Of a stretch of DNA of 64,000 nt, positions 1 through 64,000 are shown piece by piece. This stretch comes from Jatrophihabitans cynanchi. Lineage in GTDB: Bacteria; Actinomycetota; Actinomycetes; Mycobacteriales; Jatrophihabitantaceae. Every line of letters starts with the position of its first letter. Position 1 is the stretch's first letter. The notes below the pieces were generated by a model. It saw only the letters and a list, made by a program, of their open reading frames with translations, did no database searches and had not been told where the DNA came from. The DNA is taken from contig NZ_CP097463.1 of NCBI RefSeq assembly GCF_027247405.1, positions 620,001 through 684,000 on the forward strand. Direction: 5' to 3'. A program made the position numbers and the translations under genes.

Positions 1-1
1 C

Positions 2-1093
2 GACAGCGGCAACGAGAACGACGTCACGAACGAGAACGACGTCACGAACGAGAACGGCAACGACACCGACGTCAAGGACGACAACGACACCGACGTCAAG
101 GACGACAACGACACCGACGTCAAGGACGACAACGACACCGACGTCAAGGACGACAACGACACCGACGTCAAGGACGACAACGACACCGACGTCAAGGACG
201 ACAACGACACCGACACCGACGTCACGAACGACACCGACACCGACGTCACGAACGACACCGACACCGACGTCACGAACGACACCGACACCGACACCGCGGA
301 GAACGCCGGCCTGCCCAATCCCGAGAAGCTGCGGGAGCGGATCCAGTTGCACAAGCAGGCCAGCGCGATCCTGGCTCGTGGCCTCGGTGCGGATGTGTCG
401 TCCGGCGACAGGGAGCGCATCGTCCGCGCCGCGCTCGACGTTCTCGCGACCGATCCGTGGTTCGAGGCGTTTCGCTTCCTGCAGTTCGACGAGCTCGTCC
501 CGTTCGTCCGCGACCGCCGCGAGGCGATCGAAAGGGCGCTGGCAGCCGTTCTGAAGAAGTCGAAAGCGAAGGCGAAGGGCAAGGGACAGGAATCGGAGTC
601 CGACGACACTGAGGGCAGCGAGGACGCGAGCGGCGAGGACAGTGTGGTGCACCTGGAGAGCGGCCTGCTACACCGCGACGACGACGCGCCGGTCACCGGA
701 ATCGTCGACACCGCCGCCAGCTCGGCACCGGATCAGGGCGCGGGCTGGGAGAGCTTTGCCGTGGGCACCGACTTCACCATTCGGATGAGCTCGCATGACG
801 AAGACGAGACCGAGGAGTCCGAGGATGCCGGGCTGCTCGCCGAGTCCGAGGCACTGTTCTCGGGCGAGATCATGGTCCGGGCGGGCCGGATCGAGCGGAT
901 GGTCAACACCGGTGATCGCTCCAAGCCGTCCGAGGAGCAGATGGCCGACTTCTTGCGGCAGCTCGAGGACGCAGGCATGAGCCTGGAGTTCGACCTGGAA
1001 GGCTTCGCCGGCGTGGCCGACCAGACCGGCGCGCAGATCCTCATGGAGCACGAGGCCGACGAGGCCGAGGCGAGCCAAGACGCGAAGGCCTAG
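2..1093 (+). CDS. Acidic repeat protein of unknown function (5' end outside window)
   Basis: The frame is open from the first bases of the window, so the N-terminus is missing. The visible N-terminal part is almost pure Asp/Asn/Thr/Val/Lys: two ENDVTN units, six DTDVKDDN units and three DTDTDVTN units. After that comes a conventional soluble-looking part (from about position 300) with the segments LPNPEKLRERIQ and FEAFRFLQFDELVPF, a basic Lys/Ala/Gly patch (KKSKAKAKGKG), and an acidic C-terminal half. I see no signal peptide or membrane segment in what is present. An internal TTG at 347 could be read as a start, but the open frame through the repeats makes a longer protein much more likely. 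The Asp-rich octads recall calcium-binding repeats but do not match a family I know. Convergent with the next gene, 35 bp apart. Confidence 0.6.
   Translation, partial: DSGNENDVTNENDVTNENGNDTDVKDDNDTDVKDDNDTDVKDDNDTDVKDDNDTDVKDDNDTDVKDDNDTDTDVTNDTDTDVTNDTDTDVTNDTDTDTAENAGLPNPEKLRERIQLHKQASAILARGLGADVSSGDRERIVRAALDVLATDPWFEAFRFLQFDELVPFVRDRREAIERALAAVLKKSKAKAKGKGQESESDDTEGSEDASGEDSVVHLESGLLHRDDDAPVTGIVDTAASSAPDQGAGWESFAVGTDFTIRMSSHDEDETEESEDAGLLAESEALFSGEIMVRAGRIERMVNTGDRSKPSEEQMADFLRQLEDAGMSLEFDLEGFAGVADQTGAQILMEHEADEAEASQDAKA
62..277 (+). repeat. Nine tandem 24-bp in-frame repeats (DTDVKDDN x6, DTDTDVTN x3)
   Basis: Six identical 24-bp units occupy 62-205 (each encodes DTDVKDDN) and three identical 24-bp units occupy 206-277 (DTDTDVTN). 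Two 18-bp ENDVTN units precede them at 14-49. The units follow each other without spacers and stay in frame, so this is a coding minisatellite. Identity at nucleotide level points to recent slippage or unequal crossing over. Confidence 0.95.
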
Positions 1094-1120
1094 ATGCGAA
1101 CGCCTAGACGCGAAGGCCTG
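1079..1120 (+). repeat. 14-bp tandem repeat across a stop codon (3 copies)
   Basis: Three near-identical 14-mers (GACGCGAAGGCCTA, GATGCGAACGCCTA, GACGCGAAGGCCTG) run from inside the end of the acidic protein gene through its TAG stop at 1091-1093 into the spacer. The duplication has moved or duplicated the end of the gene. Confidence 0.85.
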
Positions 1121-1128
1121 GCGGCGGC

Positions 1129-1893
1129 TTAGTCGTCCGCTTGCGGGCCGGCATCCGCCGGCGCCGGCTCGGTCTCGATGAGCACCGCGCGGTACGTCCG
1201 CCTGCGGAACACGACCGGTCGCGGCCCGGACTCCCCCGCTGACGCCAGAGGTTCGCTCACGTCGTTGCGGGTGAAGGTCTTGGGCCGGAAGGCGACGGTC
1301 CGCATACCGGACGGCGCCGGCTGCTCCTCCGGCGGACGGCTGGGCGCTAGCTTCCTCGGCCGGAACACGACCGGCTGCATCCACGACGGGCGCGCGCTGT
1401 CCGGATCGCTGTGGGCGGGCGCGCGATCGCGAGCGACGCCTGGTGCCGGATCGGTCGGTTCCGCGGGGCGCGGCGCGGGTGCGCTCGCGACGACCCGGGC
1501 GCCGCCGCCGAGCGCGTCGGCCGTCGGCTCGTCGGCCGTCGGTAGGTCGCCGGTCGGCTCGTCGCCCGTCGGCTCGTCGGCCGTCGGTAGGTCGGCGACC
1601 AGGTCGCCTGCGGTGAACTCGCCGGCCTCCGCCGCGTCCGGCGCAGCCGCCCTGTTCTCCTCGGGGGAGCCGAGACCGAGACTGCAGTCCTTGCCCATCG
1701 AGGTGACCGCGACCGTGCCGGCCACGTACGCGCAAAGCCAGTTGCCCGAGCCGTACAGCGCCAGCACGCGGGAATCGGCCGTAAGGATCTGCAGGTTCCC
1801 GTCGCCGATCCGGTAGCGCTCGCCCCGGGCATAGATCTCACGCGTCGTCGGCGCACCGGCGTCGTCGCGGGTGACCACGACGGCGATCGGCAT
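1129..1893 (-). CDS. Hypothetical protein with Pro/Asp repeat linker
   Basis: 254 residues, not recognised. The N-terminal ~75 residues (VVVTRDDAGAPTTREIYARG, then a short beta-rich stretch with GNWLCAYVAG) look like a small folded unit. After that comes a low-complexity linker built of PTADEPTGD-type units. The C-terminal part repeats a basic motif three times: WMQPVVFRPRKL, GMRTVAFRPKTF and PRPVVFRRRTY. The linker DNA contains a perfect 27-bp direct repeat (1523-1549 and 1568-1594). No signal peptide or membrane helix is evident. It is convergent with the acidic repeat gene and shares its taste for repeats, so the two may belong to one locus. Function unknown. Confidence 0.55.
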   Translation of the reverse strand: MPIAVVVTRDDAGAPTTREIYARGERYRIGDGNLQILTADSRVLALYGSGNWLCAYVAGTVAVTSMGKDCSLGLGSPEENRAAAPDAAEAGEFTAGDLVADLPTADEPTGDEPTGDLPTADEPTADALGGGARVVASAPAPRPAEPTDPAPGVARDRAPAHSDPDSARPSWMQPVVFRPRKLAPSRPPEEQPAPSGMRTVAFRPKTFTRNDVSEPLASAGESGPRPVVFRRRTYRAVLIETEPAPADAGPQADD

Positions 1894-1929
1894 GAGCGGA
1901 TGCTATCGGCATTTGCCGAGCTGCCGGCA

Positions 1930-2778
1930 TCAGGCGATCCAGGACGGCACGAGCCGAGCCAGCGCGGCCGGGTCGTTGAGCCCGCTGATCGCCGTGATGT
2001 GCCCGTGCCGCACCGTGAACGCCATGATCGAGAACGGTCGCCCGTCGACCGCGACCACGACACCGGGCAGACCGTTGACCACAGCGCGGTGGACGGCGGC
2101 GTGCGGGCGGGCGAACATGATCGCGCGCGAGGCGACCTGAACCGCGCCGCGCACCAACAGCTGGTCGGTGCGCAGTTCGATCTCCGGCGCCAGCAGCGCC
2201 ACCAGATCCTCCAGCCGGCCCGAGCGGGCAGCGGCGAAGAAGGCCGCCACGACCTCGCGGCCCGCCTCCGGTGTTTCGGGCCCGGCCCCGTCGACGCGGA
2301 TCCGGCGGCGTGCGCGGCTGGCCAGCATCCGGGTCGCCTCCGGCGTCCGACTCAGCACGTCCGCCACCGTCTCGAACGGGACGGCGAACAGGTCGTGCAG
2401 TACGAACGCAACCCGTTCGGCCGGGTTGAGTTCATCGAGCACCACGTGCAGCGCCAGGGCTACCGACTCGGCCAGCACCACCTCGCGCTCCGGGCTCGCT
2501 GCATCAGCCGGCTCCGGCAGCGGAAAGTGGATCTCCAGCGAGTCCTCGCGGCGCGCCGTGCGCGAACGCAGCAGGTCCAGGCAGACCCGTCCGGTCACCG
2601 TGGTCAGCCAGGCGTCGAGATTGTCGATGCCGTCGGCGCCGGCGCGGGCGAGCCGCAGCCAGGTCTCCTGCACCGCGTCGTCGGCATCTGCATGCGTGCC
2701 GAGCATCTTGGACGCCAGCGCGTGCAGGTAGCCGCGCCTGGCTTCGAAACTCTCAGCCAGCGCGTCGTCCTGGGTCAT
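1930..2778 (-). CDS. ECF sigma factor with SnoaL-like C-terminal domain (ECF41/SigJ type)
   Basis: 282 residues from an ATG at 2778, chosen because GCAGGAGGACCG stands directly before it; an upstream GTG at 2805 would add nine residues. Residues about 1-75 form region 2 (DADDAVQETWLRLARA) and 100-160 region 4 (LNPAERVAFVLHDLF and a helix-turn-helix). A linker with PLPEP sits between them. The C-terminal ~110 residues are a SnoaL/NTF2-like fold with NGLPG and an end motif SGLNDPAALARL. Sigma factors of this build (ECF41) use the attached domain, rather than an anti-sigma factor, to control activity, and usually sit beside genes for carboxymuconolactone decarboxylase, oxidoreductase or epimerase proteins. 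Here the divergent neighbour is exactly such a gene. Confidence 0.88.
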   Translation of the reverse strand: MTQDDALAESFEARRGYLHALASKMLGTHADADDAVQETWLRLARAGADGIDNLDAWLTTVTGRVCLDLLRSRTARREDSLEIHFPLPEPADAASPEREVVLAESVALALHVVLDELNPAERVAFVLHDLFAVPFETVADVLSRTPEATRMLASRARRRIRVDGAGPETPEAGREVVAAFFAAARSGRLEDLVALLAPEIELRTDQLLVRGAVQVASRAIMFARPHAAVHRAVVNGLPGVVVAVDGRPFSIMAFTVRHGHITAISGLNDPAALARLVPSWIA

Positions 2779-2845
2779 CGGTCCTCCTGCGCGTTGGTGA
2801 TTCACCCCTACGACGGGCCGCGCCGGCAGAACGCAACACGGACGT

Positions 2846-2872
2846 TGTTACACATCCGCCCGGCGCCGCGTC
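2846..2872 (+). promoter_or_regulatory. Putative ECF41-type promoter
   Basis: TGTTACA at 2846-2852 and CGTC at 2869-2872 with a 16-nt spacer. The ECF41 consensus, from memory, is TGTCACA-N16/17-CGTC. It lies 41 nt before the start of the carboxymuconolactone decarboxylase-like gene and in the spacer shared with the sigma factor gene. Confidence 0.65.
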
Positions 2873-2913
2873 GTTGTGCCGTACCCACCTGGACGAGACT
2901 AGGAGCGAACGAC

Positions 2914-3366
2914 ATGACTGCCAGAACCACCACCACGATCTCGCCGGACGTAATCACCGCGGTCCGGCACCTGTACAAGGCGATGTACGCGAGCGGCGTC
3001 GCCGCCAGCACCCTGGAACTGGTGCACCTGCGGGCCAGCCAGATCAACGGCTGCAGCGCGTGCCTCGACGCCGGAGTCGAGACAGCGCAGAAGGCCGGGG
3101 TGAGCGTCGAGAAGCTGCTTGCCACCAGTGGCTGGACCGAGTCGCCGCTGTTCACCGACGCCGAGAAGGCGGCTCTCGCGCTGACCGAAGCGGCCACCCG
3201 GCTCGCCGACAACCCGGGCGCGGTCACCGACGAAATCTGGGCTCAGGCGGCACAGCACTTCGACGACAACCAGCTCAACGGCATCGTGCTCATGCTCGCC
3301 ACGACCAACTTCTTCAACCGCATCAACACCACCCTGCGGGTGCCGGCCGGTACCCGCTGGGGTTGA
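2914..3366 (+). CDS. Carboxymuconolactone decarboxylase / AhpD-like protein
   Basis: 150 residues. ATG at 2914 has AGGAG about ten bases upstream. The AhpD-type core includes the redox pair in INGCSACLDAG (CxxC) followed by a conserved acidic/His-like region, then SPLFTDAEKAALALTEA and the C-terminal FFNRINTTLRVPAG typical of the family. Such proteins act as alkylhydroperoxidase-like thiol reductases; the substrate is not known here. The gene is divergent from the ECF41-type sigma gene and has a matching promoter motif, so it is the probable target of that sigma factor. Cytoplasmic. Confidence 0.88.
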   Translation: MTARTTTTISPDVITAVRHLYKAMYASGVAASTLELVHLRASQINGCSACLDAGVETAQKAGVSVEKLLATSGWTESPLFTDAEKAALALTEAATRLADNPGAVTDEIWAQAAQHFDDNQLNGIVLMLATTNFFNRINTTLRVPAGTRWG

Positions 3367-3502
3367 GCGCCCCGAGCACCCCCGTGGTTGCCACCGTGGC
3401 TGCAGCCAGGTCGCCGGCTGGGGCGACTGGCGGGGCCGTGCCCGCCGGTCCTCAGCACCGTCGGCGGGTGAGCGTCCGGCCCGGCGCTGCCGTGATGTCC
3501 AC

Positions 3503-3529
3503 GTTTAGCGATCTTGGGTCGGCGGGTAC
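3503..3529 (+). promoter_or_regulatory. Putative SigF/SigB-type stress promoter
   Basis: GTTT at 3503-3506 and GGGTAC at 3524-3529 with a 17-nt spacer. This matches the GTTT-N15-17-GGGTA form used by group 3 stress sigma factors of actinobacteria. It lies 48 nt upstream of the DUF1206 gene. Confidence 0.6.
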
Positions 3530-3577
3530 CCCGATGGGAAGCGGCGGCTGGGGCGGCCGCGTGATCGAGGAGCGACG

Positions 3578-4384
3578 ATGACCGCAACGCTGACCGCACG
3601 GGGAGCAGCCCGCAGTGATCCGATGAAGCGGCTCGCCCGGCTCGGCCTGGCCGCTCGCGCCGCCATCTACCTGCTCATCGGGATCCTGGCGATCGCCCTC
3701 GCGCTGGGCTCGCCGCGCGGGGAGGCGGACCAGCGCGGCGCACTGCAGGCGCTCACCCGGCACACCGGTGGCACCGCCCTGGTCTGGGTGATTGCGGTCG
3801 GTCTGGCCGCCTATGCGCTGTGGCGGTTCTCCGAGGCTGCGTTCGGTGTCGTCGGGGAGGGCAACAAGGCCGTGCCGCGCCTGCAGTCGTTCGCGCGCGG
3901 CGTGATCTACACGTTCTTCGCCGTCAGCGCGTTCACGCTCCTGCTGCAGAACTCCTCCAGCAGCCAGGCCGGCCAGCAGGCGGAGTTCACGGCCAAGACG
4001 ATGCGGCACACCGGCGGCCGGTGGGCCGTCGGAATCGTCGGGGCTGTCGTGGTGATCTGCGGGCTCGTGCTGGTGTGGCAGGGGCTGACCCGTAGCTTCG
4101 AGAAGTACCTGAACCTCGGCCAGATGAGCCCGCGCACGCGCCGGGTGGTCGAGTTCCTGGGGGTGTTCGGCACGGCCGCCCGCGGCGCGGTGTTCGCGCT
4201 CGCCGGTGCCCTGGTGATCGTCGCGGCGGTCCAGTACGACCCGCGGAAGGCCACCGGCCTGGACGGCGCGCTACGGCAATTGGCGGACTCGTCGTCCTGG
4301 TCCTGGCTGCTGTATCTCATCGCCGCCGGCCTGGTCGTGTTCGGCATCTACGGTTTCGCCGAGGCGAAGTGGCGCAGGACCTGA
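3578..4384 (+). CDS. DUF1206 integral membrane protein
   Basis: 268 residues made of three repeats of two membrane helices each, the pattern of DUF1206. The repeats begin near LARLGLAARAAIYLLIGIL, LQSFARGVIYTFFAVSAF and FLGVFGTAARGAVFALAGAL, each with an Arg before the first helix. Start ATG 3578 has GAGGAG at good distance. The family function is unknown; members are often stress-induced in actinobacteria. Next gene starts one base after the stop, so DUF1206 and PAP2 are probably translated together. The SigF-like promoter just upstream suggests control by general stress. Confidence 0.87.
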   Translation: MTATLTARGAARSDPMKRLARLGLAARAAIYLLIGILAIALALGSPRGEADQRGALQALTRHTGGTALVWVIAVGLAAYALWRFSEAAFGVVGEGNKAVPRLQSFARGVIYTFFAVSAFTLLLQNSSSSQAGQQAEFTAKTMRHTGGRWAVGIVGAVVVICGLVLVWQGLTRSFEKYLNLGQMSPRTRRVVEFLGVFGTAARGAVFALAGALVIVAAVQYDPRKATGLDGALRQLADSSSWSWLLYLIAAGLVVFGIYGFAEAKWRRT

Positions 4385-4385
4385 C

Positions 4386-5201
4386 ATGGCGGCGTCCGTC
4401 GCCGCCCGACCCGCACCGGTGCGCGGCGAGGCTGCAGACCGCGTTCGGACGGGCGGCGTGTTGGCCCGGCTCCTGTCGGTTGCGGTTCTGCTATGGGCCG
4501 CGCTCTGCGGCATCGGCTACCTGCTGACGCACGCACTGCGAGCCACGTCGTTCGAACGCCTCGACGGCGCGACCGATCGCTGGCTGGCGCGCCATCGCAG
4601 CGCGCCGTGGAACGCCGTCACCCACTGGCTGACCTACGCTGCCGAGACGATCACGGTGCTGGCCGCCGGGCTGATCGTGTTGGTGACGCTGCGGCTGTAC
4701 CTGCACCGATGGCGCGAGTCGCTGTTCCTTCTCGCCGCACTCGCCGGCGAGGTCACGATCTTCCTGTGCACGACGCTCATCATCGACCGCGACCGTCCCA
4801 CCGTCACGCACCTCGACGATGCGCCGCCGACGTCGAGCTTCCCATCCGGTCATACGGCGGCGGCCATCTGCCTCTACGGGGCCGTTGCGATCATCGCCGT
4901 GCGCACGAGCAGGCGAGCCTGGCTCCGGACGGTGGCCGTGCTGGCCGCGGTGCTCGTCCCCTCCTGCGTCGCGTTCGCGCGGCTGTACCGGGGCATGCAC
5001 TACCCCAGCGACGTGATCGGCGGCGCGGTGCTCTCACTCGGTTGGCTCGCTGCGATCTGGCTCATCCTGCTGCGGCCGGGGCGAGCCGAGAGCCCGGTGC
5101 ACCCCGAGAGCCCGGCGTACCAGGAGAGCAGGGCGCACCAGGAGAGCACGGTGCACCAGGAGAGCACGGTGCACCAACTCGACGGCGACACCGGACGCTG
5201 A
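4386..5201 (+). CDS. PAP2-family membrane phosphatase with repeat tail
   Basis: 271 residues, about six membrane helices. The acid-phosphatase signature is present: IDRDRP (133-138), SFPSGHT (151-157) and YRGMHYPSD (201-209), giving the catalytic His pair and Ser/Arg set. The Lys that normally opens the first motif is not in its usual place. Likely substrates are phosphatidic acid, undecaprenyl pyrophosphate or related lipid phosphates on the outer face of the membrane. The C-terminal tail (about 234-265) is a run of six-residue units such as ESTVHQ, coded by 18-bp DNA repeats. Translationally coupled to the DUF1206 gene. Confidence 0.87.
   Translation: MAASVAARPAPVRGEAADRVRTGGVLARLLSVAVLLWAALCGIGYLLTHALRATSFERLDGATDRWLARHRSAPWNAVTHWLTYAAETITVLAAGLIVLVTLRLYLHRWRESLFLLAALAGEVTIFLCTTLIIDRDRPTVTHLDDAPPTSSFPSGHTAAAICLYGAVAIIAVRTSRRAWLRTVAVLAAVLVPSCVAFARLYRGMHYPSDVIGGAVLSLGWLAAIWLILLRPGRAESPVHPESPAYQESRAHQESTVHQESTVHQLDGDTGR
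5089..5178 (+). repeat. 18-bp tandem repeats encoding the PAP2 tail
   Basis: Five units of about 18 bp (type GAGAGCACGGTGCACCAG) follow one another at the 3' end of the PAP2 gene. The last two are identical. They encode ES(P/T/R)xHQ-type units, a charged cytoplasmic or outside tail with no obvious catalytic role. Confidence 0.85.
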
Positions 5202-5249
5202 GCGGGGCGTGCTGCGCGCATGCGTATCGCCCACCGGATGAGGCCCTCG

Positions 5250-6854
5250 CTACGCGCGGCGCCGCGCCCGGTCCCGCAGTGCGCGCCCGTCCGGGTCGTA
5301 CATGAAGCGGTAGACCGGAACCGCCCACAGCCGGTGCCGGCGCGGCAGCCGTTCGGGCGAGTGGGGACGGAGCCGGCCGGGCGGCCGGGGACCGCGACGA
5401 CCGGCGTCGTGCCAGTCCTGCAGGTCCTGGGCCCTCGCGCGCATCGTCCGATATCCCAGCAGCGGATCGAGGATGGCGCTGGTGGCCACACCGTCGTCCA
5501 GTTCGAGGTGCTCGCGCCACAACCTCAACCGCAGGTCGCGAGCGAAGACTCGCGCTCGGTCACCCAGCCCGGCCGGGTCCCTCGGTTCGCGTTCGTCACG
5601 GGTGGCGTCGAGGACCGCGCAGGACAGCTCGCTGTCGTGCGTCCAGGACCGCCGGTTGAGGTTGTCCGAGCCGATCATCGCCCAGACGTCGTCGATGACC
5701 ACCGCCTTGGCGTGGACGTACACCGGGACGCCCTCGGGGTTCTCGACGTCGTAGATCGCGAATCGCTCGCCGCCGGCGCGCCGGCAGACCGCGATCGCCT
5801 CTTCCCGGCCGACCAGGCTGGGCCAGCGCGACGCTCCCTCCTTGTCGGGAAATCGCGGGACGACGGCGATGACGTGCAGGTCGGGGTTGGCGGTGAGCGC
5901 GTCGGCAAGCAGGTCCGCGACGAACGGCGCCCAGAGGTACTGGTCCTCGATGTAGATCAGCCTGCGCGCACGGGCGAACGCCTTGCGGTACGCGTGGGCG
6001 ATGCTGCGCTCCCCCAGCGGCGCGAACGGGTACCGGCGCAGGCGAGCGGGGTAGGTGCGCAGCACCTGGACGGCGTGAGTGCCGGCCTGTGCCGGCTCGG
6101 GCTCGACCTCGGGCAGCTCACGTCCGACGAGCTTGCCGGCGTGGTAGGCCCGGTCGATCAGCATGCGCACCGGACTCGAGACGTCGAGTACCGTGCTGCC
6201 GTACCACCGCTCCCGGAAGGTGTGCTCGATGTCCGCGACCGCCGGGCCACGAACCGAGGCCTGCACATCGTGCCAGGGCGGCCGCTCGCCGTATGCCGCC
6301 GGGAACTCCATGGGCTGGGGATCGCCCTGATGCTGCCCGCCGTCGTTGCGGCTGCGGCCGAGATCGATGCCGCCGAAGAAGGCGACGTCGAGTTGCGGAC
6401 GGCCGGGGCAGCGGATCACGACGAACTTCTGGTGGTGCGATCCGGCCCGCCGGGTCCGGGAGTCGAGCAGCACCTCGCCCCCGGCGTCGGAGAGCGCGCG
6501 GGCCAGGTCGGCGTTCTCGCCCTCGCTCTGGTCGAGCCAGCCGGGCTGGGAGCGCCAGATCAGCCCGAACACCTGGACGCCCCGCGCGGCCAACTCGCCG
6601 AAGACCTCGCCGACGGACGTCCCGGGGCCGTCGAGCAACTCCTCGATGTCGCCGCGGAAATCGGCGAAGTACACCTGGTCGCCCGCGCGCAAGCGACGCA
6701 GCGCGGCCAGCAGTGCTGGGAAGTACTCGGCTCCGTCGACCAGCGGTTGGACCGCGTTTCCCGTCGACCAACCGCGGATGTCCGACGCGGGGTTGCCACG
6801 TTCTCGCTCGGTGAGGAACCACCGCTGGACGCTGGGATCCTCGGCGGTCGGCAC
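5250..6854 (-). CDS. Phospholipase D-like (HKD) protein
   Basis: 534 residues, no signal peptide. Two HKD-type halves: the first has GSHHQKFVVI (H141, K143) but lacks the Asp at the fifth place after Lys. The second is complete, VHAKAVVIDD followed by GSDNLNRRSW. The family hydrolyses or transfers phosphodiester bonds of phospholipids such as cardiolipin precursors; the true substrate cannot be told. It lies between two PAP2 phosphatases and is divergent from the second, which suggests a local set for membrane lipid turnover. Confidence 0.87.
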   Translation of the reverse strand: MPTAEDPSVQRWFLTERERGNPASDIRGWSTGNAVQPLVDGAEYFPALLAALRRLRAGDQVYFADFRGDIEELLDGPGTSVGEVFGELAARGVQVFGLIWRSQPGWLDQSEGENADLARALSDAGGEVLLDSRTRRAGSHHQKFVVIRCPGRPQLDVAFFGGIDLGRSRNDGGQHQGDPQPMEFPAAYGERPPWHDVQASVRGPAVADIEHTFRERWYGSTVLDVSSPVRMLIDRAYHAGKLVGRELPEVEPEPAQAGTHAVQVLRTYPARLRRYPFAPLGERSIAHAYRKAFARARRLIYIEDQYLWAPFVADLLADALTANPDLHVIAVVPRFPDKEGASRWPSLVGREEAIAVCRRAGGERFAIYDVENPEGVPVYVHAKAVVIDDVWAMIGSDNLNRRSWTHDSELSCAVLDATRDEREPRDPAGLGDRARVFARDLRLRLWREHLELDDGVATSAILDPLLGYRTMRARAQDLQDWHDAGRRGPRPPGRLRPHSPERLPRRHRLWAVPVYRFMYDPDGRALRDRARRRA

Positions 6855-6891
6855 AGCAGCCAGTCTGGCCTGACGAGCTCACGGCGTCTAC

Positions 6892-7656
6892 GTGCGGGTG
6901 CAACCGGCGATGCGTGACGCGAACACGATGGACGAAGGTCGGGCCGGCCGGCGCTTCGGCGCCCGCTCGCTGCTCGCGTTCGCGGCTGTCCTGATCCTCG
7001 CCGTGCCGTTCTCGCTGCTCGTGCTGCTCGTGAGAGCGAAGTCGGATCCGTTGCTGCACCTGGACCACGACACAGCCGACTCACTGCACGGGTTCGCCGT
7101 GGACCATCCGACGTTCACGTCGGCCATGCGGGTCATCAGTCACGTGGGGTCAACGACCGGTTGGTGGATCGTGCTCACGCCCGTGTTCCTGTGGCTGGTG
7201 TGGCGGCGACTGCCGCGGCTTGCCGCGTTCCTCGCCGTCACCGCGCTGGGCAGCTCGCTGCTCAACCGGCTCGTCAAGACCCTGGTCGACCGCGCGCGGC
7301 CCCATCTGGTGGATCCGGTTGCGGCCGCCGCCGGCAAGTCGTTCCCGAGCGGGCACGCGCAGTCCGCGACGGTCGGGTGCGGCATCCTGGTGTTGATCTT
7401 CTTGCCGGTCGTGGCGCCGCGAGCGCGCGCCTGGCTCCCTGTTGCGGCCGCCGTGATCGTCGGGCTGATCGGGTTCTCGCGTATCGCTCTCGGGGTCCAT
7501 TACCTCTCGGACGTGGTGGGCGGGGTCGTCATCGGTGTTGCCTGGCTGCTCGCCATGACGGCTGCCTTCTCCGCGTGGCGCCGGGACGAACACAAGCCTC
7601 CGGTGCATCCGACCGAGGGCCTGGAACCCGAACAGCGCGACCGGCTCACGCCCTGA
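6892..7656 (+). CDS. PAP2-family membrane phosphatase
   Basis: 254 residues with about six membrane helices. Full signature: KTLVDRARPHL, SFPSGHAQS and SRIALGVHYLSD. Unlike the upstream PAP2 protein it keeps the Lys of the first motif, so it is the more typical enzyme, of the undecaprenyl-diphosphate/phosphatidate phosphatase type. The annotated start is a GTG at 6892; ATG codons at 6910 and 6928 are equally possible, as none has a strong ribosome site. Divergent from the phospholipase D-like gene with 37 bp between. Confidence 0.88.
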   Translation: MRVQPAMRDANTMDEGRAGRRFGARSLLAFAAVLILAVPFSLLVLLVRAKSDPLLHLDHDTADSLHGFAVDHPTFTSAMRVISHVGSTTGWWIVLTPVFLWLVWRRLPRLAAFLAVTALGSSLLNRLVKTLVDRARPHLVDPVAAAAGKSFPSGHAQSATVGCGILVLIFLPVVAPRARAWLPVAAAVIVGLIGFSRIALGVHYLSDVVGGVVIGVAWLLAMTAAFSAWRRDEHKPPVHPTEGLEPEQRDRLTP

Positions 7657-7733
7657 CGCGGTGACCTAGTGCCGTGTGCATCAGGGACGCCCGGCCCGTC
7701 CGCGACACCGCGGGAGCGCCCTAGCATCCGGGA

Positions 7734-8198
7734 ATGGTCAAGGTCAGCGGCGAGACCGACATCCGGGCGAGCGCGAAGCAGATCCTCGAGGTGCTCGCCG
7801 ACCTGCCGAGCTATCCGGCGTGGTCCGCCGTCCACAAACGGGCGACCGTGGACGAGCGTGACGGCGCCGACCGGCCCGCGCGCGCGACGATGGCTGTAAC
7901 GGCGGCCGGGCTCACCGACGAGCAGGTGATCGACTACGCGTGGGGCCAGCGCGGCGTGAGCTGGACGCTCGTCCACGCGTCGCAGCAGTCCGACCAGCGC
8001 GGCAGCTACACGATCACCCGCGGCCCCGACGGCACGTCGCACGTGCGCTACGACCTCGAGATCACCCCGATCTTCCCGGTGCCGGGTTTCGTCGTTCGCC
8101 GGGTGATGCGCCACGCGGTGCAGGCGGCGACGGAGGGGCTGCGGGCGCGAGTGGAGTCGCTGCACCCGGCTCAGGGGCCGCGCCGGCGGCGCGCCTGA
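7734..8198 (+). CDS. SRPBCC (START-like) family protein
   Basis: 154 residues. A single helix-grip fold can be recognised: beta start KVSGETDIRASAKQILEVLA, the DLPSYPAWSAV loop usual in mycobacterial-type polyketide cyclase/dehydrase proteins, and a long C-terminal helix (RRVMRHAVQAATEGLRARVE). Such proteins bind hydrophobic ligands, often lipids. No catalytic residues can be assigned. It follows the PAP2 gene on the same strand after 77 bp. Confidence 0.82.
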   Translation: MVKVSGETDIRASAKQILEVLADLPSYPAWSAVHKRATVDERDGADRPARATMAVTAAGLTDEQVIDYAWGQRGVSWTLVHASQQSDQRGSYTITRGPDGTSHVRYDLEITPIFPVPGFVVRRVMRHAVQAATEGLRARVESLHPAQGPRRRRA

Positions 8199-8232
8199 GC
8201 GCCGGAAGGTCAGCGCCGCGTGTGCGCGCGTT

Positions 8233-8637
8233 TCAGGGCCGTCCGTCCGTCCGCTCGTTCTGGTAGTTGCTGATCTCGATGAGGTTCGCGTCGGGGTCGC
8301 GCAGGTAGACGCTCAGGATCGGACCGGTCGCCCCTGTCCGTGGCACCGGGCCCTCGACAAGCGGCACGCCGTGCGCCTGCAACTCCTCGATCACGGTGTG
8401 CAGCGGCGTCTCGGCGACAAGGCACAGGTCCGCGCTCCCGGGTGTCGGCCGGTCGGCCTTCGGTTCGAACTCGCGGCCAGCCGCATGCAGGTTGATCTTG
8501 CTGCGGCCGAAGACGAGCGCCTTTCGACCCGCGCCGAACTCGACGGCTCGCATGCCGAGCACCCGCGCGTAGAAGTCGATCGTCGTGTCGATGTCCCGCA
8601 CTGTCAGCACCAGGTGGTCGAGTCGGTCGATGAGCAC
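8233..8637 (-). CDS. VOC family protein (glyoxalase-like)
   Basis: 134 residues covering two beta-alpha-beta-beta-beta modules. The first metal position is in RLDHLVLTVRD, and the last is in RDPDANLIEISNY, which matches the usual His...Glu ligand pattern of virulence-protein/dioxygenase types. The substrate is unknown. Convergent with the SRPBCC gene. Confidence 0.87.
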   Translation of the reverse strand: MLIDRLDHLVLTVRDIDTTIDFYARVLGMRAVEFGAGRKALVFGRSKINLHAAGREFEPKADRPTPGSADLCLVAETPLHTVIEELQAHGVPLVEGPVPRTGATGPILSVYLRDPDANLIEISNYQNERTDGRP

Positions 8638-8777
8638 GAAAGGACGCTAAGCCCGGTGCGCGCGAATCTGAACCCTCGGGTGCCGATTGTCACGTGCCGG
8701 TCGCGATCGTCGTCGACGGCCGGCAAGCCTTCGCCGATCACTCCCGCCGACGTGCGAGCTCGGCCGATGACGGGCCA

Positions 8778-8824
8778 GCGTTAGGGATCCGTCAGCGGAC
8801 ATGCCTTCGGCGTAAGGAGTCCGT
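8778..8824 (+). promoter_or_regulatory. Pair of direct repeats before the kdp relic
   Basis: GCGTTAGGGATCCGT (8778-8792) and GCGTAAGGAGTCCGT (8810-8824) agree at 12 of 15 positions. They start 32 bp apart, about three helical turns, and stand 68 bp before the kdpF-like start. The arrangement looks like a response-regulator site and might be the former KdpE operator; this is inference. Confidence 0.35.
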
Positions 8825-8891
8825 GCCGTGATCTGTCGCTCGAGGCGGCCACGAGGTACCGATTGTCCAGGCGAGAACAGAAGGACCGGCG

Positions 8892-8966
8892 ATGGCAGGC
8901 GCGGGATTCGTGCTGATGACAGTGGCAGCGTTCGTCGTGCTGGTCGTGGTGCTGCGGGGGGCTTGA
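8892..8966 (+). pseudogene. kdpF: kdpF-like remnant (24-residue membrane peptide)
   Basis: ATG 8892 with AAGGA about ten bases upstream opens a 24-residue hydrophobic peptide, MAGAGFVLMTVAAFVVLVVV then LRGA. KdpF subunits are single-helix peptides of this length at the head of kdpFABC. The sequence is too short to prove identity. The kdpC fragment six bases downstream is the main support. kdpA and kdpB are missing. Confidence 0.45.
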
Positions 8967-8972
8967 GCTGCT

Positions 8973-9240
8973 GTGACCGTTGAGAGCAGCAACCTCGGCC
9001 CCAGCTCGGCCAAGCTGACGGCATTGATCGCGGTGGCGCGGGACGCCGCGACGACGGCCGACGGCGTCCCCTCGACCGTGGTACCGCCGGACGCGGTCGC
9101 CGCGAGCGGGTCCGGACTCGATCCGGACATCAGCCCCGCTTACGGCTACCAACAGGTAGACCGGGTCGCCGCCGCCCCCGGCCTCGCGCCCGCCACGGTG
9201 CACCGCCTCGCCAGCGCACACGTCACCGGCCGGGGCCGTC
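8973..9240 (+). pseudogene. kdpC: kdpC fragment (K+-transporting ATPase subunit C)
   Basis: From 8973 the frame encodes the C-terminal half of KdpC: SSNLGPSSAKL, then VPPDAVAASGSGLDPDISP, then QVDRVAAAPGL and AHVTGR, all in the family order. The N-terminal membrane helix and first third are absent. After about 9240 the reading leaves the KdpC pattern, with no (G)FLGEPRVNVL end. With the kdpF-like peptide just upstream, the simplest history is a deletion of kdpA, kdpB and the start of kdpC. No kdpD or kdpE is nearby. It cannot form a functional pump. Confidence 0.8.
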
Positions 9241-9357
9241 GAGGCCTACGACCGGCCGAAGACCGTTGCGCTCCTGGGAGGCTGGAGATCATCCCGCAGC
9301 GCGAGATCGCCTACCGCGATGCGAGCCTCACCGAGATGGACAGCGCCCGGATGCAGG

Positions 9358-9858
9358 TCAATCGCTCGTGGTCGGGTCCGGAACCGCGCGAGAACCGAGA
9401 CGTTCCTCCGCGTAGGCCCGACCCTTCTCCGTTGATTCCAGTACGAGCGCAGCGATGTCTGCAAGCCGGTACACCTCGCCGCCCCCACCCCAGGTGCCCT
9501 CGGGGATCTCGATCGGGAACACCCAGACGATGAACGGATCCCGCGAGCGGCCCATGCGTTCCTCGGCGTCGAGCACCGCATCGGTCAGCGCCGCGATCAT
9601 TGCGGCTCGGCGCTGGTCGTCGTACTGTCCCTCCGGCAGTTGGGGCACGAGCTTGTAGCGCGGGCGATCCGTCGGTTCGCCGCCAACGAAGACGTTCGCC
9701 GGGCGGTGCACCCAGGTCCAGGTGATCGAGCGCGCTTCAACGTTGGTGGGGTCGTTGCCCTCGTGGGTGATGAGCAGGTCGGTGAGTCGGGCGACGAGGT
9801 GCTCCTCCACCTCTGTGGTGAGCGCGTCCTGCGGGATGTGGATGTCGAGCATTGGCAT
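9358..9858 (-). CDS. Tautomerase-superfamily protein
   Basis: 166 residues. The protein begins MPMLDIHIP, so removal of Met leaves the N-terminal Pro that serves as catalytic base in 4-oxalocrotonate tautomerase relatives. The length suggests a fused double unit, as in cis-CaaD-like or MSAD-like members. Other visible parts are GQYDDQRRAAMIAALTDAV and a Gly-rich stretch GTWGGGGEVYRLADIAAL. The physiological substrate is unknown. 92 bp downstream of the MFS gene on the same strand. Confidence 0.72.
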   Translation of the reverse strand: MPMLDIHIPQDALTTEVEEHLVARLTDLLITHEGNDPTNVEARSITWTWVHRPANVFVGGEPTDRPRYKLVPQLPEGQYDDQRRAAMIAALTDAVLDAEERMGRSRDPFIVWVFPIEIPEGTWGGGGEVYRLADIAALVLESTEKGRAYAEERLGSRAVPDPTTSD

Positions 9859-9950
9859 GGCGATCTCCGTTCAATGTGGCCCGAGCCGGCCGGTTGCCGG
9901 CATCGGTCGGGACGGGTCGGGACGGTTGGGACGGGCCGGGATGAGGGTTG

Positions 9951-11426
9951 TCAGGCGCGCGAATCGCTCCCGGCGGCTCGGTTCCGCTGGTTGATGCGCC
10001 GCTGGTTGATGCTCCGCTGGTTGATGCCCAGGGCCGCAAGCACCGCGGACAGCCCGACCGCGAAGGACACCCACCACGCCTGGTGGTAGACGCCGAGCGG
10101 TGCTGCCGCGGAGGCGGTGCCGAGTATCGCGACGAGGACGCTGACGCCGATGACGGAGCCGAGCTGGGCCGACATCTGCACGATCGCACTGCCGGTCGCG
10201 GCTTCCTCCGGTGGGAGCTCGACGGTGGCCGTGCTGACCGCGGCGGGGATCGCGAGGCCGAGGCCGAGGCCGAAGAGCAACCAGCCGGGTAGGAAGCGCG
10301 CGGCGTAGCTGGGTTCCACCTGCACGAGCGTGACGAGCAGGATCGCACCCGCAGCCGCGATGATCAGCCCTGCCGCGGAGACGGTGCCGACGCGGGCCCG
10401 GCCCTTCTGCACGAGTCGCTCGGCAACGCCGGCGCCGACGGCGAACATCACCGGAGCGGGCACGGTCGCGAACCCGGTCTTCAGCGGCGAGTAGCCCCAG
10501 TGGCCCTGCATCCAGAGGATGGCCGAGAGCAGGACGAGGCCGAACGAACCGAAGGCGAGCATCGCGACGAGGTTGCTGGCGGTGAAAACCCGGTCCCGGA
10601 AGTAGTTGAGCTGGATGACGGGCGCGGCGTGTCGGGCGGAGCGCAGGAGGAACGCGGCCAGCGCAACGGCGGCAGCGGCCAGCGAGATGATCACGCGCCC
10701 GCTCGTCCACCCCCAGTCCGGTGCCTTGACCACGCCGAGGCACAACGCGGCGACCGCGGCCATCATCAGCAGGCCGCCGGCGATGTCCGGGAACGGGCCG
10801 CTGCGCTCGTGCCGGGTGTTCGGCACGACGATGCCGGCCACGACGAGCGCGCCGAGGGCGATCGGGATGTTGATCAGGAACAGCCATCGCCAGGACGCCT
10901 GGATGAGCGTTCCGCCGGCGATCGGCCCGCATGCGGCGGACAGCGCGCCTGTGGTCACCCAGATCTTCACGTAGGCGGTCACCTTGGCCGGCGGCGCGCT
11001 GGTCAGGACCAGCCCGAGACTGCTCGGGGTGAGGACCGCGGCTCCGGCAGCCTGCAGCACCCGGAAGCCGATGAGGACCCACAGGTCGTTGCTCAGTCCG
11101 GCGCCGAGGCTTGCCGCCGCGAAGACGGTCAAGCCGAGGAGGAAGGCGGCCTTGCCGCCGTACCGGTCGGCCAGGCGCCCGGCCGGCACGAGCAGGGCGG
11201 CGTAGACGATGGCGTAGGCGTTCAACACCCAGCTCAGGTCGGACAGCGAATCGGCTGCGACGCCGCGGCCGATCGCCGGCAGGCCGACGTTGGTGATCCA
11301 GACGTCGAGCTGCGCGAGAAACGTGGCGACGCAGAGGACGGCCAGGACGACCGCGCTGGGAATGCGCCGCGCGGTCGGGGCAGGGTTGCGCATGTCGGCC
11401 GGCGCGACGGGTTCATGAACGGTCAT
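9951..11426 (-). CDS. MFS exporter, DHA2 (14-helix) family
   Basis: 491 residues from ATG 11426, chosen for the GAGAGG seven bases upstream; the open frame reaches 141 bases farther without a better start. Fourteen hydrophobic segments can be counted. Family marks include the helix 1 motif LAQLDVWITNVGLPAIG, the loop motif AGRLADRYGGK, and motif C in helix 5 (SAACGPIAGGTLIQ). DHA2 proteins export drugs or metabolites with proton exchange. The C-terminus carries a small INQR repeat coded by 15-bp units. The substrate cannot be predicted. Confidence 0.88.
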   Translation of the reverse strand: MTVHEPVAPADMRNPAPTARRIPSAVVLAVLCVATFLAQLDVWITNVGLPAIGRGVAADSLSDLSWVLNAYAIVYAALLVPAGRLADRYGGKAAFLLGLTVFAAASLGAGLSNDLWVLIGFRVLQAAGAAVLTPSSLGLVLTSAPPAKVTAYVKIWVTTGALSAACGPIAGGTLIQASWRWLFLINIPIALGALVVAGIVVPNTRHERSGPFPDIAGGLLMMAAVAALCLGVVKAPDWGWTSGRVIISLAAAAVALAAFLLRSARHAAPVIQLNYFRDRVFTASNLVAMLAFGSFGLVLLSAILWMQGHWGYSPLKTGFATVPAPVMFAVGAGVAERLVQKGRARVGTVSAAGLIIAAAGAILLVTLVQVEPSYAARFLPGWLLFGLGLGLAIPAAVSTATVELPPEEAATGSAIVQMSAQLGSVIGVSVLVAILGTASAAAPLGVYHQAWWVSFAVGLSAVLAALGINQRSINQRRINQRNRAAGSDSRA

Positions 11427-11612
11427 CGGAGCCTCTCGGTGTGGCGATGTGTGCATCGGTGGGACGGTCCGGGCCGGGCTGGTCGTCCGGGCGCCCGGCG
11501 ATCGGACCGGCGCGTCCGGGCGCGCTGGGATCAGCGCAGGTCGCTGCGCTGGATGTGGTCGGCGCACGGACGCGCCACGTGCTTGTGGTGGGCTGTGGTC
11601 AGCCGGAGCGAT

Positions 11613-12518
11613 TCAGGCGGGTGAGGTCTCTGAGTCCGTGGGCGGGCCTTGCAGAACTGCGCGATCTCGCTCGGCGTCACCCGTCATGGCGGCGAGGATC
11701 TCGTGCGCCACACGGTCCGGTTCGTCCAGGGGAAGGAAGGTGCGGCCGCCCTCGACCTCGACGATCCGAGCGTTCGGGAATATGTCGGCGAGACGGTGGG
11801 CGAAAGCGGGCTTGAAGTACCGGTCGGCGGCCCCCCACACCATCAACACCGGTTTGGTGAACCGGTGGAGACGGGTGGAGACCTCGAGCAGGTCCGACGG
11901 ATCGATGGCGCGCATGAAGCGGGCGGTGTCCCGCCGGATCTGACCGTCGGTGAGCGCCGGTGTGATCCACCGTCGCGTCAGGTCGGCGTCCAGCGGCTTG
12001 GCCGTCAGCGGCCCGAAGCCCAGGGCCGAGTGCCGCACCCAGGTGGGCCGCACCGTGGTCATCAGGAACTTCAGCCGGCCCGGCCGGCGGCCGGCCTTGA
12101 CCAGCAGTCCGAACGGTGCCGGGGGGAACTGGTCGAATGCGTCGCAGTTGGTGAGCACCAGCCGACCGATCCGGTCATCGTCGAGATCGATGAGGAACTG
12201 GCAAAGCGCGCCGCCGGTGTCATTGCCGACCAGGATGACCTCGCGCAGGTCGAGCGCCTGGAGGAAGTCGATCACCAGCTGCGCAACGGAGCGGGGGTGG
12301 AGATCGGCGTCGGGGTGCAGAGGGACCTGATGGGCGCCGAGCGGCAGATCCGGCGCGTAGGAGCGCACGCCAGCCCTGGCCAGGGCATCCGCCACTGCGG
12401 TCCACAGCTCGCCGTTGACGAGGATGCCGTGCAGGAAGACCACGGGTGGCTCGCCGCTCACGGCCGGTCCGGCGACCCGGTAGTGCAGCGGCCCCTGCGG
12501 GAGATCGATCGTCGGCAT
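11613..12518 (-). CDS. Alpha/beta hydrolase
   Basis: 301 residues. ATG 12518 is preceded by GAGGAGGG, so the longer open frame to 12650 is not used. The oxyanion segment is VVFLHGILVNGELW; the expected nucleophile elbow is VGNDTGGALC, with Asp in place of Ser as in haloalkane dehalogenase relatives. The late segment KPVLMVWGAADRYFKP is also typical. A dehalogenase or epoxide-hydrolase-like role is possible, but the substrate is unknown. It is divergent from the TetR gene, whose operator lies between them, so it is probably the regulated target. Confidence 0.85.
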   Translation of the reverse strand: MPTIDLPQGPLHYRVAGPAVSGEPPVVFLHGILVNGELWTAVADALARAGVRSYAPDLPLGAHQVPLHPDADLHPRSVAQLVIDFLQALDLREVILVGNDTGGALCQFLIDLDDDRIGRLVLTNCDAFDQFPPAPFGLLVKAGRRPGRLKFLMTTVRPTWVRHSALGFGPLTAKPLDADLTRRWITPALTDGQIRRDTARFMRAIDPSDLLEVSTRLHRFTKPVLMVWGAADRYFKPAFAHRLADIFPNARIVEVEGGRTFLPLDEPDRVAHEILAAMTGDAERDRAVLQGPPTDSETSPA

Positions 12519-12560
12519 CTGCGCCCTCCTCGGGATAATATGGCGCCATGACCCCGTCAC

Positions 12561-12579
12561 CATACATACTGTCTGTATG
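12561..12579 (+). promoter_or_regulatory. Putative TetR operator
   Basis: CATACATACTGTCTGTATG contains the inverted arms CATACA (12561-12566) and TGTATG (12574-12579). It lies between the divergent hydrolase and TetR genes and includes the ATG of the TetR gene (12577). Confidence 0.7.
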
Positions 12580-13182
12580 ACAGGCAAGCCGCGAACCCAG
12601 AAGTCTCGATCGGCCGCTACCCGCGAGGCGCTGGTGAGCGCTGCGCGCACCCTGTTCGCGGCCCGGGGCTATGCCGACGTGGGCACCGAGGAGATCGTCC
12701 GCACCGCAGGGCTGACCCGCGGTGCGCTCTACCACCACTTCGCCGACAAGGAGGCCCTGTTCGCCGCCGCCTTCGAGGAAGTGGAGGTCGAGACGAACGT
12801 CCGCATCCTGCAGGCTGTGGAGAGCGACGGCACTGCCGACCCGATCGCGGCGATGCAGTTGGGCGCCGCGGCCTTCCTCGACGTGTGCACCGAACCGGAG
12901 ATGGCTCGCATCATGCTGCTCGATGCGCCCTCCGTGCTCGGCTGGGAACGATGGACCGAGATCAGCAACCAGCACAACATGGGACTGGTGCAGGCGCTGC
13001 TGACCCGGGCGGCGGAGGTCGGGCGCATCCCCGCCCAACCGATCCCGCCGCTCGCCCACACCCTGCTCGGCGCGCTCCGCGAAGCCGCGCTCTTCCTCGC
13101 GCGCGCCGACGACCGCGCGCAGGCCCGCTCCGACGTCGGCGCCGTCATGGACCTCATCATCCGGTCGATCGGTTCGGCCTGA
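12577..13182 (+). CDS. TetR family transcriptional regulator
   Basis: 201 residues. N-terminal helix-turn-helix at about 16-62 (TREALVSAARTLFAARGYAD ... GLTRGALYHHFADKEALFAA). The C-terminal ligand-binding part follows the AcrR-like pattern with MARIMLLDAPSVLGWERW. The start ATG lies inside the predicted operator, so the transcript is short-leadered or leaderless, and repressor binding would cover its own start. It probably represses itself and the divergent alpha/beta hydrolase. Confidence 0.9.
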   Translation: MTGKPRTQKSRSAATREALVSAARTLFAARGYADVGTEEIVRTAGLTRGALYHHFADKEALFAAAFEEVEVETNVRILQAVESDGTADPIAAMQLGAAAFLDVCTEPEMARIMLLDAPSVLGWERWTEISNQHNMGLVQALLTRAAEVGRIPAQPIPPLAHTLLGALREAALFLARADDRAQARSDVGAVMDLIIRSIGSA

Positions 13183-13296
13183 GCAGTCCCGCTCGTGCCG
13201 CTCGCGGCCGGCGTTGGACAATTGCTCCTCGCCGCGAACCGAACCGCGCGACCAGAGCAGCCGCTTCGCGATCGGCCTCAACCAGGTCGACTCGGG

Positions 13297-14016
13297 TCAG
13301 GCGACGCCGCTGAATGCGATCAGGTGCCCAATCCCGTAGGTGACGGCCATCCCAAGAGCGCCGCCGATGACGACCCGGGCGACTGCGGCTCGGACCGGTG
13401 CACCGCCGAGGCGAGCGCTCGCCGCGCCGGTGAGGCCGAGAGCGAGCAGCACGACTGCGAAGGTCAACGGCACTCGTACCGCAGCGGGCGGGACGAGAAT
13501 CGCCAGCAGCGGCAGGAGCGCACCGAGCGTGAACGCGGCCGCTGATGCCGCGGAAGCGTGCCACGGGTTGGTGAGTTCGTCGGGATCGAGTCGCAGTTCT
13601 GCTTCGGCGTGGGCAGCGAAGGCGTCGTGTGCGGTCAGCTCGGCTGCCACCGTTGCGGCAGTTGCGGGGCTGAGTCCCTTGCTTTCGTAGATGGCGGCGA
13701 GTTCGGCGAGTTCCTCGTTCGGCTGGGTCGCCAGCTCGTTGCGCTCCTTCGCGAGCAGTGCGCGCTCGGAGTCGCGCTGACTGCTGACCGAGACGTACTC
13801 GCCCAGCGCCATCGACACCGCGCCGGCCAGTAGCCCGGCGACGCCCGCGGTCAGGATCGGGCCGCGGGCGGTCGTGGCGCCGGCGACACCGACCGCGAGG
13901 CCCGCGATGGACACGATGCCGTCGTTGGCGCCGAGGACGCCTGCCCGCAGCCAGTTCAGCTTCCCGCTCATGGCTCTCGTGTGGGGTTCGTTGCGGTGAG
14001 CGCGCCAGCTCGTCAT
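13297..14016 (-). CDS. VIT1/CCC1-type iron/manganese transporter
   Basis: 239 residues. Conserved beginning WLRAGVLGANDGIVSIAGL, then GLLAGAVSMALGEYVSVSSQ, a metal-binding cytoplasmic helix region rich in Glu (ELAELAAIYESKGL), and three C-terminal helices. These proteins carry Fe2+/Mn2+ across the membrane in exchange for protons. In bacteria they protect against metal excess. It is downstream of the arsR-like gene on the same strand after 135 bp, so it could be in its regulon. Two in-frame Met codons near the start are possible; a start at 13971 (MSGKLNW) is an alternative. Confidence 0.87.
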   Translation of the reverse strand: MTSWRAHRNEPHTRAMSGKLNWLRAGVLGANDGIVSIAGLAVGVAGATTARGPILTAGVAGLLAGAVSMALGEYVSVSSQRDSERALLAKERNELATQPNEELAELAAIYESKGLSPATAATVAAELTAHDAFAAHAEAELRLDPDELTNPWHASAASAAAFTLGALLPLLAILVPPAAVRVPLTFAVVLLALGLTGAASARLGGAPVRAAVARVVIGGALGMAVTYGIGHLIAFSGVA

Positions 14017-14151
14017 GAGAGGTCCTTTCTCAGCGCCCTTGGCCGAGGCCTACTTCGACTTCGCGCAGACGCCGCGGTTGATCGCAGCTGTGCTGTCCGA
14101 CGTGAGCGTGCACATGCGGCGTGGGCATCCGGTGACAGTCTGCGATGACGA

Positions 14152-14496
14152 TCAGTCGTGCACCGGCGCGCCGCTGACCTGGTGATCGGCTTGGAACAGT
14201 GCCTCGGCCAGCAGCGCGCGCACGTGTCCTCCGCGGAGCCGATACACCACCCGCTGGCCCTGACGGGTGCCTTCCACGAGACCGGCGAACCGCAGCTTCG
14301 ACAGGTGCTGACTGGCAACCGTCGGGCGGCAGCCGGCCACGGCGGCCAGGCTCGCCACATCCAGGTCGGCGTCGCGCAGCGCCCACAGCATGCGGACCCG
14401 GGTCGGGTCGGCCAGCAGCGTGCTGCACTCTGCGGCGAAGCAGGTCGGCGCCCGGCTGATGGACGCCGTCGACCCGGACCTTGTCGACCAGGCCAC
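14152..14496 (-). CDS. ArsR/SmtB metal-sensor regulator with replaced 5' end
   Basis: About 114 residues from a GTG at 14496, the only reasonable start. The winged helix is intact: LLADPTRVRMLWALRDADLD, AAVAGCRPTVASQHLSKLRF, then GLVEGTRQGQRVVYRL. The C-terminal part has AEALFQADHQ and ends SGAPVHD, with possible His ligands. The first ~20 residues (WSTRSGSTASISRAPTC) do not look like the family. On the other strand the same DNA encodes the start of an orphan CDF domain. This suggests the true 5' end was lost by deletion. Whether it still works is uncertain. Confidence 0.7.
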   Translation of the reverse strand: MAWSTRSGSTASISRAPTCFAAECSTLLADPTRVRMLWALRDADLDVASLAAVAGCRPTVASQHLSKLRFAGLVEGTRQGQRVVYRLRGGHVRALLAEALFQADHQVSGAPVHD

Positions 14497-14719
14497 TGCG
14501 GCGATCGCCGGTGTCGATGGCATCCACACCGTTGATGACCTGCGCATCCGCTGGATCGGGCACACCCTGCACGCCGAGGCCGACATCACAGTCGACGCCG
14601 CGGCTACCTTCGCCGAAGCCCACGACATCGCCCACCACGCCGAAGCCCACCTGCTCGCCGACGTCCGCCGCCTCACCGGCGTCACCGTCCACGCCAGCCC
14701 CGCAGGGGTGCACCAGTGA
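14459..14719 (+). pseudogene. Orphan CDF C-terminal domain (remnant of a cation efflux gene)
   Basis: From ATG 14459, 86 residues match only the cytoplasmic dimerisation domain of cation diffusion facilitators: MDAVDPDLVDQATAAIAGV, RIRWIGHTLHAEADI, then AHDIAHHAEAHLL and TVHASPAG. The whole membrane part is missing. The homology seems to start a few codons earlier (GARL), so this is more likely a relic than a designed small protein, although it could still be translated. It overlaps the start of the divergent arsR gene by 38 bp, and its stop overlaps the GTG start of the next gene. Confidence 0.7.
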
Positions 14720-15654
14720 GCGAGCACCACGACCATGACCACGGCGGTCATGACGGTCACGGCCATGACCATGCACAGTCCGACGAGGGGCACCTGAGGA
14801 TCGCGCTCGGGCTGCTGGTCGCGTTCATGCTCGCCGAGGTCGTCGTCGCGATCGCGGCCGGGTCGCTGGTGCTGCTGTCCGATGCGGGGCACATGCTGTC
14901 TGACGTCGGCGCGCTCGCCGCTGCCCTCTGGGCGCTTCGGCTGGCTCGACGACCCGCGGAAGGCGCGTGGACCTACGGCTGGAAGCGTGCCGAGATCCTG
15001 TCCGCCGCCGGCAACGGCGTCACCTTGCTCGTCGTATCCGGCGTCGTCAGCTACGAGGCGATCCGCCGCCTGGTTCACCCGCCCGCCGTGAGCGGCCTGC
15101 CTGTCCTCCTCGTCGCCCTGGTCGGGGTAGCGGTCAACATCGCCGCGACCTGGATCCTGGCTCGCGGCAACCGCGACAGCCTCAACATCAAGGGCGCGTT
15201 CGCGCACCTGCTCACCGACCTCTACGGATTCATCGGAACCGTGATCGCCGGCATCGTCATCCTCACCACCGGGTTCACCCGCGCCGACGCGATCGCGTCC
15301 CTCGTCGTCGTCGCGCTCATGTTGCACGCGTCCTGGGGGCTGCTGCGCGACTCCGGCCGGGTCCTGCTCGAAGCCGCACCGGCGCACATCGACCTCGATG
15401 ACATCCGCGCCCACCTGCTCGAGGTCGAGCACGTCCAAGACGTCCACGACCTGCACGTCTGGACCGTCACCTCGAGTCTGCCGACCCTGTCCGCGCACGT
15501 CGTGCTCGACGACGAGTGCTTCCACGACGGGCACGCACCCGAACTGCTCGACGAACTGCAGGCCTGCCTGGGTGAGCACTTCGACCTCGCCCACTCCACC
15601 TTCCAGCTGGAGCGAGCCGCCCACGCCGGCCACGAGAACGAGATGCACCCGTGA
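14716..15654 (+). CDS. CDF family Zn/Co/Cd efflux transporter (CzcD type)
   Basis: 312 residues. The N-terminus is a His-rich metal-binding tail (about 3-18, HDHDHGGHDGHGHDH). Six membrane helices follow with the binding motifs LSDAGHMLSD (helix 2) and FAHLLTDLYG (helix 5), the HxxxD/DxxxD set of zinc transporters. The cytoplasmic C-terminal domain includes HDLHVWTVTSSLPTLSAHV. It pumps Zn2+ or similar ions out by proton exchange. GTG start overlaps the stop of the orphan CDF domain (GTGA), and its own stop overlaps the next start. Confidence 0.92.
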   Translation: MSEHHDHDHGGHDGHGHDHAQSDEGHLRIALGLLVAFMLAEVVVAIAAGSLVLLSDAGHMLSDVGALAAALWALRLARRPAEGAWTYGWKRAEILSAAGNGVTLLVVSGVVSYEAIRRLVHPPAVSGLPVLLVALVGVAVNIAATWILARGNRDSLNIKGAFAHLLTDLYGFIGTVIAGIVILTTGFTRADAIASLVVVALMLHASWGLLRDSGRVLLEAAPAHIDLDDIRAHLLEVEHVQDVHDLHVWTVTSSLPTLSAHVVLDDECFHDGHAPELLDELQACLGEHFDLAHSTFQLERAAHAGHENEMHP

Positions 15655-16244
15655 CCAGCACCGCCGACGCTGCCGGCGCCGTGCTGCTGCGGCGCGGCCG
15701 CCGGCTCGAAGCGGCGACGCTCGCCTGGAACGTCATCGGCATCATGGTGCTCGCGGCCGCCGCGATCACGGCCCGCTCCGTCGCCCTGGCCGGGTTCGGG
15801 CTGGACTCCCTCATTGAGATCGGCGCCAGCACCGTCGTGCTCTGGGAACTGTCCGGCACCGGCGAAGACCGGCAACGCAGAGCCTTGCACCTGATCGCCG
15901 CCGCGTTCCTCGCCCTCGCCGCCTACCTCACCATCCAGACGGTGGCTGTGCTGGCTGCCGGCTATCACCCCCATCACAGCCGGGTCGGGATCGCGTGGAC
16001 CGCGATCACCGCGCTGGTCATGTTCGCCCTCGCATATGGCAAGAAACGTGTCGGCACCGCGCTCGGCAACCGCGTCCTCACCACCGAATCGCGTGTCACC
16101 GTCATCGACGGCCTGCTCGCCTGTGCCGTCCTGCTCGGCCTCGCATTCAACGCCGTGCTCGGCTGGTGGTGGGCCGACCCGGCCGCCGGCCTCGTCATCG
16201 TCTACTACGCGGTGCGTGAGGCCCACGCCGTCGGCAAGCATTGA
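15651..16244 (+). CDS. Short CDF-like cation transporter without C-terminal domain
   Basis: 197 residues, only the membrane part of a CDF protein: about six helices, LAGFGLDSLIEIGAS in helix 2 and VTVIDGLLACAVLLGL and DPAAGLVI later. There is no cytoplasmic ZT-dimer domain. Starts with a GTG that overlaps the stop of the CzcD-type gene by four bases, so the two are coupled. Such short relatives are common in actinobacteria. Ions and direction are not known; it may form mixed complexes or use the full CDF partner. Confidence 0.78.
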   Translation: MTSTADAAGAVLLRRGRRLEAATLAWNVIGIMVLAAAAITARSVALAGFGLDSLIEIGASTVVLWELSGTGEDRQRRALHLIAAAFLALAAYLTIQTVAVLAAGYHPHHSRVGIAWTAITALVMFALAYGKKRVGTALGNRVLTTESRVTVIDGLLACAVLLGLAFNAVLGWWWADPAAGLVIVYYAVREAHAVGKH

Positions 16245-16323
16245 CAGGGCGAGCGTGCCGTCGCCGGCGACACGGCCAGGAGGCGCTGGACACCTCGACA
16301 CTCTATGCCTAGACTTCGGAGGC

Positions 16324-16638
16324 ATGGCTAGCGCACACGTCACCAGAAGCCTCGACCTGCTGTTGATGGGCGTCCTGCGCCACGGACCCGCCCACGGGTA
16401 CGCGATCATCAGCGCGTTGCGCGATGGCAGCGGCGGACAGTTCGACCTCGCCGAGGGCTCGATCTACCCGGCGCTGCACCGACTCGAGAACGCCGGCCTG
16501 ATCGCGAGCACGATCCAGATCGCGCAGGGCCGACGCCGACGCAGCTACACGCTCACCCCGAAGGGACGCGAGGAGTTCCTCACCCAACGGCGTGAGTGGC
16601 AGGGCTTCGTGGCGAACATGCAGGCGGTGCTGGCATGA
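16324..16638 (+). CDS. PadR family transcriptional regulator
   Basis: 104 residues. Winged helix of the PadR type: LDLLLMGVLRHGPAHGYAII, then FDLAEGSIYPALHRLENAGL, and the wing GRRRRSYTLTPKGREEF. Members respond to small molecules and often repress a neighbouring membrane gene. The last bases overlap the next start as ATGA, so regulator and membrane protein are one unit. Confidence 0.9.
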   Translation: MASAHVTRSLDLLLMGVLRHGPAHGYAIISALRDGSGGQFDLAEGSIYPALHRLENAGLIASTIQIAQGRRRRSYTLTPKGREEFLTQRREWQGFVANMQAVLA

Positions 16639-17381
16639 ACGATGCGAACCGATCACCGATCGAGGACTACCTCGACGACCTGCTGCGCCACGCCCACGCC
16701 GACGCGCGGACCACCCGCAGGCTGCTCGATGAGGCCGGCGACCACCTGTTCGCTGCCGCCAGCCTGCACGAAGCTGCGGGCATGACCCGTGTCGAGGCCG
16801 AACGCGAAGCGGTACGGCGCCTCGGGCCGCGCAGCGAACTCACCCGCGGATCGTGGCAGCGCTCATTCACGACAGTGGTCCTTGAACTCACGCGCGCAGC
16901 GATCCTGCTCGGCGGGTGCGGGCTGGTCGCGGTCGGCCTCAGCGGCGGGATCGTCGCGGTGATGAACGCCCTGGCCGGCGACAGCTTCGTCGGTGCGGCC
17001 ACCGTGCTGGGCACCGGTCGTCACTCCATCACCGAAACCGCTCAGGACGCAGTGTCCCTACGGGTCCTCGCCGGCGTCGTTGGCCTGGTGGTCCTAGCCT
17101 GCTACACGCTGGCTCGGCGTCACATCGCGCCCGCGACCGTCCTACCCGATGGCCTGACCGACGCACTCGGCGCGGCCGCCTTCGCCGCGGCGACCGTCGC
17201 CCTCACCGCCGCCACGATCGACCAGGCGGTGACCGGTGCCGCCGGGCACGGCGTCGGGTTCTTCCTCAGTGGCGCACTCGCAAGCCTCGCCGGCGCTGTC
17301 ATCTTCTGCACCCGCGCGACCCACGCCCTCATCCCGGGACACGGCCAGTCCGCAGCCGAAGCGACCCAGTCCGCCCAGTGA
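16635..17381 (+). CDS. Permease-prefix (HAAS-like) membrane protein
   Basis: 248 residues from ATG 16635. The N-terminal ~70 residues form the amphipathic HAAS/permease-prefix helix set (IEDYLDDLLRHAHADARTTR, then EAEREAVRRLGPRSEL). After that come about five membrane helices (95-240) of unknown role. Proteins with this prefix stand next to PadR regulators very often, and the ATGA overlap here fits that pairing. No enzyme motif is visible. Confidence 0.8.
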   Translation: MNDANRSPIEDYLDDLLRHAHADARTTRRLLDEAGDHLFAAASLHEAAGMTRVEAEREAVRRLGPRSELTRGSWQRSFTTVVLELTRAAILLGGCGLVAVGLSGGIVAVMNALAGDSFVGAATVLGTGRHSITETAQDAVSLRVLAGVVGLVVLACYTLARRHIAPATVLPDGLTDALGAAAFAAATVALTAATIDQAVTGAAGHGVGFFLSGALASLAGAVIFCTRATHALIPGHGQSAAEATQSAQ

Positions 17382-17410
17382 GGGCCATTCCCGCTGTTGT
17401 GCAGGCGCGC

Positions 17411-17444
17411 GCTGCACGTCACAGGGGGCTGCACGTCACAGGGG
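17411..17444 (+). repeat. 17-bp perfect tandem duplication
   Basis: GCTGCACGTCACAGGGG occurs at 17411-17427 and again directly at 17428-17444, in a gene-free stretch. The rest of 17382-17628 holds no recognisable gene. Confidence 0.9.
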
Positions 17445-17628
17445 GCTGCAGGACTACGCGACCCGGCCGGCGGCGTCCGAACTGGGCGTCTCCTACACGT
17501 CGTCAACGAGCTCGGCAGCGTTCCCGGAGCGGTCGTGCTCCATCTCGGCGCTGATCACCTGATCGCGCAGGTGCGCACAGAATCGAGCCTAGTCACGGCT
17601 AATCGATCTCAGCGAGTCTGCTGAGACG

Positions 17629-17925
17629 TCACGTGTCCACGGATTGGTCCCGGACTCGTTGGGCGAGGGAGACGATGATGCCTTAGGGTCCGCGGACGTA
17701 GGCCATTAGCCAGCTGTTCTCCCACTGTCCTATGCCGCCGACGAGTTCGAAGCCCTCGGCGGCGACCTGGTCCACGGTCGCGTGCAGGTCGTCGACTTCG
17801 AAGGCGATGTTGCGCAGCCCGAGCACGGTGGCCATGGCGGTGGGGTTGCCGGGTTCGTGGTCGGGACGGATGAAGCGCGATAGTTCGACGCTGGTTCCGT
17901 GTGTTCGAAACGCTGCACGTGCGGC
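17629..17925 (-). pseudogene. Broken VOC (lactoylglutathione-lyase-like) gene
   Basis: The frame encodes the C-terminal two thirds of a VOC protein: HGTSVELSRFIRPDHEPG, GLRNIAFEVDDLHATVDQ, GGIGQWENSWLMAYVRGP. It then meets TAA (17683-17685) and continues in the same frame with GIIVSLAQRVRDQSVDT to a TGA at 17629. Relatives read RGPEGIIV here, so a Glu codon became a stop. The N-terminal third is also missing; the frame runs into the end of the PPOX gene. Two lesions make this a pseudogene. Confidence 0.82.
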
Positions 17926-17926
17926 G

Positions 17927-18310
17927 TCATCGGATGCCGACCCTCTGCCGGTCGGCCACGACCACGGCGACGACGCGCGGTTCGTCGCGCGGGTACGCCA
18001 TATCGACGTACTTGGCGACGATCCGATCGATAATCGGCCACGCGCTGTCGCCCTCGATCCAGTCGACGACGCGGCCCCGGATGGCGATCGGCTCGAAGGG
18101 ATTGTCCGGTGGCGCGATGGACAGCGCCAGGCGCGGGTCGCGGCGTAAATTGCGGGCCTTGCGCTTGTTCGGACCCGTGAACAGCACGATGTGCTCGCCG
18201 CGTGTGCCGACATAGACGGGCGTGGCGTGGGGCGATCCATCCGGCTGGATGGTGGCGAGGTGGGCGATCGGGGCGCCGTCGAGGACGCGGCGGACGTGCG
18301 GTTCGAGCAT
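17927..18310 (-). CDS. PPOX-class F420-dependent (or FMN) split-barrel protein
   Basis: 127 residues. Split beta-barrel of the pyridoxamine-phosphate-oxidase superfamily: VRRVLDGAPIAHLATIQPDG, then PHATPVYVGTRGEHIVLFTG, KARNLRRDPRLALSI and YPRDEPRVVAVVV. The IQPDGSPHATPV and KARNLRRDPR segments agree with the Rv1155-like F420-binding branch. The cofactor cannot be proven from sequence. The stop is directly followed by the broken VOC gene; the last residues (DRQRVGIR) may have been altered by the same rearrangement. Confidence 0.85.
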   Translation of the reverse strand: MLEPHVRRVLDGAPIAHLATIQPDGSPHATPVYVGTRGEHIVLFTGPNKRKARNLRRDPRLALSIAPPDNPFEPIAIRGRVVDWIEGDSAWPIIDRIVAKYVDMAYPRDEPRVVAVVVADRQRVGIR

Positions 18311-18341
18311 GAGGGCTCCTGTGATCGAAGGTGGGCCGAGC

Positions 18342-18480
18342 TCATCGGTCGTGGTGGGTGCGCCAGGCTATGTAGTCGGCGAGGGCGGCGATCGGGTCGA
18401 ATGCCGGCGTGAAGCCGGTGGCTGCGGTGAGGCGGGAGATGTCCAGGTACGGGTCGGCGCGTTGAACGGTGTCTCGGGAT
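18342..18480 (-). pseudogene. C-terminal remnant of an NAD-dependent epimerase/dehydratase
   Basis: An open frame of 87 codons (18342-18605) ends with DPYLDISRLTAATGFTPAFD, ALADYIAWRTHHDR, which is the last ~40 residues of extended short-chain epimerases. The Rossmann fold and catalytic YxxxK are absent, and the upstream part of the frame matches nothing. It therefore looks like a truncated relic between the PPOX and AraC genes. Confidence 0.65.
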
Positions 18481-18614
18481 CCATCAGTGAGGCCGGCGAT
18501 GCCCACGTTGGGTCCGCACCCCGCCGGCGACGTCGCGTAGTCGCGGTGGTCGGCAGTGATCACATCGCCCCGGAAACCTCGCACGGGTCGCAGGGATGGG
18601 GTCACCTCGGCAGA

Positions 18615-19538
18615 CTAGGAACGCGCGCCGTCGCGGGTCTTGAACGGATCGCGCACGCTCGCGCCGGGCAGCTTGCTGCTCGCCCTCGGCTGCCGGGCGG
18701 CCAGAAACGGCGCGTAGGAGGCCGAGTGATCGTGGCCGCACAGGCACCGGTCGAGGTCGCCGCCCAGCAAGGCGGTCGGGGTCAGCCCGGTCAGGCGACG
18801 CACCTCGCGGCTGAGGTGCGCCTGGTCGGCGTACCCCACGTCGACCGCGAGCCCCGCCATGCCGTCGACACCCCGGCGACCGGTCGCCCTTGCACCGGCC
18901 TGCGCGAGAGCGAGGAAGCCCTGGAACCGTAGGGTTCGCTGTAGCGCCTTCGGGCCAATCCCCAACGCCTGTAGGCAGCGGCGCCGCAGTTGGCTGGTCG
19001 ACAGGCCAACCTCGTCCGCCACGGTCGCAACCTCAACGGCAGTCCAGGGCATCAGCCGGCGGACGACCTCATCCACCAGCGGATCGCGGCGTGTCACGGG
19101 CAGGTGTCGCAGCAAGAAGCGCTGCAACAGCTGAAGCGCTTGTCCCGGCGTCGGGGCCAGCAGCATCGCCTCGCCAAGCCGCTCGACCCACCGGTACCCG
19201 AGATCGTCGACCGCGACGCGCTGATCGACTATGTCCTCGAGCGACGTTGCGCCCAGCAGCGCCGAACTGGGCTGGAACCGGACCCCGACGACGACAGTGC
19301 CCGCCGGGATCAACTCGACCAGCGGACCGGTCAGCGGACCGAGCAAGTGCGGCCGACCCCCCAGCGGCCAATGCACTTCGACACCGCCGGTGGGCAGGTG
19401 CCGCTGGACATACGGAACGTCACCGACGGACTGCACCCACACCGTCCGAACCGAGCCGGCGAGCGCGGGAATCGGGAAGCGTTCTACGTACGATCCGCGT
19501 CTCGCGGAGGACGGCGGCGCGGTCACGTGCCGACCCAC
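18615..19538 (-). CDS. AraC family transcriptional regulator
   Basis: 307 residues. N-terminal domain of the DUF6597/HTH-associated kind (YVQRHLPTGGVEVHWPLG, VVVGVRFQPSSALLG). The C-terminal AraC double helix-turn-helix covers about 165-265: VATVADEVGLSTSQLRRR, IGPKALQRTLRFQGFLAL, then GYADQAHLSREVRRLTGL. Regulators of this kind often control nearby oxidoreductase or VOC-type genes. Its likely former neighbours here (epimerase, VOC) are broken, so it may be an orphan. Confidence 0.88.
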   Translation of the reverse strand: MGRHVTAPPSSARRGSYVERFPIPALAGSVRTVWVQSVGDVPYVQRHLPTGGVEVHWPLGGRPHLLGPLTGPLVELIPAGTVVVGVRFQPSSALLGATSLEDIVDQRVAVDDLGYRWVERLGEAMLLAPTPGQALQLLQRFLLRHLPVTRRDPLVDEVVRRLMPWTAVEVATVADEVGLSTSQLRRRCLQALGIGPKALQRTLRFQGFLALAQAGARATGRRGVDGMAGLAVDVGYADQAHLSREVRRLTGLTPTALLGGDLDRCLCGHDHSASYAPFLAARQPRASSKLPGASVRDPFKTRDGARS

Positions 19539-20194
19539 GGGCCTTGGTGCACGACCGTGTGCCGGACGATATCGGCGGCGGCCCGGCGAGCGCCCGCGCT
19601 CCGCACCGATCGGGCCGGCTTGCGGAGCCGTCCGCGAATTTCGGCGTCGCCCTCCACCAACTCGGCCATCGCGTCGGCCACCAGTTGCTCACTCGTTTGC
19701 GGCACGCAGATCATCGAGCAGCAAACGACAGGGCATCGACCCGCGCCGCCGCCCCGGCCGCGATCGCCACGTCGACCGCAGCGCGTCGGGTGAGCAGCGG
19801 CCGGCGAGGTCGTCGACGCGCCAGCACCGCCGTGTTCACCCGATCACCGCAAGGCGCAGCCGGCCGTCCGCGCCTCATCTTGCGGCAGGCTCCGGGCCTA
19901 CCGCAGGCGCGGTACTTCGCGGCGGAGCAGTGCCCGCCATCGGCTGATGACGCGGACCCTGCGCCGGAAACGATGGCTTGCCGGACCAACGCAGACCACC
20001 CGGGCGGCTGAACGTAGCCGCCGGCGGTGGCCATTTGCAGCGCGTCGACGACCCCGGGCAGTGGCTGCTGCACTGCGCACTGCGTGTCCGGCGGGTTGCG
20101 ACCAAAGCCCCTGCCGCCCCGGACGGGGCAGGCGCACGCTGGCAGAAGGCGGCCAGGTGCGCGGGCCGAATATCGACGCAGGAGACGTGACGCA
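19539..20194 (+). other. Gene-poor interval
   Basis: No convincing gene. A 63-codon frame on the minus strand (19523-19714, starting MICVPQTSEQLVADAMAE) overlaps the start of the araC gene region and is unlike anything I know. A longer minus-strand stretch around 19950-20070 (ALQMATAGGYVQPPGW) might be eroded coding sequence but cannot be assigned. Confidence 0.5.
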
Positions 20195-20473
20195 ATGATG
20201 CACAACTGGGGCGGCGGATGGGCCGCAGGCAACTGGCTGCTGATGGGCTTCGGAATGTTGTTGTTCTGGGGGTTTGTGGTCGCCGGGATCATCTGGCTGG
20301 TCCGCCACACCGCCGATCGGACATCACGCGGCGGGCCTGCGGCGACCATGCATGGGCAGGGCGGCGATCCGTCGCGACCGAGGGCGCAGGACATCCTGGA
20401 CGAGCGATACGCCCGCGGCGAGATCAGCGACGAGGAGTACCGCACTCGTCGTGCCACCCTCGTCGCCCGATGA
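20195..20473 (+). CDS. SHOCT-domain small membrane protein
   Basis: 92 residues. One membrane helix (about 12-36, WLLMGFGMLLFWGFVVAGII) after a Trp/Gly/His-rich start (MMHNWGGGW), and a C-terminal SHOCT motif (DILDERYARGEISDEEYRTR). SHOCT segments are short oligomerisation or interaction pieces. ATG 20195 follows GGAGACGTGACGCA. The stop overlaps the next start (ATGA), so it is coupled with the cupredoxin gene, and a role in copper or electron transport at the membrane is a fair guess. Confidence 0.85.
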   Translation: MMHNWGGGWAAGNWLLMGFGMLLFWGFVVAGIIWLVRHTADRTSRGGPAATMHGQGGDPSRPRAQDILDERYARGEISDEEYRTRRATLVAR

Positions 20474-21093
20474 GTGCCCCGACCTCGCGGCCGCCGCTGG
20501 GCCGGCGCGGCCTGCTCACCGGCGCTGCGGCCGTCGTGCTGCTGGCCGCCGGCTCCACTATGGCGGTGGCGGGGGCCTCCGGCGCGTTCGGCTCGCAGCA
20601 TCGCGGGCGAGACGCGAGCTGCGCGGCACCGACACTGCCCGGTGCGAAGGTGTCGGTCCGGCTGGTCGACATGCGGTCGATGACGACGCGCGGCGGCATG
20701 ATGGGCGGCTCGGGCGGGATGATGCGCCAGGGCGACTGGCGCAATTTCTACCGCGGCATGATGCGTGTGCTCGCTTCGCCGACATCGGTGCGGGCGGGGA
20801 CCGTTTCACTGACTGTGACCAACACGGGCTACCTCGCCCACGAGCTGGTGGTGCTGCCGCTGGCCGCCGGGCAGCAGCCCGGTGCTCGCAGCGTCGGTGC
20901 GGGCGGGACCGTGGACGAGGCCGGCCGCCTCGGCGAGGCGTCCGCGAGCTGCGCGGCCGGCCACGGTGACGGGATCACCGCCGGCGCGACCGGTTGGATG
21001 AGCCTGCACCTGCCGGCCGGCCGCTATGAGCTGGTGTGCAACCTCCCCGGCCACTACGCCGCCGGCATGTTCACCACGCTGGAAGTGGCCTGA
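20470..21093 (+). CDS. Exported cupredoxin-like (sulfocyanin-type) copper protein
   Basis: 207 residues. Signal region GRRGLLTGAAAVVLLAAGS has a twin Arg and a hydrophobic core, fitting Tat or lipoprotein-less Sec export. A Met/Gly-rich stretch (about 74-97, GGMMGGSGGMMRQG and YRGMM) could bind Cu(I). The cupredoxin fold has the ligand set His in YLAHELVVLP, and Cys, His, Met in CNLPGHYAAGM, as in type 1 copper sites. Expected outside the membrane as an electron carrier or copper binder. The gene is convergent with the MFS exporter that bears CsoR-like boxes at its other end. Confidence 0.82.
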   Translation: MSAPTSRPPLGRRGLLTGAAAVVLLAAGSTMAVAGASGAFGSQHRGRDASCAAPTLPGAKVSVRLVDMRSMTTRGGMMGGSGGMMRQGDWRNFYRGMMRVLASPTSVRAGTVSLTVTNTGYLAHELVVLPLAAGQQPGARSVGAGGTVDEAGRLGEASASCAAGHGDGITAGATGWMSLHLPAGRYELVCNLPGHYAAGMFTTLEVA

Positions 21094-21159
21094 CCTCGAG
21101 CGACACCGCCTCCACGCCGGCGATCTTGCTTAGCTCCCCCACTGGAGGCTCTCCTGACT

Positions 21160-22596
21160 TCAGACGTTCGCGTCGGTCAGGTGCTGGCGAGCGGCGTCCT
21201 CGGCGTCCCGGTCGCCGGATCGCGGGGTTCGAAGCGTGACCGCGACCAGAACTGCACCAGCGAGTGCGATGACCGCCGCACCCGTGAAGGCGGCCGTGTA
21301 TCCGTTGGTCAGCGCGAAGGCCTCGCCGACGCGGTTGCCGCCATGCGTCGCCGCGACCGCGGTCATCGCGGCGAGGCCGAGCGCGGAGCCGATCTGGTAC
21401 GAGGTGTTGACGATGCCGGCAGCCAAGCCGCCGTCCTCCGACGGGGCGCTGGACAGCGCCGTGCCGAGGGAAGGGATGAACGCCAACGCCTGGCCCAGGG
21501 CCGCGACCAGCGAGGCAGGCAGGACGTCGACCGCGAAGGTGCCGGTCGGGCTCGCGGTGGAGAGCCAGAACAGGCCGGCAGCCAGGGCTACGAGACCGCC
21601 GACGATGAGCGGCTTCACGCCGAAATGAGTGATCAGCTTCGGCGCTACCGCGACCATCAACACCATGATCAGAACGGTCATCGGCAACAGCGCCGAGCCA
21701 GAAGCGAAGGCGCCGTAACCGAGCACCTGCTGCAAGTACAGATTGAGGAAGTACCAGAGAGGCACCCACGCGGCCCCGAGCAGAAGCTGCGCCAGATTCG
21801 CCGCTCCCAGCATCGGTGAGCGGAAGATGCCGAGCCGGACCAGCGGGGCGCGGACCCCTGCCTCGAGCACGAGGAAGGTACTCAACAGCACGACCGCGCC
21901 GGCCAGCGTGCCGAGGGTCTCGGCGCTCCCCCATCCAACAGAGGGGGCCCGAACGACGCCGAGAACCGCGAGTGCAAGACCACCGGTGACAGTCACAGCA
22001 CCGACCACGTCCACCGCGCCGGCCCGGCCGGGGTTGGCCGGCATGACGAACGGGGCGGCCAGCAGGACGGCCAACGCGATGGGCACGTAGAGCCAGAAGA
22101 TCCACGGCCAGGAGAGCCACTCGGTGATCACCCCGCCGAGGAATACGCCGGCAGTCCCGCCGGCCGGTGCGGCGGCACCGTAGAAGGCGAGAGCCCTCGG
22201 CAACTCGGCCGTACCGCCGAACAGGGTCATCAGCAAGGTGAGGGCCGCGGGTGCGATCAGTGCCGACCCGGCGCCCTGGACGGCGCGGCCGACCAACTCG
22301 ACGCCTGTGCTCCCGGCGAGAGCCGAGACGACCGACCCGGCGAGAAGGATCCCCCACCCGGCGCTGAACACCCGCCGGGCGCCAAGCAGGTCTGACAGCC
22401 GGCCGCCGAGCAGCAGCAGGCCGCCGAAGGCGATGACGAATGCGTTGAACACCCACTGCAGCCCGTCGGGGCTGAAGCCGAGGTCTTCGCGCATCCGAGG
22501 CAGCGCGACCCCGATGATCGAGGTGTCCATGATGACGACGAACTGCGCGAGCGCGATGACCGACAGAGCGGCCCACCGACGCGGATGACTGGACAT
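21160..22596 (-). CDS. MFS exporter, DHA2 (14-helix) family
   Basis: 478 residues with fourteen hydrophobic segments. Marks: helix 1 IMDTSIIGVALPRMREDLG, loop motif GGRLSDLLGARR, helix 5 region GGTAGVFLGGVITEW. Export of a toxic compound is expected. The spacer upstream contains two CsoR-like palindromes, so a copper- or sulfur-responsive repressor may control it. No csoR gene is in the window. ATG 22596 is supported by a GGGAG-like site (minus strand TTGGGAGTAGAGG). Confidence 0.88.
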   Translation of the reverse strand: MSSHPRRWAALSVIALAQFVVIMDTSIIGVALPRMREDLGFSPDGLQWVFNAFVIAFGGLLLLGGRLSDLLGARRVFSAGWGILLAGSVVSALAGSTGVELVGRAVQGAGSALIAPAALTLLMTLFGGTAELPRALAFYGAAAPAGGTAGVFLGGVITEWLSWPWIFWLYVPIALAVLLAAPFVMPANPGRAGAVDVVGAVTVTGGLALAVLGVVRAPSVGWGSAETLGTLAGAVVLLSTFLVLEAGVRAPLVRLGIFRSPMLGAANLAQLLLGAAWVPLWYFLNLYLQQVLGYGAFASGSALLPMTVLIMVLMVAVAPKLITHFGVKPLIVGGLVALAAGLFWLSTASPTGTFAVDVLPASLVAALGQALAFIPSLGTALSSAPSEDGGLAAGIVNTSYQIGSALGLAAMTAVAATHGGNRVGEAFALTNGYTAAFTGAAVIALAGAVLVAVTLRTPRSGDRDAEDAARQHLTDANV

Positions 22597-22632
22597 CCTC
22601 TACTCCCAAGCTCAGGGCGACACCCGCCGCTT

Positions 22633-22649
22633 ATACCCCTACCGGGTAT
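22633..22649 (-). promoter_or_regulatory. CsoR-like operator 1
   Basis: ATACCCCTACCGGGTAT: arms ATACCC and GGGTAT with five bases between, 37 bp before the MFS start. CsoR-family repressors bind G-tract palindromes of the form TACCC-N5-GGGTA. Confidence 0.6.
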
Positions 22650-22692
22650 CCGTAACGACACAGGTCTACCCGAGTGGTCGGCGTCGGTCAAG

Positions 22693-22707
22693 TACCCCAG
22701 GGGGGTA
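22693..22707 (-). promoter_or_regulatory. CsoR-like operator 2
   Basis: TACCCCAGGGGGGTA: arms TACCCC and GGGGTA with three bases between. It starts 60 bp from operator 1, and both are in the spacer upstream of the MFS exporter. Confidence 0.55.
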
Positions 22708-22736
22708 TCTGGAGCCCGTCACACCGAAGTCGACAT

Positions 22737-23160
22737 TCAGCGACGCGAGGACGCGCCGCTGTCGCCCGACGAGGCGAACACCGTGATCGGCTTCTGCTGC
22801 GCCTCGTCGAACAGAACGTGCTGCTCGGCGAGCAGGGTCGGGTGCATACATGTCTCGGCCTCGCCGAAGCCCTGCGAGATGACGTCGCCCAGGTTGTGGT
22901 CGACGGCGTACTTGCTGGTGTTGTACACGTCCGTGTCGTCGTTGCTCCGGGCCAGCGCGAGCAGGATCTTCGCGCCCGGCGCGGCCGCGTGCGCCCACTC
23001 GACGTCGAGGGTCAGCTCCGCGGCTCAGCCGACCTGATGGCCGTCCTTGATGTTGAATGCCGGCACGCCCTGGGGCGCGATCTGCTCGAACTGCGGGTCG
23101 GGCGGCCCGAACGTGGAGTCGAAGATTTGCAGGTCTTCCTGAGGGTAGGGGTGCGTGCCT
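22737..23160 (-). pseudogene. S53 (sedolisin) peptidase remnant with a nonsense mutation
   Basis: Minus-strand translation gives IFDSTFGPPDPQFEQIAPQG, a TGA at 23025-23027, then in the same frame AAELTLDVEWAHAAAPGAK, YNTSKYAVDHNLGDVISQGF and ITVFASSGDSGA. This is the order of a sedolisin catalytic domain, including the Glu/Asp region (TLDVEWAH) and the oxyanion Asp (SGDSGA). Relatives read VGWAAE at the stop, so TGG became TGA. The prodomain, the N-terminal part and the whole C-terminal half with the GTS-Ser are missing. Not functional. Confidence 0.85.
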
Positions 23161-23344
23161 GCTGCTCGGCGGGCCTCCACCGTGAGTCTCATCGCCGGTA
23201 TCGCATCCCCGAATCCAACATTTTCCACCAGAACCGTTCCGCCGGCCCGACCGCAGTCAGTTTTCGAGCGTCTCAGCTGCGCGAACTGGCAGCTGACCCG
23301 GTGCGAGTGCCTCCTCCACAAACCCACCAATTCGCCGCAATGCC

Positions 23345-23373
23345 TTGTCACAGACATATACCGATGCTAGAAC
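23345..23373 (+). promoter_or_regulatory. Candidate housekeeping promoter for the glycosidase operon
   Basis: TTGTCA (23345-23350) and TAGAAC (23368-23373) with a 17-nt spacer; five and four of six bases agree with the usual -35 and -10. The start of transcription would fall near 23380, leaving a leader of about 43 bases. Confidence 0.45.
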
Positions 23374-23423
23374 GTGTGCATACCTGTTCGGACTTGAGTG
23401 ATCCCGATGGATCGGAGATACCG

Positions 23424-25466
23424 ATGAGCATGCGGCAGAAGATCGTCTCGGGGATCGGCACGATCGCCGTGGTCATGGGGATGGCCGCGGCAGCGGTGGC
23501 CACCGAGCAGGTGGTCGCGCAGGCGCCGGCCGCCGCACTCGACAACGGCCTGGCCCGGACCCCGCCGATGGGCTTCAACGACTGGAACGCGTTCGGCTGC
23601 AACGTCAGCGAGGCGCTGATCAAACAGACGGCGGACTTCTTCGTCAGCTCCGGCATGAAGGCCGCCGGTTACGAGTACGTCAATATCGACGACTGCTGGA
23701 TGACCCACCAACGCGACGCGAACGGCCGTCTCGTCCCGGACCCGATCAAGTTCCCGGACGGCATCAAGGGGACCGCCGATTACGTGCACTCGCTCGGACT
23801 CAAGGTGGGCATCTACGAGGACGCCGGCACCGCCACCTGCGCCGGCTACCCCGGCAGCCTCGGCCACGAGCAGACCGACGCGCAGAGCTTCGCCGACTGG
23901 GGCGTGGATTACCTCAAGTACGACAACTGCAACAACAACGGCAGTGCTACCAAGCAGCAGTACATCGACCGGTACACCGCGATGCGTGACGCGCTCGCGG
24001 CAACCGGCCGGCCCATCGTCTACAGCATCTGCGAGTGGGGGGTGAACCAGCCGTGGACATGGGCCGGTGACGTCGGCAACCTGTGGCGCACCACGGGCGA
24101 CATCAGCGACAACTGGAACAGCCTGAAGTCGATCGTCAACCAGAACGCGCCGCTGTGGCCGGACGCACACCCCGGTGCCTGGAACGACCCGGACATGCTC
24201 GAGATCGGCAACGGCGGCATGACCGACACCGAGTACCGCTCGCATTTCTCGCTGTGGGCCGAGATGGCCGCTCCGCTGCTGGTCGGCACCGACCTGCGCA
24301 AGGCCACGCCGGCCACCATGGCGATCTACCTGAACAAGGACGTCATCGCCGTCGACCAGGACCCGCTCGGCGCGCAGGGCCGCGTGATCAGCAATGACGG
24401 CACGCACCTCACGTTCGCCAAGGCGCTCGCAAACGGCGACGTCGCGGTCGCGATGTTCAACGAGGGCGACTCCGCCGCCACCATGTCGACCACCGCGGCG
24501 CAGGCCGGCCTCGGCAAGTCGCACGGCGCCTACACGATGACGGACCTGTGGTCGAAGAGGACAACCGAGTCTGCCGGACAGATCAGTGCGAACGTCGCGC
24601 CGCACGCGACCGCGATGTACCGCGTCTCCGCCGACAGAAACTGGGACACCTTCGCGCCCGCGACCAGCGTCTCGGTGTCGACGCCGTCGGCCTATCCCGG
24701 CGGTCCGGCGGTGACGCGGCCCGGCGCCGCGAACACCGTCACCACCACCTTCACCAACACCGGCCGCGTGCCGGCCGAGAACGTCGCCGTCCAGCTGCAG
24801 GCGCCAGACGGCTGGACAGTGGACGCAGCTGGGCCGGCGGGTGACTCGTCGGTGACGACGAACGACTCGTTCGCGACGTCTTGGAGGGTCACGCCGCCGG
24901 CCGGCACTCCGCAGGGCTCCTACACGCTGACCGCCTCGGCCACATTCGAGTGGAACGACGGGACGCAACTGCGGCCAGGCAGCACCACCGGCACCGCGGA
25001 GGTACTGGTGCCGAACCCGCCGCCGTCCGGCGCCGCGTACGTCAGCGACGTGCCGTGGACCAGCCAGACCAACGGCTGGGGGCCGCCGGAGCGCGACCGC
25101 AGCAACGGCGAGACCGGACCAGACGACGGGAACACGATCACGATCAACGGAGTCACGTACGCGAAGGGGGTCGGCGCGCACGCACCCGGCGAAATCGACG
25201 TCTATGTCGGTGGGCAGTGCTCCGCCTTCAACAGCGACGTCGGCATCGACGACGAGGTCGGCGACCGCGGGTCGGTCGACTTCCAGGTGTGGGCGGACGG
25301 CACGAAGGTCGCCGACAGTGGCGTGCGCACCGGGACGGAGGGCGCAGTACACCTGACCGGTGATCTCGGCGGTGCGCAGTTCCTGCGCATGGTGCTCACC
25401 GACGGCGGCGACGGCAACAGCTACGACCACTCCGACTGGGCCGGCGCCCAGATCAGCTGCAACTGA
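23424..25466 (+). CDS. Secreted GH27 alpha-galactosidase with NPCBM domain
   Basis: 680 residues from ATG 23424 (GGAG ten bases upstream). Signal peptide about 1-34. GH27 barrel from LARTPPMGFNDWNAFGCN; nucleophile D167 in YLKYDNC, acid/base probably D226 in WRTTGDISDNW, then a beta-sandwich. A CARDB/NEW3-like module (about 415-530, NTVTTTFTNTGRVPAENVAV) and a C-terminal NPCBM galactose-binding-like domain (about 540-680, YVSDVPWTSQTNGWGPPERD) follow. It releases alpha-galactose from raffinose-type sugars or galactomannan outside the cell. The beta-galactosidase gene begins 15 bases after the stop. Confidence 0.93.
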   Translation: MSMRQKIVSGIGTIAVVMGMAAAAVATEQVVAQAPAAALDNGLARTPPMGFNDWNAFGCNVSEALIKQTADFFVSSGMKAAGYEYVNIDDCWMTHQRDANGRLVPDPIKFPDGIKGTADYVHSLGLKVGIYEDAGTATCAGYPGSLGHEQTDAQSFADWGVDYLKYDNCNNNGSATKQQYIDRYTAMRDALAATGRPIVYSICEWGVNQPWTWAGDVGNLWRTTGDISDNWNSLKSIVNQNAPLWPDAHPGAWNDPDMLEIGNGGMTDTEYRSHFSLWAEMAAPLLVGTDLRKATPATMAIYLNKDVIAVDQDPLGAQGRVISNDGTHLTFAKALANGDVAVAMFNEGDSAATMSTTAAQAGLGKSHGAYTMTDLWSKRTTESAGQISANVAPHATAMYRVSADRNWDTFAPATSVSVSTPSAYPGGPAVTRPGAANTVTTTFTNTGRVPAENVAVQLQAPDGWTVDAAGPAGDSSVTTNDSFATSWRVTPPAGTPQGSYTLTASATFEWNDGTQLRPGSTTGTAEVLVPNPPPSGAAYVSDVPWTSQTNGWGPPERDRSNGETGPDDGNTITINGVTYAKGVGAHAPGEIDVYVGGQCSAFNSDVGIDDEVGDRGSVDFQVWADGTKVADSGVRTGTEGAVHLTGDLGGAQFLRMVLTDGGDGNSYDHSDWAGAQISCN

Positions 25467-25481
25467 TCGAAAGGGACTTCC

Positions 25482-28400
25482 ATGATCGGTAAGGTCATCG
25501 CTGCCGCGGCCGCGGCAGTCACCGTATTGGCCGGTGCCACCGCCGCCGCGGCGGCACCCGGTCCGGCACACCACCGATCGGCCGCACCGGCGGCCGACGC
25601 GGCCTCGCAGACCGCCCACACGGTCACCTACGACAGCTACTCGTTCAAGATCGACGGCAAGCGGGTCTACCTCTGGTCGGGAGAGTTTCACTACTTCCGG
25701 CTGCCCAGCCCCGATCTGTGGCTCGACATCTTCCAGAAGATGAAGGCGGCCGGTTTCAACGCGGTCTCGCTGTACTTCGACTGGGACTACCACTCGCCGG
25801 CACCGGGCATCTACGACTTCACCGGCGTCCGCGATCTCGACAAGCTGCTCGACGAGGCGCAGCAGGCCGGAATCTATGTGATCGCCCGGCCGGCACCGTA
25901 CATCAACGCCGAGGTCGACAGCGGCGGCCTGCCCGGATGGCTGACCACCAAGAAGGAGAACAACCGCAGTGCCGACCCGAACTTCCTGAAGTACTCCGAC
26001 GAGTGGATGACGCAGATCGACCGCATCCTGGCCCGGCACCAGCTCACCACTGGCACCGGCCCGGTGATCGCCTACCAGATCGAGAACGAGTACTACGACG
26101 GCTCGGACGCCGGCCGCACGTACATGCAGCACCTCGAGGACAAGGCGCGCGCCGACGGCATCACCGTCCCGCTGACCGGCAACAACAACGGCACGTTCAA
26201 CTCCGGCGTCGGCATGCTCGACATCGACGGCCCGGACGCCTACCCGCAAGGCTTCAACTGCTCCAACCCGACACAGTGGCGAGGCGTGCCGAACATCAGC
26301 TACGACCACCCGGAGGGACGGCCGCTGTACACGCCCGAGTTCCAGGGCGGCGCGTTCGATCCGTGGGGCGGACCGGGCTATGACAAGTGCGCCCAGCTCA
26401 TCAACGACCAGTTCGCCAACGTGTTCTACAAGCAGAACATCGCGGTCGGCGCCACCGCGCAGAGCTTCTACATGACCTACGGCGGGACGAACTGGGGCTG
26501 GCTCGGCGAGCCGCAGAACTACACGTCCTACGACTACGGCGCGGCGATCCGCGAGACCCGCCAGCTCGACCCGAAGTACTACGAGGACAAACTGATCGGC
26601 TATCTGACGCAGTCGGTCGCGCCACTGACCGAGACCGACCGGATCAACGTCACCCCGCCCGACAACTCCGCGATCGTCGACACCGCACGGATGAACCCGG
26701 GCACCAAGACGCAGTTCCACATCCTGCGCCACAGCAACTCGACGTCCACCTCGGTCGACACCACTCACATCTCGATCGACTTCAACGCCCAGCCGGCCGG
26801 AAACGCCAGCTACACCTACGACGACGCCGACATCCCGCCGCTGCAGTACGCCGGAACGTGGTCGCACGTCGCGAACCAGAGCTACACCGGCGGCGACTAC
26901 AAGAACAGCGAGTCGTTCTCCAACCAGGCGGGTGACTCGCTGACCGTCCCGTTCACCGGAACGGCCATCCGCTGGATCGGTTCGCAGACGAACAACCACG
27001 GCTTCGCGGACGTCTACCTCGACGGTGTGAAGCAGACCACCGTCGACTGCTCCGGCAGCCAGAGCCAGGCCGTCCTCTTCTCGAAGGCCGGTCTCACGGA
27101 CGGCCAGCACACGCTGAAGATCGTAGTGGACGGCACGCACGCGTCCGGGTCGACGGACAACTTCGTCTCCATCGACGCCATCGACGTGCCGACCGGAGCC
27201 GCGGCCACCAACCCCACCTATCCGGTGGTGCCGCAGCAGCCGGGCACCGCGATCCTGCTCAACGGGCGCGACTCGCATGTCATCGTCGCCAACTACAGGC
27301 TCGGCGGCTCGCAGTTGCAGTACTCGACGTCGGAGATCATGACGAACGCGACGATCGGCGACCGCGACGTCGCGGTGCTCTACGGCGATAAGGGCAGCGA
27401 CGGCGAGAGCGTCCTGAACTACCGGTCGCGGCCGCTAGTTCAGGCGAGCGGTGGTGCGGTCACCACGACCTGGGACGCGGCCACCGGAGACCTACGGCTG
27501 AACTACCAGCACGACGGCCTGACCCGCGTCACGATCTCCGGCGGCGGCTCGCGTCCGCTGCTGCTCCTGCTCGCCGACAAGCCGACCGCCGAGACGTTCT
27601 GGCGACAGGACACCGCGGCGGGCCCGGTGCTCGTGCGCGGCACGCACCTGCTGCGCGCCGCGACCAGCAGCCCGGACGCCAGCACGGTCGCGCTCACCGG
27701 TGACAACGGCACCGACCCGAACATCGAGGTGTTCACGTCGGCGTCGACAGTGACGTGGAACGGCAACACTGTGCACACGTCGCCGACGAGCACCGGCAGC
27801 CTGACCGGCACGATCCGGACGGCGGCGCCGATCACGCTGCCCACACTGACGACGTGGAAGCACCAGGCGGAGTCGCCGGAGGCGCAACCGGGTTTCAACG
27901 ACTCGAGCTGGCAGGTGGCCGACCAGATGACCACGAACAGCTCGAGCGGTGTGACCACGCTGCCGGTCCTCTACGCCGACGACTACGGCTTCCACACCGG
28001 CAACACGTGGTACCGCGGCCGGTTCCGCGGCAACGGCAGCCAGCAGGGCATCCATCTCGTGTCGGACTCCGGCGGGGGCGCACAGGCACTTTCGGCGTGG
28101 CTGAACGGGGCGTTCCTCGGCAGCTCCACCTCCGGCAGCGCCGACTTCGCCTTCCCGGCCGGCGCGCTGAAGATCGGCGGCGACAACGTGCTCTCGGTCC
28201 TCACCGTGAACATGGGCCACGACGAGGATTACAACTCCACGAACGCGAACAAGACCGCTCGCGGGCTGAGTAGCGCCTCGGTCACCGGCGCACCGCTCAC
28301 GTCGATCACGTGGCGGTTGCAGGGCGTGCGTGGCGGCGAGAACGAGATCGACCCGGTCCGCGGGCCGCTGTCGACCGGGGGGCTGTACGGCGAGCGCGCC

Positions 28401-29621
28401 GGCTGGTCGCTGCCCGGCTACCCGGACGACAACTGGTCGACGGTGACACTGCCGACGACCGACACGCGCCCGGGCATCTCCTGGTACCGCGCCGACGTGC
28501 CGCTCGACCTGCCCAAGGGCCAGGACACATCCCTCGGATTGACGATCAGCGACGACTCGTCCCGCAAGTACCGCGCGATGCTGTGGGTGAACGGATGGAT
28601 GGTCGGCAACTACGTCAACTACCGCGGGCCGCAGCACAGCTTCCCGGTGCCCAACGGGATCCTGAACCCCAACGGGTCCAACAGCATCGCGATCGCGGTG
28701 TGGAACCTCGACGGCTCCACGGGCGGGCTGGGCAAGGTCTCGCTGACGAACTACGGCAGTTTCGCCTCGTCGCTGCAGGTCGCGCAGAACGAGAGCCCGC
28801 GCTACGACCCGCACAAGTACTCGATGCCGAAACGGCCGGATACGACCGTTGACCTGCAGGTGCCCGACGCGGTGCAGGCCGGGCAGACGTTCACCGCGAA
28901 TGCGACTGTGTCCGTCCCGTCCGACGCGCCGAACACGACCGACCTGACCGCGGCGCTTCAGGTGCCGGACGGGTGGACGGCCGGTCCGGGCATCCCGGCG
29001 GCGGTCGGCACCGTGCATCCGGGTGACTCCACGACGTTCAGCTGGCAGGTGCGGGCACCGTCCGGCAACCTGCCGCAAGCGTCGGCGATCACTGCCGTCG
29101 TGAGCTACACGCAGTCCGCGCGGCCGGCGAGCAACTCAGGCGAGCGGATCGTGCGCTCGGTGCCGCCGCCTCCGCTGCCGGGCGACGACTACGTCAGCGA
29201 CCTGCCGTTCCTGTCCGCCACCAACGGCTGGGGCCCGGTCGAGCGGGACACCAGCAACGGCGAGCAGGCTGCCGGCGACGGGAACCCGATCACGATCAAC
29301 GGCGTGGTTTACCACAAGGGTCTCGGGACCAACTCGGTCAGCGACGTCGAGGTCTATCTCGCAGGTGCTTGCACCCGGTTCACCGCCGACGTCGGTGTCG
29401 ACGATGAGCAGAACGGCGCCGGGACGGTGACGTTCATGGTGGTCGCCGACGGCAAGACTCTGCTGACCACACCGACCATCCGGGGACATCAGGACGCGAC
29501 TCCCCTCGACGTGGACGTCAGCGGGGCGCAGGTACTCGACCTGATCGTGGGCGACGCCGGTGACGGGAACGGCAACGACCACGGCGACTGGGCCGACGCG
29601 CAGGTGCACTGCACCGGCTAA
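25482..29621 (+). CDS. Secreted GH35 beta-galactosidase, multidomain, with NPCBM domain
   Basis: 1379 residues. Signal peptide about 1-25. GH35 barrel: SGEFHYFRLPSPDLWLD, acid/base E203 in YQIENEYY, nucleophile E286 in LYTPEFQGG. Then come the usual GH35 beta domains and jelly rolls, with WYRGRFRGNGSQQG and a later WYRADVPLDL copy. A NEW3-like module (about 1125-1215) and a C-terminal NPCBM domain (YVSDLPFLSATNGWGPVERD) close the protein. It removes beta-galactose from galactans or plant glycans outside the cell. AAAGGGAC precedes the start. It forms an operon with the GH27 gene and shares its C-terminal domain type. Confidence 0.93.
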   Translation: MIGKVIAAAAAAVTVLAGATAAAAAPGPAHHRSAAPAADAASQTAHTVTYDSYSFKIDGKRVYLWSGEFHYFRLPSPDLWLDIFQKMKAAGFNAVSLYFDWDYHSPAPGIYDFTGVRDLDKLLDEAQQAGIYVIARPAPYINAEVDSGGLPGWLTTKKENNRSADPNFLKYSDEWMTQIDRILARHQLTTGTGPVIAYQIENEYYDGSDAGRTYMQHLEDKARADGITVPLTGNNNGTFNSGVGMLDIDGPDAYPQGFNCSNPTQWRGVPNISYDHPEGRPLYTPEFQGGAFDPWGGPGYDKCAQLINDQFANVFYKQNIAVGATAQSFYMTYGGTNWGWLGEPQNYTSYDYGAAIRETRQLDPKYYEDKLIGYLTQSVAPLTETDRINVTPPDNSAIVDTARMNPGTKTQFHILRHSNSTSTSVDTTHISIDFNAQPAGNASYTYDDADIPPLQYAGTWSHVANQSYTGGDYKNSESFSNQAGDSLTVPFTGTAIRWIGSQTNNHGFADVYLDGVKQTTVDCSGSQSQAVLFSKAGLTDGQHTLKIVVDGTHASGSTDNFVSIDAIDVPTGAAATNPTYPVVPQQPGTAILLNGRDSHVIVANYRLGGSQLQYSTSEIMTNATIGDRDVAVLYGDKGSDGESVLNYRSRPLVQASGGAVTTTWDAATGDLRLNYQHDGLTRVTISGGGSRPLLLLLADKPTAETFWRQDTAAGPVLVRGTHLLRAATSSPDASTVALTGDNGTDPNIEVFTSASTVTWNGNTVHTSPTSTGSLTGTIRTAAPITLPTLTTWKHQAESPEAQPGFNDSSWQVADQMTTNSSSGVTTLPVLYADDYGFHTGNTWYRGRFRGNGSQQGIHLVSDSGGGAQALSAWLNGAFLGSSTSGSADFAFPAGALKIGGDNVLSVLTVNMGHDEDYNSTNANKTARGLSSASVTGAPLTSITWRLQGVRGGENEIDPVRGPLSTGGLYGERAGWSLPGYPDDNWSTVTLPTTDTRPGISWYRADVPLDLPKGQDTSLGLTISDDSSRKYRAMLWVNGWMVGNYVNYRGPQHSFPVPNGILNPNGSNSIAIAVWNLDGSTGGLGKVSLTNYGSFASSLQVAQNESPRYDPHKYSMPKRPDTTVDLQVPDAVQAGQTFTANATVSVPSDAPNTTDLTAALQVPDGWTAGPGIPAAVGTVHPGDSTTFSWQVRAPSGNLPQASAITAVVSYTQSARPASNSGERIVRSVPPPPLPGDDYVSDLPFLSATNGWGPVERDTSNGEQAAGDGNPITINGVVYHKGLGTNSVSDVEVYLAGACTRFTADVGVDDEQNGAGTVTFMVVADGKTLLTTPTIRGHQDATPLDVDVSGAQVLDLIVGDAGDGNGNDHGDWADAQVHCTG

Positions 29622-29687
29622 CGCGGATATGCGCGCGAACGCCCGATGACGAGACACGTTCGTTGCCACGATGCCGGTCATGGTCGT

Positions 29688-30057
29688 GGTGTGTCCGTTC
29701 CGGTCGGACGCGCGGCGGCCGGCGAGCGTCCGAGGAACGCGATGAGTTGCACGCCGGCGTTGTCCGTCGTGCAAGTGCGAACCGGTGGCGCGAACAGCGG
29801 GTGACCGTTGTCGGCAGGGAGCAACTGGGCGAGATCGCGAGCAGCCTTGCGGCCAGGTCAGGTGGGATCGGCCGGTGGTGTCCGCTGGCCTGGAACACGT
29901 CCCATCCGTGGACACCGATCTCCAGGGCGGCGGCAGCCGCGACCAGTGACTGCGGGATGCGGTGATCGGCTACCGCGATGGTCCGGCCGTCACTCGTCGC
30001 GGTCCATTCGTCACACAGTTGGGCGACACCACCACGCCGCGATAACCAGCCCGGCAA
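29688..30057 (-). pseudogene. Remnant of an MDMPI/TIGR03086-type protein
   Basis: Minus strand: one frame encodes DEWTATSDGRTIAVADHRIP, AAALEIGVHGWDVFQASGHH and PIPPDLAARLL. The continuation lies in another frame (RDLAQLLPADNGHPLFAPPV, NAGVQLIAFLGRSP, stop at 29688). Together they form the C-terminal half of a mycothiol-dependent maleylpyruvate isomerase-like protein. The N-terminal DinB-like half is missing and there is a frameshift near 29840, so the gene is dead. The rest of 29622-30195 holds nothing else I can name. Confidence 0.75.
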
Positions 30058-30195
30058 CCGACAGCAAAAGCCAGTCGACCCAGGCTTTGGGGCACGAAAC
30101 CGTCACAGGACAAGGCACTCGGCGCGCAGGACGGAACAGTGGTGCATTACCGGGCAGGTAAATCCTCACCGACGGAATCGATCACCAAAATGAAC

Positions 30196-30220
30196 GGAGG
30201 CCCCAGAAACTGGGACCTCC
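30196..30220 (-). terminator. Hairpin terminator after tRNA-Val
   Basis: GGAGGCCCCAG (30196-30206) pairs with CTGGGACCTCC (30210-30220), with one mismatch and a three-base loop. It stands eight bases beyond the 3' end of the tRNA-Val gene on the minus strand and is followed by a short T run (TTCATTTTGG). Confidence 0.75.
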
Positions 30221-30227
30221 GAAGGTG

Positions 30228-30299
<72 letters not shown>

Positions 30300-30333
30300 G
30301 TATGTACACCGGATGTCCGATGGTTGTCCTGCG

Positions 30334-30405
30334 AGGCGGCGGCGGGAATCGAACCCGCGTACAGGGCTTTGCAGGCCCTTGCCTAAGCCACTCGGCCACG
30401 CCGCC
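30334..30405 (-). tRNA. tRNA-Cys(GCA)
   Basis: 72 nt. Acceptor GGCGGCG/CGCCGCC, anticodon loop CTGCAAA with anticodon GCA, T arm GCGGGTTCGATTCCCGC, discriminator U as expected for Cys. Confidence 0.95.
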
Positions 30406-30472
30406 ACTGTGCGGATCGTCGATCTGTCGGGCCACCTCGATCACGCCGGTTCGGCGTGTAGGTGGTGCCTCG

Positions 30473-30545
30473 AGCGGACGACGGGATTCGAACCCGCGAC
30501 CCTCACCTTGGCAAGGTGATGCGCTACCAGCTGCGCTACGTCCGC
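30473..30545 (-). tRNA. tRNA-Gly(GCC)
   Basis: 73 nt. Acceptor GCGGACG/CGTCCGC, anticodon loop TTGCCAA with anticodon GCC, T arm GCGGGTTCGAATCCCGT, discriminator U. First gene of the Gly-Cys-Val cluster, a common actinobacterial arrangement. Confidence 0.95.
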
Positions 30546-30626
30546 ACGGTCATCGGCGGCGAATTCTCGCGCCGTGCACCGAGCGATGACTCTATCCGAT
30601 CGCGCACGGCCGTTCCAAACCGCCCC

Positions 30627-31247
30627 TCACGCTGATCCCCTTGATCCCCTTGCAATCTCGTCTCGGCGGCGCACCAGCCGCTGCCAGAGCTCGGCCACCT
30701 CGCGCTCCAACGCCTGCATCGTCCCGTCGTTGCTGATCAGCTCGTCGGCGACCGCCCGGCGCTCCTCGTCGCTCGCCTGGCTCGCCATCCGGGCGCGCGC
30801 GTCGTCGGGGGTGAGGCCGCGCTCGGCGAGCCGGTCGAGCCGGGTCTGCAGGCCGGCCTCCACTACCACCACGGTGTCGAAGCCGCCGGCCAGCCGGCCC
30901 TCGACGAGTAGCGGGATGTCGTGCACCAGGATCGCGTCAGCCGGCGCGCTGTCCATGAGCTCGGTGGTGCGTGCCCCGATCAGCGGGTGCACGATCGCGT
31001 TCAGATCGGCCAGCTCGCCCGCGTCGTGGAACACGATCGCGGCCAGCGCGGCGCGGTCGAGGCGTCCGCCCGGTCCGAGAACCCGGTCGCCGAACCGGGC
31101 GACGACGGCGGCCAGCCCGGGCGTGCCCGGTTCCACCACCTCGCGCGCGATCGCGTCGGCGTCGATGACGATCGCACCGTGCCCGGCGAGCAACTGCGCG
31201 ACCGTGCTCTTGCCCGAGCCCACTCCCCCGGTCAGTCCGACTCTCAC
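30627..31247 (-). CDS. coaE: Dephospho-CoA kinase
   Basis: 206 residues from GTG 31247, which gives the family N-terminus RVGLTGGVGSGKSTVAQLL with its P-loop. Other conserved parts: DADAIAREVVEPGTPGL, VHDIPLLVEGRL and RMASQASDEERRAVAD. It phosphorylates the 3'-OH of dephospho-CoA, the last step of CoA synthesis. The actinobacterial version often carries a C-terminal GrpB-like domain; that is absent here. It lies downstream of rpsA on the same strand, as in mycobacteria, but separated by 302 bp of repeats and a terminator. Confidence 0.95.
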   Translation of the reverse strand: MRVGLTGGVGSGKSTVAQLLAGHGAIVIDADAIAREVVEPGTPGLAAVVARFGDRVLGPGGRLDRAALAAIVFHDAGELADLNAIVHPLIGARTTELMDSAPADAILVHDIPLLVEGRLAGGFDTVVVVEAGLQTRLDRLAERGLTPDDARARMASQASDEERRAVADELISNDGTMQALEREVAELWQRLVRRRDEIARGSRGSA

Positions 31248-31280
31248 CGGGCAGAGGTTAGTCGCCCCCGCTGCACTTCC

Positions 31281-31358
31281 CCCGCCGAGTGGCGACCTGA
31301 CCCTGCCAGTGGCGAGCTGTGGGCCGCCACTCGACGGGCAAGGTCGCCACTCGGCGGG
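31281..31358 (+). repeat. Intergenic palindromic repeat with four AGTGGCG cores (copy 1)
   Basis: CCCGCCGAGTGGCGACCT (31281-31298) and its perfect complement AGGTCGCCACTCGGCGGG (31341-31358) enclose a second, shorter inverted pair. Cores: AGTGGCG at 31288 and 31308, CGCCACT at 31325 and 31345. Copy 2 at 54547-54608 has the same ++-- order. Confidence 0.9.
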
Positions 31359-31402
31359 ATGGGGCAGCGGGGGTGGGGCGGCGGGGCGGGGGCAGCGGGG
31401 CG

Positions 31403-31458
31403 GGGGCAGCGGGCGTGGGGCAGCGGGCGTGGGGCAGCGGGCGTGGGGCAGCGGGGGT
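31403..31458 (+). repeat. 14-bp G-rich tandem repeat
   Basis: GGGGCAGCGGGCGT is repeated exactly at 31403, 31417 and 31431, with a fourth partial copy at 31445. The surrounding 31360-31480 is nearly all G/C with many G runs on the plus strand, so G-quadruplex formation is possible. Confidence 0.9.
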
Positions 31459-31490
31459 GGGGCGACGGTGGGTGGGGCGGGCGCAGACGC

Positions 31491-31526
31491 AACGGGCCCG
31501 GGACCTCGCAAGGTCCCGGGCCCGTT
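31491..31526 (-). terminator. Strong terminator after rpsA
   Basis: AACGGGCCCGGGACCT (31491-31506) and AGGTCCCGGGCCCGTT (31511-31526) are perfect 16-bp arms with a four-base loop. It starts 24 bp beyond the rpsA stop. No long T tract follows, as is usual in GC-rich actinobacteria. Confidence 0.85.
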
Positions 31527-31549
31527 GGCGTCAGTGCGACGCCGAAGAA

Positions 31550-33001
31550 CTACCGGCCGGCGAGCTTCTCGCGCAGCGCGGCGAGCGCCTCGTCCGAGGC
31601 GAGTGTGCCGCTGCTCTCCGGGGTGTCGGAGGAGTACGTGCTGGCCTCCCCGGACTCCGAAGCTGCGTCGGCGTCGGCCTTCTGCGCCTCCTCGAGCTGC
31701 TTCTTGTGCGCCTCGAAACGCTCGCGGGCGGCGGCGTAGCGCTTCTCCCACGCCTCGCGCTGCTCGTCGTAACCCTCGAGCCACTCCTGGGTGTCCGGGT
31801 CGAAGCCCTCGGGGTAGATGTAGTTGCCCTTGTCGTCGTACTGGGCCTCCATGCCGTACTGCGCCGGGTCGAAGTGCTCGTCCGCGAGCACGCCCTCGTT
31901 GGCCTGCTTGAGCGAGAGCGAGATGCGGCGCCGGTCCAGGTCGATGTCGATGACCTTGACCAGCAGCTCGTCGCCCACGTTCACGACCTGCTCGGGAATC
32001 TCGACGTGGCGCTCGGCCAGCTCGGAGATGTGCACCAGGCCCTCGATGCCGTCCTGGACGCGCACGAACGCGCCGAACGGGACGAGCTTGGTGACCTTGC
32101 CGGGAACGACCTGGCCGATCTGGTGGGTGCGCGCGAACTGGCGCCACGGGTCCTCCTGGGTCGCCTTCAGCGACAGGGAGACACGCTCGCGGTCCAGGTC
32201 GATGTCGAGCACCTCGACGGTGACCTCCTGGCCGACCTCGACGACCTCGCTCGGGTGGTCGATGTGCTTCCAGGACAGCTCGGACACGTGCACCAGGCCG
32301 TCGACGCCGCCGAGGTCCACGAACGCACCGAAGTTGACGATCGAGGACACCACACCGGTGCGCACCTGGCCCTTGGCCAGCTTGTTCAGGAACTCGCTGC
32401 GCACCTCGGACTGGGTCTGCTCCAGCCACGCGCGGCGCGACAGCACGACGTTGTTGCGGTTCTTGTCCAGCTCGATGATCTTGGCCTCGAGCGTCTTGCC
32501 GACGTACGGCTGCAGGTCGCGCACCCGGCGCATCTCGACGAGCGAGGCCGGCAGGAAGCCGCGCAGCCCGATGTCGATGATCAGGCCGCCCTTGACGACC
32601 TCGATGACCGTTCCCTCGACGACCTCGTCGTTCTCCTTCTTCTCCTCGATCGTGCCCCAGGCCCGCTCGTACTGAGCGCGCTTCTTGGACAGGATCAGGC
32701 GACCCTCCTTGTCCTCCTTCTGGAGCACGAGAGCTTCGATCTCATCGCCGACGGAGACGACCTCGTTGGGGTCGACGTCGTGCTTGATGGAGAGCTCGCG
32801 GGAGGGGATGACACCTTCGGTCTTGTACCCGATGTCGAGGAGGACTTCGTCCCGGTCGACCTTGACGATGGTGCCCTCGACGATGTCGCCATCGTTGAAG
32901 TACTTGATCGTGGAGTCGATCGCGGCGAGGAAGTCATCGGCCGAGCCGATGTCGTTGATCGCGACCTGCGGGATGGTCGGTGCTGCGGTGGTGGACGTCA
33001 T
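31550..33001 (-). CDS. rpsA: 30S ribosomal protein S1
   Basis: 483 residues from ATG 33001 (AGGACC upstream). Four S1 RNA-binding domains: about 36-105 (DIVEGTIVKVDRDEVLLDIG), 122-188 (VVEGTVIEVVKGGLIIDIGL), 209-277 (RTGVVSSIVNFGAFVDLGG) and 294-363 (VPGKVTKLVPFGAFVRVQDG). The C-terminal ~110 residues are acidic and low complexity. S1 helps bring mRNA to the 30S subunit; the four-domain form is the actinobacterial one. In Mycobacterium this protein has been linked to pyrazinamide. Ends before a strong terminator. Confidence 0.97.
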   Translation of the reverse strand: MTSTTAAPTIPQVAINDIGSADDFLAAIDSTIKYFNDGDIVEGTIVKVDRDEVLLDIGYKTEGVIPSRELSIKHDVDPNEVVSVGDEIEALVLQKEDKEGRLILSKKRAQYERAWGTIEEKKENDEVVEGTVIEVVKGGLIIDIGLRGFLPASLVEMRRVRDLQPYVGKTLEAKIIELDKNRNNVVLSRRAWLEQTQSEVRSEFLNKLAKGQVRTGVVSSIVNFGAFVDLGGVDGLVHVSELSWKHIDHPSEVVEVGQEVTVEVLDIDLDRERVSLSLKATQEDPWRQFARTHQIGQVVPGKVTKLVPFGAFVRVQDGIEGLVHISELAERHVEIPEQVVNVGDELLVKVIDIDLDRRRISLSLKQANEGVLADEHFDPAQYGMEAQYDDKGNYIYPEGFDPDTQEWLEGYDEQREAWEKRYAAARERFEAHKKQLEEAQKADADAASESGEASTYSSDTPESSGTLASDEALAALREKLAGR

Positions 33002-33215
33002 TGAGTAGGTAGGTCCTGACAGTTTCTCGTGCGGGTGCGGGCACGTCCGGATCGAGGAATACCGGATGGGATTCGACGAGCGGCCTACTCCCTGTCGAGG
33101 CCACAGACCTGTCCGCAGGCTTGAGCCTACTCTGGACCCCCGGGTGGCCGGAAATCCGGGGCCTGCAAGCGGGTGCCGCGGTGGCGCGCGACAGCCGGCT
33201 GGCAGGATCGCTGAC

Positions 33216-34025
33216 GTGGACCAGATGCCGCCGGTCGCCGGCGTGACGCGGCGCGCGCAGGACGCCCCCAGCACGGTGCGGGCCAACCGGAGCTGGTGGG
33301 ACGCCGACGCGGACGCCTACCACGCCGAGCACGGCGCATTCCTCGGCGACGCCGACTTCGTCTGGTCCCCCGAGGCGCTGCGCGAGCAGGACGCCCGGCT
33401 GCTCGGCGAGGTCCGCGGCCGGCAGGTGCTCGAGGTCGGCTGCGGCGCGGCGATGTGCTCGCGATGGCTGACCGGTCAGGGCGCCGAGGTGCTGGCGTCC
33501 GACGTGTCGGCCGGAATGCTGCGGCACGCCCGCGCCGCGAACGAACGCACGGGCGTGCACGTGCCGCTCGTGCAGGCCGACGCCCAGTACCTGCCGTTCC
33601 CGGACGCCCGGTTCGACATCGTGTTCACCGCGTTCGGCGCCGTCCCGTTCGTCGAGGACTCGGCCCGGGTCATGCGGGAGGTCGCCCGGGTGCTGCGCCC
33701 TGGGGGTCGCTGGGTGTTCGCCACCACCCATCCGCTGCGCTGGTGCTTCCCGGACGATCCGGGGCCGGACGGGCTGACCGCCACGATCCCGTACTGGGAC
33801 CGCACGCCGTACGTCGAGTACGCCGAGAGCGGCGAGGCCAGCTACGTCGAGCATCACCGCACCCTCAGCGACCGGGTCCGCGAGCTCGCCGACGCCGGCT
33901 TCCGGTTGGTCGACATCGTGGAGCCGCAGTGGCCGGCGGGGCACAGCGAGGTCTGGGGGCAGTGGTCGCCGCTGCGCGGCGCGATCCTGCCCGGCACCGC
34001 GATCTACGTCAGCGACCTGAACTGA
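33216..34025 (+). CDS. Class I SAM-dependent methyltransferase
   Basis: 269 residues from GTG 33216; an ATG at 33225 is possible. SAM-binding motif I is QVLEVGCGAAMCSRWL, then ADAQYLPFPDARFDIVFTAF and the post-III motif EVARVLRPGGRWVFATTHP. The N-terminus NRSWWDADADAYHAEHG is typical of the actinobacterial branch found beside rpsA and polA. The methylated substrate is not known. Divergent from rpsA, sharing a 214-bp spacer. Confidence 0.9.
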   Translation: MDQMPPVAGVTRRAQDAPSTVRANRSWWDADADAYHAEHGAFLGDADFVWSPEALREQDARLLGEVRGRQVLEVGCGAAMCSRWLTGQGAEVLASDVSAGMLRHARAANERTGVHVPLVQADAQYLPFPDARFDIVFTAFGAVPFVEDSARVMREVARVLRPGGRWVFATTHPLRWCFPDDPGPDGLTATIPYWDRTPYVEYAESGEASYVEHHRTLSDRVRELADAGFRLVDIVEPQWPAGHSEVWGQWSPLRGAILPGTAIYVSDLN

Positions 34026-34040
34026 CGTTCCGCCCCGGCG

Positions 34041-34988
34041 CTACCCCTGCTCGGCGTCCGGGCTCGCGAGTGGTTCAGTCGGCACAACCTCCGAGGGCCG
34101 CCGACGTCGCGCGGCGAACCACGCGGTTGCGAGCAGCAGGATGCCGATCATCGCCAAGGCGAGCGGAACCCAGTTGCGAATAAGGTGAATCTTGGTCAGC
34201 TGGTCGTCGGCGAAGTCGGCCTGCTCGCGCACGGTCTTGTCGTTGAACGTCAGTGTCCCGTCGAAGACGACCGACTCGTCGGAGGCAAACTTCTGGACGA
34301 TGTGCTGGGCACCCTTCACGATCACGCCGGTGGTCGGCTCGACCCATACCGTCGTCGTGCCGCTGTAGATCCCGGGAATCAATGACTGGATCTTGATCGG
34401 CGTGTCCGGGATCTGCTGCACGAACCGGTAGACGGTCAGTCCGTGCAGCGTCTGACTGCCCTCGTACTTCGCCGGGAATGCCTTTCCGGCGATCGTGTCG
34501 AACAGCGAGTAGGTCCGTTTCGCTGTGTCGATCGGGAACGTGTAGTCCAAACCCGTGTGCTTGACGGCAGCATCGCCATTCACGTTCGCCTTGTACTTCT
34601 GATCCGCCACAGCAGTGGCGTCAACCCTGTCGAAGGCGACGCGGTCCGTGGTCTTCTCGATGAATCCTGGATCGGCTGCGGATGCGCAGCCTGCCGAATC
34701 GACCTTGGTGCCCTCGGCAACGAGACAGAGCGTTTCGTCGTACACCGCCACATCACCAGTGCCGGCGTGCTTGTCACCGGTGACAACGCGAGTAGCTATC
34801 ACATGCACCTCTTGCACAGCCTGCGCGGCGATGACGAACACCTTGCTGTTTCCCTCGGCGACCGTCGTCGACGTGATGTCCAAGGGCGCCTTGACAAGGG
34901 CCGGCGCAACCACCCACTTGGCGATCGCACCGGCTGCGACGAGCACGATGCCCGCCGCCGCCATGACGAGCGTCGACCGCTTCGCCAT
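34041..34988 (-). CDS. DUF3068 membrane protein
   Basis: 315 residues. An N-terminal membrane helix (about 8-30) and a C-terminal one (about 268-290, WVPLALAMIGILLLATAWF) frame a large outside domain: YDETLCLVAEGTKVDSAGCA with a Cys pair, RVAFDRVDATAVAD, GLDYTFPIDTAKRTYSLFD and TTVWVEPTTGVIVKG. This is DUF3068, related to the PorA-like families of mycolata, function not settled. It starts ten bases after the FAS1 lipoprotein gene, so the two form an operon at the cell envelope. Confidence 0.85.
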   Translation of the reverse strand: MAKRSTLVMAAAGIVLVAAGAIAKWVVAPALVKAPLDITSTTVAEGNSKVFVIAAQAVQEVHVIATRVVTGDKHAGTGDVAVYDETLCLVAEGTKVDSAGCASAADPGFIEKTTDRVAFDRVDATAVADQKYKANVNGDAAVKHTGLDYTFPIDTAKRTYSLFDTIAGKAFPAKYEGSQTLHGLTVYRFVQQIPDTPIKIQSLIPGIYSGTTTVWVEPTTGVIVKGAQHIVQKFASDESVVFDGTLTFNDKTVREQADFADDQLTKIHLIRNWVPLALAMIGILLLATAWFAARRRRPSEVVPTEPLASPDAEQG

Positions 34989-34998
34989 CTCGCGGCCG

Positions 34999-35652
34999 TC
35001 AGCTGGCCGGGTGCAGAACAGTGTCGATCAGGTAAACCGTGGCGTTCTTGGTCTGGATTCCACCGCAGATGATCTTCGCTTTGCCGTTCACCACATAGTC
35101 GTCACCGCTACCGGTGATCGTGATGTCAGTGCCCTGCATCGTCTTGTGCTTGCCAACCAAGGCATCCTTCGCGACCTTGCCCTCCAACACGTGGTATCGG
35201 AGGGTAGCCACGAGAACCGGCTTCATCTTCGGATCTGTAAGCAGCGCCTGCACCTGCGCGGCGGGCTCCTTCTTGAAGGCATCGTCGACAGGCGCGAACA
35301 CGGTAAGCGCCGGGGCAGCATTGAGGGTCGCAGTCAATCCGGCGGCATTGGCGGCAGTAACCACACTGGACAGGAACGGCACGTTGGCCGCGACGGTACC
35401 GACCGGCACCGCACCTGCCGGAGCGAGGGCGGCATCGCTCATACCGAGCGAAGCGCACCCTGGGCCGAACAGCGTCGACGCCGTCGCGCTGCTCGAAGTC
35501 GGCGTGGGCGTGGATGACGCCGCGCTGGACGGCTGGCTCACAGGCGTGGTGCTGGTCGAGCCACCGTTGTCATTCTTCGAACTGCTGCACGCGGTTATGC
35601 CGGCGGCGAGCGCCAAGCCAGTAACCGTGATGGCGAGCGAGCGGCGGAGCAT
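34999..35652 (-). CDS. FAS1 (fasciclin) domain lipoprotein
   Basis: 217 residues from ATG 35652 (AGGG upstream). Lipobox LAAGITAC with Cys about 22, then a Ser/Thr/Pro linker, and one FAS1 domain at about 80-215: PFLSSVVTAANAAGLTATLN, LTVFAPVDDAFKK, LRYHVLEGKV, then YLIDTVLHPAS. Similar to the MPT70/MPT83 type of mycobacteria. Probably anchored on the outer face of the membrane and used in adhesion or protein contacts. Forms an operon with the DUF3068 gene. Confidence 0.9.
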   Translation of the reverse strand: MLRRSLAITVTGLALAAGITACSSSKNDNGGSTSTTPVSQPSSAASSTPTPTSSSATASTLFGPGCASLGMSDAALAPAGAVPVGTVAANVPFLSSVVTAANAAGLTATLNAAPALTVFAPVDDAFKKEPAAQVQALLTDPKMKPVLVATLRYHVLEGKVAKDALVGKHKTMQGTDITITGSGDDYVVNGKAKIICGGIQTKNATVYLIDTVLHPAS

Positions 35653-36004
35653 CAAGAGCACCCTTCGTTGAGGAAACGGGCGGCGGCCGCCCGCCCGCGA
35701 CGCTCCCAGGCACCGTGATGAGGTTCGATCGGCGGTGGCGGGAGGTGTAATCAGGCACAAAGCGTAGCGCATGTCTACTCGCCGGTAACCCGCCGATAAC
35801 AGGATCACCTGACATATCTGGTGCCAAAGCCGCGGTTTCACCCGCTGTCGGGGAGATTGAATACTCCACGCAGCTCGTCTGCTGCTCAGCTGCCCTCGTT
35901 GCCAGTTGCTGCCCGTGCTCCTCAACAGAACGGACCCGCACCGGCGCAGCGCCTCTAGGCTCGTCGCTGCGGCGCCAGGTCGGGGCCGGGAAGGACGGTG
36001 CGGC
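35653..36004 (+). other. Divergent intergenic region
   Basis: 352 bp between the FAS1 lipoprotein gene (minus) and the flippase-like gene (plus). It is less GC-rich in the middle (35745-35870) and should hold promoters for both sides, but I could not pick a convincing -35/-10 pair. No gene is seen. Confidence 0.5.
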
Positions 36005-37249
36005 GTGCGGATTGCCGCGGCACGCTCGCCGGCGCTGTCTGCGGCGTCGGTGCCGGCGGCGTTCGTCATGGCGAATGCGCTCAGCTATGCACTGTTGCTC
36101 GTCGCAGCTCGCACGCTGTCCACGCCCGAGTATGGAGAATTGTCCTCGCTCCTCGGGCTGCTGCTGGTATCCACCGTTCCATTGCTCGCGCTACAAACCG
36201 TCAGCGCCAGGCGAGTCGCGACCGAGACAGGGGCCGATGGGCTGGTGCGCGGGACAGCCGTGATTGCCGCTGTCACCGCAGCGGCGCTGCTCACATCTAG
36301 CCCGGCACTCGGAGCTTTCTTGCACCTGTCATCCGTCCTTGGGATCGCGCTCGTCGCGGCAACCGTGCCGGCGAACGCGGTTCTGGGCACCGCGATGGGG
36401 GTCGCTCAGGGCCAGCGCCGCTTCGGCTCGCTCGCTGCCCTCACCCTCGCGGCTACCGGTGGCCGGTCGGCCGGTGGCTTGGTCGGGCTCTTCGCCGGGC
36501 ACAGTCCGGACGCGACGCTCACCGGAATTCTCGCTGGCACTGCGATTGCGGCGTTCATAGCGGCGGGCGGCGGCCGCGGTTCTGCCAGGCACCGGATCGC
36601 GTTGCGTCGGCGAGCTCCGAGCGGCATGTTCGCCGAGACTCTGCACGCCGGGCATGCACTTGGGGCGTTTCTGCTGCTGACCAGCATGGACGTGCTGCTC
36701 GCCCGACACATTCTCAGCAGCTCGGAGGCAGGGGCCTATGCGCTCGGCTCAGTGATCACGCGCGGCGCCCTCTGGTTGCCGCAGTCCGCAATCTCGCTGA
36801 TGTTTGCCTCGCTGTCCGAGACAACGCGTCACCACCGCACTGCGCGCAGCGCAGTCGCGGTCGTGCTCACGCTGGGCAGCGCTGTCGTTCTCGGATCCGC
36901 CGCGCTGGGCCACGTGGTCGTGGGTGTCGTGGGTGGCAGCAAGTACCACCAGTTGGACGGCGTGATCTGGCTGTTCGCGCTGCTGGGATCGCTCTTGTCA
37001 CTTGTGCAACTAGCGATCCTCGCCGGCCTTGCGCAACGGCGGACCGGCCGGGTAGCGCTGCTCTGGGGGACGATTGTCATCGACCTCGCGATCGTGCTGG
37101 GCATCGGCCATGTATCCGAACCCGGCCAGCTCGTGACCACGCTGGCCGCAATCGCAGCGGGGGCCGCCGCCGTGGCGCTCTGGCTGAGCCTGCGACGGCC
37201 AGCTCCGGCCCATCGATTCGCCGCCGAGGCCGAAGTGTCGACCATCTGA
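36005..37249 (+). CDS. Flippase-like polytopic membrane protein
   Basis: 414 residues from GTG 36005 (GGAAGGACGG upstream). Twelve or so hydrophobic helices in the arrangement of the polysaccharide/MATE-like flippases: opening PAAFVMANALSYALLLVAAR and STPEYGELSSLLGLLLVSTV, then LLTSMDVLLARHILSSSEAG and YALGSVITRGALWLPQSAIS. Proteins of this kind move lipid-linked sugars across the membrane. There are no glycosyltransferase genes around to suggest a substrate. Convergent with polA. Confidence 0.72.
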   Translation: MRIAAARSPALSAASVPAAFVMANALSYALLLVAARTLSTPEYGELSSLLGLLLVSTVPLLALQTVSARRVATETGADGLVRGTAVIAAVTAAALLTSSPALGAFLHLSSVLGIALVAATVPANAVLGTAMGVAQGQRRFGSLAALTLAATGGRSAGGLVGLFAGHSPDATLTGILAGTAIAAFIAAGGGRGSARHRIALRRRAPSGMFAETLHAGHALGAFLLLTSMDVLLARHILSSSEAGAYALGSVITRGALWLPQSAISLMFASLSETTRHHRTARSAVAVVLTLGSAVVLGSAALGHVVVGVVGGSKYHQLDGVIWLFALLGSLLSLVQLAILAGLAQRRTGRVALLWGTIVIDLAIVLGIGHVSEPGQLVTTLAAIAAGAAAVALWLSLRRPAPAHRFAAEAEVSTI

Positions 37250-37321
37250 GTTGCCGAGTCCACTTCATCGCGCTGCGCGCGAAGAGGCCGCCAGACGCGA
37301 GTACAGCGAGCGCGGATTGGG

Positions 37322-40024
37322 TCAATGCGCCGCTTCGTGCCAGGTGCGGCCGATGCCGACCGAGACGTCCATCGGCACGTCCAGCTGGTACGCGCCGCCC
37401 ATCTGGGCGCGCACGAGGTCTTCGACCTGTTCACGCTCCCCCGGCGCGATCTCGAGCACCAGTTCGTCGTGCACCTGCAGCAGCAGTCGAGAACGCAGCC
37501 CCGCATTTGCCAACCCGCGGTGCACGCCGAGCATCGCGATCTTGATGATGTCGGCTGCGCTGCCCTGGATCGGAGCGTTCAGCGCGGCCCGCTCGGCCAT
37601 CTCGCGCAGGTTCCGGTTCTCGCTGTTCAGCTTGTCCAGGTAGCGCCGCCTGCCCAGGATGGTCGCCGTGTAGCCGGTCTGCCTGGCGTCCTCCACCACC
37701 GAGTGCAGGTAGTCGCGCACGCCGCCGAAGCGGGTGAAGTACGCGTCCATCTGCCCGCGCGCCTCCTCGGGCGTGATCTTCAGTTGCTTGGACAGCCCGA
37801 ACGCCGACAGCCCGTACGCCAGCCCGTACGACATCGCCTTGACCCGGCGGCGCAGCTCGCTGTCGATCTGGTCGGCAGGCAGGTCGAACGCGCGGGAGGC
37901 CACGAACGTGTGCAGGTCCTCGCCGGACTGGAACGCCTCGATCAGCCCGGCGTCTCGCGACAGGTGCGCCATGATCCGCATCTCGATCTGGCTGTAGTCG
38001 GCGGTCATCAACGACTCGAAGCCGGCGCCGACGGTGAACGCCTCGCGGATGCGCCGGCCCTCGGCGGTGCGCACCGGGATGTTCTGCAGGTTCGGGTCGG
38101 TGGACGAGAGCCGGCCGGTCGCCGCGACGGTCTGGTTGAACGTGGTGTGGATTCGGCCCTGGTCGTCGACCAGCGGAAGCAGCCCGTCGACGACGGTCTT
38201 GAGCCGGGCGACCTCGCGGTGGCGCAGCAACAGCTCCAGGATCGGGTGCTCGGTCTTGACGTACAGGTCCGCGAGCGAGTCGGCGTCAGTGGTGTAGCCG
38301 GTCTTGATCCGCTTGGTCTTGGGCAGCGCGAACTGGTCGAACAGGATCTCCTGCAGCTGCTTGGGCGAGCCGAGGTTGAACTCGCGCCCGGCGACCCGGT
38401 GCGCGTCCTGCTCCACGTCCTTGACGCCTGCCGCGAGTTCGGCCTGCAGCGCGAGCAGCGCGTCGGTGTCGACGGCGATCCCGGTCGCCTCCATGTCGGC
38501 GAGCACGTAGGTGAGCGGCAACTCCAGTTCACGCAGCAGGCCGACCGCGCCGTCGCGATCCAGATCGCGGTCGAACGCGTCCGCGAGGTCCCGGACGGCA
38601 GCGGCGCGCAGAGTCTCGACCTGAGCGAGAGCCTCGTCCGACTCCTCGACTCCGCCGTCCAGGGTCAGCTGGCCGGACTCGGTCGCAGCGTCGTTGTTGC
38701 GCAGTTCGCGGCGCAGGTAGCGCAGGGCGAGGTCGGCCAGGTCGTACGAGCGCTGGTCCGGCCGCAGCAGGTAGCCGGCGAGCTGGGTGTCGGACGTGAC
38801 GCCGTCGATGGTCCAGTTGTGCTGCCGAAGCGCCAGCAGCGGGCCCTTGAGGTCGTGCACCGCCTTGGTGGCCGCCGGGTCGGCCAGCCACCCGGCCAAC
38901 GCGCTCTCGTCGGCCGGCGTCAGCGCGGCCGGGTCGAGGAAGGCAGCTGCGCCGTCCGTCGCGGCCAGCGCGATGCCGGTCAGGACGCCGGTGCCGCGCC
39001 CCCACTGGCCGCGGAAGGCCAGCCCCGCACGTGCCCCGCTGCGCACGTGCTCGTCCAGCCACTGCGCCACCTCGTCGACACCGAGCCGGGTGACCGCGAC
39101 GTCGAACCCCTGCTCCGCCTCCGGCTCCGGCGCGGCGACCGTGGCGAAGAGCCGGTCGCGCAGCACGGTGAACTGCAGGTCGTCGAACAGCTTGTGCACC
39201 TCGTCGCGGTCCCACTGCTGCCGCGCCAGGTCGTCGACCCCCACCTCGAGCTCGACCGTGCGCACGAGCTCGGTGAGCCGGCGGTTGCGGATCACGCTGG
39301 CGAGGTTGTCCCGCAGCGCGTCACCGACCTTGCCCTTGACGGTGTCCACGCCCGCGACGAGCGCGTCGAAGGTGCCGAACTCGCGCACCCACTTGGCTGC
39401 GGTCTTCTCGCCCACCCCGGGGATGCCGGGCAGGTTGTCGCTCGGGTCGCCACGGAGCGCGGCGAAGTCGGGGTACTGCGCGGGCGTCAGGCCGTACTTC
39501 TCCTGCACTGCCTCCGGCGTGAACCGGGTGAGATCGCTGACGCCGCGGCGCGGGTAGAGCACGGTGACGTCGTCGTTCACCAGTTGCAGGGCGTCGCGGT
39601 CGCCGGTACAGATCAGCACCCGCATCTGCTGCGCGACGGCCTGCGTGGTGAGCGTGGCGATCACGTCGTCGGCCTCGAAGTTGTCCACCGCCAACGAGCA
39701 GATCCGCAGCGCGTCGAGAACTTCGCGGATCAGCGTGACCTGACCCTTGAAGTCGTCCGGCGTCGCTGACCTACCCGCCTTGTACTCGGCGTAGGCGTCA
39801 CTGCGGAACGTCTTGCGCGAGACGTCGAAGGCCACTGCGATGTGCGTCGGGTTCTCGTCGCGCAGCAGGTTGATCAGCATCGAGGTGAACCCGAACACCG
39901 CGTTGGTCGGCTGCCCGGTGGTCGTGGACATCTCCACCTCGCGCAGCGCGTAGAACGCGCGGTACGCCAGGGAGTGCCCGTCGAGCAGCAGCAGCGTGGG
40001 ACGTTCGGAGCTCGCGACTGTCAC
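37322..40024 (-). CDS. polA: DNA polymerase I
   Basis: 900 residues. N-terminal 5'-3' exonuclease (about 1-300: LLLLDGHSLAYRAFYAL, CTGDRDALQLV, GIPGVGEKTAAKWV). A central domain shaped like a 3'-5' exonuclease but without the full DEDD set (about 310-500), as usual in actinobacteria. C-terminal polymerase (about 510-900: motif A MTADYSQIEMRIMAHLS, motif B RRVKAMSYGLAYGLSAFGL, motif C LLQVHDELVLEI). It removes RNA primers and fills repair gaps. Confidence 0.97.
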   Translation of the reverse strand: MTVASSERPTLLLLDGHSLAYRAFYALREVEMSTTTGQPTNAVFGFTSMLINLLRDENPTHIAVAFDVSRKTFRSDAYAEYKAGRSATPDDFKGQVTLIREVLDALRICSLAVDNFEADDVIATLTTQAVAQQMRVLICTGDRDALQLVNDDVTVLYPRRGVSDLTRFTPEAVQEKYGLTPAQYPDFAALRGDPSDNLPGIPGVGEKTAAKWVREFGTFDALVAGVDTVKGKVGDALRDNLASVIRNRRLTELVRTVELEVGVDDLARQQWDRDEVHKLFDDLQFTVLRDRLFATVAAPEPEAEQGFDVAVTRLGVDEVAQWLDEHVRSGARAGLAFRGQWGRGTGVLTGIALAATDGAAAFLDPAALTPADESALAGWLADPAATKAVHDLKGPLLALRQHNWTIDGVTSDTQLAGYLLRPDQRSYDLADLALRYLRRELRNNDAATESGQLTLDGGVEESDEALAQVETLRAAAVRDLADAFDRDLDRDGAVGLLRELELPLTYVLADMEATGIAVDTDALLALQAELAAGVKDVEQDAHRVAGREFNLGSPKQLQEILFDQFALPKTKRIKTGYTTDADSLADLYVKTEHPILELLLRHREVARLKTVVDGLLPLVDDQGRIHTTFNQTVAATGRLSSTDPNLQNIPVRTAEGRRIREAFTVGAGFESLMTADYSQIEMRIMAHLSRDAGLIEAFQSGEDLHTFVASRAFDLPADQIDSELRRRVKAMSYGLAYGLSAFGLSKQLKITPEEARGQMDAYFTRFGGVRDYLHSVVEDARQTGYTATILGRRRYLDKLNSENRNLREMAERAALNAPIQGSAADIIKIAMLGVHRGLANAGLRSRLLLQVHDELVLEIAPGEREQVEDLVRAQMGGAYQLDVPMDVSVGIGRTWHEAAH

Positions 40025-40056
40025 GACCGCAGTCTAGGAGCGCGCTACGACGAGCC

Positions 40057-40656
40057 TCAGGCGCGGCGGGCGGAACGGGCGGCGATGCTGGTGCGCTGGG
40101 CCCGCAGCAGCCGCGCCCGGCGCAGCACGGCCATCCGCTCGGGCGCGTCGGCCAGGCCGAGCGCGCGGCGCAGCACGCTGGTGGACGCCACCCGGTGCAC
40201 CACCAGCGGGGCGAACCCGAGGCGGGCCAGGTAGCGGTTGCCCTCCCGCGAGCCGGCGGCGGCGGTGGCGAGCACCCGCTCGACGCCGCGCTCGTCGGCA
40301 AGGTGGACGGCGGCGGCGAGCAGCGCACGGCCGACGCCGCGGCGGCGCTGGTCGGGCGCCACGATCAGGTGGGTGATGTGCAGCACCGGCGTGAGGTCGA
40401 TCGCGCCGACGTCGTCGGGACGGGTCACCAGCAGCCCGACGATCTCGCCCGTCGGGTCGTCGATGGCGAGGGTCAGGTTGCGCGTCCCGTCGGCCAGGAT
40501 CTCGTTCAGCCGACGGGTCAGGTGTTCGGTGCTGTCATCGAGCAGCGCGCGGCCGCTGAACTGCCCGGAGGTCACATCGGTGGAGTGGATCAGGTCGACG
40601 AGCGCCGGAACGTCCAGGACATCTGCGGGCCGGACCCTGACATTCACACGTGACAC
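40057..40656 (-). CDS. GNAT family N-acetyltransferase
   Basis: 199 residues from GTG 40656. GNAT fold with the acetyl-CoA motif LIVAPDQRRRGVGRALLAAA at about 118-137 and LTLAIDDPTGEIVGLLVTRP before it. The C-terminal tail (about 160-199) is very basic (RRARLLRAQRTSIAARSARRA has ten Arg), perhaps for nucleic-acid contact. The substrate is unknown. It stands 32 bp upstream of polA on the same strand, a position often taken by a small acetyltransferase in related genomes. Confidence 0.85.
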   Translation of the reverse strand: MSRVNVRVRPADVLDVPALVDLIHSTDVTSGQFSGRALLDDSTEHLTRRLNEILADGTRNLTLAIDDPTGEIVGLLVTRPDDVGAIDLTPVLHITHLIVAPDQRRRGVGRALLAAAVHLADERGVERVLATAAAGSREGNRYLARLGFAPLVVHRVASTSVLRRALGLADAPERMAVLRRARLLRAQRTSIAARSARRA

Positions 40657-40796
40657 GGCGGCGCCTCCATGCGACTCGGGCGAGATCGCTCTCGCAAACC
40701 CTCCACACCCTAGAACCGGGCCTGGCCGGCGGGAACGACGGGGCACTCGGGTGGCAGCAACCTGTGCGCGAGCTTCCCGCGCGGGCGCTGCCCTGG

Positions 40797-41522
40797 CTAA
40801 GATGCCGCGACCTCCCCGCCGAGGTAGACGGCGCGGACCCGGTCGTCGTTCAGCAACTCCTGCCCGGTGCCGCTGAGCACGACGCTGCCGGTCTCCAGCA
40901 CGTAGCCGCGGTGTGCCAGGTTGAGTGCCTTGGATGCGTTCTGCTCCACCAGCAGAACGGTCACGCCCGCCCGGTTGATCTCGCCGATGATCGAGAAGAT
41001 CTGCGCGATGAACTGTGGCGCCAGCCCCATCGACGGCTCGTCCAGCAGCAGCACGCGCGGCTTGGACATCAGGGCGCGGCCGATCGCGAGCATCTGCTGC
41101 TCGCCGCCGGACATCGTGCCCGCGACCTGGGTACGCCGCTCCTTCAGCCGGGGAAACAGCTCGAAGACGTGCTCGAGCTCGGCCGGCAGGTTCTTGCGGT
41201 CCTTGCGGGCGTAGGCGCCCATGTCCAGGTTCTCCAGGACGGTCATGCCGGGGAACACACCACGACCCTCGGGCGCCTGGCAGATGCCGCGTACCACGCG
41301 CAGGTCGGCGCGCAGCTTGGTGATGTCGTCCCCGGCGAAACTGATCCGGCCGGTGGACAGCGGCCGGATGCCGGAGATCGCCCGCATCGTGGTCGTCTTG
41401 CCGGCACCGTTCGCGCCGATCAGCGTGACGATCTCGCCCTCTTCGACCGCGATGCTGATGTCGTGCAGGGCACGGATGCGCCCGTAGTTGACCGAGACGT
41501 CGTCGAGCTCAAGCAGCGCCAT
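40797..41522 (-). CDS. livF: Branched-chain amino acid ABC transporter ATPase LivF
   Basis: 241 residues. Walker A GANGAGKTTTMRAISG, signature MSGGEQQMLAIGRALMSKP, Walker B LLLDEPSMGLAPQFI. The MSGGEQQM and VEQNASKAL forms are those of LivF. It overlaps the end of livG by 14 bp and closes the livK-H-M-G-F unit. Confidence 0.95.
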   Translation of the reverse strand: MALLELDDVSVNYGRIRALHDISIAVEEGEIVTLIGANGAGKTTTMRAISGIRPLSTGRISFAGDDITKLRADLRVVRGICQAPEGRGVFPGMTVLENLDMGAYARKDRKNLPAELEHVFELFPRLKERRTQVAGTMSGGEQQMLAIGRALMSKPRVLLLDEPSMGLAPQFIAQIFSIIGEINRAGVTVLLVEQNASKALNLAHRGYVLETGSVVLSGTGQELLNDDRVRAVYLGGEVAAS

Positions 41523-42375
41523 CGTCGGGAACCCCCAGGTAGGCCGCCACGACGGCCGGATCGTCGCGAATCTGTTCCGGCTTGCCCTCGGCGATCTTGT
41601 TGCCGAACTCCAGCACCACGATGCGGTCGGTCAGGCCCATCACCAGGCGCATGTCGTGCTCGATCAGCAGGACCGTGTAGCCCTCGTCGCGGATCTGCCG
41701 GATGAGCCCCATCAGCTCGTCCTTCTCGGCCGGGTTGAAGCCGGCCGCCGGCTCGTCCAGGCAGAGCAGTTTCGGCTCGGTGCCCAGAGCTCGGGCGATC
41801 TCCAGCCTCCGCTGGTAGCCGTAGGGCAGGTTGCGAGCCTTGTCCGCGGCGCGGTCGGCGATGCCGACGAAGGCGAGCAGCGCCATGGCCTGATCGACTG
41901 CCGACTTCTCCTCGTGGAAGTGTCGCGGAGTGCGGACAAGCGCCCCGGGAACGCTGGTGCGGTGCCGGGCGTCCAACCCGACGACCACGTTCTCCAGCGC
42001 CGTCATCTCCGCGAACAGCCTGATGTTCTGGAAGGTCCGGGCGATGCCCAGCCGGGTGATCTGGTACCGCCGCTGGCGTTTGAGCACGGTGCCGTCGAAG
42101 GTGATCGTGCCCGACGTCGGCCGGTAGACGCCGGTCATCGCGTTGAAGCAGGTCGTCTTGCCGGCACCGTTCGGGCCGATCAGGCCGAGGATCTCGCCAC
42201 GCTTGATGTCGAAGCTGACGCTGTCCAGCGCTGTCAGGCCACCGAAGCGCAGGGTCACCTCCTGCATCGACATCAGCGTCTCGCCGACGCCGGTGTGGAT
42301 GTCGCGGTGCTGCTCGACCTGCTCGATGACCGCGTCGGGTGACAGCCCCTCGACGGTGTGCTTCGGATCAGTCAT
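41509..42375 (-). CDS. livG: Branched-chain amino acid ABC transporter ATPase LivG
   Basis: 288 residues from ATG 42375. A 33-residue N-terminal extension precedes the usual LivG start ([19 protein letters not shown]). Walker [17 protein letters not shown], then [20 protein letters not shown], signature region [20 protein letters not shown] and Walker [16 protein letters not shown]. The family signature LSYGQ is here LPYGY. Two bases downstream of livM. Confidence 0.94.
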
Positions 42376-42377
42376 CG

Positions 42378-44042
42378 CTACGCCTCCCCCGCCCGCGCGT
42401 CGGGTACCGGTTCGGCGGACATCGCCCCGGACGCGACCCCCGTGGCGAAAGCCCCGGTGCCGGTGTCCAGCCGCTCCGGCCCGCCGGTGAGTCGCTGATA
42501 CGCCTGGCGACCGTACGTCAGCAGCCGCTGCCGCGCACCGAGCAGGCCCTGCGGCCGGAACAACATGAGCACGATCAGCGCGATGCCGAAGATCAGGAAC
42601 TTGTACTCCGAGATCGAGGTGAACCGGTCCGGGATGTACGAGATCAGGAAGGCACCGACGATGACACCCACCTTGTTGCCCGCGCCGCCCAGCACGACGG
42701 CGGCCAGGAACAGGATGGACGTGACCGGGTCGAACCGCTGGTTGTTGACGAACCCGATCTGACCGGCGAACAGCGCGCCGGACAGCCCGCCGATCGCCGC
42801 ACCGATGACGAACGCCCAGAGCTTGAAGCGGAACGTCGGCACGCCCATGATCTCGGCGGCGTCCTCGTCCTCTCGGATCGCTACCCAGGCGCGGCCGACC
42901 CGGCTTCGTTCCAGGTTGCCGACGAAGATCAGCACGACGACGATCAGCCCGATGGTGAGCCAGTACCACGGCTTGCCGTCGGTCTGTGAGAAGACCGCAG
43001 TCCCGTCCGCATGGTGACCCGGCGGCCGGGCCAGGTTCTGGAAGCCGATGTTGCCGCGCAGCGGCGTCACATTGTCGGCCAGCAGCCGCACGATCTCACC
43101 GAAGCCGAGCGTGACGATCGCCAGGTAGTCGCCCCGCAGGCGCAGCGTCGGCGCTCCGAGGATCAGCCCGGACACCATCGTGATCGCCATCGCGATCGGT
43201 ACGCAGATCAGCCAGGCCCACGGTGAATTGGGGTCAGTGAACACCCGGACCGTGGAGTCCGAACTGGTGAACAGCGCGACGACGTAGGCACCGATCGCGA
43301 AGAAGCCGACGTAACCGAGGTCCAGCAGGCCGGCCTGGCCGACGACGACGTTCAGGCCGATCGCGATGAGCGCGGTGCGCGCGGCGTTGAACAGCGAGAT
43401 CGGGAAGTCGGTGCCGGGCTCGGTGTTGATCAGGCCGAGCAACGGGAAGTCCGAACTGATGTACGGCAGGATCACCAGCACCGCGATCGCGATGATCGAC
43501 CAGAGCCACTGCTGTTGCCGGCTCAGGCTGTTCCACCGCGCGCGGAAGCTGACCACTCGCCGCGGCGGGGCGGTGACCTCCGGGCCGAACCAGGTCGTCG
43601 ACGCCGGCAACAGCGCGAACGTCAGCATCGCCAGCGCGAGCGCCGCGAAGATGCACGCCCAGACGACGGTCGAGGACTTCTGCTGCATCAGCAGCCAGAC
43701 GACGCTGATGCCGACCGTGAGCGCCGCTCCGCCGAGCAGCCAGCGTCGCGAGCGCACCCGGCTCTGCGCGGCGAGCACGCCGGCGAACGCCAGCGCGGCG
43801 GCGGCGATCAGGTCCAGCAGCACGCCGGCGATCACATTGCCCGAGCCGCCGAGCGAGCGTGCCTTCGCCGCGTCATGGAACTCGCTGGCCGGCCCGAGGT
43901 CGAACGCGAGTCCGACGGCGGCGGCAACGAGCAACACGGCGAGCACTGCTGCCAGGACCGCGGCGACCAGGACGGCACCAGGTCGTTCGACCGGCGTGTC
44001 CTCCGGCCGCTCGACGACAGCCGTCGCCTTCGTCTCGCTCAT
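42378..44042 (-). CDS. livM: Branched-chain amino acid ABC transporter permease LivM (long form)
   Basis: 554 residues, much longer than the ~320-420 of many LivM proteins. The first ~190 residues add about four membrane helices ([20 protein letters not shown] and others). The conserved permease begins near [20 protein letters not shown] (about 224) and includes [14 protein letters not shown] and the coupling loop [19 protein letters not shown] overlap with livH. Confidence 0.94.
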
Positions 44043-45049
44043 GCGCGTGCCTTCCCGAGCGACTCGCCGAGGATCCCGGTGGGCCGGATCAGCAGCACCG
44101 CGATCAGCAGTACATACGCCACGACGTCTCGCCAGCCGCTGCCGAACAGGGTCTGCCCGTAGATCTCGGCGAGACCGAGGATAAGCCCACCGACCAGTGC
44201 ACCCCGCAGGTTGCCGATCCCGCCCAGCACGGCCGCGGCGAATGCCTTGATGCCGAGGATGAAGCCGCCGTTGTAGATGACACCTGTCGGGATGTACATG
44301 ATGTAGAGGCTCGCGGCGATGCCCGCGGCGACCCCGCCGATCATGAACGTCTGCATGATCACCCGCTCGCGGTTCACGCCCATCAGCGTCGCGGTCGTGG
44401 GATCCTGCGCGACGGCGCGAATGCCGCGGCCGACGCGCGTCCGGTTGATGAATCCGTCGATGAGCACCATCAACACGATCGCCGCGACGACGATGATGAT
44501 CTGCTGGTTGTTGGCCTGCGCCGAGAAGACCTGTAGTTCAGGCTCTTTGAGCACGAGAAGGATCGACGGCTCGGCATTGGCACCGCGCCAGACGAAGAAG
44601 ATCTGCTGGATCGTCAGCGAAGCGCCGATCGCGGTGATGAGGAAGACCAACGAGGGAGCGCCCCGCGCCCGAAGCGGCTTGTACGCGACCCGCTCGACGG
44701 CGAGTGCGACGCCGGATGAGACTACGGCCGCCACCAGAGTGGCGAGCAGCATGAACCCGATGACTGCGATCGTCGTGGTGGAGTAGATCGCTCCCGGCGA
44801 GAAGCCGCAGGCCTTGAGGGTGAAGTACGCCGCGAACGCGCCTGCGATGAACACCTCGGAGTGCGCGAAGTTGATCAGTTTGAGCAAGCCGTACACCAGG
44901 GTGTAACCGAGCGCGATGAGCGCGTAGATCGCGCCGTACGTCAGCCCGGACAGGGTGTCGACCCAGAACAGCTGTCCCAGGCTGTGCGTGTCGAAATGGA
45001 TCCAGTTCTCGGCCAGCACTGTGTTGCTCGCCAGGTGGAGCGTGGACAC
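44039..45049 (-). CDS. livH: Branched-chain amino acid ABC transporter permease LivH
   Basis: 336 residues from GTG 45049. Eight or so helices with the LivH marks GLTYGAIYALIALGYTLVYG, LINFAHSEVFIAGAF, then the coupling loop GIRAVAQDPTTATLMGVN and AFAAAVLGGIGNLRGALVGG. It forms the channel with LivM. Separated from livK by a hairpin, so expression of permeases below the binding protein is likely. Confidence 0.95.
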   Translation of the reverse strand: MSTLHLASNTVLAENWIHFDTHSLGQLFWVDTLSGLTYGAIYALIALGYTLVYGLLKLINFAHSEVFIAGAFAAYFTLKACGFSPGAIYSTTTIAVIGFMLLATLVAAVVSSGVALAVERVAYKPLRARGAPSLVFLITAIGASLTIQQIFFVWRGANAEPSILLVLKEPELQVFSAQANNQQIIIVVAAIVLMVLIDGFINRTRVGRGIRAVAQDPTTATLMGVNRERVIMQTFMIGGVAAGIAASLYIMYIPTGVIYNGGFILGIKAFAAAVLGGIGNLRGALVGGLILGLAEIYGQTLFGSGWRDVVAYVLLIAVLLIRPTGILGESLGKARA

Positions 45050-45081
45050 GGAGGGTGGGCGTCCTTTCCTCGGTCACGTTC

Positions 45082-45116
45082 CGGCCCGGGCGGCCTGTTG
45101 GGCCGCCCGGGCCGGT
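45082..45116 (-). terminator. Hairpin between livK and livH
   Basis: CCGGCCCGGGCGGCC (45082-45096) and GGCCGCCCGGGCCGG (45102-45116) form a perfect 15-bp stem with a five-base loop, without a T run. In binding-protein operons such a stem often stabilises the first cistron and lowers downstream expression. Confidence 0.8.
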
Positions 45117-45145
45117 GACGTCACAGTTGTTCGTGAAGAGCGGTG

Positions 45146-46390
45146 TCAGCCGCCGATCTGCTGGTACTTCACGATCGCGTCGCCCTGTACGACGTAGGAC
45201 CAGATCGCCGGCTGGCCGGCGAGCTCACCCGTGCTGTCGAACTTGATGTGCTTGGTGATGCCGTCGGCGTCGTAGGCGTTCACCCAGTCCAGCAGCTTTG
45301 CGCGGGTGTCGTTGCCGTGGTCGATGCCGCTGAGCAGGATCGTCGCGGCGTCGTACGACTCGGCCGAGTAGGTCTGCGGGTCGGTGCCGTACTTCGCCTT
45401 GTACTGCGCGGCGAACTCCTTGCTCGCGTCAGCCGGGACGCACGGGCAGGTGAAGTAGGCACCCTGCGCCGCTGCCTGGCCGGCCAGCTTGATGAACTGC
45501 GGGTCCTTCACGCCGTCAGGCGCGACGAACTTGCCGGTGTAGCCCGCACCGTGCAGCTGCTGGGCGAACGGGCCGCCCTCGGCGTAGTAACCGGAGTAGA
45601 ACAGCGCGTCCGGCGCTGCCTGGACGACCTTGTTGACGGTGGCCGAGAAGTCCTTCTGGCCGGTCTTGACGTCGTCCTTGCAGGTCACCGCGCTCCCGAG
45701 CGCGGACTCGATCGACGCGGCCAGGCCCTTGCCGTAGTCGGAGTCATCCTCGATCACGCAGACCTTCTTGGCCTTGAGCGTGTCGGTGATGAACTTCGCG
45801 GCCGCCGGGCCCTGCGAGGCGTCGTTGCCCAGCACGCGGTGGAAGGTCTTCCAGCCGTTCTTGGACAGATCCGGGTTGGTGGCCGACGGCGAGACCGTCA
45901 CCAGGCCGGCCGAGTTGAATGCGGCACCGACAGCCTTCGACTCGCCGGAGAACGGCAGGCCGACGACGCCGATGATGTCCTTCTCGTTGATCGCCTGGGT
46001 CGAGACGCCCGGCGCGACCGACGGGTCACCCTGCGAGTCGAACTTCTTGAAGGTGACCTGGCAGCCGGCGTTGGCCTTGTTGTGCTGGTCGACGGCCAGT
46101 GCGGCGGCATTGCTGATCGCGATACCGAGGGCGGCGTTCGCCCCGGTCAGCGCGCCGATGTAGGCGATGGACACGCCGCTGCACTTGCCACTGCCGTCGC
46201 CGGCGGGCAGCACCGGGTTCAGCTGCGCTGCCGGGCTGCTGCTCTGGGTCGAGGCGGGCGAGGTGTTGGCCGCCGTGTTCGCCGGTGGCGGGTTGGTGTC
46301 GTTCTTCTTGCCCTTGCTCGCGCAGCCGGAAAGTGCCAATGCACCGGCTGTGAGAAGCACCGCGGCTGCGGTCAGTGAACGATTACGCAC
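45146..46390 (-). CDS. livK: Branched-chain amino acid-binding lipoprotein LivK
   Basis: 414 residues. Lipobox ALALSGCAS (Cys about 23), then an Asn/Pro/Ala/Ser-rich linker, then a type I periplasmic-binding fold: GVSIAYIGALTGANAALGIA, IIGVVGLPFSGESKAVGAA, KVCVIEDDSDYGKGLAASI and ALFYSGYYAEGGPFAQQL. It catches leucine, isoleucine, valine or similar compounds outside the cell and feeds LivHMGF. First gene of the operon. Confidence 0.94.
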   Translation of the reverse strand: MRNRSLTAAAVLLTAGALALSGCASKGKKNDTNPPPANTAANTSPASTQSSSPAAQLNPVLPAGDGSGKCSGVSIAYIGALTGANAALGIAISNAAALAVDQHNKANAGCQVTFKKFDSQGDPSVAPGVSTQAINEKDIIGVVGLPFSGESKAVGAAFNSAGLVTVSPSATNPDLSKNGWKTFHRVLGNDASQGPAAAKFITDTLKAKKVCVIEDDSDYGKGLAASIESALGSAVTCKDDVKTGQKDFSATVNKVVQAAPDALFYSGYYAEGGPFAQQLHGAGYTGKFVAPDGVKDPQFIKLAGQAAAQGAYFTCPCVPADASKEFAAQYKAKYGTDPQTYSAESYDAATILLSGIDHGNDTRAKLLDWVNAYDADGITKHIKFDSTGELAGQPAIWSYVVQGDAIVKYQQIGG

Positions 46391-46581
46391 TGCATTGCCT
46401 CCATTGAGGTCCTTGTAGGACGTGTTTGGGACGCCATGATCCGTCCTGTGACCAGCCGCACGTTAGTGCACGTGTCCACATCGCGGTACGCCTCGCCCCC
46501 CGCGGCGGCCGGGTCGTGACCAAATCTCAACCACGACAGGCCCGATTTGCGGGAATACCGGACAGTTATGGCCGACGTCGC

Positions 46582-47208
46582 TCAGGCCGGCTGGTCGTCG
46601 CCGCCGAGCACGAGTTCGGCCACAGCGCGCATCGAGGTGCGGTTGTCCATCGCCGCGCGCTGAATCCAGCGGAAGGCCTCGGGTTCGGTCAGTTCGTGCT
46701 TGGTCATCAACGCGCCCTTGGCCCGTTCGATCAGCTTGCGCGCCTCGAGCCGCTCGCGAAGCCCGGTGACCTCGGCCTCCAGCGCCTTGATCTCCGCGAA
46801 TCGCGACATGGCCATCTCGATGGCGGGCAGCAGGTCGCGCTTCTCGAACGGCTTGATCAGGTAGGCCATCGCGCCCGCGTCACGTGCCCGCTCGATCAGA
46901 TCGCGCTGGCTGAACGCGGTGAGCATCACCACCGGCGCGACACGCTTGCCCACGATCTGGGCCGCCGCCGTGATCCCGTCCATCTTGGGCATCTTGATGT
47001 CGCAGATAACCAGGTCGGGAAGCAGTTCGTTCGCGAGCACGACCGCCTGCTCGCCGTCGCCCGCCTCACCGACGACGTCGAAACCCTCTTCGCGCAGCAT
47101 TTCGCGCAGATCGAGACGGATCAGCGCCTCGTCCTCGGCGATCACGACCCGCCGCGCCGGCGCATCCGTAGCGTCAGGCATCGGACTGACATCGGCGGCA
47201 GCCACGGT
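46582..47208 (-). CDS. pdtaR: ANTAR response regulator PdtaR
   Basis: 208 residues from GTG 47208, preferred for the GAGAGGG before it; an ATG at 47181 would give 199 residues and cannot be excluded. Receiver domain: VVIAEDEALIRLDL, phosphoryl site in LVICDIKMPKMDG, then VVMLTAFSQRDL and AYLIKPFEKRD. After a coiled coil (SRFAEIKALEAEVTGLRERL) comes the ANTAR RNA-binding domain (KLIERAKGALMTKHELTEPE and RWIQRAAMDNRTSM). In mycobacteria PdtaS phosphorylates PdtaR, which binds paired hairpins to prevent termination. The kinase is not in this window. Confidence 0.93.
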   Translation of the reverse strand, partial: TVAAADVSPMPDATDAPARRVVIAEDEALIRLDLREMLREEGFDVVGEAGDGEQAVVLANELLPDLVICDIKMPKMDGITAAAQIVGKRVAPVVMLTAFSQRDLIERARDAGAMAYLIKPFEKRDLLPAIEMAMSRFAEIKALEAEVTGLRERLEARKLIERAKGALMTKHELTEPEAFRWIQRAAMDNRTSMRAVAELVLGGDDQPA

Positions 47209-47285
47209 GCGTCCCTCTCGGATCGAAAGCCAATCTTGCGCGCTCGGCGCAGGACCCCAGCCTATCTTGGCTACGATTGCCGCAC

Positions 47286-47359
47286 GCCCCTGTATCCCAA
47301 CTGGCAGAGGAAATGGTCTCAAACACCATCGAGTGTGGGTTCGAATCCCACCGGGGGCA
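47286..47359 (+). tRNA. tRNA with Leu(CAA) anticodon and short variable loop
   Basis: 74 nt. Acceptor GCCCCTG/CGGGGGC (with one G-U), D arm with a three-bp stem TCC/GGA and loop CAACTGGCAGA, anticodon stem ATGGT/ACCAT with loop CTCAAAC (anticodon CAA), variable region CGAGT of only five bases, T arm GTGGGTTCGAATCCCAC, discriminator A. CC but not CCA follows. Canonical bacterial tRNA-Leu has a long variable arm (class II); this one is class I. It may be a non-standard tRNA rather than the housekeeping Leu(CAA) species. Confidence 0.88.
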
Positions 47360-47430
47360 CCGCGCAACCGTTCGGCGGCGCCGGCTGTGAGCCTGCGCAC
47401 TCCGCGCGGTGCCGCGGCTGAGGGCGGTTG

Positions 47431-47451
47431 ACCTTGACGTAACGTCAAGGT
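47431..47451 (+). promoter_or_regulatory. MerR-type operator (perfect palindrome)
   Basis: Core CCTTGACGTAACGTCAAGG, extended by one pair on each side to ten-base arms around a central A. It stands 15 bp before the merR-like start. MerR-family proteins bind such palindromes between -35 and -10 elements, and TTGACG within it could serve as a -35. Confidence 0.8.
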
Positions 47452-47465
47452 GTTCAGTGAGGTAC

Positions 47466-48239
47466 GTGCGTAGTGAACTGCCCAGCGACCCGCCGGGCCG
47501 GCTCTCCATCGGTGAGCTGGCCGGCCTCGCGGGCGTCAGCCCCCGCGCGGTGCGGCACTACCACGCAATCGGACTGCTTCCCGAGCCCGCACGGGACGGC
47601 TCCGGCTACCGCCGGTACGGCGGCAAGGACGTGGTGGCCTTGGTGCGCGTCGTCCGGCTGCGGGCGGTCGGTATGCCGATCCCGCAGATCGCCGAGCAGA
47701 TGGCGCATGCCGGTACCGATGACGAGTCCCTGCCGGCGGCCCTGCGCGCGCTGGCCGATGAGATCGACTCCGAGATCGGGCAGTTGACCGCCACCCGCGA
47801 CCGGCTGCGTGCGCTTGCGGACTCCGAGACGTTCGAGCAGCCGGTGCGGACGTTGACCCAGGCGTTGCGCGGGCACGGGCTGCTCGGCCCGTCCGACGAA
47901 CTGCGCGTCGGCGAAGGTTGGGCCGCGGCGCTGCTGGACGCGCTTCACCCACAGGGCATGCCGGGTGTCCTGGACGAGGCGAGCGGACTGCTCGCCGACC
48001 CGGCCGCTCTCGTTACCCTCGGGGCGCTGCGGCAGCGGTTCCGCGCGCTGACCAACAAGGCGACCGACGCCGAGATCAACGCGCTCGTCGAGGCGGTGGC
48101 CGCGGTGCTGCCCGGTTCGCGCACCGACGCGCCGCTGGTGGACATCGCGCTCATGGACAAACTGCTGTCCGACAGACTGAACCGCGCCCAGCAGCGGTTC
48201 ATCCGCCAACTGCGCGACCGACTCGCAACCCACGCGTGA
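47466..48239 (+). CDS. MerR family transcriptional regulator
   Basis: 257 residues from GTG 47466 with GAGG five bases upstream. N-terminal winged helix: LSIGELAGLAGVSPRAVRHY, HAIGLLPEPARDGSGYRRYG, then VRLRAVGMPIPQIAEQM. The long C-terminal part (about 80-257) is helical and not a known ligand domain; it has no Cys metal site. The palindrome just upstream points to self-regulation. The ABC permease gene starts 21 bases after the stop and may be in the same transcript. Confidence 0.87.
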   Translation: MRSELPSDPPGRLSIGELAGLAGVSPRAVRHYHAIGLLPEPARDGSGYRRYGGKDVVALVRVVRLRAVGMPIPQIAEQMAHAGTDDESLPAALRALADEIDSEIGQLTATRDRLRALADSETFEQPVRTLTQALRGHGLLGPSDELRVGEGWAAALLDALHPQGMPGVLDEASGLLADPAALVTLGALRQRFRALTNKATDAEINALVEAVAAVLPGSRTDAPLVDIALMDKLLSDRLNRAQQRFIRQLRDRLATHA

Positions 48240-48259
48240 CCACGGCCCAGGAGGAATCG

Positions 48260-49135
48260 GTGACCAGTACCGCGCACAGCTCAGACGAGGTGGCGGCACT
48301 CGTAGCCCGCTACGGGCTGCAGCGCGCCGGGGCCCGGCTGCCACTGGGTACCTACACGCGCCAGCTGTGGGCCCGGCGTCACTTCATCACCGAGTTCTCC
48401 ACCGCCAGCAACGCGGTCGGCTTCTCCCGCAGCTTCCTCGGCCAGGCCTGGCAACTGCTGACGCCGCTGCTCAACGTGGCGGTCTACTACCTCATCTTCG
48501 GCGTGCTGCTGCACACCAAGCGCGGCGTGGACAACTTCATCGCGTTCCTGACGATCGGGCTGTTCGTCTTCAGCTTCACCAGCGGTTCGCTCACGGCCGG
48601 AGCCCGGGCGATCAGCGGCAACCTCGGCCTTACCCGGTCACTGCACTTCCCACGCGCGGTGCTGCCCGTGTCGACGACACTGACCGCTCTTCAGCAGCTG
48701 GTGTCGTCGATGGTGATCATGGTTCCGGTCGTGCTGCTCACCGGCGAACCGCTGTCGCTGCGCTGGTTCCTGCTGATCCCGGCCGTCGGGCTGCAGGCAG
48801 CGTTCTCGCTCGGCCTGGCGTTCCTGTTCGCCCGGCTCGGCGCGCGGGTGCCGGACACCTCGCAGATGCTGCCGTTCATCACGCGCGTGTGGATGTACAC
48901 CTCGGGCGTCATGTACAGCATCACGGAGTTCACCAAAGGCCGCCCGCACTGGGTGAAGACCGTGCTCGAGGTCAACCCGGGAGCGGTCTACGTGAACGTG
49001 GCGCGGAACGCACTGCTCACGAACAATCCGGTGCACCCGTACACCTGGCCGCTCGCGATCGGCTGGGCCATCGTCGCACTCGGCGCGGGCTATCTCATCT
49101 TCTGGCAGGGCGAGGAGGAGTACGGACGTGTCTGA
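48260..49135 (+). CDS. ABC-2 permease for polysaccharide/teichoic acid export (TagG/Wzm type)
   Basis: 291 residues from GTG 48260 with AGGAGGAAT upstream. Six membrane helices of the ABC-2 kind: FLGQAWQLLTPLLNVAVYYL, IFGVLLHTKRGVDNFIAFL and TIGLFVFSFTSGSLTAGARA, then NLGLTRSLHFPRAVLPVSTT and VLEVNPGAVYVNVARN. This resembles TagG/Wzm proteins that export lipid-linked glycans. It overlaps the ATPase gene by eight bases. Confidence 0.9.
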   Translation: MTSTAHSSDEVAALVARYGLQRAGARLPLGTYTRQLWARRHFITEFSTASNAVGFSRSFLGQAWQLLTPLLNVAVYYLIFGVLLHTKRGVDNFIAFLTIGLFVFSFTSGSLTAGARAISGNLGLTRSLHFPRAVLPVSTTLTALQQLVSSMVIMVPVVLLTGEPLSLRWFLLIPAVGLQAAFSLGLAFLFARLGARVPDTSQMLPFITRVWMYTSGVMYSITEFTKGRPHWVKTVLEVNPGAVYVNVARNALLTNNPVHPYTWPLAIGWAIVALGAGYLIFWQGEEEYGRV

Positions 49136-49985
49136 GGCGAACATCGCTGCGGTGCGCGCCACCGCCGAACCGACCGTGGTGGTCGACGACGTACACCTGG
49201 TTTACAAGATCATCGGAAAGTCCGGCAAGGGCGGCGCGCCGGCCGCGCTGCGCCGCATGATCCTGCGCGAATCGCTGCCGGGAATGCGCCAGGTGCATGC
49301 CGTGCGCGGAGTCAGCTTCACCGCCTACCGCGGCGAGGCGATCGGCCTGATCGGTCCGAACGGATCGGGCAAGTCGACCTTGCTGCGCGCCATCGCCGGG
49401 CTGATGCCACCGGCCTCCGGAGCGATCTACACGCAGGGTCAACCGTCGTTGCTCGGCATCTCGGCGGCGATGATGAGTGACATGACGGGCGAGCGCAACG
49501 TCGTCCTGGGCTGTCTTGCGCTGGGGATGAAACCGTCGGAGATCGCCGAACAGTACGAGCAGATCTGCGAGTTCGCCGGGATCGGCGAGTTCATCTCGCT
49601 GCCGATGAGCACGTACTCCTCCGGGATGGGCTCGCGGCTGCGTTTCGCGATCGCCGCGACCCGCACCCACGACATCCTGCTGATCGACGAGGCGCTCGCC
49701 ACGGGCGACGCCCAGTTCCGGCGCCGCAGCGAGGCGCGGATCCGTGAGCTGCGCGAGCAGGCCGGAACCGTGTTCCTGGTCAGCCACGGCCTCGGGGTGG
49801 TGCGTCAGTCCTGCGACCGCGCGATCTGGCTCGAGGAGGGCAAGATCGTCGTCGACGGCGAGGCCAACGCGGTGGTCGACGCGTACGAGGAGAGGCACGA
49901 CCCTGAAGCACTGGCCGAGCGCCTCGCGGTGCTGCGCGGCAACGCCACCGCGATGAGCGACGCGGACCAGGAGAGCTCCATCTGA
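49128..49985 (+). CDS. ABC ATPase for polysaccharide/teichoic acid export (TagH/Wzt type)
   Basis: 285 residues. Walker A LIGPNGSGKSTLLRAIAG, signature TYSSGMGSRLRFAIAA, Walker B DILLIDEALATGDAQFR, switch His in VFLVSHGLGVV. The MGSRLRFAI form and the IDEALATGD segment are those of TagH/Wzt. No C-terminal glycan-binding domain is present, so length control must be elsewhere. It pairs with the permease upstream. Confidence 0.92.
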   Translation: MSEANIAAVRATAEPTVVVDDVHLVYKIIGKSGKGGAPAALRRMILRESLPGMRQVHAVRGVSFTAYRGEAIGLIGPNGSGKSTLLRAIAGLMPPASGAIYTQGQPSLLGISAAMMSDMTGERNVVLGCLALGMKPSEIAEQYEQICEFAGIGEFISLPMSTYSSGMGSRLRFAIAATRTHDILLIDEALATGDAQFRRRSEARIRELREQAGTVFLVSHGLGVVRQSCDRAIWLEEGKIVVDGEANAVVDAYEERHDPEALAERLAVLRGNATAMSDADQESSI

Positions 49986-50016
49986 TCCCATTCCGCCGCG
50001 GGTTATCGTCCTGAGC

Positions 50017-50484
50017 GTGACCGACACAACGCGCTACTCCCTGGCCGACTCCTACCCCGACGGGCTGAAGGCGATGATGGCCTTCAACGCTCGCAGCCAC
50101 TCCAGCGGCCTCGACCCGCTGCTGGCAGAGCTGATCAAGATTCGCGCGTCGCAGCTGAACAGCTGCGCGTTCTGCCTGGACATGCACACCAAGGATGCGC
50201 GGGCACTCGGTGAGACCGAGCAACGGATCTACGCACTCGACGCGTGGCGCGAGACGCCGTTCTTCACTCCTGCCGAGCGGGCGACGCTGGCGTTCACCGA
50301 AGCCGTGACCACGCTCGAGCGCGGCGAGATCCCGGACGCCGCGTTCGACGAGTTGCGCCGGCATTTCGACGAGGAGACGGTCGGCAAGATCCTCATCGCG
50401 ATCGTCGTGATCAACAGTTGGAACCGGCTCATGATCGCCCAGCGTCCCCCGATCGGCGGCTACGTCAGCCGGTACCAGAGCTGA
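50017..50484 (+). CDS. Carboxymuconolactone decarboxylase / AhpD-like protein
   Basis: 155 residues. AhpD-type core with the CxxC in LNSCAFCLDMHTKDAR, the preceding LAELIKIRASQ, and ETPFFTPAERATLAFTEAVT. The C-terminal IVVINSWNRLMIA is usual. It resembles the AhpD-like protein at 2914-3366 but is not beside a sigma factor. Thirteen bases separate it from the decarboxylase gene. Confidence 0.9.
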   Translation: MTDTTRYSLADSYPDGLKAMMAFNARSHSSGLDPLLAELIKIRASQLNSCAFCLDMHTKDARALGETEQRIYALDAWRETPFFTPAERATLAFTEAVTTLERGEIPDAAFDELRRHFDEETVGKILIAIVVINSWNRLMIAQRPPIGGYVSRYQS

Positions 50485-50497
50485 CGAGGACGGTGCC

Positions 50498-51913
50498 GTG
50501 ACCGCCCATATGACGCCTGACGAGTTCCGGCGCTACGGCCGTGAGGTCATCGACTGGATCGCCGACTACTACGAGAATGTCGAGTCGCTGCCCGTGCTCT
50601 CGCAGGTCGCGCCCGGCGACATCCGCGCCGCGTTGCCGTCCGACCCGCCCGAGCACGGCGAGCCGTTCGAGGCCGTGCTGCGTGACCTGGACGACGTGCT
50701 GCTCCCCGGGATCACGCACTGGCAGCACCCGTCGTTCTTCGGATTCTTTCCCGCCAACGCAAGCGGGCCTGCGATCCTCGGCGACCTGCTGGCGTCCGGG
50801 CTGGGCGTGCAGGGCATGCTCTGGGCGACGTCTCCGTCCGCGACCGAGTTGGAGACACACGTCCTGGACTGGTTCGCCACCCTGCTCGACCTGCCGTCGA
50901 CGTTCCGTTCCTCGGGCTCGGGAGGCGGGGTCATCCAGCACTCGGCGTCCGATGCCGCGCTCGTCGCCCTGATCGCCGCGCTGCATCGGGTGAGTGGCGG
51001 CCGCACCGAGCGTGAGGGGGTCGGCAGCGGACGGTACGCCGTCTACACCTCGGAGCAGACGCATTCGTCCGTCGAGAAGGCCTGTCGGGTCGCCGGTCTC
51101 GGCGCCGACGCGCTACGCAAGATCCCTGTCGATCCCGCGACGCTTGCCGTGCAGCCGACGTTGCTGCGCGAGGCGATCGAGACGGACGTGCGGCGCGGGG
51201 TCACCCCGGCGCTGGTGGTCGCGTCGATCGGGGCGACCGGCACGGGCGCGATCGATCCGGTCGGCGAGTTGGCCGACATCGCGCATCAGCACGGGGCGTG
51301 GCTGCACGTGGACGCCGCCTGGGCCGGGGTGGCGGCGGTAGCGCCGGAGTTCCGCTGGATCAACGACGGTGTGGGACGGGCCGATTCGTACTGCACCAAC
51401 CCGCACAAGTGGCTGCTGACCAACTTCGACTGCGACGCGTTCTGGGTTGCCGATCGAGCCGCGCTGGTCGGCGCGCTGTCGATCCTGCCCGAGTACCTGC
51501 GCAATGCCGCGACCGAGTCCGGCGCGGTGATCGACTATCGCGACTGGCACGTACCGCTGGGCCGGCGGTTCCGCGCGCTCAAACTGTGGGCGGTCATTCG
51601 CTGGTACGGCGCCGAGGGGTTGCGCGAACACGTCCGAGGCCACGTCGCGCTGGCGCAGGAGTTCGCGTCGTGGGTCGCGGCCGACGATCGCTTCGAACTG
51701 CTCGCGCCACACCCCCTTGCGCTGGTGACATTCCGGTTGCGCGCCGGCGACGAGGCGACGCGTGCGCTGATGGAGCGGGTCAACTCCTCGGGCGAGCTGT
51801 ACCTGACCCACACAGTCGTCGACGGAAAGGTGGCGCTGCGCATGGCGATCGGCGGCACCCTCACCGAGAGCCGGCACGTTCAGGCCGCGTGGCAACTGCT
51901 GTCCTCGCCGTAG
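50498..51913 (+). CDS. PLP-dependent group II (aromatic L-amino acid type) decarboxylase
   Basis: 471 residues. Family beginning TPDEFRRYGREVIDWIADYY, VLPGITHWQHPSFFGFFPAN-like segment, substrate/cofactor loop SSGSGGGVIQHSASDA, HVDAAWAGVAAVAPEFR, and PLP Lys in SYCTNPHKWLLTNFDCD. Closest in pattern to aromatic-amino-acid decarboxylases (Trp, Phe, Tyr or DOPA), but the substrate cannot be read from the sequence. GTG start at 50498; an internal ATG at 50510 (MTPDEF) is also suitable. Confidence 0.92.
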   Translation: MTAHMTPDEFRRYGREVIDWIADYYENVESLPVLSQVAPGDIRAALPSDPPEHGEPFEAVLRDLDDVLLPGITHWQHPSFFGFFPANASGPAILGDLLASGLGVQGMLWATSPSATELETHVLDWFATLLDLPSTFRSSGSGGGVIQHSASDAALVALIAALHRVSGGRTEREGVGSGRYAVYTSEQTHSSVEKACRVAGLGADALRKIPVDPATLAVQPTLLREAIETDVRRGVTPALVVASIGATGTGAIDPVGELADIAHQHGAWLHVDAAWAGVAAVAPEFRWINDGVGRADSYCTNPHKWLLTNFDCDAFWVADRAALVGALSILPEYLRNAATESGAVIDYRDWHVPLGRRFRALKLWAVIRWYGAEGLREHVRGHVALAQEFASWVAADDRFELLAPHPLALVTFRLRAGDEATRALMERVNSSGELYLTHTVVDGKVALRMAIGGTLTESRHVQAAWQLLSSP

Positions 51914-52166
51914 CTCACTGGATCTGCATCGACGTTCTCGGGGCGCGAAGAGCGATCGCGCTCCCCGGACGTGCCGCGGTCACGATGCCCCGTTCTTGCG
52001 CTGACCGCCACGCTCGTGACGCTCTGGTCACTCGATGCCGCAACCAGCCGGAGCTCGCTTGTCCATGTCGGGGCTATCTGCCGCGGAGGCTTATGCAATC
52101 GAGGGGTCAGGACACCCCAATCGCATGACAGAGTGCGCCAGGACCAAGCCGACCACGCAACGGCGA

Positions 52167-53099
52167 CTACGAGATCCGGACCATGCCCTCTTGCACGACG
52201 CTGACCAGGTGCTGTCCGGACTGGTCGAAGAAACGACCGGACGCGAGCCCGCGCCCGCCGGAAGCGGTCGGTGACTCGGAGACGTAGAGGATCCACTCGT
52301 CCGCGCGGAACCGGCGCTGGAACCACATCGCGTGATCGAGCGAGGCCATCGCCTTCACCTGCTGGCCGGCGACCAGTCCGTGCCGCACCAGGACCGAGTC
52401 GAGCAGCGTCAGGTCCGAGGCGAAGGTCAGCACGCAGACGTGCAGCAGCGGGTCGTCCGGAAGCCGGCCGTTCGCCCGCATCCAGACCCGGTTGATCCCC
52501 TCGCGCGGCTGCGGATCGGCGTACTGCCAGGGCGGGTCGTCCACGTAGCGCAGATCGATCGGTCGCGGGTTGGTGCGGTAGTAGTCGGCGAGTTCCTTGT
52601 CCGCACGCTCGTAACGCTGCTCGAACGTCGGCAGCGACTGCGGCGGCGGTGCGGCCGGCATCGGCGAGCCGTGCTCGAGTCCCGGCTGTTCCAGCTGGAA
52701 GGACGCCGAGAGCGCGAAGATCGCCCGGCCGAACTGGATCGCGGTGACGCGGCGGGTGCTGAACGAGCGCCCGTCGCGCACCCGATCGACCTCGTACACG
52801 ATCGGCGCGTTCGAGTCGCCCGGGCGGATGAAGTAGGAGTGCAGCGAGTGGACGTGCCGGTCGGGATCAACGGTGCGACCGGCCGCGACGAGCGCCTGCC
52901 CGGCGACCTGGCCGCCGAACGCGCGCTGCCAGCGAGTGCGCGAGCTGTCACCGCGAAAGATGTTCTCCTCGATCCGCTCCAGGTCGAGCAGGCGCACCAG
53001 TCCGTCGACGGCGACCTGCCCGACCTCGTCAAAGCACGGGGCGTAATCGGTGCCGAGGTCGTCGGCCGGACCAGCGTGGCGGCGGGGCTCAGAGGTCAT
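52167..53099 (-). CDS. tesB: Acyl-CoA thioesterase II
   Basis: 310 residues from ATG 53099. Double hot-dog fold: LLDLERIEENIFRGDS, AFGGQVAGQALVAAGRTV, HSLHSYFIRPGDSNAPIVYE, and the second half with LTFASDLTLLDS, SLDHAMWFQRRFRADEWILY and catalytic-type GGRGLASGRFFDQSGQHLVS. It cleaves medium and long acyl-CoA. The start overlaps the end of pyk by 11 bases; the pyk-tesB pair is also found in mycobacteria. Confidence 0.94.
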   Translation of the reverse strand: MTSEPRRHAGPADDLGTDYAPCFDEVGQVAVDGLVRLLDLERIEENIFRGDSSRTRWQRAFGGQVAGQALVAAGRTVDPDRHVHSLHSYFIRPGDSNAPIVYEVDRVRDGRSFSTRRVTAIQFGRAIFALSASFQLEQPGLEHGSPMPAAPPPQSLPTFEQRYERADKELADYYRTNPRPIDLRYVDDPPWQYADPQPREGINRVWMRANGRLPDDPLLHVCVLTFASDLTLLDSVLVRHGLVAGQQVKAMASLDHAMWFQRRFRADEWILYVSESPTASGGRGLASGRFFDQSGQHLVSVVQEGMVRIS

Positions 53100-54519
53100 G
53101 GCGCAGCACGTCGCCGATGTGGTGCACCCGGATCGTGTTCGTCGCCCCGGGCGTTGCCGGCGGGGTTCCGGCGACCACGACGACCAGGTCGTGCGGACGG
53201 CACACCCGCCGGTTGAGCAGTGCGGAGTCCACCTGGCGCACCATGTCATCGGTGGTCTTCACCGTCCACACCAAGTGGGCCTCGGCCCCCCACAGCAACG
53301 CCATCTGCCGCTGCACCTGCTCGACCGGCGTGAACACGAGCAGCTGCTGGCGCGGTTGCAAGCGGGACAGCCGCCGCGCGGTGTCGCCCGTCTGGGTGAA
53401 CGCGACCAGTGCGACCGCACCGAGAGCGTCGCCGATGTCCCGCGCTGCCTTGGCGATCGCGCCGCCCGGGGTGCGCGGGTTGTGCTTGAGTGCGCCCACC
53501 CGCAGGCCCGACGCCTCGACCGAGGTGATGATGCGGCTCATCGTCGCGACCGCCTGCACCGGGTACTTGCCGACGCTGGTCTCGCCCGAGAGCATGACCG
53601 CGTCCGCGCCGTCGACGACTGCGTTCGCGACGTCGGAGGCCTCGGCCCGTGTCGGGCGGGAGTGGCTGATCATGGACTCGAGCATCTGCGTCGCGACGAT
53701 CACCGGCTTGGCGTTGTCGCGGCAGATCTGGATCGCCTGCTTCTGCACGACCGGCACCTGCTCGAGCGGCATCTCGACGCCGAGGTCGCCGCGCGCGACC
53801 ATGATGCCGTCGAACGCGAGCACGATCTCCTCGAGCCGGTCGACGGCCTCGGGCTTCTCGATCTTGGCGATGACCGGACGCCGGACGCCGACCCGGTCCA
53901 TGACCTGGTGCACCAGCTTGATGTCCTCGGCGTGCCGGACGAACGAGAGTGCGATGTAGTCGACGCCCAGGCGCAGCGCGAACTCCAGGTCCTCGGCGTC
54001 CTTGTCCGACATCGCCGGCACGCTGACGTCGACGCCGGGCAGCGAGAGTCCCTTGTTGTTGCTGACCTTGCCACCCTCGGTCACGTCGCACACCACGTCG
54101 GTGCCGTTCTCGATCTCGACGGCGACCAGCGCGATGTTGCCGTCGTCGACCAGCAGCTTGTCACCGGGCCGGACGTCCGCGGCGAGCTGCTTGTACGTGG
54201 TGGACACCCGGTCGTGGGTGCCCTCGACGTCCTCGACGGTGATCCGGACCCGCTCGCCGGTAGCCCACTCGACGGGACCGTCGGCGAACGTGCCGAGGCG
54301 GATCTTGGGGCCCTGCAGGTCGGCGAGCACGGCCACGTTGCGGCCCGCGACCTCGGCGGCCTGGCGGATCTCGTGGTAGCGCCGCCCGTGGTCAGCGTGC
54401 ACGCCGTGGCTGAAGTTGAGCCGGGCGACGTCCATCCCGGCCTCGACGAGCGCGCGGCCGCGTTCGGGGGTGTCGGTAGCCGGGCCCAGGGTGCAGACGA
54501 TCTTCGCGCGGCGGTTCAC
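53089..54519 (-). CDS. pyk: Pyruvate kinase
   Basis: 476 residues. Start RRAKIVCTLGPATDTPERG, then GMDVARLNFSHGVHADHG, the active site IAKIEKPEAVDRLEEIV with DGIMVARGDLGVEMPLEQVP, MLESMISHSRPTRAEASDVA and AVMLSGETSVGKYPVQAV. The C-terminal allosteric domain is complete. It turns phosphoenolpyruvate and ADP into pyruvate and ATP. First gene of the pyk-tesB unit. Confidence 0.97.
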   Translation of the reverse strand: MNRRAKIVCTLGPATDTPERGRALVEAGMDVARLNFSHGVHADHGRRYHEIRQAAEVAGRNVAVLADLQGPKIRLGTFADGPVEWATGERVRITVEDVEGTHDRVSTTYKQLAADVRPGDKLLVDDGNIALVAVEIENGTDVVCDVTEGGKVSNNKGLSLPGVDVSVPAMSDKDAEDLEFALRLGVDYIALSFVRHAEDIKLVHQVMDRVGVRRPVIAKIEKPEAVDRLEEIVLAFDGIMVARGDLGVEMPLEQVPVVQKQAIQICRDNAKPVIVATQMLESMISHSRPTRAEASDVANAVVDGADAVMLSGETSVGKYPVQAVATMSRIITSVEASGLRVGALKHNPRTPGGAIAKAARDIGDALGAVALVAFTQTGDTARRLSRLQPRQQLLVFTPVEQVQRQMALLWGAEAHLVWTVKTTDDMVRQVDSALLNRRVCRPHDLVVVVAGTPPATPGATNTIRVHHIGDVLRHDL

Positions 54520-54546
54520 ACATTCAGCCTAGGGCTTCGCCTGTTG

Positions 54547-54608
54547 AGTGGCGGGTTACGGGTTGAGTGGCGGGCTATAGGTCGCCACTGAACCGCAAAG
54601 TCGCCACT
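54547..54608 (+). repeat. Intergenic palindromic repeat with four AGTGGCG cores (copy 2)
   Basis: AGTGGCG at 54547 and 54566, CGCCACT at 54583 and 54602, with 19-base steps in each pair. GTTGAGTGGCGGG forms the outer arms with TCGCCACTCAAC. It fills the whole pyk-gltB spacer and reaches the gltB stop. Copy 1 is at 31281-31358. Confidence 0.88.
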
Positions 54609-57600
54609 CAACGGGGTGGACGGGCGGATCCGCCGGCCGCTTCGAGGATCCGCTGGAACTCGCGCGGCACGAGCGCGGTGAACCGGCCGAGCGCCCTGGG
54701 CCAGTCGGCGAGCAGCGCGGCCGCGACCGCGGACCCGGTGTGCGCCGCGTGCGCCGCGAGGAGAGCACGCAACCGCTCGGCGGCGTCCTCGCTCACCGGC
54801 CCGACGTCGACCAGCTCGGCGTTCACCCGCGAGGCGTCCAGGTCGAGCACGAACGCGTAACCGCCGGACATCCCGGCCGCGACGTTGCGTCCGGTGGGTC
54901 CGAGGATCACGGCGGTGCCGCCGGTCATGTACTCGGCCGCATGGTCACCGGCGCCCTCGCAGACCAGGTCGGCGCCGGAGTTGCGCACCCCGAACCGCTC
55001 GCCGACCACGCCACGCAGGAACAGCCGGCCGCTCGTCGCGCCGTAGCCGATCACGTTGCCGGCGATGACGTTCTGCTCGGCCACGAACCGCGCCCGGTCG
55101 TCCGGGCGCACCGCGATGACCCCGCCGGACAAACCCTTCCCGACGTAGTCGTTCGCGTCGCCGAAGAGCCGCAGCGTGATCCCGCGCGGAAGGAACGCGC
55201 CGAACGACTGCCCCGCCGAACCGCGGAACGTGACGTCGATCGTGCCGTCCGGCAACCCTGCCGCCCCGTAGCGTCGGGTGACCAGCGAACCGAGCATGGT
55301 CCCGACGGTGCGGTTCACGTTGCGCACCGGCAGTTCCAGCTTGACCGGCACCGCGTCGAGCAGCGCCCCCTCGCACAGCTGCACGAGCGTGTTGTCCAGC
55401 GCGGCGTCGAGCGCGTGGTCCTGCTCGCGGGTCTTGGTCAGCGCGTTGCCGTAGGGCGACTGCGGAACCGCGAGCAGTGGGGTGAGGTCCAGCCCGTCCG
55501 TCTTCCACAGTTCGATCGCCTTGCGCGCGTCGAGCACCTCGACGTGCCCGATCGCCTCCTGCAACGAGCGGAAACCGAGCGAGGCGAGGATCTCGCGGAC
55601 CTGCTCGGCCAGGTACTCGAAGAACGTGACGACGAACTCCGGCTTGCCGGTGAACCGTTCGCGCAGCACCGGATTCTGTGTCGCGACGCCGACCGGGCAG
55701 GTGTCCAGGTGGCAGACCCGCATCATCACGCAGCCGGACACGATCAGGGGCGCGGTGGCGAACCCGTACTCCTCGGCGCCGAGCAGCGCGGCGATCACCA
55801 CGTCACGTCCCGTCTTCATCGCACCGTCGACCTGCACGGTGATCCGGTCGCGCAGCCCGTTCAGCAGCAGCGTCTGCTGCGTCTCGGCCAGGCCGAGTTC
55901 CCACGGCAGGCCCGCGTGCTTGAGCGAGGTCAGCGGCGCGGCCCCGGTCCCGCCGTCGTGTCCGGAGATGAGGACGACGTCGGCGTGCGCCTTGGACACG
56001 CCCGCGGCGACCGTGCCGACCCCGGACTCGGCGACCAGCTTCACGTGCACGCGTGCCTGCGCGTTCGCGTTCTTCAGGTCGTGGATCAGCTGGGCGAGGT
56101 CCTCGATCGAGTAGATGTCGTGGTGCGGTGGCGGGCTGATCAGGCCCACTCCGGGCGTCGAGTGCCGGGTGCGCGCGATCCACGGATACACCTTGTAGCC
56201 GGGCAGCTGGCCGCCCTCCCCCGGCTTGGCGCCCTGGGCCACCTTGATCTGGATGTCGTCGGCGTTGACGAGGTAGTGCGAGGTCACGCCGAAGCGGCCG
56301 GACGCCACCTGCTTGACGGCCGAGCGGCGTGAATCGCCGTTCGCGTCGGGCGTGTAGCGCTCGGCGTCCTCGCCGCCCTCCCCCGAGTTCGACTTGCCGC
56401 CGAGGCGGTTCATCGCGATGGCCAGCGTCTCGTGCGCCTCCGCCGAGATCGAGCCGTAGCTCATCGCGCCGGTGGCGAACCGGGTGACGATCGACTCGAC
56501 CGGCTCGACCTCCTCGACCGGGATCGGCTCGCGGTCCGAGGCGAACTCGAACAGCCCACGCAGCGTGCCGCCGGTCCGGTTCAGGGCCTCGACCTTCTCG
56601 GTGTACTCGCGGAACACCTCGTAGCGCCGCTGCCGCGTCGCGTGCTGCAGCAAGAACACCGTCTCCGGGTTGAACAGGTGCAGCTCACCCTCGCGCCGCC
56701 ACTGGTACTCGCCGCCCACCTCCAGCCGACGATGCGCTTTCGCGGTAGGCACGAGCGGGTACGCGGTCGCGTGCCGCGCCGCAGCCTCCTCGGCGAGCAC
56801 GGCCAGATCCACGCCGCCGAGCCGCGAGGGCGTCCCGCCGAAGTACTCGTCCAGCACCGGCTGCGCGATGCCGAACGCCTCGAAGACCTGCGCGCCGGTG
56901 TACGACGCGATCGTCGAGATGCCCATCTTGGACATCACCTTGAGCACGCCCTTGCTCAACGCCTTGATGTAGTTGACGATCGCCGTCTCAGCGGTGAGCT
57001 CGGCAATCGCACCGTTCGCGACCAGGTCGTCGATCGACTCGAACGCCAGGTACGGGTTGACGGCTGCGGCGCCGTAGCCGATCAGCAGCGCGATGTGGTG
57101 CACCTCGCGCGCCTCGCCGGTCTCGACCACCAGCCCCACCTGGGTACGCTGCCCGGTCCGCACCAGGTGCTGGTGCACCGCCGAGGTGAGCAGCAACGCG
57201 GGGATCGGCGCGTGGTCGGCATCGCAGTCGCGGTCGGACAGGATCAGGATCCGCGCGCCGGCGGCCACCGCCTCCGAACACTCGCGCCGGACCCGCTCGA
57301 TCGCCGCCGTCAACGCCTCGCCGCCGCCGTGCACCCGGAACCGTCCGTCGATCAGCTGGCAGGCGAAGCCGGGCATGTCGCCGTCGGCGTTCACGTGCCA
57401 GATCTTGGCCAGCTCGTCATTGTTGATCACCGGGCGCGGGATCACGATCTGCCGGCAGGACGCCGGGCCGGGCGTCAGCAGGTTCTGCTCGGGCCCGACC
57501 GTCCCGGCCACCGAGGTGACCATCTGCTCGCGGATCGCGTCCAGTGGCGGGTTGGTCACCTGGGCGAACAGCTCGGAGAAGTAGTCGAACAGCAGCCGCG

Positions 57601-59110
57601 GACGTTGCGACAGCGCCGCCAGCGGGGTGTCCGTGCCCATCGACCCGATCGGCTCGGCCGCCTCGCGCGCCATCGGCGCGATCAGCACCCGCAGCTCCTC
57701 CTCGCTGTAGCCGAAGATCTGCTGGCGGCGGGTCACCGACTCGTGGCTGAACGTCACGTGCTCGCGCTCGGGCAGATCGTCCAGCTGAACCAGGCCGGCG
57801 TGCAGCCACTCGCCGTACGGGTGCTCGGCCGCGAGCTCTGCCTTGATGTCGGCGTCGGCGCGAATCTCGCCGCGAGCCGTGTCGACCAGGAACATCCGTC
57901 CCGGTTGCAGCCGCCCCTTCGCCACGATCGTGGCCGGATCCAGCTCGAGCACACCCGACTCGCTGCCGAGCACGACCAGCCCGTCGGACGTGTGCCACCA
58001 CCGCCCGGGCCGCAACCCGTTGCGGTCCAGCACCGCTCCGATGATGGTGCCGTCGGTGAAGTTGACGCAGGCCGGCCCGTCCCAGGGCTCCATCAGTGAC
58101 GCGTGGAACTCGTAGAACGCGCGCCGCTGCCGGTCCATCGTGGGGTTGTTCTCCCACGCCTCCGGGATCATCATCAGCACCGCGTGCGGCAGGCTGCGTC
58201 CCGACAGGTGCAACAGTTCGAGCACCTCGTCGAAGCTGGCCGAGTCGCTGAACGCGGGCGTGCAGATCGGGAACAGCCGCTTGAGGTCACCGGGGATCAG
58301 GTCGGATTCGAGCAGTGCCTGCCGGGTCGCCATCCAGTTGCGGTTGCCGCGGATCGTGTTGATCTCGCCGTTGTGCGCGATGTACCGGTACGGGTGCGCG
58401 AGTGGCCACGACGGGAACGTGTTGGTGGAGAACCGGCTGTGCACCAGGCCGATCGCGCTCGCGAAGCGTTCGTCGGTGAGGTCCGGGAAGAACGTGCCGA
58501 GCTGGTCGGTGGTGAACATCCCCTTGTAGACCAGGGTGCGCCCGGACAGCGACGGGAAGTACAGCTCGAGCTCCTCGTCGCGCGCCCGGTGCTCGGCGAC
58601 CTTGCGGGTGGCGAACGCCCGCCGCTCCAGGTCGAGCCCGTTCGCGCCGCCGAGAAACACCTGCGCGAACGCCGGCATCACGCTGCGCGCGGTGGGCCCG
58701 AGCCCGTCCGGGCTGGTCGGGACATCGCGCCAGCCGAGCACGCTCAGGCCCTCCTCGGCGGCCGTCCGCTCCACCAGCTCGACCGCGGCCCGCGCGGCCC
58801 GCGCGTCGGTGGGCAGGAACGCGATGCCGACCGCGTACTCGCCCACCGGGGGCAGGTCGAAGTCGACGACCGCGCGCAAGAACGCGTCGGGCACCTGCAC
58901 GGTGATGCCTGCCCCGTCACCCGAGGACGGTTCGGCACCGGCCGCGCCGCGGTGATCGAGGTTGTGCAGCGCGGTCAGCGCGTGGGCGATGATCGCGTGA
59001 TCGGGCCGTCCGTGCAGGTCGGCGACGAACGCGACCCCGCACGAGTCGGACTCGAACCGCGGGTCGTACAGCCCTTGAGCGTCGGGCACGGCGGAGAAGG
59101 GGATGCGCAA
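54608..59110 (-). CDS. gltB: Glutamate synthase (NADPH-type) large subunit
   Basis: 1500 residues from a TTG start at 59110 (GGGAG eight bases upstream). After a propeptide of about 23 residues the Ntn Cys appears in [16 protein letters not shown]. Glutaminase, central, FMN-binding synthase ([20 protein letters not shown]) and C-terminal beta-helix domains follow. The 3Fe-4S Cys set is in [18 protein letters not shown]. It makes two glutamates from glutamine and 2-oxoglutarate, with electrons passed from GltD. No gltD is beside it: pyk follows after 88 bp of repeats. Confidence 0.97.
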
Positions 59111-59122
59111 CGGAGCTCCCTA

Positions 59123-59148
59123 GTACGACTTGGTACGAACTAGTACGA
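59123..59148 (-). promoter_or_regulatory. Three GTACGA repeats with 10-bp period before gltB
   Basis: GTACGA occurs at 59123, 59133 and 59143, exactly one helical turn apart, with TAG/TGG before each. They end 13 bases before the gltB TTG. This looks like a site for a cooperatively binding regulator. It does not match the GlnR box I know. Confidence 0.5.
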
Positions 59149-59375
59149 CGATCGCGGACAACCGGATGACCGATATGTGGGTATCCGGACCGGGACAGCG
59201 TCGGCCCGTGCAGCGCCTTGAAGATTACCGCCAGCCGGCCCGCGGGCCCCACCGGGTTGACTGTGAGCCCGCCCGCACAGCCGGTTGGCGCAGATGAGCG
59301 ATGTATCAACGCGCCGCCCGGCGCATCCTCTGACGGGATTGCCGTGGCCAGGACCACGGCAGGACGGAGGAGACG

Positions 59376-60752
59376 ATGACGTACGTCGACACGCTGGCAG
59401 ACCTGCCGATGGCACTGCGGGGCCGCATGCTGCTGCCCGGCGACGACGGCTACCCGGACGCGGTGGCCGGCTTCAACCTGGCGGTGACGCACCGCGCACC
59501 GGTGGTCGTCGCCGCCCGGTGCGCCGAGGACGTGGCCGCGGCGGTCCGGTATGCGAGCGGCGCCGGGCTGCCCGTCGCGGTACAGGCGACCGGGCACGGG
59601 GCGCACCAGTCGTTCGAGCGCTGCATGCTGATCAACACCAGCGGCATGGACACGTTCGCGATCGACCCGGGGGCGCGCACCGCCACGGTCGGGGCCGGCG
59701 TGAAGTGGCGCGCCGTGCTGGACGCGGCCGCCGAACACGGGCTCGCCGGGTTGTGCGGCTCGACCTCGGACGTCGGGGTCGTCGGGTTCACCGTCGGCGG
59801 CGGGCTGCCGGTGCTGGGCCGGGCGTTCGGTTTCGCCGCCGAGCGGGTGCGCTCGCTCCAGGTGGTGACCGCGGACGGCGTGATCCGTTACGTCGACGCC
59901 GAGCACGAGCCGGAGCTGTTCTGGGCGTTGCGTGGCGGCGGCGGAAACGCCGGCATCGTCACGTCGATGACCTTCGAGCTGCTGCCACTTGCCCGGGTGT
60001 ACGGCGGCGGCATCTTCTTCCGCGGCGAGGACGCCGCGACCGTTATGGCCGCGTACGCCGAGTGGGTGCGAACCGTCCCGGACGAGCTGTGCAGTTCGCT
60101 GGCGTTCCTGCGCCTCCCGCCGTTCCCGGAGATCCCGGCACCGCTGCGCGGGCAGTTCACCATGCACCTGCGGATCTGCTACCCGGGCGACCCGGCCGAG
60201 GGCGAGCGGCTCGTCGAGCCGATGCGCAGCTGCGCGCCCGCTGTCATCGAGATGTTGCACGAGCTGCCGTACCAGGAACTCGACCTGATCCACCAGGACC
60301 CGGATCATCCAGTGCCGTTCACCGAGACGGGCGGCCTGCTCGCCGAGCTGGACCGGGCGACGATCGACACGCTCGTCGCCCAGGCGGGGCCGCAGTCCCA
60401 GTGCCCGCTGCTTCTCGTCGAGGTGCGCCACCTCGGTGCCGCCCTGGCGCGGCAACCGAAGCTCGAGGACGCGGTCGGTGCGCGCGAGGCGGCGTTCTCC
60501 CTGACCGCCGTCGGGATGCTGGCCGGCCCTGCAGCCGGCGCGGTGCAGCCCGCGCTCGCCGGGCTGAGCGCCGCACTGGCGCCGCACACCACGGGCCGCA
60601 CCTTCGTGAACCTGCACGGGCACCCGGGCGACGAGCCCGACCGGGCACGCGCCTGGGCACCGGAGCAGTACGCGCGGCTGCGCCGGGTGAAGGGCAGGTA
60701 CGACCCGGGCAACACGTTCCGGTTCGGCCACGCGATCAGCCCGGCGAGCTGA
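59376..60752 (+). CDS. Berberine-bridge-like FAD-binding oxidoreductase
   Basis: 458 residues. PCMH-type FAD domain: VVVAARCAEDVAAAVRYASG, VQATGHGAHQSFERCML (the His in GHGAH is the usual 8-alpha-N-histidyl attachment), STSDVGVVGFTVGGGLPVLG and ELFWALRGGGGNAGIVTSM. The C-terminal BBE motif includes YDPGNTFRFGHAI. There is only one covalent site, as in 6-hydroxynicotine oxidase-like members. Substrate unknown. It lies between gltB and glnD on the opposite strand, an insertion into the nitrogen genes. Convergent with glnD, one base apart. Confidence 0.9.
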   Translation: MTYVDTLADLPMALRGRMLLPGDDGYPDAVAGFNLAVTHRAPVVVAARCAEDVAAAVRYASGAGLPVAVQATGHGAHQSFERCMLINTSGMDTFAIDPGARTATVGAGVKWRAVLDAAAEHGLAGLCGSTSDVGVVGFTVGGGLPVLGRAFGFAAERVRSLQVVTADGVIRYVDAEHEPELFWALRGGGGNAGIVTSMTFELLPLARVYGGGIFFRGEDAATVMAAYAEWVRTVPDELCSSLAFLRLPPFPEIPAPLRGQFTMHLRICYPGDPAEGERLVEPMRSCAPAVIEMLHELPYQELDLIHQDPDHPVPFTETGGLLAELDRATIDTLVAQAGPQSQCPLLLVEVRHLGAALARQPKLEDAVGAREAAFSLTAVGMLAGPAAGAVQPALAGLSAALAPHTTGRTFVNLHGHPGDEPDRARAWAPEQYARLRRVKGRYDPGNTFRFGHAISPAS

Positions 60753-60753
60753 G

Positions 60754-63003
60754 TCAGGCCCGCAGCAGTTCGGCCTCGATGTCGGGACGGCGTTCTCGCG
60801 GTACCGGGGCGCCGTCCCGCGTCGTCACGTAGAACGCGTCCACCACCGCGCCGGCGAGCGAGGACACCCGCGCCGACCGCACATCCAGCTGGCAGCGTTC
60901 CAGGGCCGCGGTCACGCGGCACAGCAGCCCGAGCGAGTCGTCGGCGCGGTACTCCAGCACGGTGGCGTCGGTCGCCTCGTCGTCGAACCAGTGCACGGTC
61001 GGCGCGGGCCGCGCGGCGGCCGCCGGCCTGGCGTAGGAACGCTCCTTGACCCTGAGCCGCTCGGCCAGCCCGGTGTCCCCGGACAGGACGCGCGTCAGCT
61101 CGGCGCGCACCCGGCTCGCTTCGGGCATCGTCCCGAAGCGCGGTTCCACCGCGAACGTGTTCACCGCCATCCCCGCGTGGGTGCGGATCGAGGCGGACCG
61201 CACGTCGAGCAGGTGCAGCGCGAGCACCCCGGCCGTGCGGTACAGCACGCCGACCCCGTCCGCGGCCGCGACGACCACCTCGGACGGGCGCACCAGCACC
61301 GCCAATTCGCCGGCTTCGGCCAGCGCGCGCCGCTCATCGTCGAGCTCGGCGACCGGCTCCGGTGGTGCACCGCGGAGGACGGCGTGGGCGCGGCGCACCA
61401 GGTCCGCGACCAGCCCGGCCTTCCAGTCGCTCCAGGCCGCGGGGCCGGTGGCCGCGGCATCGGCGATCGCCAGCGCGTGCAGCAGGTCCAGCAACCCGGC
61501 CGACCCGGCTACCGCGGCGGTGACGATGCCGAGCGTCGCCGGGTCGTCCAGGTCGCGGCGGGTCGCCGTGTCCGGCAGCAGCAGGTGATGGCGGGCCAGC
61601 GCGGCGATCACCGCGACGTCCGCCGCGGCGAAACCCATCCGCAGCGCGATCGTCGTGGCCAGTTCGGCACCCGCGGCCGAGTGATCACCCGGCCGGCCCT
61701 TGCCGATGTCGTGCAGCAGCGCGCCCACCAGCAGCAGGTCCGGGCGCGACACCGAACGGGTCAGTGCTGCGGCCCGCGCCGCCGTCTCCAGCAGGTGCCG
61801 ATCGACGGTGAACCGGTGCAGCGGATTGTGCTGGGCCCGGAACCGCACCGCCGACCACTCCGGCACGAGCGGTTCGAGCAGCCCGGCCAGGTCGAGCGAC
61901 TCGAGCACCGGGACGGCCGCCGGGCCGGTGCCGAGCAGGGCAAGGAAGTCCGCGCGCAGCTGGTCCGGCCACGGCTCGGGCGGCGCCGGCGTCTCGGTGG
62001 CCAGCCGGCCGAGCGTGAACTCGGACAGGGGCAGCGTGGCCTCTGCTGCGGCCCGCGCCGCCCGCAGCACCAGCCCTGGGTCGGTCGCGGGTTTGGCGTC
62101 GCGAGCCAGTACCACCTCGCCGTCCTGCGCGACGACGTCGCGGGCCAGCCCGACCCGGCTCGGCGCACGGGGCGCCCGGCCGAACCTGCGGCGCGGCAGT
62201 GGCTGGGACCGGACGAGGGCGGCGTCCAGGCTGTGCGCGAGTACTCGCGCGGCCCTGTTCACCCGCCGCAGCACCTCCTCACCGGACGCCGCGCCGAGCC
62301 CGAGCGCCTCGCCCACGCCGTCCTGTTCCTGCAGGCGCAGCACGTCGTCGGCGCGGCCGGCGCGGCGATGCAGCTCGCCGCGGACGTCGAGCAGCGTCGT
62401 GTGCGCCTCGCGGGCAGCGTCCGAGACATCCACGAGCTGGGCGAGCGCGAGCGCCTGCAGCGCCTGCCCGTCGCGCAGCCCGCCGCGCGAGTCCTTCAGA
62501 TCGGGTTCGAGCAAGAAGGCGGCCTCGCCGCCGAGAGCGGCGCGCCCGTCCGCCTGCTCACGCAGTTCGCCCACGCGGGTCGGCGCGCTCGCCCGCCAGG
62601 CGTCCAGCACCCGCGTGCGGACGGCGGCGGTGAGCGCCTCCTCCCCCGCCACATGCCGGAGGGCGAGCATGCCGAGCAGGGCCTTCAGGTCGGTGCGGGC
62701 CACCTTGACCGCCTCGTCCGCGGTGCGCACCGAGTGGTCCAGCCCGACGCCGCTGTCCCAGATCGGGTACCAGATGCGCTCGGCAAGATCGGGCAGCCCG
62801 CCCACCCGTCCGTCGTGCAACAGCAGCAGGTCCAGGTCCGAGCCCGGCACCACTTCGCGCCGGCCCAGGCTGCCGATCGCGGCGAGCGCAACGCCACCGT
62901 AGGGCAGCGGCAGGTCCGCCAGCATGGTGCGCAGCCAGTCGTCGTACGCATCGGCCAGCGCCGCTCGCAGCCGGACGCCGACGAGTCCGGGCCGGCGCAG
63001 CAC
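60754..63003 (-). CDS. glnD: [Protein-PII] uridylyltransferase / PII-modifying enzyme
   Basis: 749 residues from GTG 63003 (GAGGT upstream). Nucleotidyltransferase motif GSLGRREVVPGSDLDLLLLH at about 50-70, GlnD-linker region, HD domain (HRFTVDRHLLET, LLVGALLHDIGKGRPGDHS, ARHHLL) and two ACT domains (around 600 and 690; VLEYRADDSLGLLCRVTAAL). It adds and removes a nucleotide on PII according to glutamine. In actinobacteria the product is often adenylylated PII. It starts 25 bases after glnK. Confidence 0.94.
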   Translation of the reverse strand: MLRRPGLVGVRLRAALADAYDDWLRTMLADLPLPYGGVALAAIGSLGRREVVPGSDLDLLLLHDGRVGGLPDLAERIWYPIWDSGVGLDHSVRTADEAVKVARTDLKALLGMLALRHVAGEEALTAAVRTRVLDAWRASAPTRVGELREQADGRAALGGEAAFLLEPDLKDSRGGLRDGQALQALALAQLVDVSDAAREAHTTLLDVRGELHRRAGRADDVLRLQEQDGVGEALGLGAASGEEVLRRVNRAARVLAHSLDAALVRSQPLPRRRFGRAPRAPSRVGLARDVVAQDGEVVLARDAKPATDPGLVLRAARAAAEATLPLSEFTLGRLATETPAPPEPWPDQLRADFLALLGTGPAAVPVLESLDLAGLLEPLVPEWSAVRFRAQHNPLHRFTVDRHLLETAARAAALTRSVSRPDLLLVGALLHDIGKGRPGDHSAAGAELATTIALRMGFAAADVAVIAALARHHLLLPDTATRRDLDDPATLGIVTAAVAGSAGLLDLLHALAIADAAATGPAAWSDWKAGLVADLVRRAHAVLRGAPPEPVAELDDERRALAEAGELAVLVRPSEVVVAAADGVGVLYRTAGVLALHLLDVRSASIRTHAGMAVNTFAVEPRFGTMPEASRVRAELTRVLSGDTGLAERLRVKERSYARPAAAARPAPTVHWFDDEATDATVLEYRADDSLGLLCRVTAALERCQLDVRSARVSSLAGAVVDAFYVTTRDGAPVPRERRPDIEAELLRA

Positions 63004-63028
63004 GCCGGCCCGGACCTCGCCCAGTGAC

Positions 63029-64000
<972 letters not shown>

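Follow-up and report, generated by a model that had tools for sequence, protein, structure and literature searches.

A probable single deletion inside a divergent ArsR-CDF gene pair of Jatrophihabitans cynanchi

KmtR of Mycobacterium tuberculosis is an ArsR-family sensor of nickel and cobalt, and apo-KmtR is described as a repressor of a putative CDF exporter (PMC7055735). By the same account, NmtR binds nickel through its N-terminal amine, His3 and residues of the C-terminal helix (PMC7055735). In Frankia, ArsR proteins have been placed in a possible operon with CzcD (PMC4531530). On the exporter side, a review presents TM0876-CTD as a domain of a CDF family member and mentions numerous putative CDF proteins that lack the cytoplasmic C-terminal domain (CTD), the function of which it calls unclear (PMC6465983).

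The locus described here lies in a window of 64,000 nucleotides of the Jatrophihabitans cynanchi genome, the term window denoting the whole stretch of DNA that was analysed. Relatives of this locus carry intact ArsR-CDF pairs that probably work as KmtR and its target do, a likeness drawn from the published description of KmtR. Compared with KmtR, however, the regulator in the window has no N-terminus and the operator-like site of its relatives is gone. Among solved structures the ArsR frame matches NmtR (PDB 2lkp) best (E 2.8e-12), but the N-terminal part is deleted in the window protein. Facing the regulator is a frame predicted to have the same fold as the cytoplasmic domains of MamM and TM0876 (PDB 2zzt), which were solved alone; here, unlike TM0876, the gene itself is without a membrane part. 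It is thus the reverse of the CTD-lacking CDF proteins, having a cytoplasmic domain and no membrane part.

The surviving part of the ArsR/SmtB-family regulator, comprising the winged helix, the C-terminal helix and the stop codon, occupies 14152-14418 on the minus strand. The ORF matches Pfam HTH_5 (E 2.5e-9; 37.3 bits against a cut-off of 22), HTH_20, also above its cut-off, and NCBIfam NF033788 (74.2 bits against a cut-off of 55), and so contains the winged-helix core of an ArsR/SmtB metalloregulator. Its six closest relatives are 75-94% identical over 88 amino acids, and the genome carries a single copy (E 1e-20). Homology begins at LLADPTR. Helix 1, which we take to lie ahead of this motif, and the N-terminal arm of its own subgroup are both absent from the frame. 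In an alignment with 19 relatives chosen by hand, a QVxAAVxSFA-like segment stands ahead of LLADPTR, preceded in 10 of the 19 by His-Pro; both elements are gone in the window. The C-terminal helix has Gln at a position where most of the aligned relatives have His or Gln. An AlphaFold2 model of the window protein alone is confident for residues 31-90, where blocks of ten residues average pLDDT 94-97, whereas the first three blocks, residues 1-30, have means of 47, 56 and 66, and helix 1 is not confidently rebuilt.

On the plus strand, an open frame of 109 amino acids (14390-14719) encodes an orphan CDF cytoplasmic domain. Its CDF-homologous part spans 14420-14719, and ATG 14459 is an alternative start. 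Pfam ZT_dimer is matched with E 2e-14 (53.8 bits against a cut-off of 26.7), which identifies the C-terminal cytoplasmic domain, while the ORF at 14390-14716 gave no Pfam match to the membrane domain, Cation_efflux, at E 0.01. The full-length CDF model TIGR01297 scores 51.7 bits, below its cut-off of 82.35, and is covered at positions 191-283 of 285 only. The domain presumably starts after the sixth membrane helix. Its predicted fold is a-b-b-a-b; all 50 Foldseek matches listed for the model are MamM cytoplasmic domains, with TM-scores up to 0.90 by target length, and the sequence itself matches MamM and 2zzt chains. The genome holds one copy of this domain (E 1e-3).

The two homologies meet almost base to base. 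In alignments to relatives, the last ArsR-homologous base is 14418 on the minus strand and the first CDF-homologous base is 14420 on the plus strand, where the CDF sequence (VLHSAAKQVGARLMDAVDP...) continues at 67-73% identity to six relatives. Against intact ArsR proteins the minus-strand frame is homologous only from 14418 downwards, with 92% identity over 88 amino acids to one of the closest relatives, L009. A preliminary description, made from the sequence alone, had set the loss of ArsR likeness upstream of about 14440 and the beginning of CDF sequence at about 14447. Both the loss and the homology to the cytoplasmic domain are borne out, but not the positions, since the alignments end about 20-27 bp further left. 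The junction, 14418-14420, may include a 3-bp microhomology, because the join has GCG in common with the places where the intact ArsR and CDF genes of relatives would have been broken.

Upstream of the junction, the ArsR frame runs on through 14419-14496 in what is antisense CDF sequence. Residues 6-39 of the frame as tested find their counterpart on the antisense strand of the CDF cytoplasmic domain of relatives, with at most 76% identity over 34 amino acids (L004), and GC content by codon position switches phase at the junction, from 0.84/0.49/0.86 in the ArsR core to 0.38/0.85/0.92 in the extension, the CDF domain itself having 0.81/0.44/0.88. The candidate ArsR start, GTG 14496, therefore lies within former CDF sequence, as had been proposed; other in-frame starts include ATG 14523, farther upstream, and ATG 14391, within the core. 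The proposed overlap of 38 bp between the opposed frames (14459-14496) is exact if GTG 14496 and ATG 14459 are used. No stop codon interrupts either frame.

An ancestral divergent arsR/CDF pair that lost an internal piece had been suggested as the origin of this arrangement, and comparison with relatives agrees. When both products were aligned with their homologues, an intact divergent pair was recovered for both halves: arsR diverging from a full-length CDF gene, at the same locus and in the same orientation as in the window. Such an intact orthologous pair in relatives is what marks a deletion-derived remnant. In 20 close pairs with a divergent regulator (ArsR at least 75% identical; two of them, L183 and L185, are almost the same sequence), the positions that correspond to the two sides of the junction lie 853-1082 bp apart, which gives a deletion of 0.86-1.09 kb across the pairs compared. 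Spacings of 954, 933 and 924 bp in the three closest intact pairs (L005, L009 and L008, respectively) narrow this to about 0.93-0.96 kb. Counted from the first likely start, what survives of the CDF protein begins at about residue 250-268 of the proteins of L159, L161, L162, L163 and L164.

The CDF domain is widespread, being found in 46 of 101 genomes and in 139 of 394 genomes of the class, two overlapping sets that each include the source genome and in which the open-frame column alone decided on matches without locus sequence. A scan turned up 123 relatives, and 80 named loci from it were retained. A divergent upstream ArsR is present in 27 of the 80, a rough count with one ArsR match kept per locus. 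Membrane-part sequence stands directly upstream of the domain in 79 of the 80, as judged from the adjoining 100 or so residues of the membrane part (for L221 the match is short and lies in a frame-split copy); the remaining locus, L201, begins at a contig end and has no upstream sequence. Elsewhere the family shows other damage. A decayed copy of this CDF gene, from another family, occurs at L020 1156-1779 (the same gene is in L045); by reading, it has lost most of its membrane helices and its His-rich beginning stands in another frame, while the cytoplasmic domain is open, so loss of this CDF gene can spare the C-terminal domain. In L046, L148, L149, L150 and L044/L221, the CDF gene or relatives of it are split over at least two frames, as pseudogenes or through assembly frameshifts.

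We conclude that a single deletion inside a divergent ArsR-CDF pair very probably made the locus. An ArsR/SmtB-type metal-sensing repressor on the minus strand would have been transcribed divergently from a CDF metal exporter on the plus strand, until about 0.93-0.96 kb was lost in one piece from inside the pair, the ends possibly being joined through the 3-bp GCG. On the ArsR side the break would follow Ser-Phe-Ala, and on the CDF side it would fall where the last membrane helix ends. The deletion would have taken away the N-terminus of ArsR, helix 1 included, the promoter/operator region that the two genes shared and some 250 of the roughly 350 CDF residues, and would have left a headless ArsR frame running open into antisense CDF and an open frame of the CDF cytoplasmic domain. 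The two stumps are probably remnants with little or no function, a conclusion we hold less firmly than that of the deletion itself.

The region between the genes in intact pairs offers a view of what may have been removed. Of the 20 close pairs, 19 have, at a steady place between the genes and with no more than 3 mismatches, a palindrome resembling an operator, ATATTCGCA-NN-TGCGnATAT; the pattern of this putative operator was drawn by eye from those same pairs, so the 19 are not independent. Base-shuffled intergenic DNA of the close pairs (20 shuffles each) reached 4-6 mismatches at best, and among more distant pairs 1 of 23 matched within 3. In the window, the best site at 14018-14800 has 7 mismatches and does not qualify as an operator, and nothing within 3 mismatches was found in all 64 kb, so a surviving operator was rejected. 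No site within 2 mismatches was found in the genome. That search is weak, since this limit admits just 11 of the 20 close pairs and misses L005, L009 and L008, the three closest relatives, whose sites have 3 mismatches. A sigma-70 scan of 14000-14800 found no promoter of that type; it says little, since none is expected by chance in such GC-rich sequence, and shuffles likewise gave 0.0. Ribosome-site energies at the ArsR and orphan-domain starts tested are -1.7 to -4.8 (14394, where no start codon stands, was taken in place of ATG 14391), weaker than the -6.6 of the exporter gene downstream.

This exporter gene (14716-15654, plus strand) is intact and of ZitB/CzcD type. It begins with a GTG that has AGGGG 7 nt upstream and that overlaps the orphan-domain stop by 4 bp. 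The protein matches Pfam Cation_efflux and ZT_dimer and scores 250.9 bits with TIGR01297 against the cut-off of 82.35; ZitB is its best named equivalog, below the cut-off of that model. The start of the next gene (15651-16244, plus strand) in turn overlaps the exporter stop. It encodes a CDF-like membrane protein of 197 amino acids that, like the CTD-lacking CDF proteins, has a Cation_efflux match (E 2.9e-8) and no ZT_dimer; TIGR01297 gives 31.1 bits, below cut-off, and relatives of the protein at 41-43% are found in L112, L063, L151 and L204. From the 4-bp overlap we infer that the downstream genes were once in one transcript with the truncated CDF gene. The deletion would then have cut them off from their ArsR-controlled promoter. 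On the other side of the regulator, and on the same strand as arsR, is a VIT-family (VIT1) transporter gene (13297-14016), for which the other loci compared, many with short flanks, hold no match above 38% identity.

Homologues of the exporter are found at 75% identity in L204 and at 61-70% in the genomes of seven other relatives. In those seven no CDF domain was detected beside the homologue, using a query without about 99 N-terminal residues, and in 3 of them an ArsR gene lies upstream on the same strand. A search of 396 genomes of the phylum gave no exporter match below E 1e-115 outside the source genome. The metal cluster of L204 (Flexivirga meconopsidis, about 2913-6489) comprises an ArsR-like frame, an intact copy of the CDF gene that is truncated in the window, a second ArsR-like frame, a CDF-like protein without a cytoplasmic domain and the exporter homologue; the ArsR-like frames were named by reading, and it is the only other locus compared that has these CDF genes together.

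Some observations would fit a locus that arose by deletion and whose products were nevertheless kept, an ArsR started within antisense CDF sequence being functional and controlling the czcD-type operon in a rewired manner, as the preliminary description had suggested. The frame is open, its core is under strong constraint, a helix is predicted with low confidence at residues 10-20, and residues CFAAECSTLL align where NmtR has sequence ahead of its LATPSR. Against 13 relatives, the core has a median dN of 0.081 and dS of 0.88 (0.133 and 0.93 among those relatives), values that cover the whole branch and not the time since the deletion. Such strong conservation fits a recent deletion as well as continued selection. 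The operator-like site, however, is absent, the ribosome-site energies are weak, the new N-terminus has pLDDT values of 47-66 only, and the His-Pro of about half of the aligned relatives has disappeared. We regard this rewired regulator as unlikely.

A small soluble metal-binding protein, maintained to buffer metal or to partner neighbouring CDF proteins, is quite improbable for the orphan domain. The predicted CTD fold and its matches to MamM, the retention of most conserved columns, seen in an alignment with 20 hand-chosen relatives and amounting to 50 of 55 in a separate count, and the overlap of its stop with the next start would all suit such a protein. The five deviations, on the other hand, exceed the 0-3 seen in the 11 closest intact relatives, five more distant ones having 0-6 (17 sequences chosen by hand). 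The dN of the domain, 0.216 against 0.196 for other pairs, is close to the divergence among intact relatives, and among 14 sequences it has the largest ratio to the dN of ArsR, 2.66 (next 2.14). This hints that constraint on the orphan domain may have been relaxed, on a branch that mixes time before and after the deletion. The same abutting arrangement with conserved frames in many genera would have spoken for a small CDF-domain protein, and it was sought. The membrane part adjoins the domain in 79 of the named loci, so that ArsR is unable to abut it there, and no second case was found among the loci able to show one. A designed small CDF protein was rejected as the main reading on the ground that the 80 named loci hold no other abutting case.

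It is most improbable that the missing piece is present in the organism and was lost in assembly. Among the genomes compared, the genus is represented by this genome only, but it is a single 4.5-Mb contig, 99.67% complete, the candidate joint has merely 3 bp of common sequence, and the missing CDF part was found nowhere else in the genome, the five matches (27-37% identity) being paralogues. No second full copy was found in the genome. Plasmid records gave five matches to the CDF region, none covering 80% of the query, and one short match to the VIT-like gene. Two further CDF-like genes (G000:C1:4399596-4400459 and 3360337-3360693) indicate that the cell keeps other likely metal exporters.

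An origin of the ArsR and CDF halves in different loci, brought together by recombination, is equally improbable. Trees of the single halves (20 of the 29 sequences that remained after six duplicate pairs and L237 were left out; dN and dS used 14) place the window beside L012 for the CDF domain and beside L164 for ArsR, and the exporter occurs near this CDF in L204 only, among 187 redundant loci, many with a flank of just 1.5 kb, so that its absence from the others is not proved. Support along the paths is below 50 throughout, however, and the trees are therefore not in conflict; the orientation and order are those of intact pairs. With tree support too low to use, the common origin of the halves rests on synteny. 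Barely credible is a split CDF in which the orphan domain acts in trans as metal-sensing subunit of the 197-aa protein encoded two genes downstream and ArsR, restarted and carrying a helix that antisense CDF sequence encodes, is a new regulator.

Our search found no literature on deletions with antisense overprinting, and we do not claim that none is in print. If a single deletion did shape this locus, it is a clean example of one event that beheads a regulator together with its target and leaves two opposed, overlapping open frames. It also carries a warning for annotation, as the 109-aa frame is easily called a small CDF protein and antisense sequence would be annotated as the N-terminus of the ArsR protein. 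The intact pairs, for their part, outline an actinobacterial ArsR/CDF subgroup with a recognisable operator-like site.
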